Positions 1 to 64,000 of a stretch of 64,000 nucleotides of DNA are shown here, piece by piece. The stretch's first letter is position 1; each line of letters starts with the position of its first letter. The translations under genes and the position numbers were made by a program. The stretch is taken from contig NZ_JADEWH010000010.1 in NCBI RefSeq assembly GCF_015207755.1, positions 62,001 to 126,000 of the forward strand, written 5' to 3'. The DNA comes from Nodularia sp. LEGE 06071. Lineage in GTDB: Bacteria > Cyanobacteriota > Cyanobacteriia > Cyanobacteriales > Nostocaceae. Under the pieces are notes generated by a model. That model did no database searches and had not been told where the DNA came from. It was given only the letters and a program-made list of their open reading frames with translations.

Positions 1-2
1 TG

Positions 3-506
3 CCTGATCAGCAGAATATAGAAGTTCAAGCTACAGGACAGGTTAGCAAATTTGTACTGGCAGACATCAATAGAGATTACAAGTTGAACTTGGAGTCAGA
101 CTTGTACAGTGAATACGAAAACCAGCCTGTGATTATTGCCCAGTCAATGGCACTAGCACCAAAACCAGGAGATATCATTTCCAACCCCAGCCAATACTAC
201 GGAAAAACTCTGGCGGTGGCAGGTGAAGTAGCAGACACGAAAAATGAAGTTTCATTTACCTTGGATGAAGACCAATTAGTGGGTGGAGAAGAGTTGCTAG
301 TGCTGCGTAGCAATCCACAACCGAGTATCGGTGATCGAGAAAGTGTCGTTGTTACAGGTGTGCTGCGTCCGTTTGTCGTTGCTGACCTAGAGCGAGATTA
401 CGACCTCACTTGGGATTTAAATGTCCAGAAACAGCTAGAAGTTGAGTACAGCAACAAACCTGTGATAGTTGCTACAGGCGTTTATCCATCGGCAGTTTCC
501 CAATAA
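3..506 (+). CDS. Conserved cyanobacterial hypothetical protein, 5' end outside window
   Basis: The reading frame is open from base 3 with no stop before 506, so the gene starts upstream of the window and only its C-terminal 167 residues are seen. The visible part holds a duplicated unit: a stretch ending FVLADINRDY...VIIAQ is followed by a second, fuller copy with FVVADLERDY...VIVATG. Each copy reads like a small beta-rich domain (GEV...F.LDED...LLVL...VVVTG). I do not recognise a catalytic motif. No membrane segment is visible in this part. The function is unknown. A TTG or ATG inside the frame could be taken as a start, but coding similarity between the two copies runs across it, so I treat the gene as partial. 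Confidence 0.7.
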   Translation, partial: PDQQNIEVQATGQVSKFVLADINRDYKLNLESDLYSEYENQPVIIAQSMALAPKPGDIISNPSQYYGKTLAVAGEVADTKNEVSFTLDEDQLVGGEELLVLRSNPQPSIGDRESVVVTGVLRPFVVADLERDYDLTWDLNVQKQLEVEYSNKPVIVATGVYPSAVSQ

Positions 507-604
507 AATTAGCCACTTATTCCCCACAATCGCAATAAATAGGGTGAGGACTGGCGCGGGTTTGATTGTGGGGAACAGTCCCAGCCCAAGGCGCTTCATC
601 TCAA

Positions 605-1522
605 TCAAAACAGCCATAGCCAAACTGGGAGAGTAACCAGTAAGACCATAGACCCCACGGCTAAAGAAGTAACTGCCAGGTCGCGGTCAAGATTAAAGGT
701 TTCAGAAATGACTAATGTGGCAAATGCTGGAGGCATAGCCATTTGTAGGACAATTACCTGTGCTGGTTCACCAGTTACGCCAAAAAATGGTAATGTGCTA
801 CCTAGAACTAGGGGAACAATCAACATTTTAATTATTAAGCTGATTCCTGCCTCCGGTAGCCTGTGCCAAGAATTGAGCTGAGAAAGTCGCATTCCAATTA
901 ATATTAAAGTTAAAGCAATAACGCCCCAACCTAATTTTTCTAGGCTAGATTCAAGGAAAGAGGGGAGCGTCACCGCTCGAAATAGCAAGCCAAAGCCGAA
1001 ACTCCACAGAGCCGGATTAATCACAATGGACTTGATTATTTGCCAATGATTCCCCGCACTTCCGCCGAAATGAGATGCCAAAACTATTCCGAAGCCATAA
1101 GCACCAAAGAGTGATCCCAACATATCGTAGAATAAAGCCCAGGCAAAGTATTCTTGCCCGACTAATGCGAGGGTGATGGGAAACCCCAGATAACCTGTGT
1201 TGCCCACCATTGCCGCCAGGAGTATGCTACCTTGAGTTGATTTTTGATAAATGGTTTTGCGGAAATAGGCTTGCCCTTTCATTCCCCACCAAGCCAAAAA
1301 TGCCCCTAGTAAAATGGCTAAATAGGCGATCGCCGGGGCAATCCAAATCTGTCCCGACAAATCGGCTCGACGTAAAAAAGCTACGATACTTATAGGTACT
1401 CCTACCCAAAATAACCATTGAGCCACACGAGTAGGAACTGTGTTAGGTAGTTTGCGTCCCAGAATAAAGCCTACTAGGACTAATCCCACCAGTTTGACGT
1501 ATAGTTCTAGGAGGTTAGCCAA
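605..1522 (-). CDS. AEC family transporter (auxin efflux carrier / malonate-malate permease type)
   Basis: This 305-residue, strongly hydrophobic protein has about ten predicted membrane segments, starting with LVGLVLVGFILGRKLP, the usual first helix of the AEC (PF03547) family. The segment GNTGYLGFPI in the middle is the family's conserved glycine/proline break around helices 4-5, and MAMPPAFATLVI near the end matches the second conserved break. AEC proteins are inner-membrane carriers for organic anions or other small metabolites; the substrate cannot be told from sequence. The gene stands alone, convergent with the preceding gene and divergent from the M15 peptidase gene, with about 100 bp between the two starts, which probably carries both promoters. 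Confidence 0.88.
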   Translation of the reverse strand: MANLLELYVKLVGLVLVGFILGRKLPNTVPTRVAQWLFWVGVPISIVAFLRRADLSGQIWIAPAIAYLAILLGAFLAWWGMKGQAYFRKTIYQKSTQGSILLAAMVGNTGYLGFPITLALVGQEYFAWALFYDMLGSLFGAYGFGIVLASHFGGSAGNHWQIIKSIVINPALWSFGFGLLFRAVTLPSFLESSLEKLGWGVIALTLILIGMRLSQLNSWHRLPEAGISLIIKMLIVPLVLGSTLPFFGVTGEPAQVIVLQMAMPPAFATLVISETFNLDRDLAVTSLAVGSMVLLVTLPVWLWLF

Positions 1523-1623
1523 GATTGTGCCGAAGAATAATAGATGTGAATACTACAGAAAATCTTTATTTCTGTCCAGTCTACAATTTTTGATCAACAT
1601 TGCACAAAAGCAGGAGATGTCTC

Positions 1624-2448
1624 TTGAATAAAGCCCGGTTTTCTGGACAACCGCATCACTTATCAGGTGACTCTAGTGAAGATATTCCAGTGGCTTTACG
1701 CGATAGCCCTGACGCAGCACCTCAGCGACTTTCCCCAACTCTAATTTTGCTGATCGCAGGAATATCTGGGTTAATCCTGCTGGGTTTAATTGCTAGTTTT
1801 TGGTTCTTTGTCATCGCACCCAGAAACACCATTGACCCTCAACTTGCATCTAATGTCACAACTCCCACAGACTCACAATCTAGTAATTCTGTCAATAGTC
1901 AGGATAATAATCTTGATGCCCTGTTGGGTCATTTGAGATACCCAGAAGCGCCAGAGTCAGAACTATTACCAATTACCGCAGATGGGCGCATTAGACTCAG
2001 AAAAGTTGCCGCCGAAAGGTATCAGTCCATGACGCAAGCAGCGCGGCGTGAGGGTGTAATTTTAGTGGCAATTTCTGGTTTTCGCTCAGTAAAAGAGCAA
2101 GAACAGTTATTTTTTGGAGTTGGTGCTAGACGCAATCAAACCCCAGCCGAAAGAGCAGCCGTCAGTGCGCCTCCTGGACACAGTGAACATCATACAGGCT
2201 ACGCTGTGGATATAGGTGATGGCGCAGTCCCAGCCACTAATCTGCAAACCAACTTTGAAAATACCAAGGCTTTTAACTGGTTACAAGGAAATGCGGCGCG
2301 TTTTGGCTTTGAAATTTCCTTTCCGGAAAATAATTCTCAAGGTGTGAGTTATGAACCTTGGCACTGGCGTTTTGTAGGCGATCGCCATAGCCTAGAATTA
2401 TTCTACAAAGCCAAAAATTTAAACTCCACAGAACCAGGATCTAAATGA
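1624..2448 (+). CDS. M15 family D-Ala-D-Ala carboxypeptidase (VanY/DdcY-like), membrane anchored
   Basis: Peptidoglycan peptidase predicted to remove the terminal D-Ala of stem peptides, or to cleave related bonds, outside the membrane. A single N-terminal membrane anchor lies at about residues 40-65 (LILLIAGISGLILLGLIASF). The catalytic domain follows a Ser/Asn-rich linker. Zinc-site motifs of the M15B family are visible: SGFRSVKEQ, then SEHHTGYAVDIGD (His and Asp ligands) and EPWHWRFVG (third His ligand). I chose the TTG at 1624 because AGGAG at 1612-1616 sits seven bases upstream; a longer frame from TTG 1600 lacks such a site. The product is then 274 residues, a normal length for this family. 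Confidence 0.88.
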   Translation: MNKARFSGQPHHLSGDSSEDIPVALRDSPDAAPQRLSPTLILLIAGISGLILLGLIASFWFFVIAPRNTIDPQLASNVTTPTDSQSSNSVNSQDNNLDALLGHLRYPEAPESELLPITADGRIRLRKVAAERYQSMTQAARREGVILVAISGFRSVKEQEQLFFGVGARRNQTPAERAAVSAPPGHSEHHTGYAVDIGDGAVPATNLQTNFENTKAFNWLQGNAARFGFEISFPENNSQGVSYEPWHWRFVGDRHSLELFYKAKNLNSTEPGSK

Positions 2449-2500
2449 CCATCGCATCTAGTGGTCGGTCAGATCATAGCGATAAACTTGTATTCAAAAG

Positions 2501-2536
2501 CATCCATGAGAGAAGTATTGTAAAATCTCGTGGATG
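2501..2536. repeat. Imperfect hairpin downstream of the M15 gene
   Basis: An 11-bp stem, 2501-2511 against 2526-2536, has a single G-U wobble and a 14-nt loop. No T-run follows, so it is not a classic intrinsic terminator. It may be a small dispersed repeat or an RNA-stability element in the 240-bp spacer before the DUF2235 gene. Confidence 0.45.
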
Positions 2537-2686
2537 CCTTAAATTTATGGAATATAGTATAATATTGCTGACAAACCGCCAATTTAGGACTCGTGACGCG
2601 TAAATTCCCCAGATAGAATTCGGGGGAGTATGTCAACAGTTTGGCAGATATTGTCTTGTTTCCCGCTTTATTGTTGGTAACAAAAT

Positions 2687-3709
2687 ATGAAACGTCTTGT
2701 GGTTTGCTGTGATGGAACTTGGCAAAATTTAGCCAGTCCTTGCCCAAGCAATGTAGTTAAGTTAGCTCAATCTGTGAAACCGATCGCCAATGATGGAATT
2801 ACACAGATCGTATTTTATGACGCGGGCATTGGCACCGAGAGTAAAAAAATTTTAGGGGGAGTTACCGGAGCCGGAATTGATAAAAATATAGAAGATGGCT
2901 ACCGTTTTCTGAGTATCAATTATACCCCCGGTGACGAAATCTATCTGTTCGGTTTCAGCCGTGGTGCCTACACAGTTAGAAGCCTCGCAGGGATGATCTA
3001 TTGTTCTGGTCTTCTCAACCGCAGCAATATCACCAAAGCACATGAAGCTTACGAGCTTTACCGTAACCGGAGTATTAAACCCAGTGATCTCGAAGCAACG
3101 GCATACCGTAAAATTTACGGCGATCGCGTCCCGATCACCTTGCTCGGTTGTTTTGACACCGTTGGCTCCCTGGGTATTCCTACGCTACCCTTCTTCAGTA
3201 TATTGCCCGGACATCTGAATAAGCGGTACAGATTCCATGACACTACCTTAAACAGATGTATTCAGAATGCATTGCACGCTATGGCGATCGACGAAATCCG
3301 CAAAATTTTTGATATCACCCCCATGCAAAAGCATCCTGAAGCCGACGACCAAAGCCAGAGGGTGATTCAAAAGTGGTTCCCAGGTAGCCACGGTTGCGTT
3401 GGTGGTGGAACCGAAGAATATATTGGGTTATCAGATGCTGCCTTACAGTGGATGATTGACTCCATCAGTGAAATGAAATTGGGGCTTGACTTCGATATAA
3501 GTGTAATTCCCACAGGTATTAACCCCAATTATGAATGTGACTTTAAAAATGATCCTGGATTTTTTAAACTTGCAGGAATCAAGTTTCGTGAAGTCAGCGA
3601 TGTCATTGAAGACGTTCATGACAGCACGATCAAGCGTTTGAAAAATCGCAAAGATTATCGACCCAAAAATCTCCAAAAGATTATTTCTAAACTGCAAGAT
3701 TTAGAATAA
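2687..3709 (+). CDS. DUF2235 alpha/beta-hydrolase (Tle1-type phospholipase-like)
   Basis: The protein has 340 residues and belongs to the DUF2235 (PF09994) family, whose characterised members include type VI secretion phospholipase A effectors and other Ser hydrolases. The family signature opens the protein (VVCCDGTWQN), and the nucleophile elbow GFSRGAYTVRSLAG places the catalytic Ser near residue 91. The HGCVGGG segment near residue 230 is the usual conserved site for the catalytic His region. There is no signal peptide or membrane helix. No type VI genes are nearby. It lies 73 bp upstream of a fatty acid haem dioxygenase on the same strand, so a role as the lipase that frees the fatty acid substrate is an attractive inference, not shown by sequence. 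Confidence 0.85.
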   Translation: MKRLVVCCDGTWQNLASPCPSNVVKLAQSVKPIANDGITQIVFYDAGIGTESKKILGGVTGAGIDKNIEDGYRFLSINYTPGDEIYLFGFSRGAYTVRSLAGMIYCSGLLNRSNITKAHEAYELYRNRSIKPSDLEATAYRKIYGDRVPITLLGCFDTVGSLGIPTLPFFSILPGHLNKRYRFHDTTLNRCIQNALHAMAIDEIRKIFDITPMQKHPEADDQSQRVIQKWFPGSHGCVGGGTEEYIGLSDAALQWMIDSISEMKLGLDFDISVIPTGINPNYECDFKNDPGFFKLAGIKFREVSDVIEDVHDSTIKRLKNRKDYRPKNLQKIISKLQDLE

Positions 3710-3782
3710 ATTTGGTTAATCGCAGCCGAGAAATTTCGGATGCATTGCAGAGATAATTGAAAAAAAGCAGGTAAAAATAATT

Positions 3783-5411
3783 ATGGCTGGAAAAAGAGAT
3801 ACATCCAAAGACGGGTTAGGTAACAAACTTCAGACATTACTTTTAACCAATTTTAAAGGATTTTGGCAACTTCTCCAAAGCAACGAATCTCTAAAACGTA
3901 AAGTTAACAAAACTCTACTTAATAGTCTCATCTATAAAATTCCGACTCGTCCTAATCCCTACAGTATGATGACTCTAGATGAGTATATTCCTGATACTAA
4001 AATTCCTAAAAAAACTGATACTTATACCTCCTGGGAATCACTCAATGATCGCACTTATACAGGACGACATCTACCACCCGATCCCAAGTTAAACGCCGAG
4101 GGGAACCTTCCCAAAGTTGAAGACCTGGCTATTTTATTCCGGAAAAAAGACGGTAAAACCATTTATTCTAGCAAATCAACCATGTTGTTTCCCTATTGGG
4201 TACAGTGGTTTACAGATAGCTTCCTTCGGATTGATCACCACAATAAACTAAAAAATACTTCCAATCATGAAATTGATTTGTGTAACGTTTATGGTTTAAC
4301 CAGGAAACAAACACATCTTTTAAGAAGTTTTCAAGGAGGTAAATTAAAAACTCAGAAACTCAAACGCCAAGACGGTGTAGAAGAAGAATATCCCTTGTTT
4401 TATTATGCTGATGCAGCACAAGATCAAGTTAACCCTGAATTTGAAGGTCTTTATCAACCCCTAAACGACGAAAAAAGACAGCCCGTAGAAAAAAAACAAT
4501 ATATGTTTGCGATGGGAGTAGAACGAGCCAATGTCCAAATTGGCTATGTCATGCTCAACACTCTCTGTCTTCGGGAACATAATCGTCTTTGTGATCAACT
4601 AGCAAGCAATTATCCAGATTGGGATGATGAACGGCTCTTTCAAACATCGAGAAATATTCTCATGGCGATGATTCTTAAAATCATCATGGAAGAGTACATT
4701 AACCACATCACTCCATATCACTTTAAATTGTTTGCCGATCCTGAAGCTTTTACAAAGGAAAGTTGGTATCGTACCAATTATATGGCCATTGAGTTCGACT
4801 TCGTTTATCGCTGGCATAGTGCCATTCCAGAAACTTTCAACTATAACGGTAAACCAACCCATATTGCAGCATCCCTGTGGAACAATAAGATGTTTATTGA
4901 CCAGGGTTTAGGGCCATTGATGGAAGAAACTTGTTCTCAACCAGGGACAAAAATTGGTTTATTTAACACCCCTGATATATTGGTTGAATTAACTGAATTA
5001 CCCTCAATCCGACTAGGAAGACAGCTGCAATTAGCAAGCTACAACGATTATCGCCAAATGTGTGGTTTTCCCAGAGTGACTAAATTTGAACAAGTTACCA
5101 GCGATGAATTTGCTCAAAAGAAACTCAAAGAATTATATGGTCATGTTGATAAAATTGAGTTCTTTGTCGGGCTTTATGCCGAGGATGGGCGAGAAAATTC
5201 CACGATTCCGCCTCTAGTAGCACGCTTAATTGGAATTGATGCCTTTTCTCAGGCGCTAACTAATCCTTTACTATCACCCAATATCTTCAATAAAGAGACT
5301 TTTTCTCCTGTGGGTTGGGAAATTATTCAGAATACCAAAACAGTCTCAGATTTAGTTAATCGGAATGTTCCGGCATCAGACAAGAAGTACAAAGTTACTT
5401 TTGACCTTTAA
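3783..5411 (+). CDS. Cyclooxygenase-like fatty acid haem dioxygenase (likely linoleate 10S-dioxygenase)
   Basis: The protein has 542 residues and belongs to the animal haem peroxidase / cyclooxygenase superfamily (PF03098). The motif YRWHS at 342-346 matches the COX pair of radical Tyr (Tyr385) and proximal haem His (His388), giving Tyr342 and His345 here. The helix around LREHNRLCDQL is the usual peroxidase-family core. In Nostoc punctiforme a COX relative directly upstream of a catalase-related gene was characterised as a linoleate/oleate 10S-dioxygenase (Brash and colleagues, 2014), and the gene order here is the same. The helix that should carry the distal His reads YWVQWFTDSF: Gln141 is kept, but Asp145 sits where COX has His207. 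No signal peptide, EGF or membrane-binding module is present. The expected product is a 10-hydroperoxide. Confidence 0.85.
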   Translation: MAGKRDTSKDGLGNKLQTLLLTNFKGFWQLLQSNESLKRKVNKTLLNSLIYKIPTRPNPYSMMTLDEYIPDTKIPKKTDTYTSWESLNDRTYTGRHLPPDPKLNAEGNLPKVEDLAILFRKKDGKTIYSSKSTMLFPYWVQWFTDSFLRIDHHNKLKNTSNHEIDLCNVYGLTRKQTHLLRSFQGGKLKTQKLKRQDGVEEEYPLFYYADAAQDQVNPEFEGLYQPLNDEKRQPVEKKQYMFAMGVERANVQIGYVMLNTLCLREHNRLCDQLASNYPDWDDERLFQTSRNILMAMILKIIMEEYINHITPYHFKLFADPEAFTKESWYRTNYMAIEFDFVYRWHSAIPETFNYNGKPTHIAASLWNNKMFIDQGLGPLMEETCSQPGTKIGLFNTPDILVELTELPSIRLGRQLQLASYNDYRQMCGFPRVTKFEQVTSDEFAQKKLKELYGHVDKIEFFVGLYAEDGRENSTIPPLVARLIGIDAFSQALTNPLLSPNIFNKETFSPVGWEIIQNTKTVSDLVNRNVPASDKKYKVTFDL

Positions 5412-5431
5412 GAAATTGTAATAGCCATTCT

Positions 5432-5466
5432 GTAGCGTGCGTTATAGCGAAGCGTAACGCACCATA
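5432..5466. repeat. Small dispersed hairpin repeat (GTGCGTTA...TAACGCAC family)
   Basis: A perfect 8-bp inverted repeat, 5437-5444 against 5455-5462, encloses the loop TAGCGAAGCG. It sits in the 84-bp gap between the dioxygenase and lyase genes. The loop and stem resemble copies at 6707-6784 and 55217-55242, so I class them as one family of small mobile repeats of the kind known in Nostocales. It could also damp or stabilise the shared transcript. Confidence 0.6.
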
Positions 5467-5495
5467 AAAATAAACTCAATTAATCCTATCCCAAA

Positions 5496-6677
5496 ATGAA
5501 ACTATTTACCGAATATCCAGAAAAAGACGAACTCAAATATTCCAATCTCATGAGTGACCTAGCTACAAAGCGAATGGAAAATCTTTACGGGGATGAGAAA
5601 AAAGAACCCGCCAAAAGAGATACTCATGCTAAAACCCACGCTGCTGTTCAAGGAACTCTGGAAATCTTTGACTTTGATGAAGCAGCAATTAAACAAGAAT
5701 TGAGCAAACGCACCTCATTAACAGCAGCTCAACTTTCAGCCATTTCCCTAAAACAAGGTTTATTTGCCAAACAGAAACAATATCCGGTGTGGTTACGATT
5801 TGCTAATGGTGCCTTTTCCGTAAAAAATGATTATGAACCAGACACACGCTCGATGGCTGTAAAAGTGATTGGGGTAGAAGGAGAACGACTACCGCAAAGT
5901 CACGAGTTAAAAACCCAGGATATTATTGTCCACAATGTCGAATTCTTTTTTGTTAAAACCATTAAAAAGTTTTACAGCTTTTTTTTAGCGGTTTATCGAT
6001 CTGGGCTATCTCCATTTCTGAAGCTGTCCACGCTTTTATGGCTACTGTTCAATCCCCATGAATTCTCACTTCTAAAAAATGGTTTCAAACGGACTCCCAA
6101 GAGTTTGCTCACAGAACGCTATTGGAGTGCTTCAGCCTATTCCCTGGGACTCAAATCTGATTTTGACCCCACCAAAACGAGTCTAGTTCCTGTGGAATAT
6201 CCGGCTGTAATTAAATATGCATTTACTCCGGTTTCCAATCAAGCACCTCATCAACAGCTTCCTTTCCAGGAAAGACCAGAAAGCGAACTGAAGAGTGCCA
6301 AAGCATTAGGTTCAGAGGACAACTACTACCGAGAGGATCTAACTCAAGCTTTAGCAAAACCTGATGCTGAATACCATTGGGACTTTCAAATCCAATTTCA
6401 AACTAGCCCAACGATGTCCATCGATGATACTACCATAGCGTGGAATGAAGAGGAATCACCCTTCATTACAGTTGGTCGTCTGACAGTTAAGCATCAAAAC
6501 ATTCACTCTCCTCAAGAAGATGACTTTGGAGAAAATCTCCGCTTTTCTGTTTGGAATGGTCTAGCAGTACATCGTCCTGTCGGCGCGATTAATCGGTTAC
6601 GTAGCATAGTGTATCCTATCGTTGCTGAGTACCGACATAAAAAAAGAGGAGTCAAATACCAAGAACCAACAGTCTAA
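5496..6677 (+). CDS. Catalase-related fatty acid hydroperoxide lyase
   Basis: The protein has 393 residues, shorter than a true catalase (about 480 or more), and has the minimal catalase-fold layout seen in catalase-related allene oxide synthases and lyases. The distal site RDTHAKTHAAVQG supplies His48, RFANGAFSV follows the family's haem-contact strand, and the proximal motif RSIVY near the C-terminus gives the Arg-x-x-x-Tyr haem ligand pair. It lies 84 bp downstream of the COX-like dioxygenase. In N. punctiforme the enzyme at this position cleaves linoleate 10S-hydroperoxide to 10-oxo-decenoic acid plus 1-octen-3-ol and 2-octen-1-ol; I infer the same role here by family and position. True catalase activity is unlikely but cannot be excluded from sequence. 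Confidence 0.83.
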   Translation: MKLFTEYPEKDELKYSNLMSDLATKRMENLYGDEKKEPAKRDTHAKTHAAVQGTLEIFDFDEAAIKQELSKRTSLTAAQLSAISLKQGLFAKQKQYPVWLRFANGAFSVKNDYEPDTRSMAVKVIGVEGERLPQSHELKTQDIIVHNVEFFFVKTIKKFYSFFLAVYRSGLSPFLKLSTLLWLLFNPHEFSLLKNGFKRTPKSLLTERYWSASAYSLGLKSDFDPTKTSLVPVEYPAVIKYAFTPVSNQAPHQQLPFQERPESELKSAKALGSEDNYYREDLTQALAKPDAEYHWDFQIQFQTSPTMSIDDTTIAWNEEESPFITVGRLTVKHQNIHSPQEDDFGENLRFSVWNGLAVHRPVGAINRLRSIVYPIVAEYRHKKRGVKYQEPTV

Positions 6678-6706
6678 TTTTCACAGGAATGCTGATCTAT
6701 TGACCT

Positions 6707-6784
6707 GTAGGGTGTGTTGTCGTGCAGCGCAACGCACCATCAAAAATTTAAGCTGCTATAGAGCTACGTCATCACACACCCTAC
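6707..6784. repeat. 78-bp element with 10-bp terminal inverted repeats
   Basis: GTAGGGTGTG at 6707-6716 is perfectly inverted at 6775-6784. Inside the left end lies a further GGTGTGTT...AACGCACC stem related to the repeats at 5437 and 55217. It resembles a tiny non-autonomous mobile element. The rest of this 220-bp gap shows no convincing gene. Confidence 0.55.
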
Positions 6785-6898
6785 GTATATTTTATATTTC
6801 TTTCTTATATCTTTTAGACTCTATTGACAAAAAGTATCAATTTACCTGAAGATTCTACTCATCTGGCTGTGTATTACATATTTGTGACGAGGCATTAA

Positions 6899-7552
6899 AT
6901 GGGAATTAATAATCTGTTTTCGGCTGGCGGTGTGGTCATGTGGCCGCTATTCGGGTTTTCAGTGTTAGCCGTAGCCCTGATTATTGAACGTATTCGGTTT
7001 TGGGTGAGAATCAATAACCGTCAAAGCATTGTGATTAGAGAGGTATTGAAACTTTATCGACTAGATAACGTAGTGGGCGCAATGGATAAACTCCGGAAAA
7101 ATGCAGATTTGCCTTTAGCGCGCATTTTTCTTTCCCCTCTGGAATTGGAAGAACCGAACCCCGAAGAATTTCGTTTAGCACTAGAAAGTGAAGCTCAAGC
7201 AGAGATACCTTTACTCAAACGCTTTCAAAACATCTTTGAGACAATTATCGGTTTAGCCCCACTATTAGGTCTACTGGGTACTGTATTGGGATTAATTGCT
7301 TCCTTTGCTTCCCTAGATATCGGTGATGTGGGAGGTACGAAAACCGCAGGTGTAACTGCTGGTATCAGTGAAGCTTTGGTTTCTACAGCGACAGGATTGG
7401 TAGTTGCGATATTTACACTCTTATTTGCCAACTCTTTTCGCGGTTTATATGTCCGTCAAATAGCACTCATCCAAGAGTACGGGGGACAATTAGAGTTACT
7501 TTACCGCCGACGCTACGAACGAGGAGAGAAAAGTTATGCGCCTACCAGATGA
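6899..7552 (+). CDS. exbB: MotA/TolQ/ExbB family proton channel protein
   Basis: The protein has 217 residues and belongs to PF01618. It contains three membrane segments: an N-terminal one around GVVMWPLFGFSVLAVALIIE, then a pair after the cytoplasmic loop (IIGLAPLLGLLGTVLGLIAS and ALVSTATGLVVAIFTLLFAN). The GLLGTVLG and STATGLVVA segments are the conserved pore-lining signature. ExbB pentamers with ExbD use the proton gradient to energise TonB or related envelope machines. Its stop codon overlaps the start of the ExbD gene by 17 bp, so the two are translationally coupled. No tonB or TonB-dependent receptor is seen in this window, so the powered partner is unknown. Confidence 0.88.
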   Translation: MGINNLFSAGGVVMWPLFGFSVLAVALIIERIRFWVRINNRQSIVIREVLKLYRLDNVVGAMDKLRKNADLPLARIFLSPLELEEPNPEEFRLALESEAQAEIPLLKRFQNIFETIIGLAPLLGLLGTVLGLIASFASLDIGDVGGTKTAGVTAGISEALVSTATGLVVAIFTLLFANSFRGLYVRQIALIQEYGGQLELLYRRRYERGEKSYAPTR

Positions 7553-7940
7553 AGCAGATTTACCAGCACAGATCAACATCTTACCGATGATTGATGTGAT
7601 CTTTGCGATTTTAACCTTTTTTATCATGTCAACGCTGTTTTTAACTAGGTCTGAAGGTTTGCCCGTTAATTTACCTACGGCGACCACAGCCACACAGCAG
7701 CAAATTCCCATGAAAATTACCGTAACGGTAGACGAACAAGGAATAATTAGCGTCAATCGTCAACCTAGTAAAGTTGATTCATTAGCAGACCAACTGCGGA
7801 CTATCATTGGTTCTAACTCAGAAGCGTTGGTAATTATTAATGCTGATGAAAAAGTAGGTCATGGTCAGGTAGTAGCAATTATGGATCGAGTGCGTCAGGT
7901 AAAAGGGGCGAAATTAGCCATTTCTACACAAAAACCTTAA
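7536..7940 (+). CDS. exbD: ExbD/TolR family biopolymer transport protein
   Basis: The protein has 134 residues and belongs to PF02472. A short cytoplasmic N-terminus leads to a single membrane helix with the family signature INILPMIDVIFAILTFF, which carries the proton-conducting Asp (in PMIDV). The periplasmic domain follows (ITVTVDEQG...VIINADEKVGHGQVVAIMDRVRQ), the usual ExbD/TolR fold. It overlaps exbB by 17 bp and is closed by a strong terminator at 7978-8016, so exbB-exbD is a two-gene operon. It should act with ExbB as the inner-membrane proton motor. Confidence 0.88.
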   Translation: MRLPDEADLPAQINILPMIDVIFAILTFFIMSTLFLTRSEGLPVNLPTATTATQQQIPMKITVTVDEQGIISVNRQPSKVDSLADQLRTIIGSNSEALVIINADEKVGHGQVVAIMDRVRQVKGAKLAISTQKP

Positions 7941-7977
7941 GCACCACTTAGCCCAGTATATTTCCTATTTCCGCTAG

Positions 7978-8016
7978 ATGAAGAGACGTAGCATTCCTAT
8001 GTCTCTTCATATTTTT
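7978..8016 (+). terminator. Rho-independent terminator after exbD
   Basis: A perfect 10-bp stem, ATGAAGAGAC at 7978-7987 against 8001-8010, has a 13-nt loop and is followed at once by ATTTTT. It ends the exbBD unit 38 bp past the exbD stop and insulates the peptide cluster that follows. Confidence 0.8.
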
Positions 8017-8216
8017 GAGCCAACAATTCTTGGCGATTTTTGGGCTTGATTACCGAAAAGTGTAATCTGTTTATGTAGTTTCAGGTAATTCAGGATGTTA
8101 AAAATATCAGTTGACTTATAGATAGGAGGCGGTTATTATAATATCGAAGCAAAAGTTGTGTAGTCAAAATAACTACCAATCGAAGCAAATATTCCTTATA
8201 CCAAGAGATAACAACC

Positions 8217-8468
8217 ATGTTGAACCCATTATTTACCGAAGTATCCTCTGAGCAACAAGAAGCAGTAGTTGGTGGATTTACCTTTAACTTTGGTAACACT
8301 TTCTTTACTGGCAGCCAAGAAAATACTTCCACAACCACAACCTCTACCCCTGATGGTGGTAGCACCACAACCAGCACCACTGGAAACGTGCAAATTAACA
8401 CCACTGGATTAACCTTCAACGGATTCAATCTACCTGCTAACTTCTTGTCCGGCGGTGTAACACCATAA
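8217..8468 (+). CDS. Double-glycine leader peptide 1 (CTB-type bacteriocin-like precursor)
   Basis: The 83-residue precursor has leader MLNPLFTEVSSEQQEAVVGG, with the GG cleavage site after residue 20. The leader pattern L-F-T-E-V-S-x-x-Q-Q-E-x-V-x-G-G is shared by the next three genes and fits the cyanobacterial GG-leader peptide family exported by C39-peptidase ABC transporters. The predicted mature peptide is about 63 residues, rich in Ser, Thr, Asn and Gly, with no Cys, so thioether or disulphide cross-links are excluded. It keeps a motif TTGLTFNGFNL also found, with changes, in the sister peptides. The sequence before the ATG (CCAAGAGATAACAACC) matches that of the third gene and of the relic at 9245. 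The function of the mature peptide is unknown. Confidence 0.8.
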   Translation: MLNPLFTEVSSEQQEAVVGGFTFNFGNTFFTGSQENTSTTTTSTPDGGSTTTSTTGNVQINTTGLTFNGFNLPANFLSGGVTP

Positions 8469-8488
8469 GGTTAATTAATTAACCCCCC

Positions 8489-8524
8489 CCTGAGTTGAGT
8501 GGCTAAAACGACTACCCACTCAGG
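8489..8524 (+). promoter_or_regulatory. Intergenic hairpin 1 of the peptide cluster
   Basis: CCTGAGT at 8489-8495 pairs with ACTCAGG at 8518-8524. The interior contains CTAAAACGACTAC, the same core as hairpin 2. It lies between the first and second peptide genes and is followed by an AT-rich stretch with a short T-run. It could be a leaky terminator or an RNA-processing site. Confidence 0.5.
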
Positions 8525-8570
8525 TAAAATTTTCCATTAGTAATAATACTCATCGCAACAAATGAAGATC

Positions 8571-8816
8571 ATGTCAAACCCATTATTTATCGAAGTATCC
8601 TCTGAGCAACAAGAAGTAACTGCCGGTGGAATTACGATTAATTTTGGTGCAACCAATTTTTTTGGAAGTATCGGCATAACCACCACAACCACTACGTCTC
8701 TTCCTGACGGTGGTAGCGAAACAATCAGCGAAACTGACAACACAACAGTTGAGACATCTGGTATCGTGTTTGCTGGATTCGATCTAACTGAAGATTTATT
8801 TAGTACTTTATTTTAG
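8571..8816 (+). CDS. Double-glycine leader peptide 2 (CTB-type bacteriocin-like precursor)
   Basis: The 81-residue precursor is read from ATG 8571; an in-frame ATG nine bases upstream is possible, but alignment with the sister leaders (MSNPLFIEVSSEQQEVTAGG) favours 8571. Cleavage is expected after the GG at residues 19-20. The mature part (about 61 residues) is Thr/Ser/Asp-rich with no Cys and shares PDGGS and ETSGIVFAGFDL with peptide 1 (PDGGS, NTTGLTFNGFNL). The leader is nearly identical to that of gene 1 while the cores differ, the pattern expected for tandem duplication with diversification of the exported part. Confidence 0.78.
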   Translation: MSNPLFIEVSSEQQEVTAGGITINFGATNFFGSIGITTTTTTSLPDGGSETISETDNTTVETSGIVFAGFDLTEDLFSTLF

Positions 8817-8830
8817 TACTAATAGCCTCC

Positions 8831-8866
8831 CTTGAGTTGAGTAGTCAAAACGACTACTAACTTAAG
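8831..8866 (+). promoter_or_regulatory. Intergenic hairpin 2 of the peptide cluster
   Basis: A long stem, 8831-8846 against 8852-8866, has one bulge and one G-U pair, closed by the loop AAAAC. This is the strongest of the three related hairpins and lies 15 bp after the second peptide stop. AGTAAATTTTG follows, a weak T-run, so partial termination is plausible. Confidence 0.55.
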
Positions 8867-8897
8867 TAAATTTTGTTAACACCAAGAGATAAAAATC

Positions 8898-9161
8898 ATG
8901 TCAAACTCATTGTTTACCGAAGTATCCGCAAAGCAACAAGAAACCGTAGCAGGTGGATTCAGCTTCAATTTTAGTGGAACTACTTTCTTAGGACTACAAA
9001 CAGCTACAGGAACTGGCTCTACCTCTACTCCAGCTGGTAGTCAAACACTTAGCGAAAATGCTTTAATAGAAGTTGATACAACAGGTACAACTGCTAACGG
9101 ACTGGATCTACCCGCAGATTTTAACCTGGCATCTTTCTTTTCTGCATTCTTCGGTGCTTAA
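8898..9161 (+). CDS. Double-glycine leader peptide 3 (CTB-type bacteriocin-like precursor)
   Basis: The 87-residue precursor has leader MSNSLFTEVSAKQQETVAGG and a GG cleavage site at residues 19-20. The predicted mature peptide of 67 residues begins FSFNFSGTTFLG, matching FTFNFGNTFFTG of peptide 1, and has DTTGTTANGLDLPADF in the place of the NTTGLTFNGFNLP motif. It ends with a hydrophobic tail (LASFFSAFFGA) that could insert in membranes. There is no Cys. The translation start region ACCAAGAGATAAAAATC is shared with gene 1 and with the relic copy. Export and leader removal by the C39 transporter at 10299 is the likely path. Confidence 0.78.
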   Translation: MSNSLFTEVSAKQQETVAGGFSFNFSGTTFLGLQTATGTGSTSTPAGSQTLSENALIEVDTTGTTANGLDLPADFNLASFFSAFFGA

Positions 9162-9178
9162 ATAGCTGATGAATAGCA

Positions 9179-9214
9179 CCAGAGTTGATAGATCAAAACA
9201 TCTGCCAACTCTGG
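9179..9214 (+). promoter_or_regulatory. Intergenic hairpin 3 of the peptide cluster
   Basis: CCAGAGTTGATAGAT at 9179-9193 pairs with 9200-9214 apart from two central mismatches, with the loop CAAAAC. The position after the third peptide gene and the A-rich loop match the other two hairpins, while the stem bases differ. The fold therefore seems to be kept rather than the sequence. Confidence 0.5.
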
Positions 9215-9244
9215 TAATTCTTGTTTGCACCAAGAGATAAAACC

Positions 9245-9271
9245 ATGTCTAATGGATTTCTTTTGGTGTGA
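9245..9271 (+). pseudogene. Relic of a fifth GG-leader peptide gene
   Basis: The translation start region CACCAAGAGATAAAACC followed by ATG TCT AAT repeats the start of genes 1-3, but the frame ends after eight codons (MSNGFLLV) and no leader follows. This looks like a decayed or deleted copy in the tandem array. Its start signal is intact, so it could still make a short useless peptide. Confidence 0.55.
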
Positions 9272-9286
9272 ATCTATCAAATATAG

Positions 9287-9359
9287 CTCTGTCTTTCCTG
9301 AGTTTTCCTATAGGTTTAGATAAACCTAATAGCTAAAAACCTTTGGACAGAGTATTTTT
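9287..9359 (+). terminator. Nested hairpin with T-run before peptide gene 4
   Basis: CTCTGTC at 9287-9293 pairs with GACAGAG at 9346-9352, followed by TATTTTT. Inside lies a second perfect stem, TAGGTTT at 9311-9317 against 9322-9328. It may be a terminator or attenuator that separates peptide gene 4 from genes 1-3. Confidence 0.45.
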
Positions 9360-9394
9360 CTAGTAAAGATTCCTAATACGAAGAAATAAACACG

Positions 9395-9685
9395 ATGTTT
9401 GACCAATTATTTACAGAAATATCTGTTGAAGATCAAGAAACCGTAACTGGTGGTTTGGATCTTAATGCGTCTTTGACTACATTTTTTGCCCAACAAACTA
9501 ACTCTACTACTGGCGCTCAATCTGGGTTTGGAGGTAGTACAGCAGGCGGTAGTAATTCTTCTCTGACAGTGTTCACAACTGGTTTGACTTTAAATTACTT
9601 TAATGGTGTAACACCACCACCACCAATTCCCAATCCCAATCCCAATCCCAATCCAGGCCCAACCCCAGGACCTGTAAATCCATAG
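9395..9685 (+). CDS. Double-glycine leader peptide 4, proline-rich tail
   Basis: The 96-residue precursor has leader MFDQLFTEISVEDQETVTGG, more diverged than the other three but with the same L-F-T-E-x-S...Q-E-x-V-x-G-G pattern. The mature part keeps the FTTGLTLNYFNG variant of the family motif, and then adds a tail of PNPNPNPN and PGPTPGP repeats not found in the sister peptides. There is no Cys. It lies 614 bp upstream of the transporter gene. The Pro-Asn tail may be a spacer or cell-wall-binding piece; that is a guess. The start is ATG 9395, at the same distance from an AT-rich AAGAAATAAAC stretch as the other genes. Confidence 0.72.
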   Translation: MFDQLFTEISVEDQETVTGGLDLNASLTTFFAQQTNSTTGAQSGFGGSTAGGSNSSLTVFTTGLTLNYFNGVTPPPPIPNPNPNPNPGPTPGPVNP

Positions 9686-10298
9686 GCAGATAAAATTGGA
9701 TTCTAGAGATTTTTACAGCTTTTAACTGATATTAACTGAAATATCTACATCAGTGTTTCATAAATACATTGTGAATAAAAGTTATAGCTTAAAAATCCTG
9801 CCCTGACTTTTAAATGTCAAGCTTTAGAAATGGTCAGCTATTTATTATTGGGTCGCATAATTAGCAATAATTATCTTGTCTTTTATAGACTGCCCATGAA
9901 TAGCTGACCATTTGTCATATCAAAAATCATGGTAGTTTAAAATATTGCCCAACCACACACAACTACAAAATCCTGAATTATTCATAGAATTAGCAGAAAA
10001 GAAACAGCTCGCTGTTTCTGGGTTAATTTGCTGATTACTCAGTCGTAAAGCCTTAAAAATCCGGGTTTTGTCATGTGGAAGGTGGGAAAGAATCGCTTAC
10101 TCAAAAATAACCAAGTAAAAAAACTCTTAATTTGCACAGTCTCCGCACAGAAAATCGATTCACACAAAATGCAATATCAACAGATTGCAAATTCAAATCT
10201 TACGGAACATGGACAATGAAGGCAATTAAAAATGCTTGACTCATGTTACCTCCCATACCTAAAGGCGATGGGTTTCTACATATCCCACGGAGATTGTT
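9686..10298. other. 613-bp spacer between peptide gene 4 and exporter gene
   Basis: No convincing gene was found here. It holds the large stem-loop listed separately (9831-9910) and a perfect 8-bp hairpin AGAAACAG/CTGTTTCT with loop CTCG at 10000-10019. The exporter promoter should lie in the second half. GGAG at 10291-10294 serves as ribosome binding site for the exporter. Confidence 0.5.
9831..9910. repeat. 80-nt stem-loop with 10-bp perfect ends
   Basis: TGGTCAGCTA at 9831-9840 is perfectly inverted at 9901-9910, and the stem extends inward imperfectly (ATTGGG against CCCATGAA). It could be a tiny mobile element or a structured RNA leader between the peptide genes and the exporter gene. 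Confidence 0.5.
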
Positions 10299-12449
10299 AT
10301 GAAATACCAATTTGTTCGACAGCATAGTGAAGAAGACTGTGGCGCGGCTTGTCTGGCCGCAGTTTCTAAATATCACGGGCGCAATTTTACCCTCAGCCAT
10401 ATCCGCGAAGTTGTAGGTACTGGACAATTTGGCACAACTTTGTTGGGACTGAGGCGAGGTGCAGAAACACTTGGTTTCAATGCTCGTCCTGTGAAAACTT
10501 CATCAGAGTTACTTGAGCGGTTGAATGAAGCTCCTTTACCAGCAATTATTCACTGGAAGGGACAACACTGGGTTGTTTTATACGGCAAAAAAGGCAAAAA
10601 ATATCTCATTGCTGACCCGGCTGTGGGAATGCGTTATCTGTCTACCCAAGATTTAGTCCAGGGTTGGACAGACTGGTTAATGCTATTACTAGAACCAGAT
10701 CCCATCCGCTTTTTTGCCCAAAAAGATGATGAAGTTGGTGGGTTTTTGCGTTTTTTCAAGCGCGTTTGGATTTATCGGACTATTCTCGCCCAAGCTTTAC
10801 CTCTTAACTTGATGTTGGGGGTGCTGTCTTTGGCTTCTCCTTTCTTGCTGCAAATCCTCACTGATGATGTGCTGGTTAGAGGTGATATGAGTTTACTCAC
10901 TACTGTGGTCATGGCTGTAGTAGTGATGAATTTTATTTCTAGTAGCCTTTCTTATGTGCAGTCCAACTTAATCGCCCACTTTGCCCAACGGCTGAAATTA
11001 GGCTTAGTTCTAGATTTTGGGCGACAAATTTTGCAACTACCTCTGTCTTACTACGAAGCTCGGCGGAGTGGAGAAATTGTCAGTAGGCTCAGGGATATTG
11101 ACCAGATTAATCAGTTAATATCTCAAGTAGTTGTCAGCTTACCTAGTCGCTTTTTTGTGGCGGTTATTTCTCTTTGCTTGATGGTTTTCTATAGCTGGAA
11201 ACTGACGGCATTAGCAGCAATTATTGCTGTGGTCATGACTCTATCTACAATTGTTTTTCTACCGACTTTACAGCAAAAAAACCGGGACTTTTTAGTTAAA
11301 TATGCAGAAGCACAGGGGCTTTTAGTAGAAACGTTTAAAGGCGCGCTGACTCTAAAAACCACCACATCAGGGCCACAATTTAAAGATGAATTGCAAGGTG
11401 AATTTGGATTACTGAGTAATTTAGCATTCCGCACCATGCAGATTGGAATTATTAATAATACTTTTTCTGGTTTTGTTTCTAGTATAGGTAGTGTACTTTT
11501 ACTGTGGTTTGGCGGCTATTTGGTGATTAATCCAGCGGAAAATCTCAGCATCGGGCAGCTATTCGCATTTAACGCCATGAATGCTAATTTTCTGGGATTA
11601 ATTGCTACTGTGATTGGTTTTGTGCAACAATTCACTCTTGTGAGAACTGCCACTCAACGTCTTACAGAAGTTATTGACGCTACCCCAGAAAATGAAAATG
11701 ATGGGAAAAAACCTTTTGAGAAAATTCCCGGTGACATGGATATTGTTTGCAGCAATGTTAACTTTCACTATGCTGGCAGACTTGACCTGTTAGAAGACTT
11801 TTCTGTGACTATTCCTGGTGGTAAGGTTACTGCTATAATTGGCAAATCTGGTTGTGGTAAAAGCACTTTAGCAAAACTCATCGCCGGGTTATACCCCATA
11901 AGTTCTGGTAATATTCAGATAGGATTATATAATCTCCAAGACCTGGCTCTAGATTGTCTCCGACAACAGGTAATACTTGTTCCTCAAGATGCCCATTTTT
12001 GGAGTCGTTCTATAGTGGAAAACTTTCGCTTAGGAGCGCCCCATGCTTCCTTTGAGCAGATTGTCAGAGCTTGCAAAATTGCTGAGGCTGATGAATTTAT
12101 TATTAAACTCCCTGATAAATATCAAACGATTTTAGGTGAGTTTGGGGCAAATATTTCTGGGGGACAGCGCCAAAGATTGGCAATAGCAAGAGCGATAATT
12201 ACAGATCCACCAATTCTGATTTTAGACGAATCGACAGGTGGACTTGACCCGGTAAGTGAAGCGCAAGTTTTAGATCAATTATTTAAGCATCGTCAGGGAA
12301 AAACTACAATTTTAATTACTCATCGCCCTAAAGTAATTAATCGGGCTGATTGGGTCGTTTTGTTGGAAAATGGCAAGTTAAAGGAGCAAGGAAATTTAGC
12401 AGATTTGAGCGAAAAACCAGGACAACATTTAGATTTTTTCATCTCTTAA
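10299..12449 (+). CDS. C39-peptidase-containing ABC exporter (PCAT type)
   Basis: The protein has 716 residues. An N-terminal C39 peptidase domain (about 1-135) shows the full catalytic set: Gln8, Cys14 in EEDCGAAC, His90 in GQHWVVL and Asp106 in ADPAVG. Six membrane helices follow (about 160-440), then a nucleotide-binding domain with Walker A GKSGCGKST, signature ISGGQRQRLAIARA, Walker B ILILDEST and the H-loop ITHRP. Such transporters cut GG leaders and export the mature peptide in one step. It sits downstream of four GG-leader genes and 25 bp before an HlyD adaptor gene, so it is the likely processing exporter for them. No lanthipeptide, YcaO or radical-SAM modifying gene is nearby. Confidence 0.93.
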   Translation: MKYQFVRQHSEEDCGAACLAAVSKYHGRNFTLSHIREVVGTGQFGTTLLGLRRGAETLGFNARPVKTSSELLERLNEAPLPAIIHWKGQHWVVLYGKKGKKYLIADPAVGMRYLSTQDLVQGWTDWLMLLLEPDPIRFFAQKDDEVGGFLRFFKRVWIYRTILAQALPLNLMLGVLSLASPFLLQILTDDVLVRGDMSLLTTVVMAVVVMNFISSSLSYVQSNLIAHFAQRLKLGLVLDFGRQILQLPLSYYEARRSGEIVSRLRDIDQINQLISQVVVSLPSRFFVAVISLCLMVFYSWKLTALAAIIAVVMTLSTIVFLPTLQQKNRDFLVKYAEAQGLLVETFKGALTLKTTTSGPQFKDELQGEFGLLSNLAFRTMQIGIINNTFSGFVSSIGSVLLLWFGGYLVINPAENLSIGQLFAFNAMNANFLGLIATVIGFVQQFTLVRTATQRLTEVIDATPENENDGKKPFEKIPGDMDIVCSNVNFHYAGRLDLLEDFSVTIPGGKVTAIIGKSGCGKSTLAKLIAGLYPISSGNIQIGLYNLQDLALDCLRQQVILVPQDAHFWSRSIVENFRLGAPHASFEQIVRACKIAEADEFIIKLPDKYQTILGEFGANISGGQRQRLAIARAIITDPPILILDESTGGLDPVSEAQVLDQLFKHRQGKTTILITHRPKVINRADWVVLLENGKLKEQGNLADLSEKPGQHLDFFIS

Positions 12450-12474
12450 TTAGTAGTAATTGGTCTAGAATAAT

Positions 12475-13875
12475 ATGCTCTATACTCATAGCGAAAAAAT
12501 TCTTCCCGCAGTTAGAACTGAGGATTTTCTGCCTCCTGTTAGCATATGGATGTCTTTAGCGGCAGTAAGTCTGATGGGAACGGTTGTTTCTGGTGTGGCG
12601 CTGGCTTCATTGGTGCAGTATAACGTCACAGTGAAAACGGCGGCTACTGTTCGTCCTGCCGGAGAAGTTAGACTAGTACAGCCACAAACAGAAGGAATTG
12701 TGGAAAATATCTTAGTTCAAGAAAATCAGATTGTTAAAGAAGGAGATGTGATTGCTCGCCTTGATTCTGAGGAATTGCAAATTATCAAGAGTCAATTACA
12801 AGGAAATCTCCAACAAAACTATTTACAACTAATTCAAATCAATGCCCAAATTGACTCTTTAGATACTCAGATTATGGCTGAGGAAAGAGTCATAAAACAG
12901 ACGGTTTTTGCTGCGGAATCTGATTTAGCACGTAATCAAAGAGATTATCAAGAACGACAAGTTGCGACTCAAAATCAATTACAAGCAGCACAAGCTGAAT
13001 TGCGAAGAACACAAGCAGAATTACTAACAGCTCATGCTGTGGTAGCACAAGCCGAAAAGGAAAGCGCTCGCTACGAGGGATTAGCGAAAAGTGGCGTGGT
13101 TAGTTTCAGTCAGTATGAGCAAAAAGCGCTGTTTGTTGATCAAACAAAATCGACGCTGGTAGCCGCCAAAGAAGGTGTGCAGATTGCGGAAACTAAAGTC
13201 CGCATAGCCCAATCGGCGATCGATCCTTCTCAGGCGACTGTCGAAATTGCTGAAAACCGGATTGATCAAGAAGCTGCTAGGGGTGAAGCCACTATCGCTA
13301 CTTTAAAAAAAGAAAAACAAGCTTTAACTCAACGGCGGGTTGATATGCAGAATCAACTCAACCAATTGCAAAAAGAACTTCAACAAGTGCAGAACAAACT
13401 GCAAGGTACTATTATTCGTGCTACCAGTGACGGGATTATTTTCAAGCTCAATTTACGCAACCCCGGACAAGTTGTGCGTGCTAGCGAACCTGTGGCAGAA
13501 ATAGTTCCTCAAAATGCCCCTCTAGAGATTAAAGCGATGATTCCCACTGGAGATATTCAAAAAGTTGAGGTGGGTCAAGAGGTAATCTTACGGGTTGATG
13601 CTTGTCCATATCCTGATTATGGCACTCTCAAAGCTGTGGTTAGTAACATATCTCCAGATGTGATGACAATTCCCGGTAATAGCACGGGTGCTGCTGCTAC
13701 TGCTGCTGCTAGTTTCTTTGAAGCTACTGTACAACCTGAAACGATGACATTTGGGAATGGCGATCGCCAATGTCGAATCCAATCAGGGATGAATACGAAA
13801 GCTGACATTATTTCTAAACAGGAGACAGCTTTGCAATTTGTCCTGAGAAGGGCTAGATTAATGACTGATTTATAA
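12475..13875 (+). CDS. HlyD family periplasmic adaptor protein
   Basis: The protein has 466 residues. A single membrane helix lies at about residues 23-45 (MSLAAVSLMGTVVSGVALASL). A biotinyl-lipoyl-like half domain follows (VRPAGEVRLVQPQTEG...VLEGD-type sequence VKEGDVIARL), then a long alpha-hairpin coiled coil (about 95-320, rich in Gln, Ala and Glu), the second lipoyl half (GTIIRATSDGIIFKLN) and a beta-barrel region. The adaptor links the inner-membrane exporter to a TolC-type outer-membrane channel, which is not encoded in this window. It lies 25 bp after the PCAT gene and is probably co-transcribed with it. Confidence 0.9.
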   Translation: MLYTHSEKILPAVRTEDFLPPVSIWMSLAAVSLMGTVVSGVALASLVQYNVTVKTAATVRPAGEVRLVQPQTEGIVENILVQENQIVKEGDVIARLDSEELQIIKSQLQGNLQQNYLQLIQINAQIDSLDTQIMAEERVIKQTVFAAESDLARNQRDYQERQVATQNQLQAAQAELRRTQAELLTAHAVVAQAEKESARYEGLAKSGVVSFSQYEQKALFVDQTKSTLVAAKEGVQIAETKVRIAQSAIDPSQATVEIAENRIDQEAARGEATIATLKKEKQALTQRRVDMQNQLNQLQKELQQVQNKLQGTIIRATSDGIIFKLNLRNPGQVVRASEPVAEIVPQNAPLEIKAMIPTGDIQKVEVGQEVILRVDACPYPDYGTLKAVVSNISPDVMTIPGNSTGAAATAAASFFEATVQPETMTFGNGDRQCRIQSGMNTKADIISKQETALQFVLRRARLMTDL

Positions 13876-14221
13876 GCTGATTCCCAAAACAGAAGTCAAA
13901 CAATTGGGGATTTTAGATTTGGGTTAGCGAAGCGTATGCAGCGCAGCGAGTATTGTCGCTTGATTCCACAGATAAAGGGGCTTCTACCATTAGGGAACTA
14001 TTAGTGAATAGTCAAAATTAAAAAAGCTTATTCTCTAGGCTTTTCGTTGACTTAAAATAGTTGTGCTATTGAGTTATTCACCATACAAACTGCATAAATT
14101 ACTCTGGTGTATTTTATAAAAAATCTGGTAGTTTTTATCAAGTTTGTATGGCTTCTTTATAGCATAGGTTTCCTAGCATTTTTCTCTTCTGCTAGTAAAA
14201 TCAAGAGTCTACGAGTCTCAC
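13876..14221. other. 346-bp spacer after the HlyD gene
   Basis: No gene is supported. It contains a GC-richer stretch near 13925-13965 with GCGAAGCGTATGCAGCGCAGCGAG, a short-repeat fragment of the kind scattered in this genome, then AT-rich sequence that should hold the promoter for the kinase-like gene. Confidence 0.4.
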
Positions 14222-14929
14222 ATGAGCATAACATTATGTACGCAAATCATACTCCTAGCTGCCTACTTAATGACTTTCTTCTACTTTCTGAAGTCTTATT
14301 ATAAAATTCAGCAAGCATTACAGTGGTGGTCTTCCAGGCAGTCTATTCAGCTTTTTTTGGAAGCTGAAAAAATTCGTGACGACTTATTACAGGAATCATT
14401 TATTATCCGTCGTAGTTTAGATTTGTTGACCATAGAACACCCAAATTTGTCACCCAAACAAACTCAGGAATGTTTAAAAAAAGTTGATGATTTTCATCAT
14501 TCTTTAGTCAAATTAAGCGATCGCCTATTTCCCACATCACTACAAGATAGTCTACCTTTAGCGATTGAATATTTATTAAGACCGTGGCTAATATCCCATC
14601 CTTGCCGATATTTTTATATCGATATGCCAGCATCTTGGCGAGATGAACCAGCGGAACGCAGCATGATCGTTTTACGGGCTTTAGAGGAACTGCTAATCAT
14701 CACCATACCAGAAATTGTTACCCCAGCATCTATATATATTAGTTTAAAACAACAGGAAAAGTTAGCTCAATTAATAGTAACAATTAGTTATCCAGATGTC
14801 TCAACACTTGTGTTTTATTCCCATCTACCTGAATTAGATTATCTTGGTCAAAGTTTTCGGGTTTTAACTGGGGGAAATTGCTTTTACAGTAGTCAAAACC
14901 TCAATGCTATTTGGTACTTTTCTTGGTAA
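14222..14929 (+). CDS. Kinase-like protein lacking visible catalytic motifs (two-component accessory)
   Basis: The protein has 235 residues. One N-terminal membrane helix (about 5-22, LCTQIILLAAYLMTFFYFL) is followed by an amphipathic helical region with LEAEKIRDDLLQESFIIRRSLD, which resembles the dimerisation helix of NarL-partner histidine kinases. The usual His is absent: the matching segment has DDLLQES. The C-terminal part has ALEELLIITIP, where an ATPase N-box would be, but no N, G1 or G2 box. I infer a pseudo-kinase or a scaffold for the response regulator encoded 178 bp downstream. The assignment rests on gross pattern only, so hypothetical protein is the safe name. Confidence 0.6.
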   Translation: MSITLCTQIILLAAYLMTFFYFLKSYYKIQQALQWWSSRQSIQLFLEAEKIRDDLLQESFIIRRSLDLLTIEHPNLSPKQTQECLKKVDDFHHSLVKLSDRLFPTSLQDSLPLAIEYLLRPWLISHPCRYFYIDMPASWRDEPAERSMIVLRALEELLIITIPEIVTPASIYISLKQQEKLAQLIVTISYPDVSTLVFYSHLPELDYLGQSFRVLTGGNCFYSSQNLNAIWYFSW

Positions 14930-15107
14930 GTTAACCAGAAAAGGACTTATTAATATTGGCACAAAATCTATAGGCAATTCTGATGATATCTGCAACCCCA
15001 GGTAATTAATATATATTAATTATCATATTTTTGTTGACTATTTATTTTAATTTATTAATTATAGCTGCGAAATAAATATTTCAGTCCAAATTGACAGGGT
15101 ATTAATT

Positions 15108-15785
15108 ATGAAACAAACGTTGACAGAAAAGGCATTAATCAAAATTTTGGTAATCGATGACCACGAACTAGTTTTAGGTGGCACAGTTGCAGTACTGAAA
15201 AATCATTATCCTGATGCCGAATTTATCACTGCCATCAACGCTGAAAATGCTCTGAATCAAATTACAAAATCGCAACCCGATTTAGTGGTGATGGATCTTT
15301 CTATCCCAGAACACGCCGGAACGACGGCGCGACCTGAAACAGGTGTGCAGCTGCTCAGAACTCTGATGAAAGACTATCAAAACCTAAATTTAGTTGTTCA
15401 AAGCGCCCATGTGAGAACCTTGGTAAGGGTTCGGCCTGACATTGACAGTCATAAGGGAGGTTTTACAATCGCCGATAAAAGCCTGACCACCCAAGAAATG
15501 TTAACCAGGGCAGATTGGGCATTACAGGGATTAACTCATACCAAAGATATCAAAGGAATACACTCTGGATTGGAGGTAAAACCAGTGTGGCTGCGAGTGC
15601 TAACTCTGGCATTTGAAGAAGGATTGCAAGATAAGACGATTGCCGAACGGATGTGTATATCTGAACGCATGGTGCGTCATTACTGGAGTAAGTTGCAAGA
15701 CGCTCTCAATGTTTATCCGGAAAAAGGGAGAAATATCCGCATTCAAACCCAAATGCGCGCCAGAGAAGAAGGTTTGATTGATTAG
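15108..15785 (+). CDS. Response regulator, LuxR/NarL-like with atypical receiver
   Basis: The protein has 225 residues. The receiver domain (about 11-140) has acidic pocket Asp17/Asp18, phospho-acceptor Asp63 in VVMDLSIPE and the conserved Lys in ADKSLT. The stretch after Asp63 carries extra residues (EHAGTTARPETG) and the beta4 region is altered (VVQSAHVRTLVRVRP), so it is not a standard receiver. The C-terminal segment TIAERMCISERMVRHYWSKLQDAL is a helix-turn-helix like that of LuxR-type regulators. It is flanked by a kinase-like gene and, beyond a TnpB insertion, a CHASE2 histidine kinase, its likely sensor. It may control the peptide-export genes upstream; this is inferred from location alone. 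Confidence 0.82.
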   Translation: MKQTLTEKALIKILVIDDHELVLGGTVAVLKNHYPDAEFITAINAENALNQITKSQPDLVVMDLSIPEHAGTTARPETGVQLLRTLMKDYQNLNLVVQSAHVRTLVRVRPDIDSHKGGFTIADKSLTTQEMLTRADWALQGLTHTKDIKGIHSGLEVKPVWLRVLTLAFEEGLQDKTIAERMCISERMVRHYWSKLQDALNVYPEKGRNIRIQTQMRAREEGLID

Positions 15786-15954
15786 CCGTGAAGCTCGTTG
15801 ACTCAATAGGATATATTCTCTTGAACAGGTATGTTTTGAGAATCAACTAGCTCTATTAATTGACTTAGTAATCTGGTGAGGTTAGTAGCTAGTTAGAGTT
15901 TTGCTCTCTAAAGCTGACAAACGCGAATAAACACTCACATTTGAGCCAAAATTC

Positions 15955-15979
15955 CTGTCATCTACCAACTAGGTGACAG
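15955..15979 (+). repeat. Hairpin just upstream of tnpB (possible element left end)
   Basis: CTGTCATCTA at 15955-15964 pairs with TAGGTGACAG at 15970-15979 with one G-U pair and loop CCAAC. It ends 21 bp before the tnpB start. IS200/IS605 elements carry subterminal hairpins at their ends, so this may mark the left end; the exact boundary and target site cannot be fixed without an empty-site comparison. Confidence 0.5.
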
Positions 15980-16000
15980 AATTAGCAGTAAAATAACTTC

Positions 16001-17299
16001 ATGCTACTAGGATTTAAGACCCAACTCAAAGTAAACAAGCAACAACGAATACTACTGGCGCAACACGCAGGAGTAGCCAGACACGCTTGGAATTGTGGTT
16101 TAGCACTTTGTCAGCAAGTATTACTACATAACAAACATAACTCAGAACACCCGAAGGGTGATGCTCCTAACGTCGCTAACGCTGCCCTAACGCAGTCGCC
16201 TACACAGGGAAACCCACCTGTAGCACTCTCTCAAAAAATTAAATTTCCCACAGCCATAGATTTACATAAATGGTTAGTAGCATCCATTAAATCTACCCAT
16301 CCTTGGTATTATCAAGTATCGAAATGCGCTCCTCAATACGCATTAAGATATCTCTCAGAAGCCTTTAAAGGCTTCTTTAAGAAAACCAAAGGATTTCCTA
16401 AATTTAAGAAAAAAGGGAAACAAGACTCATTTACCTTAGATGGTGCCATTCACATTCACCAGAGAAAAGTAAAAGTTCCCATAATCGGTTGGATAAAAAC
16501 CTATGAGACGCTCCCCACAGGATATAAACCGAAATCAGTCACCATAAGTAAACAAGCTGATAAATGGTTTATCTCATGGAAAATAGAAGTAGAAACCAGT
16601 AGTTCGACTTCCTTCGACTGCGCTCAGGACAGGTCGCTCACTAACCATGAGACACCTAAACAGCAAGAGTTTGTAGGCGTGGACTTAGGAATAAATCATC
16701 TAGCCACATTATCAACAGGAGAAATATTTGATGGAGTCAGAAGCTATAAAAAGTATGAGTCTAAATTAGCCAGAATACAATATTTGCACCGACATAAACA
16801 AAAAGGTTCAAATAACTATAGAAAAGCCTGTGTAAACATAGCGAGATTACACCAGAAGATAGCCAATATCAGAAAAGATACATTACATAAAATAACGACT
16901 TATATCAGCAAAAACCACGCGGTTATAGGAATAGAAGATTTAAATGTATCCGGGATGTTAGCCAATGGAAAGTTATCAAAAGCTATAGCTGATATGGGTT
17001 TTTATGAATTGAGGAGGCAGTTAGAATATAAAACCCAACTCTATGGAAGTAAGTTAGTAATTGTGGATAGATTTTATCCCAGTAGTAAGACTTGCTCCCA
17101 CTGTGGACAGAAAAAAACATCTCTGTCATTATCTCAAAGAGTGTTTCAATGTGATCACTGCGGCTTTGAGTGTGACAGAGATGTAAATGCTGCCATCAAC
17201 CTCAAACAAGAAGCGGTCAGATTGACCGTGTTAGCCTGTGGACTAGATAGTGCCGACACGAATAGGATGAAGCAGGAAGAAAAAGCTGGCATTTGTTAG
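16001..17299 (+). CDS. tnpB: IS200/IS605-type TnpB, RNA-guided nuclease with two in-frame insertions
   Basis: The protein has 432 residues; typical TnpB is near 370-410. The N-terminal helix-turn-helix opens with LLGFKTQLKVNKQQRILLAQHAG. The RuvC catalytic triad is intact: Asp in GVDLGINHLATL, Glu in GIEDLNVSGM, Asp in CDRDVNAAINL. The four-Cys zinc finger (CSHCGQKK...CDHCG) is present. Two low-complexity stretches, about residues 48-76 and 203-220, are encoded by short repeat DNA and lengthen the protein. No tnpA is adjacent, so this is a TnpB-only element that would need a transposase in trans. The nuclease would use a guide RNA made from the 3' end of the gene. It sits between a response regulator gene and its likely kinase partner. 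Confidence 0.92.
   Translation: MLLGFKTQLKVNKQQRILLAQHAGVARHAWNCGLALCQQVLLHNKHNSEHPKGDAPNVANAALTQSPTQGNPPVALSQKIKFPTAIDLHKWLVASIKSTHPWYYQVSKCAPQYALRYLSEAFKGFFKKTKGFPKFKKKGKQDSFTLDGAIHIHQRKVKVPIIGWIKTYETLPTGYKPKSVTISKQADKWFISWKIEVETSSSTSFDCAQDRSLTNHETPKQQEFVGVDLGINHLATLSTGEIFDGVRSYKKYESKLARIQYLHRHKQKGSNNYRKACVNIARLHQKIANIRKDTLHKITTYISKNHAVIGIEDLNVSGMLANGKLSKAIADMGFYELRRQLEYKTQLYGSKLVIVDRFYPSSKTCSHCGQKKTSLSLSQRVFQCDHCGFECDRDVNAAINLKQEAVRLTVLACGLDSADTNRMKQEEKAGIC
16140..16235. repeat. Short-repeat insertion inside tnpB (first)
   Basis: Within the coding frame lies a block with ACCCGAAGGGT, then CGTCGCTAACGCTGCCCTAACG and CCACCTGTAG-type repeats. It encodes a Pro/Ala/Asn-rich stretch unlike any TnpB domain and keeps the frame. 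It resembles small dispersed repeats known in Nostocales. Confidence 0.55.
16600..16645. repeat. Short-repeat insertion inside tnpB (second)
   Basis: The core TTCGACTGCGCTCAGGACAG is a very common dispersed repeat of bacterial and cyanobacterial genomes. Here it falls in frame in tnpB and encodes FDCAQDRS between two beta strands of the protein. Confidence 0.55.
17214..17228 (+). ncRNA. Hairpin in the 3' end of tnpB, possible part of the guide RNA scaffold
   Basis: CGGTCA GAT TGACCG forms a perfect 6-bp stem with a 3-nt loop inside the last codons of tnpB. TnpB guide RNAs are cut from this part of the transcript, so this stem is a candidate scaffold element. The RNA's ends cannot be set from sequence alone. 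Confidence 0.4.
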
Positions 17300-17316
17300 C
17301 ATTTGTTAGCTTTTTT
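17280..17316 (+). terminator. Hairpin with T-run at tnpB stop (terminator or element right end)
   Basis: AAAAAGCT at 17280-17287 pairs with AGCTTTTT at 17308-17315. The loop holds a direct repeat ATTTGTTAGC twice (17291-17300 and 17301-17310), and the tnpB stop lies in it. It may end the tnpB transcript or be the right-end hairpin of the element. Confidence 0.55.
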
Positions 17317-17424
17317 GAATCGGTTAATACAGTAATTGTCTAACTCACCTGAAGTAACAGTCTCACCTGATTACTGACTGATGACGATTGACAGGCTGAA
17401 ATTTAAAGTCTACGGCAAAAGCTT

Positions 17425-19308
17425 ATGTATCCTGGCGCTTGGAGAAAAATCAAAGAGGAAATTTCTATTTGGCGTGTAGGGACTTTACCAGGAATGGTGA
17501 TTATCGCCCTAGTAATTATACTGAGATTCACAGGTGCAATCCAATCATTGGAGTGGCTGGCCTTGGATAACTTTCTGCGTATCCGCCCGGAAGAACCCAG
17601 AGATGAGCGAATTCTACTGGTAGGGATTAATGAAGATGATATCCGCAGTCTGCACAATTATCCCATATCAGATCGCGACTTGGCTGCACTGTTATTAAAA
17701 TTGCAGAGTTATAACCCCAGGGTGATTGGTTTGGATATATATCGAGACTTACCAGTTAATCCTGGACATACTGAACTGGTTGCAGTTTTCCAACAATTCC
17801 GCAATTTAATTGCTATTGAAAAAGTCTTACCGGAACAAATTTCTCCCCCACCAGCATTACCACCGGAACAATTGGGTTTTGCTGATCAGATTCTGGATAA
17901 TGATGGCAAATTAAGACGTATTTTGTTGGGGACACCAACGCCTGAAGCCTACAAATTATCGTTGTCTTTGCGCCTAGCCAAGGCTTACTTAGCTGATGCA
18001 GGACTGAAGTTAGAAAATGGCATCCGCGATCGCGCTACGATGAGGTTTGGCAATACAGAACTACCCCGGTTTTTATCCAACACTGGAGGCTATGTACTAA
18101 CTGATGCCGGTGGAGTTCAGGGACTACTGAATTTTCGCAGTGGTAAAGAAAGATTTAGAATTGTCTCCTTGAGGGATATCACCAGCAATAATTTTAATCC
18201 TGACTGGATACGCGATCGCATTGTGATTATTGGCATAACTGCTTCTAGTCGCAAAGACTTTATCACTACTGCTGCGGTTAAATCCAGCAAACCTGCAAAA
18301 GGACGCGTTTATGGTTTAGAAATCCAAGCTCATACTGTAAGTCAAATTATCAGTGCTGTCTTGGACTCTCGGCCACTCTTAAAGACCTGGCATGATATAT
18401 GGGAATACCTGTGGATTATTGCTTGGGGCTGCTTAGGAATTATCATTGCTGGACTCACAAAATCACCGTTGACAAATCTGGGATTTTTTAGTCTGGCTAG
18501 CCTTAGCCTAGTGGTGTGGAGTTATTTCCTTTTGATTTGGGGTTGGTGGGTTCCAGTCATACCAGCAATTATAGTTTTAGCTTTAAATAGTATAGAACTT
18601 ACAGCTTTATATCAATATGATTTTGCCTTAAGGTCTGGTATCCAAGTTCGCCAAGCCATCATTGAACGCACATTTGAAACGATTCACAATGGCCCACTAC
18701 AAAGCCTGGCTACAGTTTTAAAGTTAGTTCGCAGCCAAGATTTGCCCATAGAGGAGTTACGACCAGAACTAGAAAAAGAAATTGAGAAATTGAACCACGA
18801 ACTCCGGGGAATCTATGAATTTTTACAACGTGAACCCCTCGCTCAAGATAACAGTCTTTATTTAGGCAACAGCCTCATTCTGAATTTAAAAGATCCTGTG
18901 CATGAAATTCTTTATCAAGTTTACAGCTATACCTTAGAGCGAGACCTTCCCGGTTTTAAAACCATCAGGGTAAAAATCCGCACTTTTGAGCCTATCGATG
19001 AGCGCTTCTTGAATATTGAACTCAAGCGAGGACTATGCCGATTTCTCGAAGAAGCTTTGTGTAATGTCGGTAAGCACGCCACAGGAGTCACTCGTCTTGA
19101 AGTTACTTGCTCTGCATCTGAAGGCTGGTACACCTTGAGCATTGTAGATGATGGACTAGGCAACAATTCATCCAAAGAAGGTCGGGGAACTCAACAGTTC
19201 AGAAATTTAGAGCGACAACTGAAGGGGAAGTTTCGGCGAGTAGTTCTTTCTCCCAAAGGATATCTGTGTGAATTATCTTGGACTGCATCCAAGTTTTGGT
19301 GGCGATAA
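17425..19308 (+). CDS. CHASE2-domain sensor histidine kinase
   Basis: The protein has 627 residues. The first membrane helix lies at about 22-38, and an extracellular CHASE2 domain at about 40-325 contains the usual ILLVGINEDDI...RVIGLDIYRDLPV and FRDRIVIIGITA-like strands. Three membrane helices follow at about 328-395 (IIAWGCLGIIIAGL, LGFFSLASLSLVVWSYFLLIW and VPVIPAIIVLAL). The cytoplasmic kinase has phospho-acceptor His421 in ETIHNGPLQSL and a NarX-type ATPase domain with N-box EEALCNVGKH and G-box VDDGLG. This is the class of kinase that partners with LuxR-type regulators, like the one encoded at 15108. The tnpB element separates the two genes. The ligand of CHASE2 domains is unknown. 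Confidence 0.88.
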   Translation: MYPGAWRKIKEEISIWRVGTLPGMVIIALVIILRFTGAIQSLEWLALDNFLRIRPEEPRDERILLVGINEDDIRSLHNYPISDRDLAALLLKLQSYNPRVIGLDIYRDLPVNPGHTELVAVFQQFRNLIAIEKVLPEQISPPPALPPEQLGFADQILDNDGKLRRILLGTPTPEAYKLSLSLRLAKAYLADAGLKLENGIRDRATMRFGNTELPRFLSNTGGYVLTDAGGVQGLLNFRSGKERFRIVSLRDITSNNFNPDWIRDRIVIIGITASSRKDFITTAAVKSSKPAKGRVYGLEIQAHTVSQIISAVLDSRPLLKTWHDIWEYLWIIAWGCLGIIIAGLTKSPLTNLGFFSLASLSLVVWSYFLLIWGWWVPVIPAIIVLALNSIELTALYQYDFALRSGIQVRQAIIERTFETIHNGPLQSLATVLKLVRSQDLPIEELRPELEKEIEKLNHELRGIYEFLQREPLAQDNSLYLGNSLILNLKDPVHEILYQVYSYTLERDLPGFKTIRVKIRTFEPIDERFLNIELKRGLCRFLEEALCNVGKHATGVTRLEVTCSASEGWYTLSIVDDGLGNNSSKEGRGTQQFRNLERQLKGKFRRVVLSPKGYLCELSWTASKFWWR

Positions 19309-19794
19309 ACAACTGCAATAAATGTCCTTTTTAGTAATTCTGATTTTATGTGAAGCTTATGTATTTTTTTGATTATTCATTCATCAAAAGTACACATACT
19401 ACTAAAGGTCAGATATGTTATATATCTAAAGGCAGAATATTGAGAATATTTCAACTTATTTTAGTGTCTCAAGTGACTGTAATCCTTGACTGTGATGATA
19501 TCTAGTTATCTCAAATTGCTTGTTACTAGCTATTTGTCATCAGAATAACTGCAAAGCAATTGGTGTAAAAATAGTGAATACATCCCATTGTCACCAGATC
19601 AGCTTCCTTAATCTTGTATTAACCTGAATAGTTACTGAAAATAGATAAATTAATGTAATCGTAACTCAGAAAATATGCTGAATTTAAAGTGTATAATCAA
19701 ACTGAATAAATAACAAAGCTGGTTGGTTTAAATAAAAAGTAAAACTTGTAAATTTTTTGGTTCATTTCGTCAGTGCAATGCCGCACGAATAAAG
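19309..19794. other. 486-bp AT-rich spacer
   Basis: No open frame, hairpin with T-run or repeat of note was found on either strand. The A+T content is higher than in the flanking genes. It probably carries the promoter of the small gene at 19795. Confidence 0.4.
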
Positions 19795-19965
19795 ATGATG
19801 ACTCGTATTGATAGGCTCTTGCACAAACTTTTTAGTGCCAAAGTTTTAACGGTTTGTGTTTTGATCATGACACTGGCTGTAAATTACCCTGTAACAACGG
19901 CATATCAGCCACCTTCAGATCAGAAACCCCCTAGTGGTTATTCAGATTCATCAGGTGTCAGGTAA
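19795..19965 (+). CDS. Small secreted protein, possibly truncated DUF928-type gene
   Basis: The ORF has 56 residues. A basic N-terminus (MMTRIDRLLHKLF) is followed by the hydrophobic core AKVLTVCVLIMTLAV and a likely signal cleavage near TTAYQ. The short mature part is QPPSDQKPPSGYSDSSGVR. Proline-rich openings of this type followed by GTR/GVR begin DUF928 proteins, which often neighbour CHASE2 kinases in cyanobacteria. The frame stops exactly where such a domain would begin, so this may be the stump of a DUF928 gene, or a genuine short exported peptide. An ATG three bases downstream is an equally good start. Confidence 0.5.
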   Translation: MMTRIDRLLHKLFSAKVLTVCVLIMTLAVNYPVTTAYQPPSDQKPPSGYSDSSGVR

Positions 19966-20006
19966 ACTACCCAAAACATAAATTATCCCCAGTCCCCAAT
20001 CCCCAA

Positions 20007-21815
20007 TCACTGTGGCTTCTGATACTTGCCAGGATACTTCCGTTGAAAGTAGTCTTCCATAATTTCTAACATCATTGGGCCTGCAAGACTACCACCACCA
20101 CCACCAGAATGTTCGGCAAAAGCTACGATGACAACTTCTGGTTGATCTGCCGGGGCGTAAGCACCAAACCAAGCATGATTTCTTTTCACCCCACGCTGCC
20201 ATGCTTCAGCTGTACCTGTTTTACCAGCCACAGGGGGAAGTGTAGGCTTATTCAAAACTTGACCAGTACCGTGAGTTATGACCTTCCTGAGTCCGTCACG
20301 GAGAACTTTAACGGTTGTCGGCTTCATGTTCACAGATTCTCGCCAGCTTCTGGCTTCTTCATTATCTTTGAGCAAATGGGGTTGGACTCTGTAGCCGCCA
20401 TTTGCTGGAACGGCAAACATGACAGCAACTTGCAACGGAGTAGTTGATAAAGCACCTTGACCAATTGACATATTAATGCTGTCGCCGATAGTCCAAGGCA
20501 TCTTCCACTCTTTTCGCTTCCATTGGTCATCTGGTACTAAGCCTGCTGTTTCTTCCGAGGCAAACTCAAAGCCAGTTTTTTCACCAAAACCAAATTTACG
20601 AGTCCATTCAATCAAAGTGGGACCACCCACGGCTCTACCTATTTGATAAAAGAAAGTATCACTACTCCACTGCATGGCTCCCACAAAACCTAAAGGCCCG
20701 AATCCGGCGTGGTTCCATTCACCAAATCTCCTCCCACCAATAGTTAGAGAACCGTAGGTTTGGAGAACTGTATTCGGAGAAAATTTACCTGATTCCAGCC
20801 CAGCCGCCGTAGTCACAATTTTGAAGGTACTGGCGGGAGGAAAAGCACTCAGAGCGCGATTAACTAAAGGATTGTTTGCACCTTGGACAGTTTCCCAATC
20901 TTTTTCGGTGAGTTTTTGTTTAGAGAAGATATTGGGGTCAAAGGTGGGGCGAGACACCATCGCTAAGACTGCACCATTTTTGGGGTCAAGTGCCACAATA
21001 GCCCCGTTGTAATTGCCCAAAGCTTTGTTGGCGGCTATTTGCAGATTTAAATCTATGGTTAAATTTAAATCTTGACCGGATTTTGCCTGTTTCTCTCCCA
21101 ATACCCGAATCGGACGACCAGCGCCATCGACTTCTACTTGCTGACCGCCCCATTCACCCCGGAGAAGCTTTTCGTAAGCCTTTTCCGACCCCATCTGACC
21201 AATCACATCTCCTAATCGATAGCCTGAATCTTGCTTCTGTTTTAACTGTTCGGGAGTTAATTCGCGCGTATAGCCCAGCACATGAGCTAGTTCTTTGCCG
21301 TGGGGGTAATAGCGAACGGCTTCTGTATGGATTTCGACATCTTGTAATTCGTTTTCATACTCTTTTAGACCAGTAATTTGGGCTTCAGTCAAGTCACGAG
21401 CAATGCGAATGAGTGAAGAAGAGTTGGGGCCAGCCTCTTCTAATGTTTTTTCTATTTCCTCTTTGGGGATATCCAGAATTTTCTCTAGACGTGAACCGAC
21501 AACCGACCACTCGGCTTTGGTATGGGCCATTGGCCACAGATATACAGAACGAGGAGAACGGGTACTGGCTAAAAGTTTGCCATTCCGGTCAAAAATATTA
21601 CCCCTTTCTGGTTGTTTGGGAATAATCCGCAACCGGTTAGCCTCTGCTTTTGAGCGGTGGTGCGCTCCTTCGACAATTTGCAAGTATGCCAAACGAATGC
21701 CGATTCCAGTGGTCATCAATAGGGTAAATGCAATTAAAAATACGGACTGAAAACTTCGTCCAACTGTTCGTGTATTTTTTTCTCCGCCAAGTGGAGATGT
21801 TTGCCATAAAGTCAT
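20007..21815 (-). CDS. mrdA: Penicillin-binding protein 2 (peptidoglycan transpeptidase)
   Basis: The class B PBP has 602 residues. An N-terminal membrane anchor lies at about 24-45. The non-catalytic pedestal domain follows with RGNIFDRNGKLLA, typical of PBP2/MrdA. The transpeptidase domain has active-site Ser329 in PASTFK, SSDTFF in the SxN position region and KTGTAE near residue 530. The C-terminus has a short glycine-rich segment (SGGGGGSLAG) before the last helix. PBP2 cross-links lateral cell-wall peptidoglycan with RodA and MreB; no rodA or mre genes are in this window. The gene is single and divergent from potA. The start at 21815 gives MTLWQTSPLGG. Confidence 0.93.
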   Translation of the reverse strand: MTLWQTSPLGGEKNTRTVGRSFQSVFLIAFTLLMTTGIGIRLAYLQIVEGAHHRSKAEANRLRIIPKQPERGNIFDRNGKLLASTRSPRSVYLWPMAHTKAEWSVVGSRLEKILDIPKEEIEKTLEEAGPNSSSLIRIARDLTEAQITGLKEYENELQDVEIHTEAVRYYPHGKELAHVLGYTRELTPEQLKQKQDSGYRLGDVIGQMGSEKAYEKLLRGEWGGQQVEVDGAGRPIRVLGEKQAKSGQDLNLTIDLNLQIAANKALGNYNGAIVALDPKNGAVLAMVSRPTFDPNIFSKQKLTEKDWETVQGANNPLVNRALSAFPPASTFKIVTTAAGLESGKFSPNTVLQTYGSLTIGGRRFGEWNHAGFGPLGFVGAMQWSSDTFFYQIGRAVGGPTLIEWTRKFGFGEKTGFEFASEETAGLVPDDQWKRKEWKMPWTIGDSINMSIGQGALSTTPLQVAVMFAVPANGGYRVQPHLLKDNEEARSWRESVNMKPTTVKVLRDGLRKVITHGTGQVLNKPTLPPVAGKTGTAEAWQRGVKRNHAWFGAYAPADQPEVVIVAFAEHSGGGGGSLAGPMMLEIMEDYFQRKYPGKYQKPQ

Positions 21816-22036
21816 AAGACAAAGAAATTTTCTAAACTAGGATTAATATGTATAGAATTATGCTAAATCCCCGGTAGGCATTTAGTACCAAAGCGATCGC
21901 CTGACCTCTGAACTGTCAATCATCTTTTATACTGCATAATTTGTTTAGTCTCCAGTCCTAACTACTGAATTATAAGTTTTAATAGACTACATTAACGGAT
22001 AACATCACCTAAAATCAGAGCATTCTACTGAGGATT

Positions 22037-23167
22037 ATGGCTCAAACAGTCGCGCAAAATCAGAATAAAATCACAACGTCTGGGACACTGGATGTGGAAC
22101 TGCGTCACGTGTTCAAGTTTTTTAACAAAGAACCAGCAGTACATGGAGTAGATTTGGATGTCAGACAGGGAGAGTTTTTTAGCATTTTAGGCCCTTCTGG
22201 TTGTGGGAAGACTACCATACTACGCTTAATCGCTGGATTTGAGATGACTGATGCTGGTAAGGTCTTGATTCAGGGTGAGTCGATGTCTCATGTCCCTGCT
22301 TATCGCCGACCCGTGAATACAGTCTTCCAGAGCTATGCTTTGTTTAACCATATGAATGTGTGGGATAACATTGCTTTTGGACTGCGCCTCCACAAAAAAC
22401 TCCGCAAATCAGAAATCGAAACCAGAGTTAAAGAAGCTTTAATGCTGGTAAAAATGGAAAATTTGCGATCGCGCTTTCCGCATCAACTCTCTGGTGGTCA
22501 ACAGCAACGGGTAGCTTTAGCCAGGGCTTTAGTCAATCGCCCCACTGTCTTATTGCTAGATGAACCTTTGGGGGCTTTAGATTTAAAACTGCGTAAAGAT
22601 ATGCAGGTTGAGTTATCCAATTTACATCAAGATTTAGGATTGACCTTTATCATGGTGACACATGATCAGGAAGAGGCGCTATCCTTGAGCGATCGCATCG
22701 CCGTGATGAATCAAGGCAAAATTGAGCAAGTCGGTACTCCTAGAGAAATTTACGAACATCCCCAAACAGCCTTTGTCGCTGATTTTATCGGTGATACTAA
22801 TTTATTTAGTGGTGAAATCACGAGCGTAGAATCTTCCTCAGTCACAATTGAGTCAAAAGCTGGCTGGAAAATAGTTGTTACCCGTTGTGCAGACACACCA
22901 TCAGAATTATCCCAAGCCGTCGTGGTGAGTGTGCGTCCGGAAAAAATTCAACTCTCACTGTATCAGCCTAATCTCCTGAATAACTGCTTTGAAGGGAGGT
23001 TGGGAAATGTCATGTATTTAGGAACTCATGTTAATTATCTAGTGGAATTGACTAACGGTATGAGTATCAATGTTTTGCAACCCAATACCTTTGGGAATTT
23101 GCCAGACCGTGACACACCTATTTATGCTTGGTGGGCAGAAAGTGACTGTGTAGCTATTAATCAGTAG
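22037..23167 (+). CDS. potA: Spermidine/putrescine ABC transporter ATP-binding protein PotA
   Basis: The protein has 376 residues. The ABC domain comes first with Walker A GPSGCGKTT, Q-loop QSYALF, signature LSGGQQQRVALARAL, Walker B LLLDEPLGALD and the H-loop VTHDQEEAL. A C-terminal regulatory TOBE domain follows (about 245-370, VRPEKIQL). The FNHMNVWDNIAFGL segment is usual in PotA. It drives polyamine uptake with PotB, PotC and PotD. The gene opens an operon with potD (73 bp after) and potB. AGGA at 22031-22034 lies just before the ATG and is rather close, so another, weaker site could be used. Confidence 0.9.
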   Translation: MAQTVAQNQNKITTSGTLDVELRHVFKFFNKEPAVHGVDLDVRQGEFFSILGPSGCGKTTILRLIAGFEMTDAGKVLIQGESMSHVPAYRRPVNTVFQSYALFNHMNVWDNIAFGLRLHKKLRKSEIETRVKEALMLVKMENLRSRFPHQLSGGQQQRVALARALVNRPTVLLLDEPLGALDLKLRKDMQVELSNLHQDLGLTFIMVTHDQEEALSLSDRIAVMNQGKIEQVGTPREIYEHPQTAFVADFIGDTNLFSGEITSVESSSVTIESKAGWKIVVTRCADTPSELSQAVVVSVRPEKIQLSLYQPNLLNNCFEGRLGNVMYLGTHVNYLVELTNGMSINVLQPNTFGNLPDRDTPIYAWWAESDCVAINQ

Positions 23168-23240
23168 TCCCACAATTTTAGATTTTGGATTGACCCCACA
23201 GATAAATCTGGGAGCTTGTACGATTAAGGAACTATCGGTA

Positions 23241-24326
23241 ATGATCAAAAACAGACGGCAATTTTTACAAGCGATCGCCACACTTTCTGGTTTCTCCTTA
23301 GCTAGTTGTGGCTGGCGGTTGGGTAATGTCAAATCTACTACTCTATCTCGTCCTAGTGATCAACTGTATCTATTCACTTGGGAGCAGTATTCCGATCAAA
23401 AATTACTCCAAACATTTACCAGCCAAATCGGCATGAAAGTGTTGGTAGATATTTATGATTCCAACGAAGTGATGCTGGCTAAACTGTTAGCTGGTGGTGG
23501 TGGTGCTTATAGTGTGATCTATCCATCAGACTATATGGTGCAGAAGATGAACGAGCAAGATTTATTAACCGAAATTAATCACGATCGCTTAATTGGATTA
23601 GATAATTTATTTCCGCAATTTAAAAGTCCCAGTTATGACCGGAACAACCGTCATAGTATCCCTTTTAATTGGGGAACCACGGGTTTTATTTACAATTCTG
23701 CCCTATTGAAAGATCCACCCCAAGATTGGGACTATCTTTGGCAAAATCAACAACTCCTGAATCGCCGGATCACCTTGTTAAATGATGTCCGGGAAGTCAT
23801 GGGTGCAGTCTTGCGAATGTTAGGTTATTCTTACAACTCTCAGGACGAAAAGCAAATCCAAGAAGCTTATGAAAAATTAGTAGAATTAAAACCTGCGATC
23901 GCCTCTTTTAATACTGACGCTTGGCAAAACCAACTCTTAGCCGGAGATTTAACTTTAGCCATGTGTTACTCAGCAGATGCTATCCGCATTACCCAGGAAA
24001 ATCCCAAATTTAAATATGTCATTCCTCGCAGTGGTTCTTCACTATGGACTGATACAATTGTGATCCCGAAAACAGCACCTAATTTAGATGGTGCTTATGC
24101 TTGGATTAACTATATGTTGCAACCAGAAGTAGCCGCCAGCATCAGTCAACGTCTCAGCATTGCTACTCCTAATATTGCCGGTTTTGAACAATTACCCGAA
24201 TATATCCAAAAGGATCTGAATTGGTTTCCCCCGGAAGTGCTACTAGAAAAGTGCGAACGCATTGAGCCATTGGGTGATTTTGAAGATGTTTATGAGCGTT
24301 ATTGGACTAAATTAAGTATTAGTTAA
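23241..24326 (+). CDS. potD: Polyamine ABC transporter substrate-binding lipoprotein PotD
   Basis: The protein has 361 residues from ATG 23241, chosen because AAGGA at 23226-23230 lies ten bases before it and because the signal region then starts correctly (MIKNRRQFLQ). A longer frame from 23190 has no such site. The N-terminus combines an RR-x-F-L pair of Tat type with a lipobox LASC, so it should be a lipid-anchored periplasmic protein. LYLFTWEQYSDQKLLQTF, YSVIYPSDYMV and INYMLQPEVAA are usual PotD segments. It should bind spermidine or putrescine and hand it to PotB/PotC. The stop is 22 bp before the potB GTG start. Confidence 0.88.
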   Translation: MIKNRRQFLQAIATLSGFSLASCGWRLGNVKSTTLSRPSDQLYLFTWEQYSDQKLLQTFTSQIGMKVLVDIYDSNEVMLAKLLAGGGGAYSVIYPSDYMVQKMNEQDLLTEINHDRLIGLDNLFPQFKSPSYDRNNRHSIPFNWGTTGFIYNSALLKDPPQDWDYLWQNQQLLNRRITLLNDVREVMGAVLRMLGYSYNSQDEKQIQEAYEKLVELKPAIASFNTDAWQNQLLAGDLTLAMCYSADAIRITQENPKFKYVIPRSGSSLWTDTIVIPKTAPNLDGAYAWINYMLQPEVAASISQRLSIATPNIAGFEQLPEYIQKDLNWFPPEVLLEKCERIEPLGDFEDVYERYWTKLSIS

Positions 24327-24347
24327 TAGTTGATAAAATTAATTATT

Positions 24348-25265
24348 GTGTCTAGCAAAAATCGTCCCACTGAAATGAAATTAGCCGATGAAAGTGCCGA
24401 TATTAAAAAAGTCAATTTTCACCCCATTAATTGGCTGCAACCTTTAGTATTACTAGCACCATCTGGACTTTGGTTATTATTGTTGCTCGTGCTACCGACA
24501 TTGCTGATTTTGCAGTTGAGCCTAGTTCCCAATATTAGACCAGGGGATATAGTCAATCCCAGTGGACTCGATAACTATCTGCGGATACTAGATCCCTTAT
24601 ACCTCCAAGTTATTTGGCGATCGCTACAATTGGCAATGGGGACAACGATCATTTGCTTAATTTTAGGCTTTCCCGTCGCCTATTGGATTGCTCAAATCGC
24701 ACCACAGCGCTGGCGAAACTTGCTGCTGTTAGCCTTTGTCCTACCTTTATGGACATCCTCTTTGCTGCGTTCTTATGCCTGGATTACAATTTTACGTCCC
24801 ACAGGATTACTCAATAGTATTCTCAGCAGTTTAGGCTTACCCACATTAGAATTACTTAACCGGATTCCCGCCGTATTAATTGGCATGAGCTATAGTTTAT
24901 TACCCTATATGGTATTAATCCTCTATGCCTCCCTAGAAAAACTAGACAAGCGATTATTAGAAGCCGCCGCCGATTTAGGGGCAAATTCCCGACAAACCTT
25001 TGCCAAAGTCACCATACCCCAAGTTTTGCCAGGAATTACAGCTGGGACAATGTTGGTTTTCATCATCGGATTAGGGGATTTTATTGAACCAGAATTATTG
25101 GGTGGAGCTTCTAGTATGACAGCAGCCCGTTTGGTATATAATCAGTTTCTCGGAGCTACCCAAAATTGGGGCTTTGGTTCAGCCTTGAGTATGACATTAA
25201 TTTTGGTGATTAGTATTGCGATCGCCCTTTTAATTAAGTTTGGTGAAGTTAGAGACAATGGCTAA
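24348..25265 (+). CDS. potB: Polyamine ABC transporter permease PotB
   Basis: The protein has about 305 residues and six membrane helices, starting with VLLAPSGLWLLLLLVLPTLLILQLSL. The binding-protein-dependent permease motif is EAAADLGANSRQTFAKVTIPQVLPG. I chose GTG 24348 as start; ATG 24375 and TTG 24330 are alternatives and none has a strong ribosome binding site. It is the third gene of the pot operon. Its last bases overlap the start of a very short potC-like frame (25258), the usual translational coupling between potB and potC. With no complete potC here, the transporter may need a potC encoded elsewhere or may be defective. Confidence 0.88.
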   Translation: MSSKNRPTEMKLADESADIKKVNFHPINWLQPLVLLAPSGLWLLLLLVLPTLLILQLSLVPNIRPGDIVNPSGLDNYLRILDPLYLQVIWRSLQLAMGTTIICLILGFPVAYWIAQIAPQRWRNLLLLAFVLPLWTSSLLRSYAWITILRPTGLLNSILSSLGLPTLELLNRIPAVLIGMSYSLLPYMVLILYASLEKLDKRLLEAAADLGANSRQTFAKVTIPQVLPGITAGTMLVFIIGLGDFIEPELLGGASSMTAARLVYNQFLGATQNWGFGSALSMTLILVISIAIALLIKFGEVRDNG

Positions 25266-25305
25266 TGCTGTAGTTCAAGAACACCTATTAGCACCCAACT
25301 TCTGA
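25258..25305 (+). pseudogene. potC: potC stump (15 codons)
   Basis: ATG at 25258 overlaps the potB stop (ATGGCTAA), and the frame reads MANAVVQEHLLAPNF before TGA at 25303. The overlap is where potC should begin. After the stop comes sequence close to a dispersed repeat (TCTGAAACAAGTCGGGTATC) and then the pix operon. I infer that the rest of potC was lost by deletion or replaced. Confidence 0.5.
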
Positions 25306-25350
25306 AACAAGTCGGGTATCTTCTTGCTCACCAATAATACTAAATGGGTT

Positions 25351-28300
25351 CTATACAATTACCAAAGAAGTGGAATCTGGCTCTTCTTGATGAATCAAAT
25401 TATTGACAATAGAGAGAAATTCATGCTCTAAATAAGGCTTCGTCAAGTAAGCATTTGCACCGAGTTCATGGGCTAGCTGACGATGTTTGTCCGCACTGCG
25501 AGAAGTCAGAATTACTATTGGTATATTGACGAAATTGGGGTTTTGACGGAGATTACTTAACAATTCAAAACCATTCATCCGCGGCATTTCTAAATCAGAG
25601 ATAATCACCTGAATTTCAGCATGGCGTTGCAACTGTTCTAGAGCTTCTACACCATTTTGTGCCTGTATGACTTGATACCCAGATTTTTGCAACGTCAGAG
25701 AAAGGGTTTGCCTGAGACTAATGGCATCATCTACGACTAAAATCACTTTTGGAGCTTTGTGAGTTGATTCTAGAGCCTGACTTCGTGGTTTTTCCAGAGT
25801 ATTTGTAGGCGCAGAGGCAGTTAATAAAGGCATATTTGGAGCAGTATACCCTGACATCGCCAAGGCTTTTTGGTCTGAATTATAAGCTGTAGGCAGCAGT
25901 GCGGTCATATCACCCTGGGCTGGGCTTGACTTCGACTCCATCAGCAGTGTACCGTCAATGACTAAGATCAGGTTACCGTTGGCTAAACTACTACAACCAT
26001 AAACATATTTTGGGGGAGCGATCGCATTTCCCAAAGGTCTAATTACTAATTCCTGCTCACCAATTATTTGGTCAACTTCTAAACCAAAAACCCCCTGATT
26101 TCGCCGTAGTAGCAATACAGGATTTTTCATGACTCCGGCTTCATGGGTAATTGATGTATCGTCTAGTAAACTAGCACCATTGAACAAAGAACCATGATAG
26201 TCAATCAAATCAGACAATTGATGCAGGCTGACTATATTTTCATTGCCATCTGTATTCCAATGTAAAACTCTTTTGCCTTCAAAGTCCCTGATGTGCTGAG
26301 TAGAAGGAATCAAGATTTTTTCGATCCCGTCCAAAAGTAGGGCATAAACAACCCCTTGCGCCTGGACTAACATTAATGTATCAGTGGTCATAGACAAAGG
26401 TATTTTGAGAATAAAGGTTGTACCTTGGTTAGGCAAAGATTGAACTGAAATAGAGCCATTAAGTACTTGTAACTGAGAACGCACAATGTCTAACCCCATA
26501 CCGCGTCCCGAAATTTCATTTACCTGATCTGCGGTGGATAATCCTGGAAAAAACATCACATCTAACAATTCAGATTGAGACAAATAGCCTCTAGGGTCAT
26601 CATCAGCGATAAAATTAAGTTCAATAGCTTTTTGGCGAATCCTCTCAAAATTTAATCCCTGTCCATCATCCCGGACTTCAATTACAGTTTGACTACCCTG
26701 ATGATAGGCACAAATTTCAATCAATCCTTGCTCTGTTTTACCACGTTCTTGACGAAGTTGTGAAGATTCAATCCCGTGATCAAAAGCATTACGGACTAAG
26801 TGCAGCAAGGGTTCGTAAAGCTTTTCCGCAATTGCTTTATCCACCAGCACTTCCGTCCCTGTGAGTTTCAATTCTACAAATTTGTCATAGACACTCCCCA
26901 ATTTTTTGACCAACTGGGGTAAGCGATTCAGGACATTCCCCAGAGGTGACAACCGCGCTTCTACTAAATTATCTATAATACTAAAAGCCAAACTTTGTTT
27001 TTTGTCACTAATTTGAGTCGCTTGTCTGAGGAGTAAGTCAAGAGATTCTGTGGTTTCTTGTAATTGCATAGTTTCTTCCATCGCCTCATGCAACGACAGA
27101 TGAAATTCTGTATATATATCCATTTCCAGAGAATCAAAATTCACCGATGCAAAATTTTGTGTAGATTGGGATGTCAAATTTGGCATCTGCAAAGGCAAAT
27201 CTCTTAATTGATTTAGAGTTGCTTGGTGTCTGCTAAATCGCTGTAATAATTGCTCAAATATTTCTTTAATTTTTTCATCATATAATGTCCGCTGTTTTTG
27301 ATGAATCAGTAGTTCTCCTGCGAGATAATTCAGGCGTTGCAATCTATCTACATTTACCCGAATAAATGCTGGTTTTCGATATGTTTTACTTTCTGGTAAT
27401 TGGGATTCTGGTATTTGATCGTTATTTTGGATAGCTGGTTCAGCAACGACTTCAATGTCTGTTTCTAGAATATCTGCCAGCACTTGCTCACTGACAGCTA
27501 ATGATTGATTAATTTCCTCATTAGTGATATTTACATCCGCTTCTCCTCCCCAGATAGACTCTAGCAAGTTATCGTTTGTAGGTAATTCCAAAGTTGATAT
27601 TTCTTTGAAAACTAGCAAAGGTCGTAATTTTGCACTGTCAAGCCAATTCTTTTCTTGAGTATTAACAGGGGGATAATTTTTATATTCTTTTGCTAATGCT
27701 CGAATTTCGTTTTGTAATGTTTGAATTAAAAGGATATAGCTGTCAGATTTATCAGATATATATTCAAATTTAGCCACTGCTAACAGAATTATTAAAATGA
27801 TTCCGTGGCGATAAAGGACAAGACTATGGCTATCTTCTTCATCTTGGACAAAATTCAAAAAATCACTCAACCAATTAGTAATATAATTTATTTGGTGATC
27901 TGGCTCGGATTTGGGAATCAGCAAAGATAACTCAAGTTCTTGTTTGGGAATTTCTCTCTGGTGATTAAACCAGCCAAAAATATAGTAGATTACTTTTAAA
28001 TATAACTTGGCAGTGGTTGGTTTAATTGGCTCATTTTTAGTATTACCAGATGCCGTTAAAAATTTATAAAATTCTTCAGCATTGGTGAGAAAGTTACCAG
28101 TAGACCCAGATAACTCTTCATCTACAACGGTTGTGAAATTTTGCCACTCTGGTGAAGGTGCGCCGCCACAAGTGCGATCGCCTGCTAATACGTCTTTTTG
28201 TGCCTGCTGTAAATCAGCAAAAGCTAGTTCGGCAATCTGATATACTTGCTTAGGATTGGCTTGCAGTGCGGCGATAATTTTTTGGCAAATTTCTTGCAAA

Positions 28301-28911
28301 CCCGGTAAATTTAAAGATTCTGCCAAGCCCAGAAACACTTCAGCCTGAGAACCTAAAAAATCTTTCAATTCCTCATCATCAGGTGGCTGATTAATAGCTG
28401 CCGCAATACTTTCTAAACGTTGATTTACCCCGGATTCAAATATTGATTTCACAATATCAAAACCCAATTCCTCGGAAGTAGGAATATGAGTTTCAGCACC
28501 ATAAGCATCACCGAGTTTGTCTTGCAATTGAGCAAAAACTAAAGCTGCTCTTTGCAGAAGTTCTTCATTATTAACATTACTATCTGTCAGTTCTGTAGTT
28601 AGGGCTAGGCTCAGACATTCGTAAGCTTGAAATAAAAGTGTTTGCAGTTCAGCATCCATGACAACGGATGGATTATAAAGAGCTTTAAACACATCTTCTA
28701 AAGAATGGGAGATCATCTTAATAATCTCTAGTCCAACGTTAGCAGAGCCGCCTTTAAGGGTATGAGTTGCCCGCATTAACTTATGAACTTTAGCAATACT
28801 AAATTCTTCTGATAAGCTAAACAGTTCTTGCTCAATAATTTGCAATAAATCTGGTGCTTCTGCCAGAAAATATATATAGCCTTGCTCGCGAATTTCAGCG
28901 TCTGTAATCAT
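25351..28911 (-). CDS. pixL: CheA-type hybrid histidine kinase/response regulator (PixL)
   Basis: The protein has 1186 residues. The N-terminal Hpt domain carries phosphorylated His50 in MRATHTLKGGSANVG. A long spacer follows (about 120-500), which is low in known motifs. The dimerisation region (about 515-560) comes next, then the CheA ATPase domain with N-box LVRNAFDHGIE, G1 EVRDDGQG and G2 ISGRGMGLDIV. A CheW-like domain lies at about 850-1010, and a C-terminal receiver with Asp in VIISDLEMPRMNG. It is the last gene of the pix operon, after pixJ. The kinase should take its signal from PixJ and pass phosphate to PixG and PixH for control of type IV pilus movement. Confidence 0.9.
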   Translation of the reverse strand: MITDAEIREQGYIYFLAEAPDLLQIIEQELFSLSEEFSIAKVHKLMRATHTLKGGSANVGLEIIKMISHSLEDVFKALYNPSVVMDAELQTLLFQAYECLSLALTTELTDSNVNNEELLQRAALVFAQLQDKLGDAYGAETHIPTSEELGFDIVKSIFESGVNQRLESIAAAINQPPDDEELKDFLGSQAEVFLGLAESLNLPGLQEICQKIIAALQANPKQVYQIAELAFADLQQAQKDVLAGDRTCGGAPSPEWQNFTTVVDEELSGSTGNFLTNAEEFYKFLTASGNTKNEPIKPTTAKLYLKVIYYIFGWFNHQREIPKQELELSLLIPKSEPDHQINYITNWLSDFLNFVQDEEDSHSLVLYRHGIILIILLAVAKFEYISDKSDSYILLIQTLQNEIRALAKEYKNYPPVNTQEKNWLDSAKLRPLLVFKEISTLELPTNDNLLESIWGGEADVNITNEEINQSLAVSEQVLADILETDIEVVAEPAIQNNDQIPESQLPESKTYRKPAFIRVNVDRLQRLNYLAGELLIHQKQRTLYDEKIKEIFEQLLQRFSRHQATLNQLRDLPLQMPNLTSQSTQNFASVNFDSLEMDIYTEFHLSLHEAMEETMQLQETTESLDLLLRQATQISDKKQSLAFSIIDNLVEARLSPLGNVLNRLPQLVKKLGSVYDKFVELKLTGTEVLVDKAIAEKLYEPLLHLVRNAFDHGIESSQLRQERGKTEQGLIEICAYHQGSQTVIEVRDDGQGLNFERIRQKAIELNFIADDDPRGYLSQSELLDVMFFPGLSTADQVNEISGRGMGLDIVRSQLQVLNGSISVQSLPNQGTTFILKIPLSMTTDTLMLVQAQGVVYALLLDGIEKILIPSTQHIRDFEGKRVLHWNTDGNENIVSLHQLSDLIDYHGSLFNGASLLDDTSITHEAGVMKNPVLLLRRNQGVFGLEVDQIIGEQELVIRPLGNAIAPPKYVYGCSSLANGNLILVIDGTLLMESKSSPAQGDMTALLPTAYNSDQKALAMSGYTAPNMPLLTASAPTNTLEKPRSQALESTHKAPKVILVVDDAISLRQTLSLTLQKSGYQVIQAQNGVEALEQLQRHAEIQVIISDLEMPRMNGFELLSNLRQNPNFVNIPIVILTSRSADKHRQLAHELGANAYLTKPYLEHEFLSIVNNLIHQEEPDSTSLVIV

Positions 28912-28929
28912 AATTGGGTACTGGGTACT

Positions 28930-29010
28930 GGGGAGTAGGGAGTAGGGAGTAGGGAGTAGGGAGTGGGGAGTAGGGAGTAGGGAGTGGGGAGTAGGGAGTA
29001 GGGAGTGGGA
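28930..29010. repeat. Heptamer tandem repeat (GGGAGTA/GGGAGTG)
   Basis: About eleven units of a 7-bp motif, alternating GGGAGTA and GGGAGTG. This is the short tandemly repeated repetitive type known in heterocystous cyanobacteria. It lies between pixL and the four-helix-bundle gene. Related short tracts occur near 45172, 57085 and, inverted, 29436-29462 and 49618-49650. Confidence 0.9.
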
Positions 29011-29031
29011 AATTAGAAATGTTAAAATTCC

Positions 29032-29421
29032 CTATTCCTTATTCTCCTTTTTCTCTAAAGAACGAATGAGCGCCCGGAGCAATTTTCCTACAGATTCACA
29101 TTGTCTCAAAATTGGACTGGCTGATTGAGTATCTGTAAGTCCAATTTTGGCTCTAGACGATAGTAACAAATGAGTTTCTAGTTCTTTGAGAGAGCCTTGT
29201 GCTATTCGTAAAAATTTTATGTACTCCAAGCGATATTCCCTTCCATAACCCTCAGCAATATTTGCTGGAATTGAGGTAGATGCCCGACGAATTTGTGAAG
29301 TCATTCCGTAGAGTTCCTCTTTTGGAAACGTCATTGTTAGCTCATAGCAAGCTTCAGCTAAATTCATGCCTTCTTGCCAAACTTTTAAATCTTGATAAGA
29401 GCGAATTTCATAACTTGTCAT
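29032..29421 (-). CDS. Four-helix-bundle protein (S23 / 23S rRNA intervening-sequence type)
   Basis: The protein has 129 residues and matches the S23/IVP family (PF05635) well: DLKVWQEGMNLAEACYEL, then YGMTSQIRRASTSIPANIAEG, then LRIAQGSLKELETHLLL. The family includes proteins encoded in intervening sequences of 23S rRNA and the Avd accessory protein of diversity-generating retroelements, but neither an rRNA gene nor a reverse transcriptase is near. The gene lies between pixJ and pixL, on the same strand and with heptamer repeats on both sides, and seems to have been inserted in the operon. Its molecular role is unknown. Confidence 0.88.
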   Translation of the reverse strand: MTSYEIRSYQDLKVWQEGMNLAEACYELTMTFPKEELYGMTSQIRRASTSIPANIAEGYGREYRLEYIKFLRIAQGSLKELETHLLLSSRAKIGLTDTQSASPILRQCESVGKLLRALIRSLEKKENKE

Positions 29422-29471
29422 TACTTACCTCTGATTTATTCCCTGCTCCCTACTTCCTACCCCCCGATTAA

Positions 29472-32400
29472 TTAATTGACTTTAAACTTACTAGCAGTTG
29501 CTAATAACCCTTGTGCCATTCCTGATAAATCTTGCAAAACGGCAGAAATTTCTTGAGATTCGGTAAAAGTTTTGTTAGCGATTTCTGCGACATCTTGCAT
29601 TGATGCTGTTACCGTCACAGATTGACCCATTTGTTTTTGGGTGGCTTCAGTAATTCGCTGGATTAGCTGACTGATTTCGGCAGTTGCAGAAACAATTGCA
29701 TTCAAGTTTAGGCGGGTTTCACTGACAAAGTTTGTCCCTTCTACTACCTGCTGAATCCCTGTTTCCATCGCTACTGCAACTTCCCCAGTTTCAGTTTGAA
29801 TTTCCTGGACTAATTTTTCAATTTCAATGGTTGCTGCGGCTGATTGGCGAGATAAGGAACGAACTTCATCGGCTACAACGGCAAAGCCTTTACCATATTC
29901 CCCCGCACGAGTGGCTTCAATCGCTGCATTCAACGCCAGTACGTTAGTCTGTGTGGCGAAATTGCTGATTAAATTCACCACCTTGGAGATTTTTTGCGAA
30001 GATTCGCTGAGGCGTTTAATTTTTTTACTGGTTTGGGCGACGGTTTCACGAATCCCTTGGATGGCTTTCACAGTTTGGTTCATTGCTGCATCACCAGACT
30101 CTACGGTTTGGTTAGCTTTTTGCAACGCCAATTGCACTAAATCTGCGTTAGTGACCACAGCTTGGGTAGAGTCTACCATCTGCTGAATATCCGCTAGGGC
30201 TGTGGTAATTTCTTCAGATTGTTGTTTTGCTAGATTTGTTAGTCCCGTTAATGAAGCATCACTAGTACTAGAAGTTTGGGCTACTTTCTGGGAAGTGGTT
30301 TGGACTTGGATGACAATTTGCCGCAGTGCTTGCAAAGTATTGTTATAGGCATCCGCAATTGTACCTAGTTCGTCTTCGGTAATTGGGGCGCGGACTGTTA
30401 AATCTCCATCCAAGGCTGGTCTGAGGGCTGTTAGCAGTTGAATGGATCGTTTTTGCAGTAGTTCTTTGGCGGCTTTTTCCCGTGATGCGGCTTCTGCTAG
30501 TTTTGCTGATTGTGCCTGTAGTTTTTGCAAATACTCAGTTTGTTGTAATGCTAATCCTAGCTGGTCGCCAATGCGTGCTAACAAGGTGGTTTCGGATTCT
30601 TCCCAATCACGAGGGGCGGAATTTTGATAAGCTGCGAATAAGCCCCACAATTGTTCCCCAGAGAATATCGGAACTATCATGTAAGCTTTAATTTCAAATT
30701 GCTCTAAAATTTCAATGTGGCAAGGAGAATGATCTACTTGATAGATATCATGAGCAATAAAGCTTTCACCTTTAGCATATCGACCTCCTTGAGTTTCTTG
30801 TAAGTGGCTATCATCCCAAATGGTTTTGATATCAACACCCACTAGTTTTACCCAGTTATTTCCTACTGATTCGGCGATAAATTCACCACCCCAATCAGGA
30901 TTGAAGCGATAAACAGCGACGCGATCGCATCTTAGTAATTGGCGGACTTCTTTAGTCGCTGTTTTGAAAATTTCCTCTACATCTAAGGATTGGCGAATGC
31001 GGTTAACTATCTTAGTAACAGCTTTTTCTTGTTCTGCTATCTGAGCTAATTTCTCGGATTTTAGCCGGACTTGTTCAAGATAATCTATTTGTGATTTTGC
31101 TAGGCTAAATTGCAAGGCAATTTGAGTTAAAAAGTTAACTTCCCATGATTGCCATTCACGAGTGCCAGAATTTTGATAAGCTCCGAATAAGCCCCATAAC
31201 TTGTCTCCAAAGAATATCGGGACAATGATATAAGCTTTGGCTTCAAACTGCTCTAATATTTCAATGTGACAAGGAGCAAGACCTATTGCATAAGTGTCAT
31301 TAACAACAAAGGTTTCACCTTTGGTATAACGTCCTCCCTGAGTTTCTTGTAAGTAGGTATCATCTAAGACGGTTTTGATGTCAGTCCCTACCAATTTCAC
31401 CCAATTGTTACCCACTGATTCAGCGACAAATTCACCACCCCAATCAGCACTGAAGCGATAAACAGCGACGCGATCGCATCGCAATGATTGGCGGACTTCT
31501 TGAGTGGTTGTTTTGAAGAAACTTTCTACATCTGAAGCTTGTCGAATCCGGTTAATAGTCTTGGTTAGTGCCTTTTCTTGGGCGGCAATTTGCACTAATT
31601 GCTCAGATTGTACCTGCATTTGTTCGAGATATTCACCTTGGGAAATAGCTACACCCAATTGCAAGCCAATTTCAGTCAAACAGCTCACTTGCCAGGATTG
31701 CCATTCACGAGGTCCAGAATTTTGATAAGCTGCCAATAAACCCCATAATTGTTCCCCGGAAAAAATCGGCACAATTATATAGGCTTTCATTTGACATTGC
31801 TCTAAAATATCAATGTGGCATTGAGCATGACCCATTTGATAGATGTCATTGACTGCAAAGCTTTCGCCCTTAGCATAACGTCCTCCTTGGGTTTCTTGTA
31901 AGTGTGAATCTTCCCAGACCATTTTGAAATCTGGTGTCACCAATTTTATCCAACCCTCACCCACTGACTCAGCGACAAACTTACCACTCCAATCAGGTTG
32001 GAAGCGATAAACACCGACGCGATCGCATCGAAATAATTGGCGGATTTCTTGAGTAGTTGTTTGGAAAATCTGCTCAACGCTTGAGACGCGCAAAATCTTA
32101 TCAATGACTTTGGCTACAGATTTTTTAGCCAGTCCTTGCTGTTGTAATTCTTTTTGGAAGTTAAAGCTTTGTAATCTGTAGGTCAGTTCTGTGGTAATTT
32201 GAGATATGAGGGTTGTTTCAGACTCTTGCCATTGGCGGGCTGAAGCACAATTATGAATTGCTAATAAACCCCAAACTTTACCCTCAACTACAATCGGTAA
32301 ACTCAAACTAGATTTGACTTGAAATTTCTCTAGTAGTTGCTTTTGATAAGGTGTCAGCTGTACCTGATTAATATCGTGAATGGCGACAGGTTCTAAATAG

Positions 32401-32789
32401 TCTTCACTGGTATATAAACCAAAAAGAATACCGGGAAGATTTTCATTGAGAGTCGGTGTCCAACCTCTGGTTCTAGATTCTGATAAAACTGTACCAGACT
32501 CCAGAGAAGTAAAGCGATAAATCAAAGCGCGATCGCAGGCAATTTTCGCCCTCACCTGTGCCACACTTACTTGAAGTAACGTCTCAGTATCTGCGGCTTG
32601 ACGCATTCGAGTTGTAATTTCTTGCAACTGTCGCCGCCAATTTTTAAATTCCTGGGAAATTCCATTGAGTTCAGATATAGTATCGCTAGCAATATTGGCT
32701 AGATTATGGTCACTATACGGATGATTTAATTCTTCAAAATCAGCAGTTGTTGGTTCATTTTCGTGGTTGTGATCATATACAATTGTCAT
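29472..32789 (-). CDS. pixJ: Methyl-accepting chemotaxis protein with cyanobacteriochrome GAF domains (PixJ)
   Basis: The protein has 1105 residues with no evident membrane helix. Four GAF domains occupy about 70-765, then HAMP (about 780-830) and the methyl-accepting signalling domain (tip segment [22 protein letters not shown]). GAF1 lacks the bilin Cys ([10 protein letters not shown]). GAF2, GAF3 and GAF4 each have the Cys-His pair that binds the bilin (Cys324-His325, Cys507-His508, Cys690-His691) and the LQETQGGRY stretch typical of the red/green cyanobacteriochrome group. The Trp-x-Asp motif near the chromophore is present in GAF2 (Trp292) and GAF4 (Trp658) but is Leu475 in GAF3. It should sense light for phototaxis with PixI and PixL. 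Confidence 0.92.
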
Positions 32790-32837
32790 GGTAAAACACC
32801 TCAGATGTTGTTAATAGTAGTCAGCAGCAAAATAAAC

Positions 32838-33311
32838 TTAATTATTAATAGCCCACAGGGGAGATTGAATAATTGCTGTTGCGTCCAAATTTAATAGCAT
32901 CTCCTCAGAACTATTAATAAAGTATCCTTTTAAAAAAGGTGACATGGCTGGATAAAATAATTCCACAGATGGAGGTTTAATTTGATTGGTATCTAGCCAT
33001 TCAATATCCATGAGAGAACGCACCAATAGACCTAAATATTTACCCTCCCTTTCCAGCACAATGGCCATCATATTTGAGAGGAAATTTGCTTCTTGCAACA
33101 CTGGAGGATAACCCAGCATTTCCTCTAAATCAACTAACCAAAGCATCTCACCACGCCAGTTATAGATACCCAAAACACAACTTGGCATTTGGGGAACGCC
33201 ACATATATCTGCCAAGGAGACTTGAAAAACTTCTGTGATCTGCTCTAAAGAAATTACTGCTGTATCTTTCGCACCCAAGTTCAAACTTAAAAATTTTTGT
33301 TTGTTCTCCAA
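32838..33311 (-). CDS. pixI: CheW-like adaptor protein PixI
   Basis: The 157-residue CheW domain protein (PF01584) has the usual LEQITEV...MPSCVLGIYNWRGEMLWLVDLEEMLGY core. It should couple the receptor PixJ to the kinase PixL. It lies between pixH and pixJ (48 bp to pixJ), on the same strand as the rest of the operon. A few residues at its start differ from E. coli CheW, as usual for Pix/Pil types. The C-terminus is close to family length. Confidence 0.88.
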   Translation of the reverse strand: MENKQKFLSLNLGAKDTAVISLEQITEVFQVSLADICGVPQMPSCVLGIYNWRGEMLWLVDLEEMLGYPPVLQEANFLSNMMAIVLEREGKYLGLLVRSLMDIEWLDTNQIKPPSVELFYPAMSPFLKGYFINSSEEMLLNLDATAIIQSPLWAINN

Positions 33312-33382
33312 GGTTATTTGTCCTTTGATATAATTGATTAGTTTGAGTCAATTAATGCCAAATATTCACAAACAATCCAGTT

Positions 33383-33745
33383 TTACTTCAGCAATTTTTT
33401 CAGGGTAACTACTAATTCTTCTTGATTTATAGGTTTCGCAAGATAAGCTTCAGCACCCAGCATATTTCCCCACATTTTATCTACATCACTATTTTTAGTT
33501 GAGCAAAAAACAATAGGTATTTTGCTAGTGTCGGGGTTATTTTTCAATTCTCGGCAAATTTCAAATCCGCTTTTACCTGGTAGAATGACATCAAGAAATA
33601 TCAGATCCGGTTTAGTGCTGTCTATTCTTTCCTGAACCTCTTCACTACTTGTAGCGCTAATCACATAGTAACCAGCTTGTTGTAAGTAACGGCTGAGGAT
33701 TTCCATATCAGTCAAACCATCTTCAACGACTAAAACAGTATTCAT
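33383..33745 (-). CDS. pixH: CheY-like response regulator PixH
   Basis: This single receiver domain has 120 residues from ATG 33745. That start has AAGGTG six bases upstream; the GTG nine bases further out does not have as good a spacing. The acidic pocket VVEDG, phospho-acceptor Asp in LIFLDVILPGKSG, Thr/Ser in VFCSTKN and Lys in LAKPINQEEL are all in place. It has no output domain. In Pix/Pil systems PixH acts beside PixG to control pilus motor bias. It is the second gene of the pix operon. Confidence 0.88.
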   Translation of the reverse strand: MNTVLVVEDGLTDMEILSRYLQQAGYYVISATSSEEVQERIDSTKPDLIFLDVILPGKSGFEICRELKNNPDTSKIPIVFCSTKNSDVDKMWGNMLGAEAYLAKPINQEELVVTLKKLLK

Positions 33746-34063
33746 AGCAAGCACCTTTCAAGTTATTCTGACAATGGAAAAGACAAAAGTATGTCTCCAA
33801 ATTATACCAGTAGGAAGTTGCAATTCTGTGAAATTTTGCTTGATGATTTTTATATTTGATCAGAGGAAATACTGTGGTTGACAAATTTTCTATTTACTAT
33901 CTTGAATCTACAAAAACTATGTGCTTGATTCCCTTCACCCTTAAGGCAAAATTTACAGAACCCAAAGCTTTTCAAAATACAAAATATCTGCTGGTGAGCA
34001 TTCTACCTGAGTTATAAAAAAGTTTTACAAGTGAATTTTGAGAATTAATTTCCCGGAAAAATA
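33746..34063. other. 318-bp spacer between pixG and pixH
   Basis: AT-rich, with no gene, repeat or strong terminator seen. The gap is long for an operon, so an internal promoter for pixH onward is possible. Confidence 0.35.
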
Positions 34064-35290
34064 TCAAGATTGAAGGCTTTGATGACAAACCTTTAAATGA
34101 GATTCATCTGGTCTTTTTTTTACTTGAGCTTGAGCCTGTACGGGTAAATATTTACGTACTACATTCATGACTTTATCTGTGGATACGGGTTTTGTCATAA
34201 AATCTGTAGCACCGACCACCTTAGCTCGGACTCGATCCAAAAGACCATCGTTACCAGTTAAGATAATCACAGGTGTGTTGGTGAAGGCGGAAACTCGGCG
34301 TAACTGAGTACAAATTTCATAACCATTCGCAATGGGCATAACTAAATCTAAAAAAATCAGGTCTGGCTTATCTTGAATCAGGGTTGGTAAAGCTTGTATA
34401 GCATCCTGAATCTTGATAAATCTCAGTCCATGTGAGATGATAATTTCCTCTAGAATTTTACAAACTTGAGGGCTATCATCTACGCAAGCGACTAATGGTG
34501 CAGTTGATTTTTGACGTTGCGGAGAAACAGGGTTGTTTTTGACTGCTGTCACTAACAAAGGCAAATCAGGTACTTCTACCAGTTCAATGATGCCTTTGAG
34601 AATATAAGAAAGCAATGAACGGGTGACAGCGACAAGACTCTGCTTCATTTTGGCTGCTAAATCTCGCAGAGTATATTTGCCGTTGATCAAATTTACAAAG
34701 TTGTTGTAGACAGCTTCACTTACCTGTTCTTGGAGTTGTTCTGGTTTTCGCAGCACTGGCGCTAAGTCGGGAGAAAAATTAGTTAAACCTGCTTCCGACC
34801 AAATTTTCCACGAGTCTTGCATCTGTTTCATAGACACATTTGCACTCGTGAAACTCATTGGTGTTTCTAGGATAACTTCCTGGCTGCGCTCACAACTTGC
34901 AGAAACGAAATTTGTTTGTTGCGCTAAATCAAACAACAGTTCTGCGACTGTGTTTTCCACAAAAGCATGAATTTGTTCTCGTTGAATTTTTTGTCTTTTA
35001 TACAAAATTTCCAGGATGCGATAATCCCAGTAATTGATTTCTATGTCTTCTCTACGTAAATTTAACTTATCTATATCAATGTGGGGGCAGTATTGAGCCA
35101 TATTTCGCCGCCAACGCCGGAAAGGATGGCTTCCTCCTGTGGCCCAAACTATGCGTCCTAGACGATAGTAAAAAGTCCACTTATGTCCCTTGGGACTTTT
35201 AATATTTAAGTAGCCATTGTATTGCAGTTCAGTACAAGTTTTAAACTCATCAAGTATGGTATTCGATTTGATCGGTTCCGGCTGGTTCAT
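34064..35290 (-). CDS. pixG: PatA-type response regulator PixG
   Basis: The protein has 408 residues. An N-terminal PATAN/DUF4388 region (about 1-110: LQYNGYLNIKSPKGHKWTFYYRLGRIVWA) is followed by a mid region and a C-terminal receiver (about 270-390) with pocket CVDDS, phospho-acceptor Asp in LIFLDLVMPIANG and Lys in FMTKPVSTDKV. Related PatA and PilG/PixG proteins link chemotaxis-like kinases to pilus motors. It is the first gene of the pix operon; the region upstream (35291-35923) should hold the promoter. Confidence 0.86.
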   Translation of the reverse strand: MNQPEPIKSNTILDEFKTCTELQYNGYLNIKSPKGHKWTFYYRLGRIVWATGGSHPFRRWRRNMAQYCPHIDIDKLNLRREDIEINYWDYRILEILYKRQKIQREQIHAFVENTVAELLFDLAQQTNFVSASCERSQEVILETPMSFTSANVSMKQMQDSWKIWSEAGLTNFSPDLAPVLRKPEQLQEQVSEAVYNNFVNLINGKYTLRDLAAKMKQSLVAVTRSLLSYILKGIIELVEVPDLPLLVTAVKNNPVSPQRQKSTAPLVACVDDSPQVCKILEEIIISHGLRFIKIQDAIQALPTLIQDKPDLIFLDLVMPIANGYEICTQLRRVSAFTNTPVIILTGNDGLLDRVRAKVVGATDFMTKPVSTDKVMNVVRKYLPVQAQAQVKKRPDESHLKVCHQSLQS

Positions 35291-35923
35291 ACTTTGTTCC
35301 TTTTTTTTACAAGTTAGCCCTTGAAATATCTAAACTATCTATACAGCAGTTAACAAGCATCTACATGATTAATAATCAACTTGGCACACTAATTTCAGAT
35401 AGCTGCCTATTTATTCTTGATGTATTACTTGATAATGCTCTTTAGTAAAGATGGGAAAGACTAATGAAAGTAGAAAGACAACAAAAGTAGAGATGGTCGA
35501 GGAGTAATTTAGTGCATAATTCCCACTCAGCTTACTCTACGCTCTCATTATTTTGGGGTTAAGATTTAGTTATCTATGTTTTATTCTAAGCAGTTATAGA
35601 CAGAATTATAACCGTATAAATCCTGATCTTATTTTCAATAAATCTTGAATTATAGATATTTTTCCCGATTTTATTTGGCTATTGGGAAGCAAGAATATTT
35701 CTCAATAATTTTTACAACTCTTAATATTTATTATAGTTAAGTATAATTGCTGGAGTAACTATTTTCCTCATTACTAGAGTATAATAACTAATAAAAATGG
35801 CGTTGCTGAATCAAGAGATGAATTGACCTGAAGCAGAAGCTCACTAGCAGCAGAAAATAATAGTTTGAGATTCTGAAGTTGAAAAATTCATATTTAAGTT
35901 CAGCAATGCCAAAGTTTCATTGA
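35291..35923. other. 633-bp spacer upstream of pixG
   Basis: No gene is supported. It is AT-rich, and minus-strand promoter elements for the pix operon should lie here, but none stands out. The gene on its far side ends at 35924 on the same strand. Confidence 0.4.
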
Positions 35924-37054
35924 TTACTTTGCTTGGCGGCGAAATTGTGGGAGTTTCGACAACAGCAAATATGCGAGTCCGACTAGTAGCAGTGATACCG
36001 AAGGTGTGGATTCTGGGACTGGTCGGGGGTTTGGCCACGGTTGGGATGCGATCGCATTGCTTTGAATCCCGTTGAGTAAAGCCAAAAACTGCTCAATATC
36101 GGCCGATGGATGACCGTTGTCTTGAGAAAGGATGAGTCGGTTAAAGGTATCTATCTCTGATACTCCAAAACTTCCTGTTAAGGGCAGAAATTTTTCACCC
36201 ATCCCACCGATCAGGGAATTAATCAAGCTATCAACATCAGTCTGGAAATCTGGCGGAATTAACTCGGAATCTTGGGGAAGTTTGTAATTACCAATGACTA
36301 TGTTGTTATCGTCGAAGATCCAGTTACCATTACCAATAATTGTGTTGTTATTACCAAAGTCCCAGTTGCCATTGCCAATAGTGGTATTATTATTACCAAA
36401 GTCCCAGTTGCCATTGCCAAGGGTGGTATTTTGATTACCAAAGCCCCAGTTGCCATTGCCAATAGTTGCATTATCACTATTAAACTGCCAATTACCATTC
36501 CCTAGAGTTGAGTTGTTACTTCCTTCATCCCAATACCAGTTACCGTTACCAAGGGTTGTATTGTCACCGGCGAATAGCCAGTTACCATTGCCAATAGTTG
36601 CATTATCATTATTAAAGTTCCAATTACCATTGCCAATAGTGGCGCTATCACTACCAAAGTCTGAGTTAGAATTACCAATAGTTGCGTTATCATTACCAAA
36701 GTTTCTGTTATCATTGCCAACGGGTGGTTTGTCCTGATTTAAAGATGAACTATCACCACCTGGAAAGGTATTTTCAACGCCATCGAATAAGTTTTCATCC
36801 TGAAGTGATTGCAAGCGACCAAAAATTAATTCATTAAGTTGACCGCTAATATCGCCGGCGAAGGGGTCAATCACGCTATCCACTACAGGATGCTGGTCTG
36901 CACTGATACCAGAGATACCATTAGTCTGACTTAAAAGTACATTCTCAGCGAAAACTTCATCTATGCCTTCAAAGGGCGGGCGTTGAATCTGAGAATCACC
37001 AATGGCAGTATTTTCTTCACCATTAAACGAGTTGGTTGCAGGGATTTCCATCAA
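35924..37054 (-). CDS. Repeat protein with 14-residue NGNW units and PEP-CTERM-like tail
   Basis: The protein has 376 residues. Residues 118-258 hold ten units of 14 residues (one of 16), consensus x-F-G-N-D-N-A-T-I-G-N-G-N-W, a pattern that suggests a beta-helix or beta-roll. The N-terminal 110 residues have no signal peptide that I can see and no known motif. The last 32 residues give VPESTPSVSLLLVGLAYLLL followed by a basic end (PQFRRQAK), the layout of a PEP-CTERM sorting signal. It is not followed by other surface genes. An exported surface protein is likely from the tail, yet the missing signal peptide is at odds with that. The product is not named by any family I recognise. Confidence 0.68.
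   Translation of the reverse strand: MMEIPATNSFNGEENTAIGDSQIQRPPFEGIDEVFAENVLLSQTNGISGISADQHPVVDSVIDPFAGDISGQLNELIFGRLQSLQDENLFDGVENTFPGGDSSSLNQDKPPVGNDNRNFGNDNATIGNSNSDFGSDSATIGNGNWNFNNDNATIGNGNWLFAGDNTTLGNGNWYWDEGSNNSTLGNGNWQFNSDNATIGNGNWGFGNQNTTLGNGNWDFGNNNTTIGNGNWDFGNNNTIIGNGNWIFDDNNIVIGNYKLPQDSELIPPDFQTDVDSLINSLIGGMGEKFLPLTGSFGVSEIDTFNRLILSQDNGHPSADIEQFLALLNGIQSNAIASQPWPNPRPVPESTPSVSLLLVGLAYLLLSKLPQFRRQAK
36281..36703. repeat. Tandem 42-bp coding repeat region
   Basis: Ten copies, mostly 42 bp, in the gene above. The codons vary between copies, so the repeats are old and selected at the protein level, with some recent duplication among the central copies. Confidence 0.8.
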
Positions 37055-37594
37055 TAAGAATTCTCCAGATTTTAATGTATAAATTTTCTAATTATGGGAA
37101 TGTTAGATAGACATTTATAGCAAAATTTATGTTTTTTAGCTTGTTAAATCTAGCTATAATATGTTTATTGTTGAGGTGATTAATTTATCTAAATTAACGA
37201 TAATATAGCCATACTCAACATTAATCCCATGAATAATATATGTAATTTAAATTATGATTTCAATGCATTTTTTTTTGAGATGATTGTCAATTTATTAGAT
37301 ACAGGATATTTCATTTGAATGAGTAGATAAGGCGGGCAGGATGCCCACCCTACAATATTTATAAAATTAATATATGTACTTCCAAAGTGCTATGTATTCA
37401 AAATTTAGACCCAGACAAGAAAATCCCAGTTTCTCCAAGATACCGGGATTCTCAAATTTTGAATTCTCATAAATCAAATAGGAGTCTTATAGCTTATGGG
37501 ACTTCCAAAGAATAAATTATCCGAAAAAATCAATTAACAATATTTTTACAATAATGATAATTATTTCACAGGCGAAAATGCTGAGTTATAATCT
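37055..37594. other. 540-bp spacer with small repeats
   Basis: It holds the hairpin repeat GGGCAGGATGCCC at 37334-37346 and, at 37498-37516, a 19-nt sequence (GGGACTTCCAAAGAATAAA) that occurs in inverse form at 55268-55286. No gene is seen. Confidence 0.45.
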
Positions 37595-38419
37595 TCAACA
37601 ACCAAGTCGTGCTGTCAGCATGAGGAATTGTTCGTACTCAGTGTGATTGGGATCGCCTTTAACTGGCTTGGTTTTTATTGAGCCTAACTCAAAATTACAA
37701 TTTAATAATGTCTGCACAATATCTTGTTCAGTGAGATTAAGCACTCTGCGATAATCGTCGCCAATACGATAACTATCAGCTTCAAGTTGGGTAGCAAATA
37801 TAAGCAACCCGCCTGGCTTAATTATTGAAGACAAATTAGCCATCAATTGTTTCCATTCAGCTAGATTTTCCGCCACACCTTCTAAACAGAAACAAGAAAT
37901 CACCGCTTCATATAACGCCTTGCCTTCTTCTCCCACTGGATTAGTAGCACGAGCGTTCCCTGGTCTGATAGAAGTTATTTTTTCTTGTAGTAATGTCGCC
38001 CGTTGTTGTACTTTCTCATCTGTAACGACATAACTATCTATAGGCTGATTTTGGTTTAAGGCTGTTTCTATTTGCAGAGCGCGACGCAGATAAGAATTCC
38101 AATCAAAAGCTTCGGGACTTCCTTGTTGCCAAAGCTTAACCTGCTCTAAATTTTGTTGTAAATAATCACTCATGTGTATTTCACGGCAGCTCTGTCCTAA
38201 GCTGATGATAGAGTAAATGGTGGGACCACAACCAAAATCTAGTAGCAGGGAGTTATTGAGATTATGCTCATGGGCAACTTCAGCAAAGAATTGGAGAAAT
38301 TTTTCATTCTCGATTCCTATACCGCCATATTTATCTGAAGAATAATTGTTGAAATATTCATTCAAATAAGGTATTGCTTCAAAAGATTGGAAATCATTTT
38401 CTTTGAACTTGAGTTCCAT
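37595..38419 (-). CDS. NNMT/PNMT/TEMT family SAM-dependent methyltransferase
   Basis: The protein has 274 residues. The SAM-binding motif I is LLDFGCGPTIYSI, followed by the family-specific stretch EIHMSDYLQQNLEQVKLW and PEAFDW, which closely parallel vertebrate nicotinamide N-methyltransferase. The N-terminal YLNEYF matches the NNMT opening, and LLIFATQLEADSY the late strand. Enzymes of this family methylate amine or thiol groups on small molecules; the substrate here is unknown. The family is best known from animals. The gene is alone on this strand, 61 bp downstream of a small ORF and the stress-protein gene. Length is near the family norm. Confidence 0.82.
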   Translation of the reverse strand: MELKFKENDFQSFEAIPYLNEYFNNYSSDKYGGIGIENEKFLQFFAEVAHEHNLNNSLLLDFGCGPTIYSIISLGQSCREIHMSDYLQQNLEQVKLWQQGSPEAFDWNSYLRRALQIETALNQNQPIDSYVVTDEKVQQRATLLQEKITSIRPGNARATNPVGEEGKALYEAVISCFCLEGVAENLAEWKQLMANLSSIIKPGGLLIFATQLEADSYRIGDDYRRVLNLTEQDIVQTLLNCNFELGSIKTKPVKGDPNHTEYEQFLMLTARLGC

Positions 38420-38480
38420 TTTGATGTTACTTTTTAGTATAAATAGACATTAATTAGGTAGTAAATGCAGAGAATACGTT

Positions 38481-38615
38481 TTATGCTGGTAAATCTTTCT
38501 GCAAATCAGGTTCAAAATTATCCAGTGTTTCTGCAATATATTCAGAGGTGTGGGATTCACACACATACCAAGTTTGTGGTGGATCTGAATTAGTGATTAG
38601 ACCCATATCAAGCAT
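38481..38615 (-). CDS. Small hypothetical protein (44 aa)
   Basis: ATG at 38615 with GGTGA nine bases upstream opens a 44-residue frame beginning MLDMGLITNSDPPQTWYVCE and ending at 38481. The sequence has no membrane helix; it has an acidic C-terminal half. It sits between the universal stress protein gene and the methyltransferase gene on the same strand. I do not recognise a family. Confidence 0.5.
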   Translation of the reverse strand: MLDMGLITNSDPPQTWYVCESHTSEYIAETLDNFEPDLQKDLPA

Positions 38616-38640
38616 TATTACTTTTCACCATATCAAGCAC

Positions 38641-39159
38641 CTACACACTAGGAGGAATTTCTGTGGTTCTAGGAATAGATTGTACTATAAAACTTGAGCA
38701 AGGAGCATGATGTAGTACATAATTGCTGACACTACCTAGCAAAAATTCACTGATTCCAGTCCGACCCCGACGACCAACTATAATTAAGTCAGCTGGCCAA
38801 TTGCGAGCAAATTCACAAATTATCCTCCCAGCATCACCCACATTTTGGGTAAACCCACTTTTTACACCTGCGTTAGTTGCTGTGTCACTGAGCGATCGCA
38901 ACCAATCTAGTCTTTGTTGTTTCCGTTCTTCCCAGTCCCGGATATAACTATCCATCGCTGTAGTTTGCACAGATGGGTAAATGGTGTCTGGTTGAGTAAA
39001 TATAGGACTGATATAGGGATCTTCTAATGGAGAGAGTATATGTAGTAACATCATTTCAGCATCAGCAGCTTTGGCTAAAAATACGCCTTGTTCAAACACA
39101 TATTGAGTCATTTCTGACTTGTCTATAGCAACCAAAATTTTGTGGTACATTCTTAACAT
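38641..39159 (-). CDS. Universal stress protein (UspA family)
   Basis: The protein has 172 residues and belongs to PF00582. It opens MYHKILVAIDKSEMTQYV; an ATG nine bases inside the frame may be the true start. The ATP-binding motif GRRGRTGISEFLLGSVSNYV near the end follows the G-x2-G-x9-G(S/T) rule, so it is likely an ATP-binding USP. The middle contains an extra loop (about 50-90) compared with short family members. The gene is probably alone or followed by the small ORF. It should be induced by stress, but no regulatory site was recognised. Confidence 0.9.
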   Translation of the reverse strand: MLRMYHKILVAIDKSEMTQYVFEQGVFLAKAADAEMMLLHILSPLEDPYISPIFTQPDTIYPSVQTTAMDSYIRDWEERKQQRLDWLRSLSDTATNAGVKSGFTQNVGDAGRIICEFARNWPADLIIVGRRGRTGISEFLLGSVSNYVLHHAPCSSFIVQSIPRTTEIPPSV

Positions 39160-39424
39160 TCCTTTGTATTTGGCTGGTTCTAATTAACTCATCGTATATG
39201 CTTATTCTAGTTTGTATATAGAAAGCGATCTACTTGCAGCGGCGCTGAACGCGACTATCGCGCAGATTAAAAAACTGGAAAAGCATTTTCATCGGGATAT
39301 AAAAATTCCCATTCAAGTGAGGTACAAGCAGTAATAATTAAACGCAGATGGACGCAGATAAACGCGGATAGTTTTGTATTTTATTAGAGTAGGAAATGCT
39401 ATAATTATTCTAGCTGAGATCATC

Positions 39425-40018
39425 CTAAATATTCATTGTCAAAGCAATATCTACTTCTTTGAGCAGAGACTCTGGGGTGGAAGAGTTATCGAGGACGACA
39501 GTTGCAAGCGCTGCTTTTTCTGTCAGAGATAACTGGCTATTGATGCGAGCTTGGGCTTGTTCTGGAGTTAAATGATTTCGCTGCATCAATCTTTGCAGTT
39601 GCTGTAATTCAGAACAGCGCACAACCCAGATTTCTGTAACTAAATCAGTCATCTGAGTTTCAAACAGTAGAGGGATGACTAACACAAGTGTTTGTGCTGG
39701 TGATTGGGCGATGATCGCTTGTGCAAAACAATCATTTACATAAGGATGAATTAAACTCTCTACCCAGTGGCGTTCATCTGGCTGTGCAAAGATAATTGTA
39801 CCTAGTTTTTCTCGGTTGAGGCTGCCATCTGGGAGTAAAATTTGCTGACCATAACGTTGAGCGATCGCATTCAGAATCGGCGAACCCACAGCCACTGCAT
39901 CCCTAGCATAAATATCTGCGTCGAAAATTGGCAGATTATAAGCATTAGCCAAATAATTGGCGACGGTGGTTTTACCTGTAGCAATACCCCCAGTCAAGCC
40001 GATAATGCGTTTATTCAT
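39425..40018 (-). CDS. coaE: Dephospho-CoA kinase
   Basis: The protein has 197 residues. P-loop GGIATGKTTVAN at the start, DADIYARDAV, and VVIPLLFE-like LVLVIPLLFETQM (the CoA-binding/lid strand) followed by VRCSELQQLQRL match CoaE. It adds phosphate to the 3' hydroxyl of dephospho-CoA, the last step of CoA synthesis. It overlaps the end of cobA-hemD by 8 bp on the same strand, so the two are co-transcribed. Length is normal for the family. Confidence 0.93.
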   Translation of the reverse strand: MNKRIIGLTGGIATGKTTVANYLANAYNLPIFDADIYARDAVAVGSPILNAIAQRYGQQILLPDGSLNREKLGTIIFAQPDERHWVESLIHPYVNDCFAQAIIAQSPAQTLVLVIPLLFETQMTDLVTEIWVVRCSELQQLQRLMQRNHLTPEQAQARINSQLSLTEKAALATVVLDNSSTPESLLKEVDIALTMNI

Positions 40019-41609
40019 GAGTAATTTCCGAATTTTTTACCCATTTGATTAATGCTTTAGTTAAGCCATCTAAAGTATATTCCTCAGCTTCAATATTCAC
40101 GCGTCCTAATAAAGTATGGCAAGTTTTCGAGGTTTGGGGACCGATAGAAGCAATACAAATTTTCTCTAAGGCATAAGTTATCTCAGAGTGATTAGAAAAT
40201 ATCTCTTCTAGGAGTTGACAGAAAAATTTCACAGTTTTAGAACTAGCAAAAGTAATTATATCCACAGTGCGATTTTGTAGAGCTAACTTTGCGGATTCTG
40301 GGATACTACCCGGACAACGAGATTGATATGCAGCCACTTCTACAACCACTGCACCTTTAGCCGTTAATTCTTGCACTAAAACTTCTCGTCCACCACTTTC
40401 CACTCTGGGAAATAACACCTTTTTACTCTGTAATGCTTCGGGGAAATTTGCCACTAAAGAATCAGCGACAAAATTAGGGGGAATAAAATCAGCATAAAGA
40501 TGGTATTGCTTGAGACTTTGGGCGGTTTTTTCACCCACCACGGCAATTTTAACCCCAGCTAAACCACGAATATCTTTACCTTGGGCAATTAATCTCTCAA
40601 AAAAGTATTCTACGCCATTGCTGGAAGTGAGAATTAACCAGTCAAAATCTGCTAAATCAGCGATCGCCTGATCCAACGGTTCCCAGCTAGAAGGCGGGAC
40701 AATTTCTAAAGTTGGCATTTCAATCACCGTCGCACCGGATGCTGTGAGGCGATCGCTAAATTGGCTCGATTGTCCAGAGGAACGCGTCACCAGGATAGTT
40801 TTACCTGTGAGGGGGAGGTCGGAAGATGCAGAAAAGTTGCTGAACATACTTTGGGCGTGAGAAGCTTGATCTAAGGATATTTTCTCAGGTTTTAGGTAAT
40901 TGCATAATCTCACAACTTCGCCAATCACAATTACCACTGGGGAGAGAGAAACGCCGCTCGTTTGTTCGAGAATATTATCTAATTCGGCTGTCCAAATTTG
41001 TTGCTGGGGAGTTCCCGCCCAACGAATAATTGCAATGGCTGTAGAACGCGATCGCCCGTGCCTGATTAATTGGTATATAATCTCCGGCAGATGTCGCCCA
41101 CCCATCAAGATAACTAAAGTATCCAACCGAGATAATGCATCCCAATCTAAAACATCTGGTTCATGGGCTGTCAACACAGCAAAACAACGACTGAGGACAG
41201 GATCTGTCAAAGGAATCCCCGCCATTAATGGAGCCGCCAGGGCGGAAGAAATTCCGGGTACAACTTCAAACTCACAGCCAGACCCTTGCAAAGCTTGAAT
41301 TTCCGCAGTACAGCGCCCAAAAATAAACGGATCACCTGATTTTAGTCGTACTACTTGTTTTCCTTCTAAGCAGTACCGGACAAGTAATTGATTAATTTCC
41401 CCTTGTGGTGTACTAGGTTGACCACCACGTTTACCAACATCTAGCCGCAGACAATCAGGTGGTACACACTCTAACAATTGGGTATCTACTAGAGCATCGT
41501 AGATTAACACCTGAGCTTTGCCTAAGAGATTGTCAGCTTTTACTGTCAGATATGCCACATCTCCAGGGCCAGCACCGACAAGGTAAACTTTGCCCTTTTG
41601 TTCAGTCAT
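40011..41609 (-). CDS. cobA-hemD: Fused uroporphyrinogen-III C-methyltransferase / uroporphyrinogen-III synthase
   Basis: The protein has 532 residues from ATG 41609. A longer frame to 41729 runs into repeat DNA and is unlikely. The N-terminal methyltransferase (about 1-250) has VYLVGAGPGD, GGQPSTPQGEINQLL, SGDPFIFGR and PGISSALAAPL. The C-terminal uroporphyrinogen-III synthase domain (about 265-525) has ILVTRSSGQSSQF, FDWLILTSSNGVEYFF and TFASSKTVKFF. HemD closes the tetrapyrrole ring and CobA makes precorrin-2 toward sirohaem and cobalamin. The fusion is common in cyanobacteria. The gene is just upstream of coaE in a likely operon. Confidence 0.92.
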   Translation of the reverse strand: MTEQKGKVYLVGAGPGDVAYLTVKADNLLGKAQVLIYDALVDTQLLECVPPDCLRLDVGKRGGQPSTPQGEINQLLVRYCLEGKQVVRLKSGDPFIFGRCTAEIQALQGSGCEFEVVPGISSALAAPLMAGIPLTDPVLSRCFAVLTAHEPDVLDWDALSRLDTLVILMGGRHLPEIIYQLIRHGRSRSTAIAIIRWAGTPQQQIWTAELDNILEQTSGVSLSPVVIVIGEVVRLCNYLKPEKISLDQASHAQSMFSNFSASSDLPLTGKTILVTRSSGQSSQFSDRLTASGATVIEMPTLEIVPPSSWEPLDQAIADLADFDWLILTSSNGVEYFFERLIAQGKDIRGLAGVKIAVVGEKTAQSLKQYHLYADFIPPNFVADSLVANFPEALQSKKVLFPRVESGGREVLVQELTAKGAVVVEVAAYQSRCPGSIPESAKLALQNRTVDIITFASSKTVKFFCQLLEEIFSNHSEITYALEKICIASIGPQTSKTCHTLLGRVNIEAEEYTLDGLTKALIKWVKNSEITHE

Positions 41610-41868
41610 GATTGAATTTCTTTGATTACGGCAGAGAAAGCCAAGGCCACAGAGCAATTTTACTACAAAACCCCCAGACAAAATTTTTGAATCAAGACTT
41701 TGTGTAACTTTGCGCTGACTTCGCGTCACTCTGCGTTAAAAAACTCTATTCTATGATTTTTGTTACGAAATTCTTGTCAAAAAAACCAGATATTTATGAT
41801 GTTATTTATCCCAGGGAAGAACCTCTAAATTAGGCTTAAAACAAGGAATCAAAGCGGATTACTATATC

Positions 41869-42786
41869 TTAATTTTGCTTAATAGAATAAGCCCGAAGTT
41901 GATGAAAAGTACCCCAACCATTCCAGTTTCCATCAGAAGGCTCCCAATATTTGACGTATCTTGCAGCAATCGGTTTGATTGGTACGTTAATATCGATTTT
42001 ATTAGAACCACCAGATTCCGAATAAGGGTGAATAATCTTGGAAACTAAATGCCATGATTGATTATCTGTTGAGACTTCAACTATAAAAGTCAACGGATTT
42101 TTATACCCACCGTCCCAATCAATGTTATAGCCAACTCTATTAAGTTGATAAGTAGAACCAAGATCGATGATTTGAAAGGTTCCATTGCCATTATTTGTCT
42201 CATTTCCCCATCGACCCATCTGGGGATAATTGGTAGTTGTATTGTAGTCCACAGGATCATTTGCATTAGCCCAACCAGGATAGGTAATACCTCCTTGTCT
42301 TGCGATTACTTTTTTCCCTACAGCAACCTGCTGGACTATTGGCTTTGAAGCTGTAACTGTTTGAGAAACTGGAATAGGTGTAGAAGATTTTAAACTTTGT
42401 TTGGTCACATAGGCTAAATTCTGCTGATACTCCGAAGCTTTCTTTTGTGCTAGTGCGTAATTTGAGCTAGTTTTGGGTACAGATTGCATCAAAGTTATTG
42501 CTTCTTTCCAGATACCCATAACTAAGTTCCAGTCATCTTGGGATTGAGCTGACTGGCTAATGGTTGCTGCACTCATGGCTTTAGCCGCTGCATCTTGGAA
42601 TATATCTGTTTGAGTTGGGACTGGAGAAGGTACAGGTTTTGTGATTAAAGAAGATTCTGAAGTTGGTAATGAAGTTTCGGCCTGTTGCTTTTCAGTGGCG
42701 CATCCAGTTACCAGCATAAATAAGATTAAAAACGAAGTATTAATTGATTGTAATATTTTGCTAATAGAACTTAAGTTATCAATCAT
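41869..42786 (-). CDS. Lipoprotein with discoidin (F5/8 type C) domain
   Basis: The protein has 305 residues. The signal peptide ends in lipobox MLVTGC, so it is lipid anchored. A Ser/Pro/Thr-rich linker follows, then a helical region (about 65-125) with DDWNLVMGIWKEAITLMQSV, as in several cyanobacterial surface proteins. The C-terminal half is a discoidin-like beta-sandwich (YPGWANANDP, LGSTYQLNRVGYNIDWD, VEVSTDNQSWHLV, ARYVKYWEPSDG), a fold that binds carbohydrates or lipids at the surface. The ligand is unknown. The gene has no close partner. The start at 42786 (MIDNLSSIS) puts a short basic-poor N-region before the hydrophobic core. Confidence 0.83.
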   Translation of the reverse strand: MIDNLSSISKILQSINTSFLILFMLVTGCATEKQQAETSLPTSESSLITKPVPSPVPTQTDIFQDAAAKAMSAATISQSAQSQDDWNLVMGIWKEAITLMQSVPKTSSNYALAQKKASEYQQNLAYVTKQSLKSSTPIPVSQTVTASKPIVQQVAVGKKVIARQGGITYPGWANANDPVDYNTTTNYPQMGRWGNETNNGNGTFQIIDLGSTYQLNRVGYNIDWDGGYKNPLTFIVEVSTDNQSWHLVSKIIHPYSESGGSNKIDINVPIKPIAARYVKYWEPSDGNWNGWGTFHQLRAYSIKQN

Positions 42787-43451
42787 TGGTTTAAGAGGAT
42801 GTTTTAAAAGTTAGCAGTTGAGTAAACAAGCTATATCAGTATAAGTGAATACCTTAATGCTGGTACGGCGGGTCTGAGCGCGGCCAGCGCCACAGCGAAC
42901 TGGCTGGTGGAAAACAGTGAAACGAACCTTTGGCTGACTAGATGTCGCCGTTTAAATAAAGACTACGAACTATTGCCTAACACATCTGAGACATTTATCT
43001 TGCCATTATTCGTATCATGATCAGGCGTTTGCCATAAATATTTATCTTTGATGATTTTTCAAACACTCTCTGATACATAAAGCCTATTTCTGGAAATGTT
43101 CAACCACAGGATTGCTATCACCTCACTTATCTGCGAAGTAAGTTTTTCATATGGTATTTGAGGCTGATCTTGTTTTATTTGTCAAGTTTTCATTATACTA
43201 AATTAGATGAGCTTGCCCTGGTGAATGGGCATTTTAAGTTATGCCAAGAAATATCAATATTTAAGAAGTGTTAGTTGTGGCTAAATTCATTTAGAGTATA
43301 TTTTTTGAGTTATAAAAAACACTATAAAATAGCAATAATTAATACAAGATTAAATTAGCAAAATAGCATCTTCATTACAACTTTAAAAATAAATTCCAGG
43401 GAGAATGAGTTTAGAAAAAGAATACTAAAAATTTGCGTTCGGAGACGAATC
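42787..43451. other. 665-bp spacer upstream of flv3
   Basis: No gene is supported. A GC-rich patch (42858-42955, with CCAGC...GCTGG inverted repeats) stands out in otherwise AT-rich DNA and may be a fragment of foreign or mobile DNA. GGAG at 43441-43444 is the ribosome binding site for flv3. I looked for an NtcA-type GTA-N8-TAC site and saw none. Confidence 0.4.
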
Positions 43452-45170
43452 ATGGTAACGGTCGCAGAGAACGTACAGCATCGATTAACTATACAGACTG
43501 TAGAAATTGCCCCTAACACCACGGCGATTCGCTCTCTTGATTGGGATCGCGATCGCTTCGATATCGAATTTGGACTACAAAACGGTACGACATACAATTC
43601 ATATCTGATTAGGGGCGAGCAGACAATTTTGATCGATACTTCCCACCAGAAGTTTCGTCAACTATATTTAGATACACTAAAAGGCCTGGTTAACCCCAAG
43701 ACAATTGATTACATAATCGTTAGCCACACAGAACCAGACCATAGCGGCTTGGTGGAAGATGTGTTGCAGTTAGCTCCCAGAGCGACTGTTTTAGCTTCAA
43801 AAATTGCCCTCCAGTTTTTGGAAGGTTTAGTACATGATCCTTTTTCCAAGCGGATTGTCAAAAGTGGCGATCGCATCGACATTGGCAAAGGACACGAAAT
43901 CGAATTTGTCAGTGCGCCTAACCTCCACTGGCCAGACACAATCTTCAGCTTCGACCGCAAAACCCAAACCCTCTTCACCTGTGATGCCTTTGGGATGCAC
44001 TTCTGTGACGATCGCACCTTTGATGAAGACTTAGAAGCGATCGAAGCCGACTTTAGATTTTACTATGACTGCCTCATGGGGCCAAATGCTCGTTCTCTCC
44101 TGAACGCCATGAAGAGAATGGGCGAACTGGGGAAAATTAACATGATCGCCAACGGTCACGGTCCCCTACTGTACCATAACTTAGACTTGTTAACGGAGTG
44201 CTACCACAATTGGAGTCAAAGACAAGCCAAGACAGAAACCACCGTCGGCTTGTTTTATGTTTCCGAATATGGCTATAGTGATCAGCTAGGTTTAGCGATC
44301 GCTGAAGGTATCCAAAAAACCGGAGTCGGTATAGAAGTCATTGATATCAGCACAGCTGAACCGCAAGAAATTCAGGAACTAGCAGGTAGAGCCACTGGCG
44401 TGATTATTGGAATGCCTCCATCTAGTGCTGCTGCTGCTCAAACGGGGATTAGTTCCTTATTATCCGTCGTCAAAAATAAGCAAATGGTGGGCTTGTTTGA
44501 ATGTTACGGCGGTGATGATGAACCCATTGATACCCTGCGGAGAAAATTTATTGACTTGGGTGTCAAAGAAGCCTTCCCCGCCATTCGGATTAAAGAAGCT
44601 CCCACATCAGCTACATTCCAAATGTGCCAAGAAGCGGGTACAGACTTGGGACAAATGCTGATGCGCGAACGTAACATCAAGCAAATCAAGTCTCTAGATG
44701 TCAACTTAGAAAAAGCCTTGGGGCGGATTAGCAACGGACTCTACATTGTCACCACCAAAAAAGGTGATGTCACCAGTGCAATGTTAGCCTCCTGGGTAGC
44801 CCAAGCCAGTTTGCAACCTTTAGGATTGACAATCGCCGTCGCTAAAGACCGCGCTATTGATTCGTTGATGCAAATAGGCGATCGCTTCGTCCTCAACGTC
44901 CTCGAAGAAGGCAACTATCAAGAACTGAAAAAGCACTTCCTCAAGCGCTTACATCCCGGTGCTGACAGATTTGCTGGAGTCAAAACCCAAACCGCCAAAA
45001 ACGGTTCTCCCATTCTCACTGACGCTCTAGCATACATGGAATGTGAAATCCAAAAGAGCATCGAGTGCAGCGACCACTGGCTTTTATACTGCACCGTTGC
45101 AGAAGGTCGTGTATCTAAATCTGATGCACTGACAGCAGTTCGCCATCGGAAAGTCGGTAACTACTACTAA
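43452..45170 (+). CDS. flv3: Flavodiiron protein Flv3 (diflavin flavoprotein), canonical diiron ligands
   Basis: The protein has 572 residues. The N-terminal metallo-beta-lactamase-like domain has the canonical diiron ligands His92, Glu94, Asp96 and His97 (in SHTEPDHSG) and His in ANGHGPL. A flavodoxin-like FMN domain follows (about 265-405), then a C-terminal flavin-reductase domain (about 425-570), the cyanobacterial three-domain form. Such proteins reduce O2 to water with electrons from photosystem I or NAD(P)H. It lies 191 bp upstream of a non-canonical partner on the same strand. That directly adjacent flv3-flv1 order fits the heterocyst-specific Flv3B/Flv1B pair of Anabaena, though B versus A cannot be proven here. 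Confidence 0.92.
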   Translation: MVTVAENVQHRLTIQTVEIAPNTTAIRSLDWDRDRFDIEFGLQNGTTYNSYLIRGEQTILIDTSHQKFRQLYLDTLKGLVNPKTIDYIIVSHTEPDHSGLVEDVLQLAPRATVLASKIALQFLEGLVHDPFSKRIVKSGDRIDIGKGHEIEFVSAPNLHWPDTIFSFDRKTQTLFTCDAFGMHFCDDRTFDEDLEAIEADFRFYYDCLMGPNARSLLNAMKRMGELGKINMIANGHGPLLYHNLDLLTECYHNWSQRQAKTETTVGLFYVSEYGYSDQLGLAIAEGIQKTGVGIEVIDISTAEPQEIQELAGRATGVIIGMPPSSAAAAQTGISSLLSVVKNKQMVGLFECYGGDDEPIDTLRRKFIDLGVKEAFPAIRIKEAPTSATFQMCQEAGTDLGQMLMRERNIKQIKSLDVNLEKALGRISNGLYIVTTKKGDVTSAMLASWVAQASLQPLGLTIAVAKDRAIDSLMQIGDRFVLNVLEEGNYQELKKHFLKRLHPGADRFAGVKTQTAKNGSPILTDALAYMECEIQKSIECSDHWLLYCTVAEGRVSKSDALTAVRHRKVGNYY

Positions 45171-45171
45171 T

Positions 45172-45206
45172 TGGGGAGTGGGGAGTAGGGAGTGGGGAAT
45201 AGGGAT
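45172..45206. repeat. Heptamer repeat tract between flv3 and flv1
   Basis: GGGGAGTGGGGAGTAGGGAG-type units immediately follow the flv3 stop. Same family as the tract at 28930. It lies in the 191-bp intergenic region with no terminator seen. Confidence 0.75.
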
Positions 45207-45361
45207 TTCTTCCGCCCTGCACCCTTGATTCTTCCCTCCATCTCCACACCCCCTGATTTCCATAAAACCTTTTTTGAATCGCTTCCTGAAATCTGCTAAA
45301 AACCGATGCTCTTGCTATCCGGTTTTTCGATATTTTTTCCAAACTTCTTCACCAAAAATCT

Positions 45362-47074
45362 ATGAGCAATTCCAAACCCCGTGACGTACAAGTTCTCCCC
45401 ATCGCTACAAACACGAAATTTATTAGAGCGCGTAGTTGGTCACGCCTGCGGTTTGAAATTGAATATGCAAGAGAAAGAGGTACTACCTCCAATTCTTATT
45501 TAATTGAAGGCGATAAAACCGCAATTATTGGCCCACCGGCTGAAACCTTCACGGAAATTTATCTAGAGGCATTACAGCAGACCATCAACTTGAAACAGTT
45601 GGATTATGTGATCCTGGGTCATTTTAGCCCCAATCGCGTGCCAACTCTCAAGGCAATTATCGAATTAGCCCCCCAGGTCACCTTTGTTTGTTCTCTCCCT
45701 AGTGCTGCTCACTTGCGTAATGCTTTCCCCGATCATGCATTAGAAATTTTAGTCATGCGCGGGAAAGAAACTCTAGATTTAGGTAAGGGTCACGTTTTAA
45801 AATTCTTGCCGATTCCCAGTCCTCGTTGGCCAGAAGGACTTTGTACCTACGACCAGCAAACCCAAATTCTCTACACAGATAAGCTCTTTGGCTCTCATGT
45901 CTGTGGCGATGATGTGTTCGATGACAACTCGGAACCATTGAAAGAAGACCAGCATTACTACTACAACTGTCTGATGGCTCCCCAAGCTCAACACGTAGAA
46001 TCAGCTTTGGAGAAAATCTCAGATTTGCAGGTGAGAATGTATGCTCCGGGTCACGGGCCATTGGTACGGACTGGCTTAATTGAACTGACCAAATCCTACG
46101 CCGAATGGAGCAATGCTCAAAAGGATCGGGAAATATCTGTAGCTCTACTTTATGCCTCAGCTTATGGAAATACCGCCATCCTCGCCCAAGCAATGGCCTT
46201 GGGATTGACTAAAGGTGGGGTTGCAGTGCATTCGATTAACTGCGAATTTGCCACCCCTGATGAAATTCACGCTGCAATTCAAAAGTGTGATGGCTTTGTG
46301 ATTGGTTCTCCCACTATTGGCGGTCATGCTCCGACTCCTATTCATACTGCTTTGGGAATCGTATTAACAGTTGGTGATAGCAACCAACTCGCAGGGGTTT
46401 TTGGTTCCTACGGCTGGAGTGGCGAAGCATTTGATTTAATTGAAGGTAAACTTCGGGATGCTGGCTATCGCTTTGGATTTGATACTTTCAAAGTTAAGTT
46501 TAAGCCTGACGATGTAACTCTCAAGTACTGTGAAGAAGTTGGTACAGATTTTGCCCAAACATTGAAAAAGGCGAAAAAAGTCCGCTTACCACAACAATCT
46601 GCTACCCCTATGGAACAAGCTGTAGGTCGGATTGTTGGTTCAGTTTGTGTCATCTCAGCTAAACAAGGAGATGTGTCGGCGGGGATGCTAGGTGCTTGGG
46701 TTTCTCAAGCCAGCTTCAATCCACCAGGTCTGACTGTGGCGATTTCCAAAGAAAGAGCCATTGAATCTCTGCTGTATCCAGGTAGTAAATTTGCCTTGAA
46801 TATCCTGGAGGAAGGCAATCATTTAGAATACACGAAGCATTTCCGCAAAGACTTTGCTCCCGGAGAAGACAGATTTACCAACTTTAGCACCACAGTTGCA
46901 GATAATGGCTGTACAATTCTCACCGACGCGATCGCTTATGTGGAATGCTCTGTCAACGAACGTATGGAATGTGGCGATCATTGGGTAATTTATGCAACCG
47001 TTGAGAACGGTAAATTAATCAAACCTGATGCCGTGACTGCCATGAACCATCGTAAAACAGGCACTCATTATTAG
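45362..47074 (+). CDS. flv1: Flavodiiron protein Flv1, non-canonical diiron site
   Basis: The protein has 570 residues and the same three-domain layout as its neighbour. The ligand motif H-x-E-x-D-H reads HFSPNR at 87-92: the first His is kept but Glu, Asp and the second His are Ser89, Asn91 and Arg92, a loss typical of Flv1 (and Flv2). Later positions keep APGHGPL. In cyanobacteria such a subunit pairs with a canonical Flv3 in a heterodimer. Flv2/Flv4 genes usually have another gene between them, which is absent here, so Flv1 is the better name. The start is ATG 45362. A terminator follows at 47129. Confidence 0.88.
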   Translation: MSNSKPRDVQVLPIATNTKFIRARSWSRLRFEIEYARERGTTSNSYLIEGDKTAIIGPPAETFTEIYLEALQQTINLKQLDYVILGHFSPNRVPTLKAIIELAPQVTFVCSLPSAAHLRNAFPDHALEILVMRGKETLDLGKGHVLKFLPIPSPRWPEGLCTYDQQTQILYTDKLFGSHVCGDDVFDDNSEPLKEDQHYYYNCLMAPQAQHVESALEKISDLQVRMYAPGHGPLVRTGLIELTKSYAEWSNAQKDREISVALLYASAYGNTAILAQAMALGLTKGGVAVHSINCEFATPDEIHAAIQKCDGFVIGSPTIGGHAPTPIHTALGIVLTVGDSNQLAGVFGSYGWSGEAFDLIEGKLRDAGYRFGFDTFKVKFKPDDVTLKYCEEVGTDFAQTLKKAKKVRLPQQSATPMEQAVGRIVGSVCVISAKQGDVSAGMLGAWVSQASFNPPGLTVAISKERAIESLLYPGSKFALNILEEGNHLEYTKHFRKDFAPGEDRFTNFSTTVADNGCTILTDAIAYVECSVNERMECGDHWVIYATVENGKLIKPDAVTAMNHRKTGTHY

Positions 47075-47460
47075 AAGATTAATAGATAATTTTTAGCAAT
47101 TAATCTGCAACGATTAATCTGTGCGGGAAGACACCTGTCATCGTCTCCACTTTGACGGGAGTCTTTTTGTGCGTCTAGCATAGATTCGCTCAAATCATCT
47201 CACTTTGCCAAAAAAAATTTCTTTGTAGACTCTAGCAAATAGGGCATCTACAACTACAATAGTATTTTTAACTAGGAACTTTTAGGGTCATGCTCAGTCT
47301 AGCAAATCGGGCATAAATATTGAGGTAAAATTCCGCAATTGCCACCAAGACAATTGAATATGTATCATGTCATCTTAGACTAGGGAATCAGTATCTGGCA
47401 GTTTTCACACAACCTGCCAATTACTCTGCCGCAACGCTTTTATACTATTTTGTTCCTCCT
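47075..47460. other. 386-bp spacer after flv1
   Basis: Contains the terminator listed separately and a near-direct repeat of TCTAGCATAGATTCGCTC / TCTAGCAAATAGGGCAT / TCTAGCAAATCGGGCAT phrases. No gene apart from the small ORF that follows. Confidence 0.4.
47129..47168 (+). terminator. Terminator after flv1
   Basis: AGACACCTGTC at 47129-47139 pairs with GACGGGAGTCT at 47154-47164 (one mismatch, one G-U) and is followed by TTTTT. It ends the flv3-flv1 unit 55 bp past the stop. Confidence 0.7.
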
Positions 47461-47640
47461 ATGTCCGCACAACACAACCAGATTAAATTTCCTTTTTGGC
47501 AGTATTTGAATCAACCCTTACTTAGTCGCGATTCTAAATTAGAATTAAATCCGCGTCGTTTTGCCCATAGCTGGCGAATTGGACTTCTTGAACGGTGCTT
47601 GAATAAAGAATGTGATGCTAAGGGGCCTCAACAGTATTGA
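47461..47640 (+). CDS. Small conserved cyanobacterial hypothetical protein (59 aa)
   Basis: The ORF has 59 residues and begins MSAQHNQIKFPFWQYLNQPL, then LLSRDSKLELNPRRFAHSWRI. The opening, with aromatic FPFWQYL and a basic SWRIGLLER, looks like a compact folded domain rather than random sequence. There is no membrane helix. It lies between the flv1 terminator and a GC-rich hairpin (47647-47672) seven bases past its stop, so it is likely its own unit. The function is unknown. Confidence 0.65.
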   Translation: MSAQHNQIKFPFWQYLNQPLLSRDSKLELNPRRFAHSWRIGLLERCLNKECDAKGPQQY

Positions 47641-47646
47641 TATCTT

Positions 47647-47672
47647 CCCCACCCTATAGAAGAGGGGTGGGG
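47647..47672 (+). repeat. GC-rich hairpin after the 59-aa gene
   Basis: CCCCACCC at 47647-47654 is perfectly inverted at 47665-47672, loop of ten bases. No T-run follows. It could end transcription weakly or be a dispersed repeat. Confidence 0.5.
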
Positions 47673-47934
47673 ATGACAAAAATCACTTCTTGGTTTTTCT
47701 GGTTGTTGCCTTACGGGCGTTCGGCACTTAAATTATGCAGTTCGGTAAATTTTGAGGGAACTGGTCAAAGTGAAGGCCGTCTAGAGTGAAAGTGAAGCGT
47801 GAGAAGTGAGGACTGATGGGTGATTAATTGAAGATTATCGCAAAAAGCTTTTCAGCTTCCGGTATGCTTACCCTTTTCATTATGGCGTTCGGTGGTTAAC
47901 AATGAGTTGAATATGTTTTAAATGATTCAATTTT

Positions 47935-48189
47935 ATGCCGAGAACACCAAATGAATTTGCCGTACACCTTTTACTAGAGGGTGGTCACCGGGAAGAAATC
48001 CGTTTTCCCACTTTTCAAGATTTTCAAAAGTGGTACAACAGTTCGCTCATGCCTAAGTTTGATTCTAATGAATTGATTAACGTACCAATCAAGAATATTC
48101 AGCAGGAGTACTTAGTAGTACGTCCCAGCCGGATTTTGGCTATCCGGGTAGAACCAGTTTTTAGCTCTAGTGTTGAAAGATTCAACTAA
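47935..48189 (+). CDS. Conserved cyanobacterial hypothetical protein (84 aa)
   Basis: The protein has 84 residues and begins MPRTPNEFAVHLLLEGGHRE, then a basic-aromatic stretch around FQDFQKWYNSSLM. It ends with YLVVRPSRILAIRVEPVF, a beta-strand-like segment. No membrane helix or catalytic motif is visible. It ends 3 bp before mltA, so the two are co-transcribed and perhaps linked to cell-wall work. The family is not known to me. Confidence 0.7.
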   Translation: MPRTPNEFAVHLLLEGGHREEIRFPTFQDFQKWYNSSLMPKFDSNELINVPIKNIQQEYLVVRPSRILAIRVEPVFSSSVERFN

Positions 48190-48192
48190 ATC

Positions 48193-49464
48193 ATGAGAAA
48201 AAGCCTTGCTTTGGTTTCCTTGACTTGGGGAATTGTCTTAATAAATACCATCTGGTCAGCTGTAGCTCAGGTGACTATACCTGTACCAGTACCAACCAAT
48301 CCTCAGATCCCGCCGCCAGTCCAGCCCCAGCCGAGTATTCCTAACATACAGCCGTCAGTGCCGCTTAAACCCCTGAATCTGGGAAACAATTGTACTCCCA
48401 TTCACGCTTGCTTGGGTTGGGATGAGCAACTTTGGGGTCAAGCGGGTAACCCTGGGGGAGGCGATCGCCAAGCGTTGTTGGCTTCAATTGACAATAGTTT
48501 GAGTTACCTATCAAGAAATAGTGCGATCGCTACCTATCAAAAGTATCCAGTTCCGGGAATTACCCATGATCGGGTGCGTCGGAGTTTGATTCGTTTCCGC
48601 CAACTAGTTGTCAATTCCAAATCTCCAGCCGAACTGCAAGCTGCTGTCCGGCGAGAGTTTACCTTTTACAAGTCTGTGGGCAATGATGGCAAGGGGACTG
48701 TGAAGTTTACTGCTTACTACGAGCCTATTTATACTGCTAGCCGTGTAAAGACTCAAGAATATAAGTATCCCCTGTATCAACGACCATCGGACTTTGATCA
48801 ATGGGCTAAACCTCACCCCAAACGAGTTGATTTGGAAGGTCAAGACGGTTTACTAGGGGAAAGAAGCCAGTTGCGCGGTTTAGAAATCCTCTGGTTCCGT
48901 GATCGCTTCGATGCATACATGGTACATATCCAAGGTTCTGCCCAAATTCAGTTAACCAATGGCACGAAAACCTCTGTTGGCTTTGCAGGTGGAACAGATT
49001 ATCCCTGGACTAGTATCGGCGGCCAACTTTCCAAAGATGGCAAGTTAGCCGCAAATCAATTAAATATGCCGGGGATCATTAACTTCTTCCAGAGTTACCC
49101 CCAGGAAATGAGTAATTATCTCCCCCGATGGGAAAGATTTGTCTTCTTTCAAGAAAACCCCGGTAGACCAGCTACTGGCAGTATTAATGTCCCAGTCACA
49201 GCCGAGCGTTCCATTGCTACAGATAAGTCTCTCATGCCTCCCGGCGCACTAGCACTGGTTCATACTTCACTTCCATATGCCAACAGCAATGGCCAAATGC
49301 AATATCGGACTGTGAGCCGCTTTGTCCTCGATCAGGATACAGGAAGCGCCATCAAAGGCCCAGGAAGAGTCGATTATTTCATGGGTTCTGGCAAAGTAGC
49401 AGGCGATCGCGCTGGCGTTACAGGTGGTAACGGTTCACTGTATTATTTATTGCTCAAAAAATAG
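48193..49464 (+). CDS. mltA: Membrane-bound lytic murein transglycosylase A (MltA)
   Basis: The protein has 423 residues. A signal peptide (MRKSLALVSLTWGIVLINTI, cut near SAVAQ) is followed by a proline-rich linker, then the MltA domain (about 130-330) with KFTAYYEPIYTASR, and a C-terminal 3D domain (DQDTGSAIKGPGRVDYFMG) that carries the catalytic Asp residues. MltA cuts glycan strands of peptidoglycan by forming 1,6-anhydro ends. The gene directly follows the 84-residue ORF (3 bp). There is no lipobox, so it is secreted rather than lipid anchored. Confidence 0.9.
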   Translation: MRKSLALVSLTWGIVLINTIWSAVAQVTIPVPVPTNPQIPPPVQPQPSIPNIQPSVPLKPLNLGNNCTPIHACLGWDEQLWGQAGNPGGGDRQALLASIDNSLSYLSRNSAIATYQKYPVPGITHDRVRRSLIRFRQLVVNSKSPAELQAAVRREFTFYKSVGNDGKGTVKFTAYYEPIYTASRVKTQEYKYPLYQRPSDFDQWAKPHPKRVDLEGQDGLLGERSQLRGLEILWFRDRFDAYMVHIQGSAQIQLTNGTKTSVGFAGGTDYPWTSIGGQLSKDGKLAANQLNMPGIINFFQSYPQEMSNYLPRWERFVFFQENPGRPATGSINVPVTAERSIATDKSLMPPGALALVHTSLPYANSNGQMQYRTVSRFVLDQDTGSAIKGPGRVDYFMGSGKVAGDRAGVTGGNGSLYYLLLKK

Positions 49465-49469
49465 GCAAT

Positions 49470-49650
49470 GGGAAGAGGCACAGGGGCAGGGGAGAAGAGG
49501 AACGGGGGCAGGGGGCAGGGTGCAGGGGAGAAGAGGAATGGTTGTGAAGTAAGCGGAAGTTTAAAGTAATTTCTTACTCCCCCTTGCTCCCTGCTCCCCG
49601 CTCCCCTGCCTCTTAACTCCCCCTACTCCCTACTCCCTACTCCCTACTCC
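49470..49650. repeat. GC-skewed simple repeats between convergent genes
   Basis: First GGGGCAGGGGAGAAGAGG-type purine runs (to about 49540), then the reverse pattern, pyrimidine runs ending in CCCTACTCCCTACTCCC (heptamers, 49618-49650). The two halves could pair into a long stem and end both mltA and the DUF5895 gene, which point at each other. Confidence 0.6.
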
Positions 49651-49653
49651 CAC

Positions 49654-50517
49654 CTAATACGGGGGATAATCATCTTCATCAGCGTAAATATAAGAACTAG
49701 AAACGCCAACTGCGGCCATTTTGGGAGCTTCTATTTTGATAGATTCCTTACCAAACTCTTTGTGTTCTTCAAAAGTCTTGCAGATCATTGTAGACTCAAC
49801 CGAATCTGAAGCAATTAGGTACTCGGTTAATGTGCCGACAGTGGGATGCTTGTAGTCCACCGTTGAAGCTACCATCACAGTATTTGGTTCAATTCCTCTT
49901 TCTTCACACTCAATGATCGGGCAGAAAATTCCATGTGCGTGAAATAACGGGCCTTTTGGTGAAACAGGTTGCTGGCGGTATACAGCATAAGCTCTTTCTA
50001 GTTCAGCGACAAATCCACTGATGACTCTGCCTTGTTGAAATTCGCAGTAAGTTTTGCTGAAACTAGCTCCCGCTGCACCGCTCAAAGTTAATTGTAATGG
50101 AGAATCATGGAGAAACTTTTTATTTTCGCCTACTAAGTAAATTAGGTGGCGAGTAAAGGTTTTAAATTTAAGCTTATCTGCTAAAAAAGCATCATAATTT
50201 TCTTTAAGAGTACCAAGTTTGTTCCCACTTTCCCGGTCTTTCACAGATAAAGGCCCCCGGCGGACTATAACTAACTTTGGAGTATTGCTAATAAAAACAG
50301 TTTCCACTCCAGAGCTAAATTCATGCTCTAGCTGTTCCCAATTTTCATCCGGCTGAAAGCCTACAGCACTAGCATTATCCAATTTAATCGCCAATCCGTG
50401 GGGCTGGATGCCGTCTGTGCCATACCGAGGATTAATCATCTGACACCAGGGGATGATTTGAGAAGGAGGGGCGTTAAATTTATCGTCTTCAAAGTCGAAA
50501 TTAGTAGATGCTGCCAT
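49654..50517 (-). CDS. DUF5895 domain-containing protein
   Basis: The protein has 287 residues and is probably the cyanobacterial DUF5895 family. The N-terminal part contains PPSQIIPWCQMINPRYGTDG and a mid part with LTLSGAAGASFSKTYCEFQQGRV and FHAHGIFCPIIECEERG. There is no signal peptide or membrane helix. Related proteins are found in filamentous cyanobacteria, often more than one per genome, with no proven role. The C-terminal end is acidic and Tyr-rich (YADEDDYPPY). It stands alone between convergent mltA and a PHP gene on the same strand. Confidence 0.65.
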   Translation of the reverse strand: MAASTNFDFEDDKFNAPPSQIIPWCQMINPRYGTDGIQPHGLAIKLDNASAVGFQPDENWEQLEHEFSSGVETVFISNTPKLVIVRRGPLSVKDRESGNKLGTLKENYDAFLADKLKFKTFTRHLIYLVGENKKFLHDSPLQLTLSGAAGASFSKTYCEFQQGRVISGFVAELERAYAVYRQQPVSPKGPLFHAHGIFCPIIECEERGIEPNTVMVASTVDYKHPTVGTLTEYLIASDSVESTMICKTFEEHKEFGKESIKIEAPKMAAVGVSSSYIYADEDDYPPY

Positions 50518-50688
50518 CGTTTTAGAGTATAAAAAGTGTTTTGCTAAACAAGTTTATCAGGATGGGGAATTAGTAGAGCGTTGCTGGTGGGTAGTTCTGT
50601 GAACATTATCTGGTGAAAAACAATGTAGAGACTTTCCATGCAATGTCTCTACAAGGGTTCGGTCACAGGTCTATTTAAATTCGCTCGA

Positions 50689-51375
50689 TTACAAGCGTTG
50701 TAGCAGACTTAAACCGTGGGTATCAGTACCACAGGTATTGAAGAGCTGATATTCATCAGCTAACTGTTGTACTTGTTGTGTTTCCAAAGCACTTGGTTTC
50801 CAAGGTTTGGGGTTTTTGTAAGCGTAGAACGCTTCCACACCGTCAATTCCCCGTTCCGCCGCCGCCGGAATTAAGTCAAAATGCGATCGCTTGTAACGAG
50901 CTGGATGAGCTAAAACTGCCAATCCCCCGGCTTGCTGTATGCCAGCAATGACGTTATTTGCTTGATATTGTTTACCTGTGGTAGGTTTACTTTGCAAATA
51001 GGGTTTTATACTAGGATGTTCTGGCTCAAAGGCGTAAGCCAAAATGTGGACTTCAACATCCAGAAGATTGGCATTAATTTCTACACCACTCCATAGGTAA
51101 GGAGTATTTTCATTGCCATTTTTCCGCTTCCAGTTGTCTAACCAATATTGTGCTGCTTGATACCCGCCGATACTATGGTGATCTGTAATCGCCAATCCTT
51201 GTAGCCCAATGGCGATCGCCTGTTCCATCAATGTACTTGGTTGCAACTTGCCATCTGAGTGGACAGTATGCAGATGAAAATTGAATAACTTGGGACAGCT
51301 TTGGGCATCAACCCTCTGGAAGACTTGCCTTAAAATATCTGCCTTCGTAGATGTCCGAGCAAAATTTACAACCAT
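50689..51375 (-). CDS. PHP domain phosphoesterase (TrpH/YciV type)
   Basis: The protein has 228 residues from ATG 51375; the longer frame to 51420 has no better start. The PHP metal-binding motifs are FNFHLHTVHSDG, AITDHHSIGG, LAVLAHPARY and GTDTHG. Family members include nucleoside 3',5'-bisphosphate phosphatases and 5'-3' exonucleases acting on RNA or DNA ends. The exact substrate cannot be told. The protein is on the short side because the C-terminal part after GTDTHG ends early. It is upstream of the DUF5895 gene on the same strand but 171 bp away. Confidence 0.85.
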   Translation of the reverse strand: MVVNFARTSTKADILRQVFQRVDAQSCPKLFNFHLHTVHSDGKLQPSTLMEQAIAIGLQGLAITDHHSIGGYQAAQYWLDNWKRKNGNENTPYLWSGVEINANLLDVEVHILAYAFEPEHPSIKPYLQSKPTTGKQYQANNVIAGIQQAGGLAVLAHPARYKRSHFDLIPAAAERGIDGVEAFYAYKNPKPWKPSALETQQVQQLADEYQLFNTCGTDTHGLSLLQRL

Positions 51376-51590
51376 AACTTTTTTATAAATGAAAATACCT
51401 GATTTCCCATACACCAACACTTAGATGTAAAAACAACTCCAGCACTTCAAGTCAGTAGTTATTTTTTCAGCCTTATTAGCTAGCCAATTTTTTCAATATG
51501 TTAAGACTACCTTAGCAAATCTCAATGCTGATGGTCATGAGTATTTCCAATTGCTTATATAAAGCGGGTAAAAATTTTTTTCGGAATTAT

Positions 51591-52634
51591 TTAAGCACTG
51601 AGAAAATTTTGAGGTAAACCTGTCAATGTACCAGAACCTGTAATCACTTCACCAATTGCCAAAGCGGAAATATCCTGTGATTTAAAAAAGGTGATTGTCT
51701 GTTCTACTTGATGAGGTGGTACTAACAGCACAAAACCAATTCCCATATTGAAAGTATTGTACATAGCCTCGGCACTGACCGAGCCGACTGCCGCTAGCCA
51801 TTGAAATATAGGCGGAATCGTCCAACTGTGGGCATGAATTTGAATGCTTTGATTTTTACCTAAGCATCTGGGTAAATTCTCTGGTAACCCACCACCTGTA
51901 ATATGAGCCATACCATGAATTTCTAAATCAGCTTGACGAGATGCTAGAACAGGTTTGACATAAATTTGTGTAGGTTTGAGGAAAGCTTCTGCGATCGTTT
52001 CACCACCTAATAATGCTGGGCGTTCATCCCAAGCCAAAGAATTGGAACTGACAATTTTCCGGACTAAACTCAAGCCATTGCTGTGTACACCAGTACTAGG
52101 AAGTGCGATCGCTATATCCCCAATTTGTACCTGGGAAGTATCCAACATCTGGCTTTTTTCCACAATTCCCACACAAAAACCAGCCAAATCATACTCACCC
52201 ACTTGGTAAAAACCAGGCATTTCTGCGGTTTCTCCTCCCAATAAAGCGCAACCCGCCAGTCTACACCCAGAAGCTATACCCGCTACCACTTGAGTCAGTT
52301 GTTCTGGCTCTAACTTACCTGTAGCGACATAATCTAAAAAAAACAGTGGTTCCGCACCTGATGTCAACACATCATTCACACACATCGCCACTAAATCAAC
52401 CCCAACGGTATCATGGCGGTTGAGAATTTGGGCAATTTTCAGCTTTGTCCCCACACCATCCGTCCCGGAAACCAACACTGGTTCTTTAAAACCACCTGGT
52501 AATTGGAAGCAACCACCAAAACCACCTAATCCACCAATTACTTCCGGTCTAAAAGTACTGTGAACTAAATTACGAATTTGGTCTACAAAGGCTCTACCTG
52601 CCTCAACATCAACCCCAGCATCCCGATAATCCAT
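51591..52634 (-). CDS. purM: Phosphoribosylformylglycinamidine cyclo-ligase
   Basis: The protein has 347 residues from ATG 52634 ([14 protein letters not shown] is the usual opening of PurM); a longer frame from TTG 52655 adds seven residues. The motifs [54 protein letters not shown] and [14 protein letters not shown] are all typical. PurM closes the imidazole ring in purine synthesis with ATP. It stands alone, with 38 bp to a small gene upstream on the same strand. Confidence 0.94.
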
Positions 52635-52693
52635 TCCTGACTGCACCGCTATCAATTCGTTACCAACTTAGGCTATCATCCCATGTTAGGAGA

Positions 52694-52900
52694 TCAAAAT
52701 ACTTCCTCTTCCATGCCACGCCACCATTCACCCAAATGCATCAAATCTTCGTGGATGTCTGCCAACTCATTGGCGTAAGTATCTTCGGAAATACTAGCTT
52801 GGCGTTCTTGTAATTTCTTGATCCGCAACTGTACCAATAGCCAAGGTTTGGTAATGCTATTTGTTGATTCCAGATATTGTGCTAGTTCTTTGCTATCCAT
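52694..52900 (-). CDS. Small conserved hypothetical protein (68 aa)
   Basis: The protein has 68 residues, entirely helical in pattern: MDSKELAQYLESTNSITKPW, then LRIKKLQERQASISEDTY, then a C-terminal helix with LMHLGEWWRGMEEEVF. There is no signal or membrane helix. It is upstream of purM on the same strand and may share its transcript. The spacing of hydrophobic residues suggests a small coiled helical hairpin. No family is known to me. Confidence 0.68.
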   Translation of the reverse strand: MDSKELAQYLESTNSITKPWLLVQLRIKKLQERQASISEDTYANELADIHEDLMHLGEWWRGMEEEVF

Positions 52901-53081
52901 ATTTTTTCACTCACTACTCTTTAAGATACATGAGACCGTTGAGAGTTGTGCAATTCGCTTCACCAAGCAAAAACAGCCACGATACTAGTCGTGACTGCTC
53001 GCAGTATTCGTCAATTAACTGATTTTGACTGCTTTATTATCTGGAATCAGCCAACATCGAGGTCAGTACAAGACTGACAGA

Positions 53082-53687
53082 TTAACAGGCTTTAGCGTAA
53101 TTTTCAGCCGCAAATTCCCAATTTACTAACTGCTCTAAGAAATTCTTGATGAAAGCTGGACGAGCATTTCTATGGTCGATGTAGTAGGCGTGTTCCCATA
53201 CATCCAAGGTTAAGAGTGCCTTTTTGCCATGAGCTAAGGGGTTCTCTGCATTTGGTGTCTTCATCACCTTCAGAGTCCCACCATCATCAATTAACCAAGC
53301 CCAACCACTGCCGAATTGAGTTGCAGCCGCGTTAGAAAATTCTTCTTTGAATTTGTCAAAGCTACCAAAATCCTGATTAATCTTGGCTGCTAAGTCGCCT
53401 GTGGGTGCGCCGCCACCTGCGGGCTTCAAGCAATCCCAGAAAAAGCTGTGATTCCAAACTTGAGCCGCATTATTAAAGATTCCCGCTTTCGAGGAGTCTT
53501 TAAAGGCAATTTGGATGACTTCTTCCAGAGACTTGTCAGCCAGTTCTGTACCATCAGTCAGCTTGTTTAAGTTAGTCACATAGGCTGCATGATGTTTGCC
53601 ATAGTGATACTCGAAGGTTTCGCCTTTCATGCCATACGGCTCTAGAGCGTTAAAGTCGAATGGTAAGGGGGGCTGTTTAAATGCCAT
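53082..53687 (-). CDS. sodB: Superoxide dismutase, iron type
   Basis: The protein has 201 residues. Metal ligands are His in YHYGKHHAAYV, His in NHSFFWDCL, and Asp and His in LDVWEHAYYIDH. The segment FFWDCLKP and the AAQVWNHSFFW stretch are FeSOD marks, as opposed to MnSOD (which has MFW). It should dismutate superoxide in the cytosol. No signal peptide is present. The gene stands alone, and a decayed MnSOD-type copy lies just upstream on the same strand. Confidence 0.94.
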   Translation of the reverse strand: MAFKQPPLPFDFNALEPYGMKGETFEYHYGKHHAAYVTNLNKLTDGTELADKSLEEVIQIAFKDSSKAGIFNNAAQVWNHSFFWDCLKPAGGGAPTGDLAAKINQDFGSFDKFKEEFSNAAATQFGSGWAWLIDDGGTLKVMKTPNAENPLAHGKKALLTLDVWEHAYYIDHRNARPAFIKNFLEQLVNWEFAAENYAKAC

Positions 53688-53839
53688 TTTGTGAAATCCT
53701 CTCTTTACTGTTTTCCGGTTTAAAACTGTTGTAGCAGCTTAGGAAACGACAGGTTTTATATGTGTCAGTTTTCTATCTACCTATAAAAGGATAGAAAACT
53801 TAACATCGTTATTCTACTACCAAAGTGAGGATTCAGACA

Positions 53840-54222
53840 CAATACTCTTGTATTTAGGCTTATTCCCAGGACATGATTACCCATAATGGGGAAACTCCCG
53901 GATGTCATGGAAGTACCTTGCTTAGGTGTACTAGTGATGGCAATTTGTTTTCACGAGTGCGAACTAAGCAAACCCAACCACTCCCAAATTGTTTGGCGCT
54001 AAATCGTTAAAAAGCTGTTTAATTGTTGCCAAATTACCAAAATTATCGTTAATCACATTGGCGATCGCACCTTTTAGTTCACCAAGACCATTATGTGTGA
54101 TAATTAGCCAAAACATGGTATAATCGCTCCGGCTACCAGCTTACTTACTCACAGACGTAATCATATTTTCAATGCTTTTTGACTGTAGTTCTGGATGTTC
54201 CTCCAAGGTTGCATTTACTTTA
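53840..54222 (-). pseudogene. sodA: Degraded MnSOD-type superoxide dismutase gene
   Basis: Reading the minus strand from 54222, the fragments KVNATLEEHPELQSKSIENM, TMFWLIITHNGLGELKGAIA, NVINDNFGNLATIKQLFND, QFGSGWVCLVRTRENKL and SFPIMGNHVLG line up in order with SOD, but they lie in different frames and include stops. The TMFW segment marks the MnSOD type. The first 40 or so residues and the end are missing. The intact sodB is 150 bp away on the same strand, and the FkbM gene begins at 54244, close to the broken end. This is a clear relic, and I see no way it could make a working enzyme. Confidence 0.78.
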
Positions 54223-54243
54223 CAAAACTTTAGATAAAACTAT

Positions 54244-54984
54244 ATGCATCCTAAAATAAGAATATTTATTTTGAGAATTAAACAGGCTATAAAAGTAGCT
54301 ATGGGCTACTCTACCGTATATCCTAATAATAAATATGCTTTCCACAAAATCTCCTGGTCACAAGATGGGGAAGATATGGTTGTAGCAGAGTTCTTTAACA
54401 GTAAAGGTAACGGTAAAGCAAAAGGTTTTTATGTTGATGTAGGAGCGCATCATCCCCAAAGATTCTCTAATACATATTATTTCTACTTAAGAGGATGGAA
54501 AGGAATTAATATTGATGCCATGCCTGGCAGCATGGATATTTTTAATGTTTTGCGTCCCCAGGATATTAATTTGGAAATTCCTATATCTGATAAAGCGGAA
54601 GTTTTAACTTATTATAAATTTGATGAGCCAGCACTAAATAGTTTTTCTTTACCAGTATCCCAAGAACGTGTTGCGACAAGTAAGTACAACATAATTGCTG
54701 AAACTCAACTACAAACTCAGACACTAGCTGAAGTTTTGGATAAACATCTACCCCCAGAACAGACGATTGATTTCTTGAGTATTGATGTTGAAGGTTTAGA
54801 TTATCAAGTTATGAGTTCCAATAACTGGGATAAATACAAGCCTAAAGTAATTTTAGTAGAAGATTTGGAGGTAACTTCTTTAAGAAATATCAATACGTCT
54901 AAAGTATGTTTATTTTTAGAAGAAAGAGGTTACATATTATTCGCTAAAACAATGAGAACTTTAATTTTTAAATTAGAAAGCTAG
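54244..54984 (+). CDS. FkbM family methyltransferase
   Basis: The protein has 246 residues. The SAM-binding start of the FkbM (PF05050) family is clear: SQDGEDMVVAEFF, then GFYVDVGAHHPQRFSNTYYF and GINIDAMPG. The late motif FLSIDVEGLDYQVM is also present. Members methylate sugar hydroxyls in exopolysaccharides or secondary metabolites. The gene is alone, with a broken sodA on one side and a repeat-rich spacer on the other, and its codon use is AT-rich compared with the genes near it. The target sugar is unknown. Transfer into this place is possible from its context. Confidence 0.86.
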   Translation: MHPKIRIFILRIKQAIKVAMGYSTVYPNNKYAFHKISWSQDGEDMVVAEFFNSKGNGKAKGFYVDVGAHHPQRFSNTYYFYLRGWKGINIDAMPGSMDIFNVLRPQDINLEIPISDKAEVLTYYKFDEPALNSFSLPVSQERVATSKYNIIAETQLQTQTLAEVLDKHLPPEQTIDFLSIDVEGLDYQVMSSNNWDKYKPKVILVEDLEVTSLRNINTSKVCLFLEERGYILFAKTMRTLIFKLES

Positions 54985-55382
54985 TAAACCAATAAATTTT
55001 CTATCCCAAGTTATTAGCTCGACTTGATCTATTTTTTTGCCCCACTATTGCTGAAACTCATGTGAGACTGTAGTTTTACGTTTTGAACTTCATCGATACT
55101 CTGTGACCTAGAAAAAGTATTTGCTTAAAAGCCCGAATTTTTGCCAAATAAAGCAGCAGCGTTCTGAATTTTGGATAAAATCAAGCTAATTCAATAAATT
55201 TAACCAAAAATTGTAGGGTGGGTTAGCGCAGCGTAACCCACCATTATCCTACAAATTAATTGAGGATTTTATTCTTTGGAAGTCCCTAGTATTAATTAAA
55301 ATTTTGAAATAATTCTGATAATGGTGAGTTAATAACTGCTCACCATTAACTTTAACGAAAAACTAACATCAAATCACAGTCA
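54985..55382. other. 398-bp spacer with small repeats
   Basis: Holds the hairpin at 55217-55242 and the 19-nt repeat at 55268-55286 that matches 37498-37516 in inverse form. No gene is seen. Confidence 0.45.
55217..55242. repeat. Small dispersed hairpin repeat (GGTGGGTTA...TAACCCACC)
   Basis: Perfect 9-bp inverted repeat with loop GCGCAGCG. It is of the same make-up as those at 5437 and 6707. Confidence 0.65.
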
Positions 55383-57008
55383 CTACAACTGAGATAAGCG
55401 TTGTTGGTAGTATTGAATAATTTGCCCTGTGACTTCCGACACGTTAAGACCATCAGACTGTATTTCAACTGCATCTGCTGCTTTTTGTAAAGGGGAAACT
55501 TTACGAGTGCTATCTTTCCAGTCACGTTCGGCAATATCCCGTTTTAGCTGCTCTAAATTTAATTCGGGTTGACCCTGTTCTTTAAAGTCTTGCTGACGGC
55601 GATGGGCGCGTTCACTGACTGAAGCGGTTAAGAAAATCTTGACTTCAGCATCGGGGAAGACATGAGTCCCAATGTCTCGACCTTCCGCGACTAAACCACC
55701 TTTTTTACCCCAGCTTTGCTGTTTTTTTACGAGTGCTTGACGCACAGCACTTTGTGCAGCTATTGCTGAGACTTGGGATGTTACCTCAATTGTGCGAATT
55801 GCCTGAGTCACATCAGTACCATTAATCCAAACCCTGACTGGGGATTGTAAATCATGGCTGGGGGTAAGTTCAATGTTACACTGACTGACTAATTCAGCGA
55901 TAGCTTCGCTTGCCCCAGGCATCGCACATTGATCATCAATGGCAATACCCTGTTGTAGCACTAGCCAAGTCACAGCGCGATACATAGCACCTGTATCTAG
56001 ATACACTAGATTCAGCTTGGTGGCGACTTGACGAGCCACTGTGGATTTACCAGCCCCTGCTGGGCCATCGATGGCGATGATGGGTTGACGATCGCTCAAA
56101 ATGATATTATCAATCAAACGTGTCGAACCAAGACGAGCTGCGATCGCCAGCATTCCTTCCTCCTCAACTGTTTCTAAAGACATTAACGTATTCGGTTTCA
56201 CCAATTCAATATATTCCACGATTAGATTACTAACCTTTGCTAGTTCTCGCTGTACCACAGCTATCAGCTCGCTACTGTCACGAACACCTGCCTTGAATGC
56301 AGCTGATCCTTGCCGTAAACCTCGATATAAGACTGCTGCTTGCTCTTTTTCTGGTGCAGTCAAATATTCGTTACGAGAACTTAAAGCAAGACCCGACGCT
56401 TCCCGCACTGTTGGACAAGCAACAACCTCTACTGGCAAATTCAAATCAACCACCAGCTGTCTAATAATAGCCAGTTGTTGACCATCTTTTTGTCCAAAGT
56501 AGGCTCGCTCAGGTTGTACCAAGTTCAAAAGTTTGGTCACAATCGTTGCCACACCTTGAAAGTGACCTAGCCGAGAACGACCACACAAACCTAACATCAT
56601 AGCAGATGGAGGCGTGACTTGTGTAACTTGAGATTCTTCTAGACTTTTCTGGGAAACACCCATTTCCTCCGGAGTCGGTGCAAAAATCGCATCTACCCCT
56701 GCTTGCATACAAAGTTGTTGATCTAACTCTAAAGTGCGGGGATAACGTTGATAATCCTCATGAGGAGCAAATTGCAGGGGATTGACAAAAATACTGACAA
56801 TCACCGTAGAATTTTCTTGCCTGGCTCTTTTAATCAAGCTCAAATGACCTTGATGTAATCCTCCCATCGTCGGTACCAAACCGACAGCCGTCTGGTACCA
56901 GCTAGTTATTTCATCTAGTCCCAAATCTTCTGGGACTGTCAGCTGATTTTCTGAACAGCGTTTAGTTAAATAGCAGCGTAAAGCTGCGACTGTTGTCAGC
57001 AGGCGCAC
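55383..57008 (-). CDS. panC-cmk: Fused pantothenate synthetase / cytidylate kinase
   Basis: The protein has 541 residues. The N-terminal PanC (about 1-295) has VPTMGGLHQGHLSLI, VSIFVNPLQFAPHEDYQRYP, YFGQKDGQQLAIIRQ and SSRNEYL, and joins pantoate with beta-alanine using ATP. The C-terminal cytidylate kinase (about 310-541) has P-loop IAIDGPAGAGKSTVAR, DTGAMYRAVTW and GRDIGTHVFPDAEVKIFLTA. This two-in-one gene is a hallmark of cyanobacteria. It is separate from other CoA genes here (coaE at 39425). It stands alone. Confidence 0.94.
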   Translation of the reverse strand: MRLLTTVAALRCYLTKRCSENQLTVPEDLGLDEITSWYQTAVGLVPTMGGLHQGHLSLIKRARQENSTVIVSIFVNPLQFAPHEDYQRYPRTLELDQQLCMQAGVDAIFAPTPEEMGVSQKSLEESQVTQVTPPSAMMLGLCGRSRLGHFQGVATIVTKLLNLVQPERAYFGQKDGQQLAIIRQLVVDLNLPVEVVACPTVREASGLALSSRNEYLTAPEKEQAAVLYRGLRQGSAAFKAGVRDSSELIAVVQRELAKVSNLIVEYIELVKPNTLMSLETVEEEGMLAIAARLGSTRLIDNIILSDRQPIIAIDGPAGAGKSTVARQVATKLNLVYLDTGAMYRAVTWLVLQQGIAIDDQCAMPGASEAIAELVSQCNIELTPSHDLQSPVRVWINGTDVTQAIRTIEVTSQVSAIAAQSAVRQALVKKQQSWGKKGGLVAEGRDIGTHVFPDAEVKIFLTASVSERAHRRQQDFKEQGQPELNLEQLKRDIAERDWKDSTRKVSPLQKAADAVEIQSDGLNVSEVTGQIIQYYQQRLSQL

Positions 57009-57157
57009 AAAATTCCCCTAGTTCTTTTTAAGCCTCTCCCCCGTTAGTTTATATCTGAAATAGGGGCAGGGGTATTGAACTAGGGGAATTAGGGAGTGGG
57101 GAGTGGGGAATGGGTTGGTGAAGATTTGCCTTGTCCCCTTTGTCCTATCCTGAAGAA

Positions 57158-58264
57158 TTATCTCCCCAGAACTTCAACCTTGACTGGTGCAACACCACTA
57201 TTAATCATTCCTAAGTTACGAGCAGCACCAGTAGACACATCGATGACTCGACCCCGAATGAATGGACCGCGGTCATTGATTCGTACCACAACTGAACGAC
57301 CATTACGAGTGTTGGTGACACGGACTCGCGTCCCAAAAGGTAAGCTACGATGGGCGGCAGTCATGCCTTCGGGATTAAATCTTTCCCCAGTTGCAGTGGG
57401 TCTACCAGCGAAACCGCGACCGTAAAAAGAAGCGAGTCCTCGGAAACTGAGTCGTATATTGCCGACGATTTGCTGTCCCTGCGGTGGCAGAGAAATTCTG
57501 GCGGGTTCTGGTAGATTAAGAATTTCATTGACGGGAGATGCATTACCAATCAGTCTCCGCAAGCGATTGGTTGCTTGCAATGCATCTTCTGCCAGATTTT
57601 TGGTAGTACCGGCTAGAATGGTTTTTTCATTGATTTCTAGCAATTCTTGGTCATTAATTTTAATTGTATACCGCTCGCTTGGCTGTTGTTGGACAGAGGC
57701 ATTTTTGTTCTGGGCTTGATTGGCTGTAGATTCGCCCTCACCCTTCCAACTGACGGTAATCTTTTCAGCGTCCTCACTGTTTCGGACTAGCTGGTTGATA
57801 CTGGCTGCTATTAAACCAGCTCTATGAACCGGGTCATCATGAAGCGATTTTTTTTGGTTTCTCGCATTCGTAAAATTCCCGACTCTGGTTAACTCGGTTG
57901 AGTCACCGGCAATCAAGGTATACGACTGTTGTCCCTGAGTATCTCCAATTACACCAACTTTCCGATCAACACTCGCAAGTGGCTGAGAACTCAAAAAGGT
58001 GATCACTGGAATATCTTTGATAAACAGGGTTGCCGCCTTACGATCTCCAATGTTGTGAGAATGAATGTTTGTCACCACAGCATCCGAGGTAAGTTTCCCT
58101 GCTGAGGTTTGAAACTCTCCTACTTTAACGGCATCACTAACTGATGATTTTTGAGAAACTGGAGTAGCTTCTTTTGCCGTAGCAGTTTGAGTGTGACGGG
58201 CTGAGGGCATACCCAAAGCAGTCAGAAACAGGGCGACAATAGTCCACAAATATCTTTGATTCAT
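57158..58264 (-). CDS. rlpA: RlpA family septal-ring lytic transglycosylase / DPBB protein
   Basis: The protein has 368 residues. A signal peptide opens it ([16 protein letters not shown]). A long spacer of about 230 residues with little known motif follows, and then the double-psi beta-barrel domain at the end ([56 protein letters not shown]). RlpA cuts peptidoglycan glycan strands without stem peptides, usually at division sites. It ends in VEVLGR with no SPOR domain. The spacer has [17 protein letters not shown]. It stands alone after panC-cmk, on the same strand. Confidence 0.88.
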
Positions 58265-59061
58265 GCGTCCGATTTTTAAAGCGACTGTACAACAGAAGGT
58301 TCTAAGTTGGTGGGATTTTATAGCACTAAAAGTGACACATTCCTAATAACTTGAACTGATTCTGCTCTCACTTTTTGTTTATTAACTGCAACAGAGTAAC
58401 ATGAACCTTTGAGCTTGGGGATCAGGGATTTAGCGTAGATATACATCACTTCATTCAATTTCAATTCCAATTTACAGGGCAGAACCGTTCTCGAATGCGG
58501 TTTTGGAGTATGTAACGTTTTTTTCAATTAAGAAAATTTTTAATGCGAAAATTTAATATTTTGGCGATTTTTAATTAGCTGTAAGACCTCTGATATTTAA
58601 ATGTAGTTTAAATAACATATAATTTAATTAAATAATGTAGTTAAGAATTTCATATAGTTAAGACCAAACTCTGGAAAAATGCTTGATTGTATTTAGGGAA
58701 TAAATTTTTCATATCCTCAGCAAATTCATTTGTATCAAGACTTACAGAAAATATTTATTTTAAATAAGCTAACAGCTAGACTCTGGCTGGAAGTTAATTT
58801 ATGAAATTTTATTAAGTAAATATACTAAAAACTTTTACTTAATAAGTATATTAATTGTCTGATTATCTAAGCAAATATATGTATAAAATTTAGTTGGTTC
58901 GGTAACTAAAAATTTTTGTTCAACAAATTAAAATCAATAATGAGACAATTAAAAAAGCTTCACTGGCATGAGTAGATAAAAACCTGTGTAGCAAAAAATA
59001 CGGGTATTTTCGCTTGCCATATTGACTCAAATATGATTTTTTAGAGTAACTTATCAGCTTT
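58265..59061. other. 797-bp AT-rich spacer
   Basis: A 69-residue minus-strand frame (58318-58527) is present but has no features of a real gene. Otherwise, very AT-rich DNA with short direct repeats of AATTTAATTAAATAA type. The glutaminase promoter should be near its right end. Confidence 0.4.
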
Positions 59062-60042
59062 ATGGCAAATCAAGTAAATTTAGAAGATTTAGAAAACGTC
59101 TCAGCGCCATTTTTAGCTGTTCTCAACGACTTATATTCCCAATACAAGTCACAAAATGAGGGTACATTAGCTAACTATATTCCAGAGCTGGCGAAGGTCA
59201 ATCCGGAATTATTCAGCATTTGTATTGTTACGGTAGATGGCCAAACTTACCAAGTGGGGGATGATCAACAACAATTTACCATCCAGTCCATTTCTAAAGT
59301 GTTTGCTTACGGACTGGCCTTAGAAGATCATGGACGGGATTATGTTTTAACCAGAGTTGGCGTTGAACCAACAGGAGACGCATTCAACGCGATTATTCTC
59401 GATGAAACATCGAAGCGACCTTATAACCCAATGGTAAATGCCGGTGCGATCGCCACTACCAGTTTAATCAAAGGATCTGGTCCAACGGAACGCTTAAACC
59501 GGGTGCTGGAAATGTTTAGCAAATACACCGGCAGGGATACAATGGTCGATATTTCGGTGTTTACCTCTGAACGCAGTACGGGACATCGCAACCGCGCCAT
59601 TGCACACCTGATGCTAAATTTTGGCATGATTGACCAAAATATTGAGGAAGTTTTGGATCTTTACTTTCAGCAATGTGCTGTCATGGTGAATTGTCAAGAT
59701 TTAGCGGTGATGGCGGCGACTCTGGCTAACAAAGGTATTAACCCAGTTACGAAAAAACAAGCATTAGATAGTAGTTACGTCAAAGATATTCTCAGCGTGA
59801 TGTACACCTGCGGGATGTATAACTTTGCTGGGGAGTGGGCTTATAAAGTGGGACTTCCGGCTAAAAGTGGGGTTTGTGGGGGAATTATGGCGGTTGTACC
59901 TCACAAAATGGGCATTGGTGTGTTTTCGCCTTTGTTAGATGTGCGTGGTAATAGTGTCCGGGGAGTTAAGGTATGTGAGGAACTCTCCCGGCGGTTAGGG
60001 TTACATTTATTTGAATGTTCAGGCGACGAGTTTAACTGTTAA
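59062..60042 (+). CDS. glsA: Glutaminase
   Basis: The protein has 326 residues. The catalytic Ser-Lys pair is in [11 protein letters not shown], and the motifs [30 protein letters not shown] and [16 protein letters not shown] are those of the GlsA/serine-dependent beta-lactamase fold. It turns glutamine into glutamate and ammonia. No STAS or cyclic-nucleotide-binding extension is present, so this is the single-domain form. The gene is alone, and it converges with the SLH-GHL10 gene. A 14-bp palindrome AACTGTTAACAGTT overlaps its stop codon and may end transcription. Confidence 0.93.
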
Positions 60043-60060
60043 CAGTTCTCAGTGACTGAT

Positions 60061-62091
60061 TTAAATGACTGTAATTACCACACCCTGACTCTCATTCCCT
60101 AACCTATCAACTGCACACACTGCATAGTTTCCAGCTTGTGAAACTGTGGCGAAGGTTGTTCCAGCTGATAATATCCGCTGGATTGTCCAATAGTCACCAT
60201 ACTCTCGATAAAGTGTCCAAGACCGGACTGGCTGATTATCACCAGGTCGCCAACTGAGGCGGCGATTGTTAACTTGTAGTTCTTGGGGTGGTGGTGGAGG
60301 AGGAGTTGTATTCCGCCAGGGCATGGTGGGGGCTAGGGCGGGGGTAGAATAAAGGGAATTTCGGAAACTGTCTGCAATTCCCTGACGATTTTGAGTTATG
60401 GAACTCATGCTGAAGAAGATATTACCCTGTGATAATCGCACCCTATTAGCGGTTAGGTTGCGCGTAATGGCGACTTGTTGCTGAATTTCTTCATTTTTCC
60501 AAGCTTTGCCATCGAGGAGACTAATATTATTGCCTACATATATATGTCGTTGGCTAGTATTAATTTCTGTCCACCATTTCAGCAATACGGGATAACTTTG
60601 GGCAGCTTGGTCGATGCGCCAATACAGTTGGGGGGCTAAATAATCTACCATACCTCCTTGTAACCATCTTTTGGCATCAGCATACAACTGATTATAAGCA
60701 TCTAAGCCATTGATTCCTGGTGGTTGTCCTGGTTGGTAAATACCAAAGGGACTAATACCAAATTTAACGTGGGGTTTTGTGGCTTTAATTCCTTCCGATA
60801 TACGTACTACCATTTGAGTCACATTGTTCCGTCGCCAGTCACCTAAGCTGAGTTGACCACCATTTGCTTGAGAAGCTGCATAGGTTTTATTGTCGGGGAA
60901 GGTTTGACCTTGGATAGGATAGGGATAAAAATAATCATCTAGATGAACGGCATCTATATCATAGCGACGGACAACATCCATAATGACGTTGAAAGCGCGA
61001 TCTTGGACGATTTTACTGCCTGGGTCCATCCATAGTTGATTACCCCATTGGTAAACTAGTTCGGGGTTGGTGACAGCTATATGGGTTCTGGCGTTGGGTC
61101 TAGCTGTGAGGCTGGTTTTGGCGCGGTAGGGGTTGAACCAAGCATGAAGTTCTATATTGCGTTTGTGACATTCGGCGATCGCAAACTCTAAAGGATCATA
61201 ATATGGATCTGGTGCTTTACCTTGAGTTCCCGTCAACCAAGCACTCCAAGGTTCAAACTGGGAAGCATATAAAGCATCACCCTCTGGTCGGACTTGCAAA
61301 ATCAGGGCGTTAAAATTCAGCGCTTGTAGTCGGGTGACGATTTCGATAAATTCTGCTTTCTGTTGTGCTGTGGAAAGTCCGGCTTGGGAAGGCCAATCAT
61401 TATTCCATACTGTTGTTACCCACGCCCCCCGAAACTCTCGTTCATGGTAAATGTTCTCTATGGGAGGGGTGGCGACAACGTTGGGGGGAACTACGATATA
61501 GTTAGAGGGGAGTTTTTCTCTCATCTGTAAATAGACCATAGCCTGATATACCATGACTACCACGTCTGCACGAGTTGCGGCTACAGTGGGGTTGAGTAGT
61601 TTGACGTTGGGGTAACTAGCTACTAAGTTTTTTGCAGTAGCGATCGCAATTTGATTTTTAGCATAGGCCGGAATCTTGGCTGCATCTTCATAAATTTGGG
61701 TTAATACATCCAATAAATCGGGTTTGACATTAGCCGCAATGTCCAAGCCGTTGACTATTGCAACTAAAACATCACTACGGAAAATTCTGTCATTGGGGCG
61801 GAAACGTCCATCAGGATAGCCGATGAAAAATCCGGCTTCGTAAGTTTTTTTAATTCCATTCAAGGCCCAGTGATTATCCGGAACATCAATAAACGGAACA
61901 TATTCCCGTTGAGGAGACCGGATAAATACTGCGGCCAGTATAGCGGCAAATTCAGCGCGAGTGACTGAGTTATCTGGTCGAAACGTGCCATTAGGATAGC
62001 CATTTAAAATACTGCGTTCTGTTAATGCTTCAATGAATGGCCTAGCCCAATGATTTTGAATATCCGGGAAACGAGTAGGTGTAGATACCAT
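60061..62091 (-). CDS. SLH-domain protein with GHL10/DUF187 glycoside hydrolase
   Basis: The protein has 676 residues. Three S-layer homology domains come first (about 8-190: FPDIQNHWARPFIEALTERS, FIDVPDNHWALNGIKKTYEA and a weaker third). The GHL10 TIM barrel follows (about 215-560: EFRGAWVTTVWNNDWPSQAG, VRPEGDALYAS, ELHAWFNPYRA, VHLDDYFYPYP, KFGISPFGIYQ, MVDYLAPQLYW). A C-terminal fibronectin-like piece closes it after a PPPPPPQ run. Such proteins bind the cell surface and may cut surface glycans. The usual signal peptide is missing: an in-frame stop lies five codons upstream of ATG 62091. It is convergent with glsA. Confidence 0.88.
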   Translation of the reverse strand: MVSTPTRFPDIQNHWARPFIEALTERSILNGYPNGTFRPDNSVTRAEFAAILAAVFIRSPQREYVPFIDVPDNHWALNGIKKTYEAGFFIGYPDGRFRPNDRIFRSDVLVAIVNGLDIAANVKPDLLDVLTQIYEDAAKIPAYAKNQIAIATAKNLVASYPNVKLLNPTVAATRADVVVMVYQAMVYLQMREKLPSNYIVVPPNVVATPPIENIYHEREFRGAWVTTVWNNDWPSQAGLSTAQQKAEFIEIVTRLQALNFNALILQVRPEGDALYASQFEPWSAWLTGTQGKAPDPYYDPLEFAIAECHKRNIELHAWFNPYRAKTSLTARPNARTHIAVTNPELVYQWGNQLWMDPGSKIVQDRAFNVIMDVVRRYDIDAVHLDDYFYPYPIQGQTFPDNKTYAASQANGGQLSLGDWRRNNVTQMVVRISEGIKATKPHVKFGISPFGIYQPGQPPGINGLDAYNQLYADAKRWLQGGMVDYLAPQLYWRIDQAAQSYPVLLKWWTEINTSQRHIYVGNNISLLDGKAWKNEEIQQQVAITRNLTANRVRLSQGNIFFSMSSITQNRQGIADSFRNSLYSTPALAPTMPWRNTTPPPPPPQELQVNNRRLSWRPGDNQPVRSWTLYREYGDYWTIQRILSAGTTFATVSQAGNYAVCAVDRLGNESQGVVITVI

Positions 62092-62439
62092 GATGGATTG
62101 TAACTAGCTTGGGTTCATTTTCATCTTCTTTGTTAATTTAGCAACAGTCAAGCGATTTGCTGTCAGCGTAGCTATCCCCGTCAGGACTTGACGCGATCGC
62201 AATTTGATTTCTCCGGCTTTTTCTCTGTGTAAGATGAAATATGAGCCAATTTTTCGGCAACTTATGGTTAACACAGGAACACAACTCACTCTAGAAGGAT
62301 TTCTGTCCCATGAGTTCGTTGATTGTCAGTGCATATTGAAAATGTCTGGAAAATTTTTTATTCGACTTAACAAGTTGATGTCCTAACTTGATTTACTAGC
62401 TAAAATAGAGCTTTACAGAAGTAGGTGAGTATTTGAAAA
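62092..62439. other. 348-bp spacer between divergent genes
   Basis: Two opposed 60-residue frames overlap here; neither has a convincing start or composition. No terminators are seen. Promoters for the two flanking genes should lie here. Confidence 0.35.
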
Positions 62440-62910
62440 GTGCGAAAACTCATACTTTACATATTATTCTTACTTAGCTTATTTAGCGTTCTGGGATTTT
62501 CTCATGTTTCTACTTACCTCTCAGAACAAGCTCCGATAGTTAGGTGTCAGCAATGGGGATTTAATCGGACGCAAGGTAAAAAGTACTATACGTATCCTGA
62601 GAAGTTAGTAGTTCAACCTTGGCGTGGACAACATAATGTCTACGCTATATTTGTAATTCCTAGTGGCTACAAAAGAGATAGTTTATTCACAGTAACAATA
62701 CCTGGAAGTCCAACTTATTGCGGACGATTTCAGAATATTGACAAAGCTTTATCTGGAGTTGATCAAGCAAAGTCTAATACCAAGATTAGGGGATTTTTAA
62801 ACACTCGCATTGCTGTGAAGTTAATTGCTCAAGGTAAGTTAAGTCAGTTAAAAGAACGACAAAATTGGAGGTTAGGTTACGTCAAGCGTTCGCAAAGATC
62901 ATATTTTTAA
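62440..62910 (+). CDS. Small secreted hypothetical protein (156 aa)
   Basis: A GTG start opens a signal peptide MRKLILYILFLLSLFSVLGF, cut near SHVST. The mature part is basic (many Arg and Lys) and has two Cys (VRCQQWGF and TYCGRF) that might form a disulphide bond. IFVIPSGYKRDSLFTVTIPG looks like beta strands. I know no family. It stands alone next to short repeat DNA (AACGCAAAGGATCGCAGAG) at its end. Confidence 0.65.
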   Translation: MRKLILYILFLLSLFSVLGFSHVSTYLSEQAPIVRCQQWGFNRTQGKKYYTYPEKLVVQPWRGQHNVYAIFVIPSGYKRDSLFTVTIPGSPTYCGRFQNIDKALSGVDQAKSNTKIRGFLNTRIAVKLIAQGKLSQLKERQNWRLGYVKRSQRSYF

Positions 62911-62943
62911 CGCAAAGGATCGCAGAGGAGGTTTTTCTGCGTT

Positions 62944-63999
62944 TCATAAATCCATGACTTGACGATAATGAGTTTCTATTTGTTCTACACTTTGAGATTT
63001 GCGCTTTGTTTCCCACTGACTGCGGTTAAATAATTCTTGCCGTAAATTATCTAAGTTAATGGTATTAACTTGACCATTGGTCACAATTTGCTTTCCCTTT
63101 ACCCAAGCACTATGGACAACATTTGTGGGACGACCTAATACTAATAATCCAATGGGATCTGTCCGGGGAAGTAGTGATAAATTGGTGAGGTCGTAAAGTA
63201 CTAAGTCGGCTTGTTTACCTACGCTGAGTGAACCAATTTTGTCAGCTATATTCAGTCCTTTTGCACCTCCCAATGATGCCATTTCTACGGACTTTCTGGG
63301 TGTGATCCAGTTTTGATAATCTAAGTCTGTAATGTTGTGCAAGATGGAACCGATTTTGATGGCTTCTAGCAAGTCCTGGGAATCATTACTGGAAGCGCCA
63401 TCACAACCAAAACAGACGTTTACGCCAGCTCGGAGATATTTTAAAATTGGGGCGATACCACTGCCTAAACGGAGGTTACTCAAGGGGTTATGGACAACTG
63501 TCGATTGGGTTTGGGCGAGAATTGTGATATCAGTATCATTCAACCAGATACAATGAGCTAAAGAAGTGCGATCGCTTAAAAATCCAATCCGTTGCAGATG
63601 TTCAACAGCAGTACAACCGTATTTTTCTTGGGCGAGTTTTTTCTGTGCTTTGGTTTCTAGTAAGTGGGAATGACGACAAAGATTATAGCGATCGCTTAAC
63701 TCAATACATCCTGTAAATAAAGCATCAGTACACAATTGAATCCCCGTAGGTGCAACTAAAATACTTACACCCTCTTCTGGACGATGAAATTGTTTCACCG
63801 CCTCCTCTATAATTTGCAGTGTTGCCGCAGTTGAGCGAAAATAAGGCTCATGGTTTTGGACTGACTCCCCCGAAGGTATACCGGCGCTGAGGGATTCATC
63901 TTGAATCAGCGGCGCGATAAAAGCCCGAATTCCCACTTCTTTATAAGCGCGAACCGCAGTAGCGATGGTTTCTAATTCTAGCCCCGGAGTTAAAACCAA
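62944..63999 (-). CDS. Amidohydrolase (TrzA/MtaD-type deaminase), N-terminus outside window
   Basis: The frame runs to the window edge; the first part, with the usual H-x-H metal site, lies outside. The visible C-terminal 351 residues contain CRHSHLLETKAQ, SLAHCIWLNDTDI, VVHNPLSNLRLGSGIAPI and CFGCDGASSNDSQDLL, which carry the His and Asp metal ligands of the amidohydrolase family, and a C-terminal GSLSVGKQADLVLYDL. Members of this group deaminate S-adenosylhomocysteine, methylthioadenosine, or related purines and triazines. The exact substrate is unclear. Confidence 0.85.
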   Translation of the reverse strand: MVLTPGLELETIATAVRAYKEVGIRAFIAPLIQDESLSAGIPSGESVQNHEPYFRSTAATLQIIEEAVKQFHRPEEGVSILVAPTGIQLCTDALFTGCIELSDRYNLCRHSHLLETKAQKKLAQEKYGCTAVEHLQRIGFLSDRTSLAHCIWLNDTDITILAQTQSTVVHNPLSNLRLGSGIAPILKYLRAGVNVCFGCDGASSNDSQDLLEAIKIGSILHNITDLDYQNWITPRKSVEMASLGGAKGLNIADKIGSLSVGKQADLVLYDLTNLSLLPRTDPIGLLVLGRPTNVVHSAWVKGKQIVTNGQVNTINLDNLRQELFNRSQWETKRKSQSVEQIETHYRQVMDL

Positions 64000-64000
64000 A

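Follow-up and report, generated by a model that had tools for sequence, protein, structure and literature searches.

A DUF2235 hydrolase gene associated with fatty acid oxygenase genes in a proposed oxylipin cassette of Nodularia sp. LEGE 06071

Results

Organization of the locus

The ORF listing of the window, by which we mean the whole stretch of 64,000 nucleotides analyzed here (contig NZ_JADEWH010000010.1, Nodularia sp. LEGE 06071), contains three intact open reading frames on the same strand, separated by intergenic gaps of 73 bp and then 84 bp (Table 1). They encode a DUF2235 hydrolase, a COX-like haem dioxygenase and a catalase-related protein, none of which matched any NCBIfam model. 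An earlier note on this DNA had placed three such genes here, with 73 bp between hydrolase and dioxygenase and an intact GFSRG elbow in the DUF2235 protein; both descriptions were confirmed, the elbow comprising residues 89-93.

Table 1. Coordinates of the genes and active-site features of the locus, numbered from the first letter of the window.
Feature	Position	Strand	Remarks
DUF2235 / Tle1-like alpha/beta-hydrolase, 340 aa	2687..3709	+	proposed fatty-acid-freeing lipase
GFSRG nucleophile elbow codons (Ser91; residues 89-93)	2951..2965	+	identical in 45/45 oxygenase-linked rows; strand 84-90 and helix 92-107 in model
Asp157, predicted triad acid	3155..3157	+	45/45 oxygenase-linked rows; after strand 152-156
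His235, predicted triad base	3389..3391	+	45/45 oxygenase-linked rows; after strand 225-231
COX-like haem dioxygenase, 542 aa; predicted linoleate 10S-dioxygenase	3783..5411	+	PF03098; 30/31 published 10S-DOX residues
YRWH codons: catalytic Tyr342, proximal haem His345	4806..4817	+	invariant in 11 sequences of alignment
Catalase-related haem protein, 393 aa; proposed 10S-hydroperoxide lyase	5496..6677	+	PF00199; fold match
RxxxY motif, Arg369-Tyr373	6600..6614	+	both residues invariant in 23 aligned rows

A scan returned 8 promoter-like matches against 12.0 expected by chance and 2 terminator-like matches against 3.9, and no terminator-like site was found on the + strand between the three genes; this is weak evidence either way. 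The three genes may share one transcript. ExbB/ExbD (6899-7940) were also considered as part of the unit and discarded, since they occur in none of the 28 neighbour clusters listed after the triad; ORFs of ExbB/ExbD sizes also follow the catalase gene in a genome of the same genus (L196).

The dioxygenase and the catalase-related protein

The dioxygenase matched PF03098 (An_peroxidase) in Pfam at 4.2e-53 and prostaglandin G/H synthase 2 at E=2.6e-63, and its domain, together with the catalytic Tyr342 and the proximal His345, places it among the COX-type haem peroxidases. Tyr342 is described as the catalytic residue of the Nostoc punctiforme 10S-dioxygenase (B2J5P4) in PMC13049297. Comparison with that enzyme, made through its published substrate-site residues (Table 2 of PMC13049297) and not through whole sequences, showed 30 of 31 residues matched at identical numbering, the exception being residue 477, and both proteins are 542 aa long. 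As in the N. punctiforme pair (dioxygenase Npun_R5469, lyase Npun_R5468), a catalase-related gene lies directly downstream. These results indirectly support the match to the characterized pair proposed in the earlier note. We predict from these residues that the protein is a linoleate 10S-dioxygenase of the N. punctiforme type. A different oxygenation position was considered for a clade of dioxygenases at 55-58% identity, which differs at 7 of the 31 substrate-site positions, yet lyases at 8 loci of this clade are 79-81% identical to that of the window and therefore no change of product is claimed. The dioxygenase and DUF2235 trees were quick ones without bootstrap, the latter omitting rows shorter than 220-250 aa.

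The catalase-related protein matched PF00199 (Catalase) in Pfam at 1.4e-7, with a score of 31.4 bits (cut-off 25). Its AF2 model has a pLDDT of 88, and the best fold match was the 33-kDa catalase-related protein 3e4y, followed by catalases. Arg41, His44, Lys46, Arg369 and Tyr373 are invariant in an alignment of 23 catalase-related proteins, the last two belonging to an RxxxY motif that we take to be the proximal haem ligand motif of catalase-type proteins. A reduced-length catalase fold, the distal His44 and RxxxY identify it as a member of the catalase-related family. By its position and by analogy with the N. punctiforme pair, it would act as a 10S-hydroperoxide lyase.

The DUF2235 hydrolase

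The hydrolase matched PF09994 (DUF2235, now named T6SS_Tle1-like_cat in Pfam) with E=1e-80 over profile positions 1-286 of 287, and it is the only match to this family in the whole genome. In addition to the full-length domain it carries a GxSxG motif with Ser, Asp and His, and the triad formed by Ser91, Asp157 and His235 is kept in all 45 aligned DUF2235 rows linked to an oxygenase. When solved structures were searched with the single sequences, neither the hydrolase nor the lyase gave a match, whereas profile and fold searches did. In the fold search the hydrolase resembled Tle1-type phospholipases. Thioesterases and carboxylesterases have the same fold with lower scores, and the presence of thioesterases such as TesA in the Foldseek list would agree with an enzyme that frees acids from acyl carriers, or with a small-ester hydrolase that processes a downstream product, a role that we regard as improbable. 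From its homology to TleB and its gene context, the hydrolase is more probably a phospholipase or galactolipase, for which galactolipids or PG are candidate substrates. Our literature search found no activity reported for any cyanobacterial DUF2235 protein.

Secreted killing enzymes dominate the DUF2235 listing. A role as a type VI secretion effector (Tle1) was rejected, given that TssK (PF05936), the sole apparatus gene tested, was unmatched in the genome while the E. coli control was positive. The window protein thus shares with the Tle1 and TleB phospholipases of type VI secretion (PF09994) the catalytic-domain family, the fold and the Ser-Asp-His order, but differs from them in consisting of the catalytic domain alone, in its oxygenase neighbours and in belonging to a genome without TssK.

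Conservation of the gene order

Loss of the DUF2235 gene beside the pair in other genomes would have spoken against the grouping put forward in the earlier note. Among 217 genomes of the family to which the window belongs, 43 of 54 dioxygenase loci (one of the 54, G437, contains internal stops) have a DUF2235 gene upstream on the same strand, at a distance of 57-411 bp, and the hydrolase is missing from the other 11. Co-occurrence of both genes by genome gave a Fisher p=3e-25, which is only nominal because the genomes are related. In this survey 50 of 60 catalase rows were typed and weak ones were dropped, which left 47 genomes instead of 53. The named dioxygenase loci include a DUF2235 gene in 36 cases out of 80; of the 44 without it, four (L095, L096, L107 and L135) have less than 1 kb of upstream sequence. 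The grouping thus withstood the comparison, and the arrangement is beyond chance.

The dioxygenase also occurs without the hydrolase: an even, class-wide sample of 291 genomes included 14 with a dioxygenase of at least 50% identity, and the hydrolase was its neighbour in only 3 of these. Six rows of two dioxygenase clades (L081, L083, L089, L091, L107 and L120) lack it, with less than 100 bp upstream in L107. This scarcity across the class, and the fact that the linked loci are all cyanobacterial and related, would suit a neighbour functionally unrelated to the oxygenase pair, its order being due to descent or hitch-hiking. We consider this highly improbable: the commonest cluster of neighbours besides the three genes reaches 18 of 81 loci, in scattered positions, a different order (dioxygenase, catalase, hydrolase) exists in L194, and inertia fails to explain the fused frames and the re-use with a non-homologous oxygenase reported below. 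At the actinobacterial locus L148, where a DUF2235 gene lies 3.6 kb downstream of the dioxygenase, a regulator-like gene stands between the two, and no link is claimed.

Fused frames and exchange of oxygenase partners

Hydrolase and dioxygenase form one open frame in 6 genomes of one family; four genomes called side by side in the same survey are single matches with 1-3 internal stops. The internal ATG is retained in 4 of the 5 named fusions and the fifth has lost it but keeps a GTG nearby, so the dioxygenase may also be translated separately.

DUF2235 proteins of the same subfamily are also encoded upstream of a lipoxygenase, a fatty-acid oxygenase unrelated to the dioxygenase, at 7 further loci, of which one (G364) retains a mere remnant of the lipoxygenase and another (G334) has a broken DUF2235 gene; a homologue linked to a lipoxygenase is also seen at L181. 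Two of 8 close lipoxygenase loci (G205 and G342) are without DUF2235. Overall, the subfamily gene precedes an oxygenase at 50 of 55 loci, compared with none of 13 loci of other DUF2235 genes, when the subfamily is delimited at 60% identity, a cut-off chosen after an identity gap from 57 to 65% had been seen. These counts come from 70 DUF2235 rows merged into 68 loci and from the 29 of 32 lipoxygenase rows that were typed, the other 3 being in genomes without a DUF2235 match. The five subfamily loci without an oxygenase are in G470, G430 (two, one of them in pieces), G434, where the gene adjoins a broken dioxygenase (L189), and G436, where it is a contig-end fragment.

In one genome without a DUF2235 gene, a class 3 lipase occupies its slot. 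The scan for other lipases covered neighbours at 17 loci, 17 of the 109 listed ORFs around dioxygenases without DUF2235. L122 has a patatin near its dioxygenase and L095 a DUF900 hydrolase, an observation that is suggestive only, as the ORFs were picked partly by their GxSxG motif.

Fused frames, exchange of the partner for a lipoxygenase, a class 3 lipase in the slot and a Tle1-phospholipase fold all add support to the lipid-to-volatile pathway suggested in the earlier note, with the DUF2235 protein as its putative lipase. The proximity to both oxygenase types and the fused frames would also fit a hydrolase acting after oxygenation, which strips oxidized acyl chains from membrane lipids for repair or for release of esterified oxylipins. 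Such a role seems unlikely to us, considering that the N. punctiforme dioxygenase is described in PMC13049297 as oxidizing oleic and linoleic acid themselves, and that substrate supply accounts equally well for the neighbourhoods with a lipoxygenase or a class 3 lipase.

Discussion

Whereas the dioxygenase and catalase-related pair is already known, the new part of this locus is the DUF2235 gene. Our literature search, which did not extend to the 2014 primary paper on the N. punctiforme pair, found no DUF2235 partner, no dioxygenase fusion and no lipoxygenase-linked homologues.

We consider it likely that the locus is an oxylipin cassette in which a dedicated hydrolase frees a C18 acid for the adjacent oxygenase, with dioxygenation and cleavage to follow. 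We infer that the hydrolase is a lipase and acts before the dioxygenase. As a cytosolic Tle1-like serine lipase, it would act on membrane glycerolipids and set C18 unsaturated fatty acid free; the COX-like haem dioxygenase would convert linoleate and O2 to the 10S-hydroperoxide, which the catalase-related protein would cleave into 1-octen-3-ol (with some 2-octen-1-ol) and 10-oxo-8-decenoic acid. The dioxygenation and cleavage steps are reportedly established for the N. punctiforme enzymes. There is, in our estimation, an even chance of a broader role, namely that the distinct DUF2235 subfamily is a dedicated cyanobacterial oxylipin lipase serving both COX-like dioxygenases and lipoxygenases through interchangeable cassettes, and that the fusions of Microcoleus-type cyanobacteria, one of them in Microcoleus vaginatus, are single lipase-cyclooxygenase-like enzymes whose dioxygenase part oxygenates the acid just released.

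The proposed route would work like the animal cascade from phospholipase A2 to cyclooxygenase, in which an unsaturated acid freed by a lipase is oxygenated by a COX-fold haem enzyme and the resulting peroxide passes to a second haem enzyme for conversion. This is analogy and not membership, the proposed route having another lipase family, a single gene cassette, a C18 substrate and a catalase-fold lyase instead of a P450. Fungal dioxygenase-P450 fusions (linoleate diol synthases, 10R-DOX) likewise couple a COX-like dioxygenase to another enzyme of the route; in the cyanobacterial fusion, however, a hydrolase precedes the dioxygenase at the N-terminus. P450 is a separate gene near the dioxygenase in L134, L141 and L150.

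To our knowledge, few studies have addressed how bacterial oxylipin enzymes are supplied with free polyunsaturated acid. With a predicted lipase that gene order, fusion and exchange of partners link to two kinds of oxygenase, this question becomes testable, and a DUF2235 subfamily gains a proposed function apart from the secreted killing enzymes. The natural lipase-dioxygenase fusion may also be of use for 1-octen-3-ol production from lipids. A fused enzyme that acts as proposed would perform the bacterial equivalent of the phospholipase-to-cyclooxygenase step within one polypeptide, and the locus itself, if its route is as proposed, would represent a compact bacterial parallel to the eicosanoid cascade, with the route from membrane lipid to mushroom alcohol contained in one cassette.

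The three-gene locus and its enzymes

The earlier note had described a three-gene oxylipin locus at this place, and the list of open reading frames and the Pfam matches agreed with it in genes, strand and spacing. The hydrolase, dioxygenase and lyase ORFs are all intact and run head to tail, separated by 73 and 84 bp (see the table). PF09994, the DUF2235 family under its current name of Tle1-like catalytic domain, was matched once in this genome (5.58 Mb, 54 contigs); desaturase-family genes gave 10 matches, two of them pieces of one place. As judged by eye, no signal peptide was evident at the three N-termini.

Coordinates of the features discussed
Feature	Sequence	Position	Strand	Pfam match
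DUF2235 hydrolase gene	window	2687-3709	+	PF09994, 1e-80
COX-like dioxygenase gene	window	3783-5411	+	An_peroxidase, 4.2e-53
Catalase-related lyase gene	window	5496-6677	+	Catalase, 1.4e-7 (weak but passing)
Putative secreted-peptide cluster	window	8217-13875	+	none for the two small ORFs searched
Oxygenase gene row	L091	5659-12983	+	
P450	L134	1170-2540	as dioxygenase	
P450	L141	8680-9936	as dioxygenase	
P450	L150	8377-9921	as dioxygenase	
P450	L138	15718-16998	opposite to dioxygenase	
Split dioxygenase locus (G277)	L195	8361-11342	+	
1021-aa ORF	L199	166-3228	-	

The dioxygenase-lyase pair is already known: two papers give Npun_R5469 and Npun_R5468 as the characterised Nostoc punctiforme pair (PMC6307994) and 1-octen-3-ol as a product of the N. 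punctiforme catalase-like protein (PMC9579011). Substrate-site residues of the dioxygenase B2J5P4 (542 aa) are tabulated in a 2026 review (PMC13049297). For the dioxygenase, the likeness claimed by the earlier note was borne out indirectly: the window protein shares this length and the residue numbering and is identical at 30 of 31 tabulated positions, and its relatives in L073 and L074 match at all 31. Minor alcohol and 10-oxo acid products were reportedly also found in the 2014 primary N. punctiforme paper. Among solved structures, prostaglandin synthases were the best matches to the window dioxygenase. Lyase residues Arg41, His44 and Lys46 and the Arg369/Tyr373 pair did not vary across 23 homologues, and the AF2 model (pLDDT 88) matched a 33-kDa catalase-related protein best, followed by catalases.

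Elsewhere in the window, four small ORFs (83-96 aa) share similar N-termini that end in a double-glycine motif. Downstream of them come genes for a peptidase C39 ABC transporter and for an HlyD protein, and the whole looks like a secreted-peptide (bacteriocin-type) cluster.

Conservation of the gene order

The hydrolase gene was found upstream on the same strand at 36 of 80 named dioxygenase loci (the best 80 of 215); four of the other 44 have less than 1 kb upstream. In a quick dioxygenase tree without bootstrap (81 rows), it was present in 37/43 rows of two clades including the window and in 0/38 others, L148, with a distant DUF2235 gene 3.6 kb downstream, being scored as lacking it. Within the family (217 genomes), 50 genomes carry the dioxygenase at 54 loci, with the hydrolase 57-411 bp upstream at 43, the lyase downstream at 46 and both at 42. 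Beyond these genes, the most widespread neighbour cluster occurred at 18 of 81 loci, in scattered positions. In a class-wide even sample (291 genomes), the hydrolase was adjacent in only 3 of 14 genomes with a dioxygenase of at least 50% identity. These are the genome of the window itself, G277, which has an interrupted dioxygenase gene, and G189, in which the hydrolase gene comes last, after dioxygenase and lyase. This class-wide count speaks against an adjacent hydrolase being universal with the dioxygenase.

In G277, about 1.5 kb with a 402-aa ORF splits the dioxygenase gene, between the hydrolase and lyase genes. At L111, L112, L113, L116, L119, L121, L123 and L127, a dioxygenase of another clade (58% identity) is flanked by hydrolase (69-79%) and lyase (79-81%) genes similar to those of the window, which suggests that the middle gene was replaced in situ.

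Hydrolase-dioxygenase fusion

Hydrolase and dioxygenase form a single ORF of 919-944 aa in L124 (the complete chromosome of Microcoleus vaginatus HSN003), L125, L129, L130, where both Pfam domains were checked, and L131. The linker of about 50-60 aa varies between lineages while its frame stays open; each of the two alternative frames across the junction has 2-7 stops. L125 has no internal start Met, but a GTG is present a few codons before that position. Among 61 genomes of G277's family, 11 have both genes together: six in one uninterrupted frame, four adjacent with stops and one interrupted. Those six overlap the five named fusion loci, and at least one (G522) appears additional. A 2024 review (PMC11719350) mentions another cyanobacterial fusion, of catalase and haem dioxygenase, which acts on linoleate and differs in its partner domain. 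In one cyanobacterial genome, the L199 ORF has a catalase-related N-terminal and an animal-peroxidase C-terminal domain.

Partner exchange with lipoxygenase

Partner exchange was the strongest result of the analysis. Starting from those genomes of the family that lack the dioxygenase yet carry a close DUF2235 gene, we found lipoxygenase (PF00305) downstream of the latter in L181, L183, L184, L186, L187 and L188. A P450 gene separates the two in L181, L183, L186 and L187, and the DUF2235 locus of G364 holds a lipoxygenase remnant. Of the family loci in the DUF2235 subfamily (at least 60% identity, a cut chosen after a gap at 57 to 65% was seen), 50/55 precede an oxygenase (dioxygenase 43; lipoxygenase 7, G364 remnant included), versus 0/13 other family DUF2235 loci (nominal p=3e-10, the genomes being related). 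Conversely, at 6 of the 8 loci with a close lipoxygenase, the hydrolase gene lies upstream. The quick DUF2235 tree, also without bootstrap, needed three changes for the lipoxygenase-linked genes, and the L181 gene nests among dioxygenase-linked Nostoc genes. The P450s of L181, L183 and L187 are 57-62% identical to that beside the L134 dioxygenase; that of L186 is of a different kind. L081, with dioxygenase and lyase 89% and 79% identical to the window's, lacks the DUF2235 gene and has a class 3 lipase 169 bp upstream of the dioxygenase. The L091 row (P450, small ORF, lipoxygenase, COX-like dioxygenase, catalase-related gene) amounts to two merged oxygenase cassettes.

In bacteria without a DUF2235 gene, a P450 lies directly upstream of the COX-like dioxygenase (L134, L141, L150) or several kb from it (L138), which recalls fungal dioxygenase-P450 fusions.

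The literature search, with most subscription journals outside its coverage, did not find a DUF2235-lipoxygenase link; a DUF2235-oxygenase link was in no title or abstract opening among the matches listed, a weak absence given the same coverage. Titles listed for DUF2235 and lipase were nearly all on secretion systems, the search for cyanobacterial DUF2235 and fatty acid gave only a toxin survey, and the matches listed for 1-octen-3-ol with dioxygenase and lipase in cyanobacteria carried no hydrolase link in titles or abstract openings. What appears new is the tie to a predicted lipase, the fusion of hydrolase and dioxygenase, and the exchange of partner with lipoxygenase.

The hydrolase, a predicted lipase, would act inside the cell and release a C18 acid from membrane lipids; the dioxygenase would convert this acid to the 10S-hydroperoxide, which would in turn be cleaved by the lyase. 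Most likely, the hydrolase acts as fatty-acid supplier to the oxygenases, and such a supply role would account for the pairing of a single hydrolase subfamily with two unrelated oxygenases.
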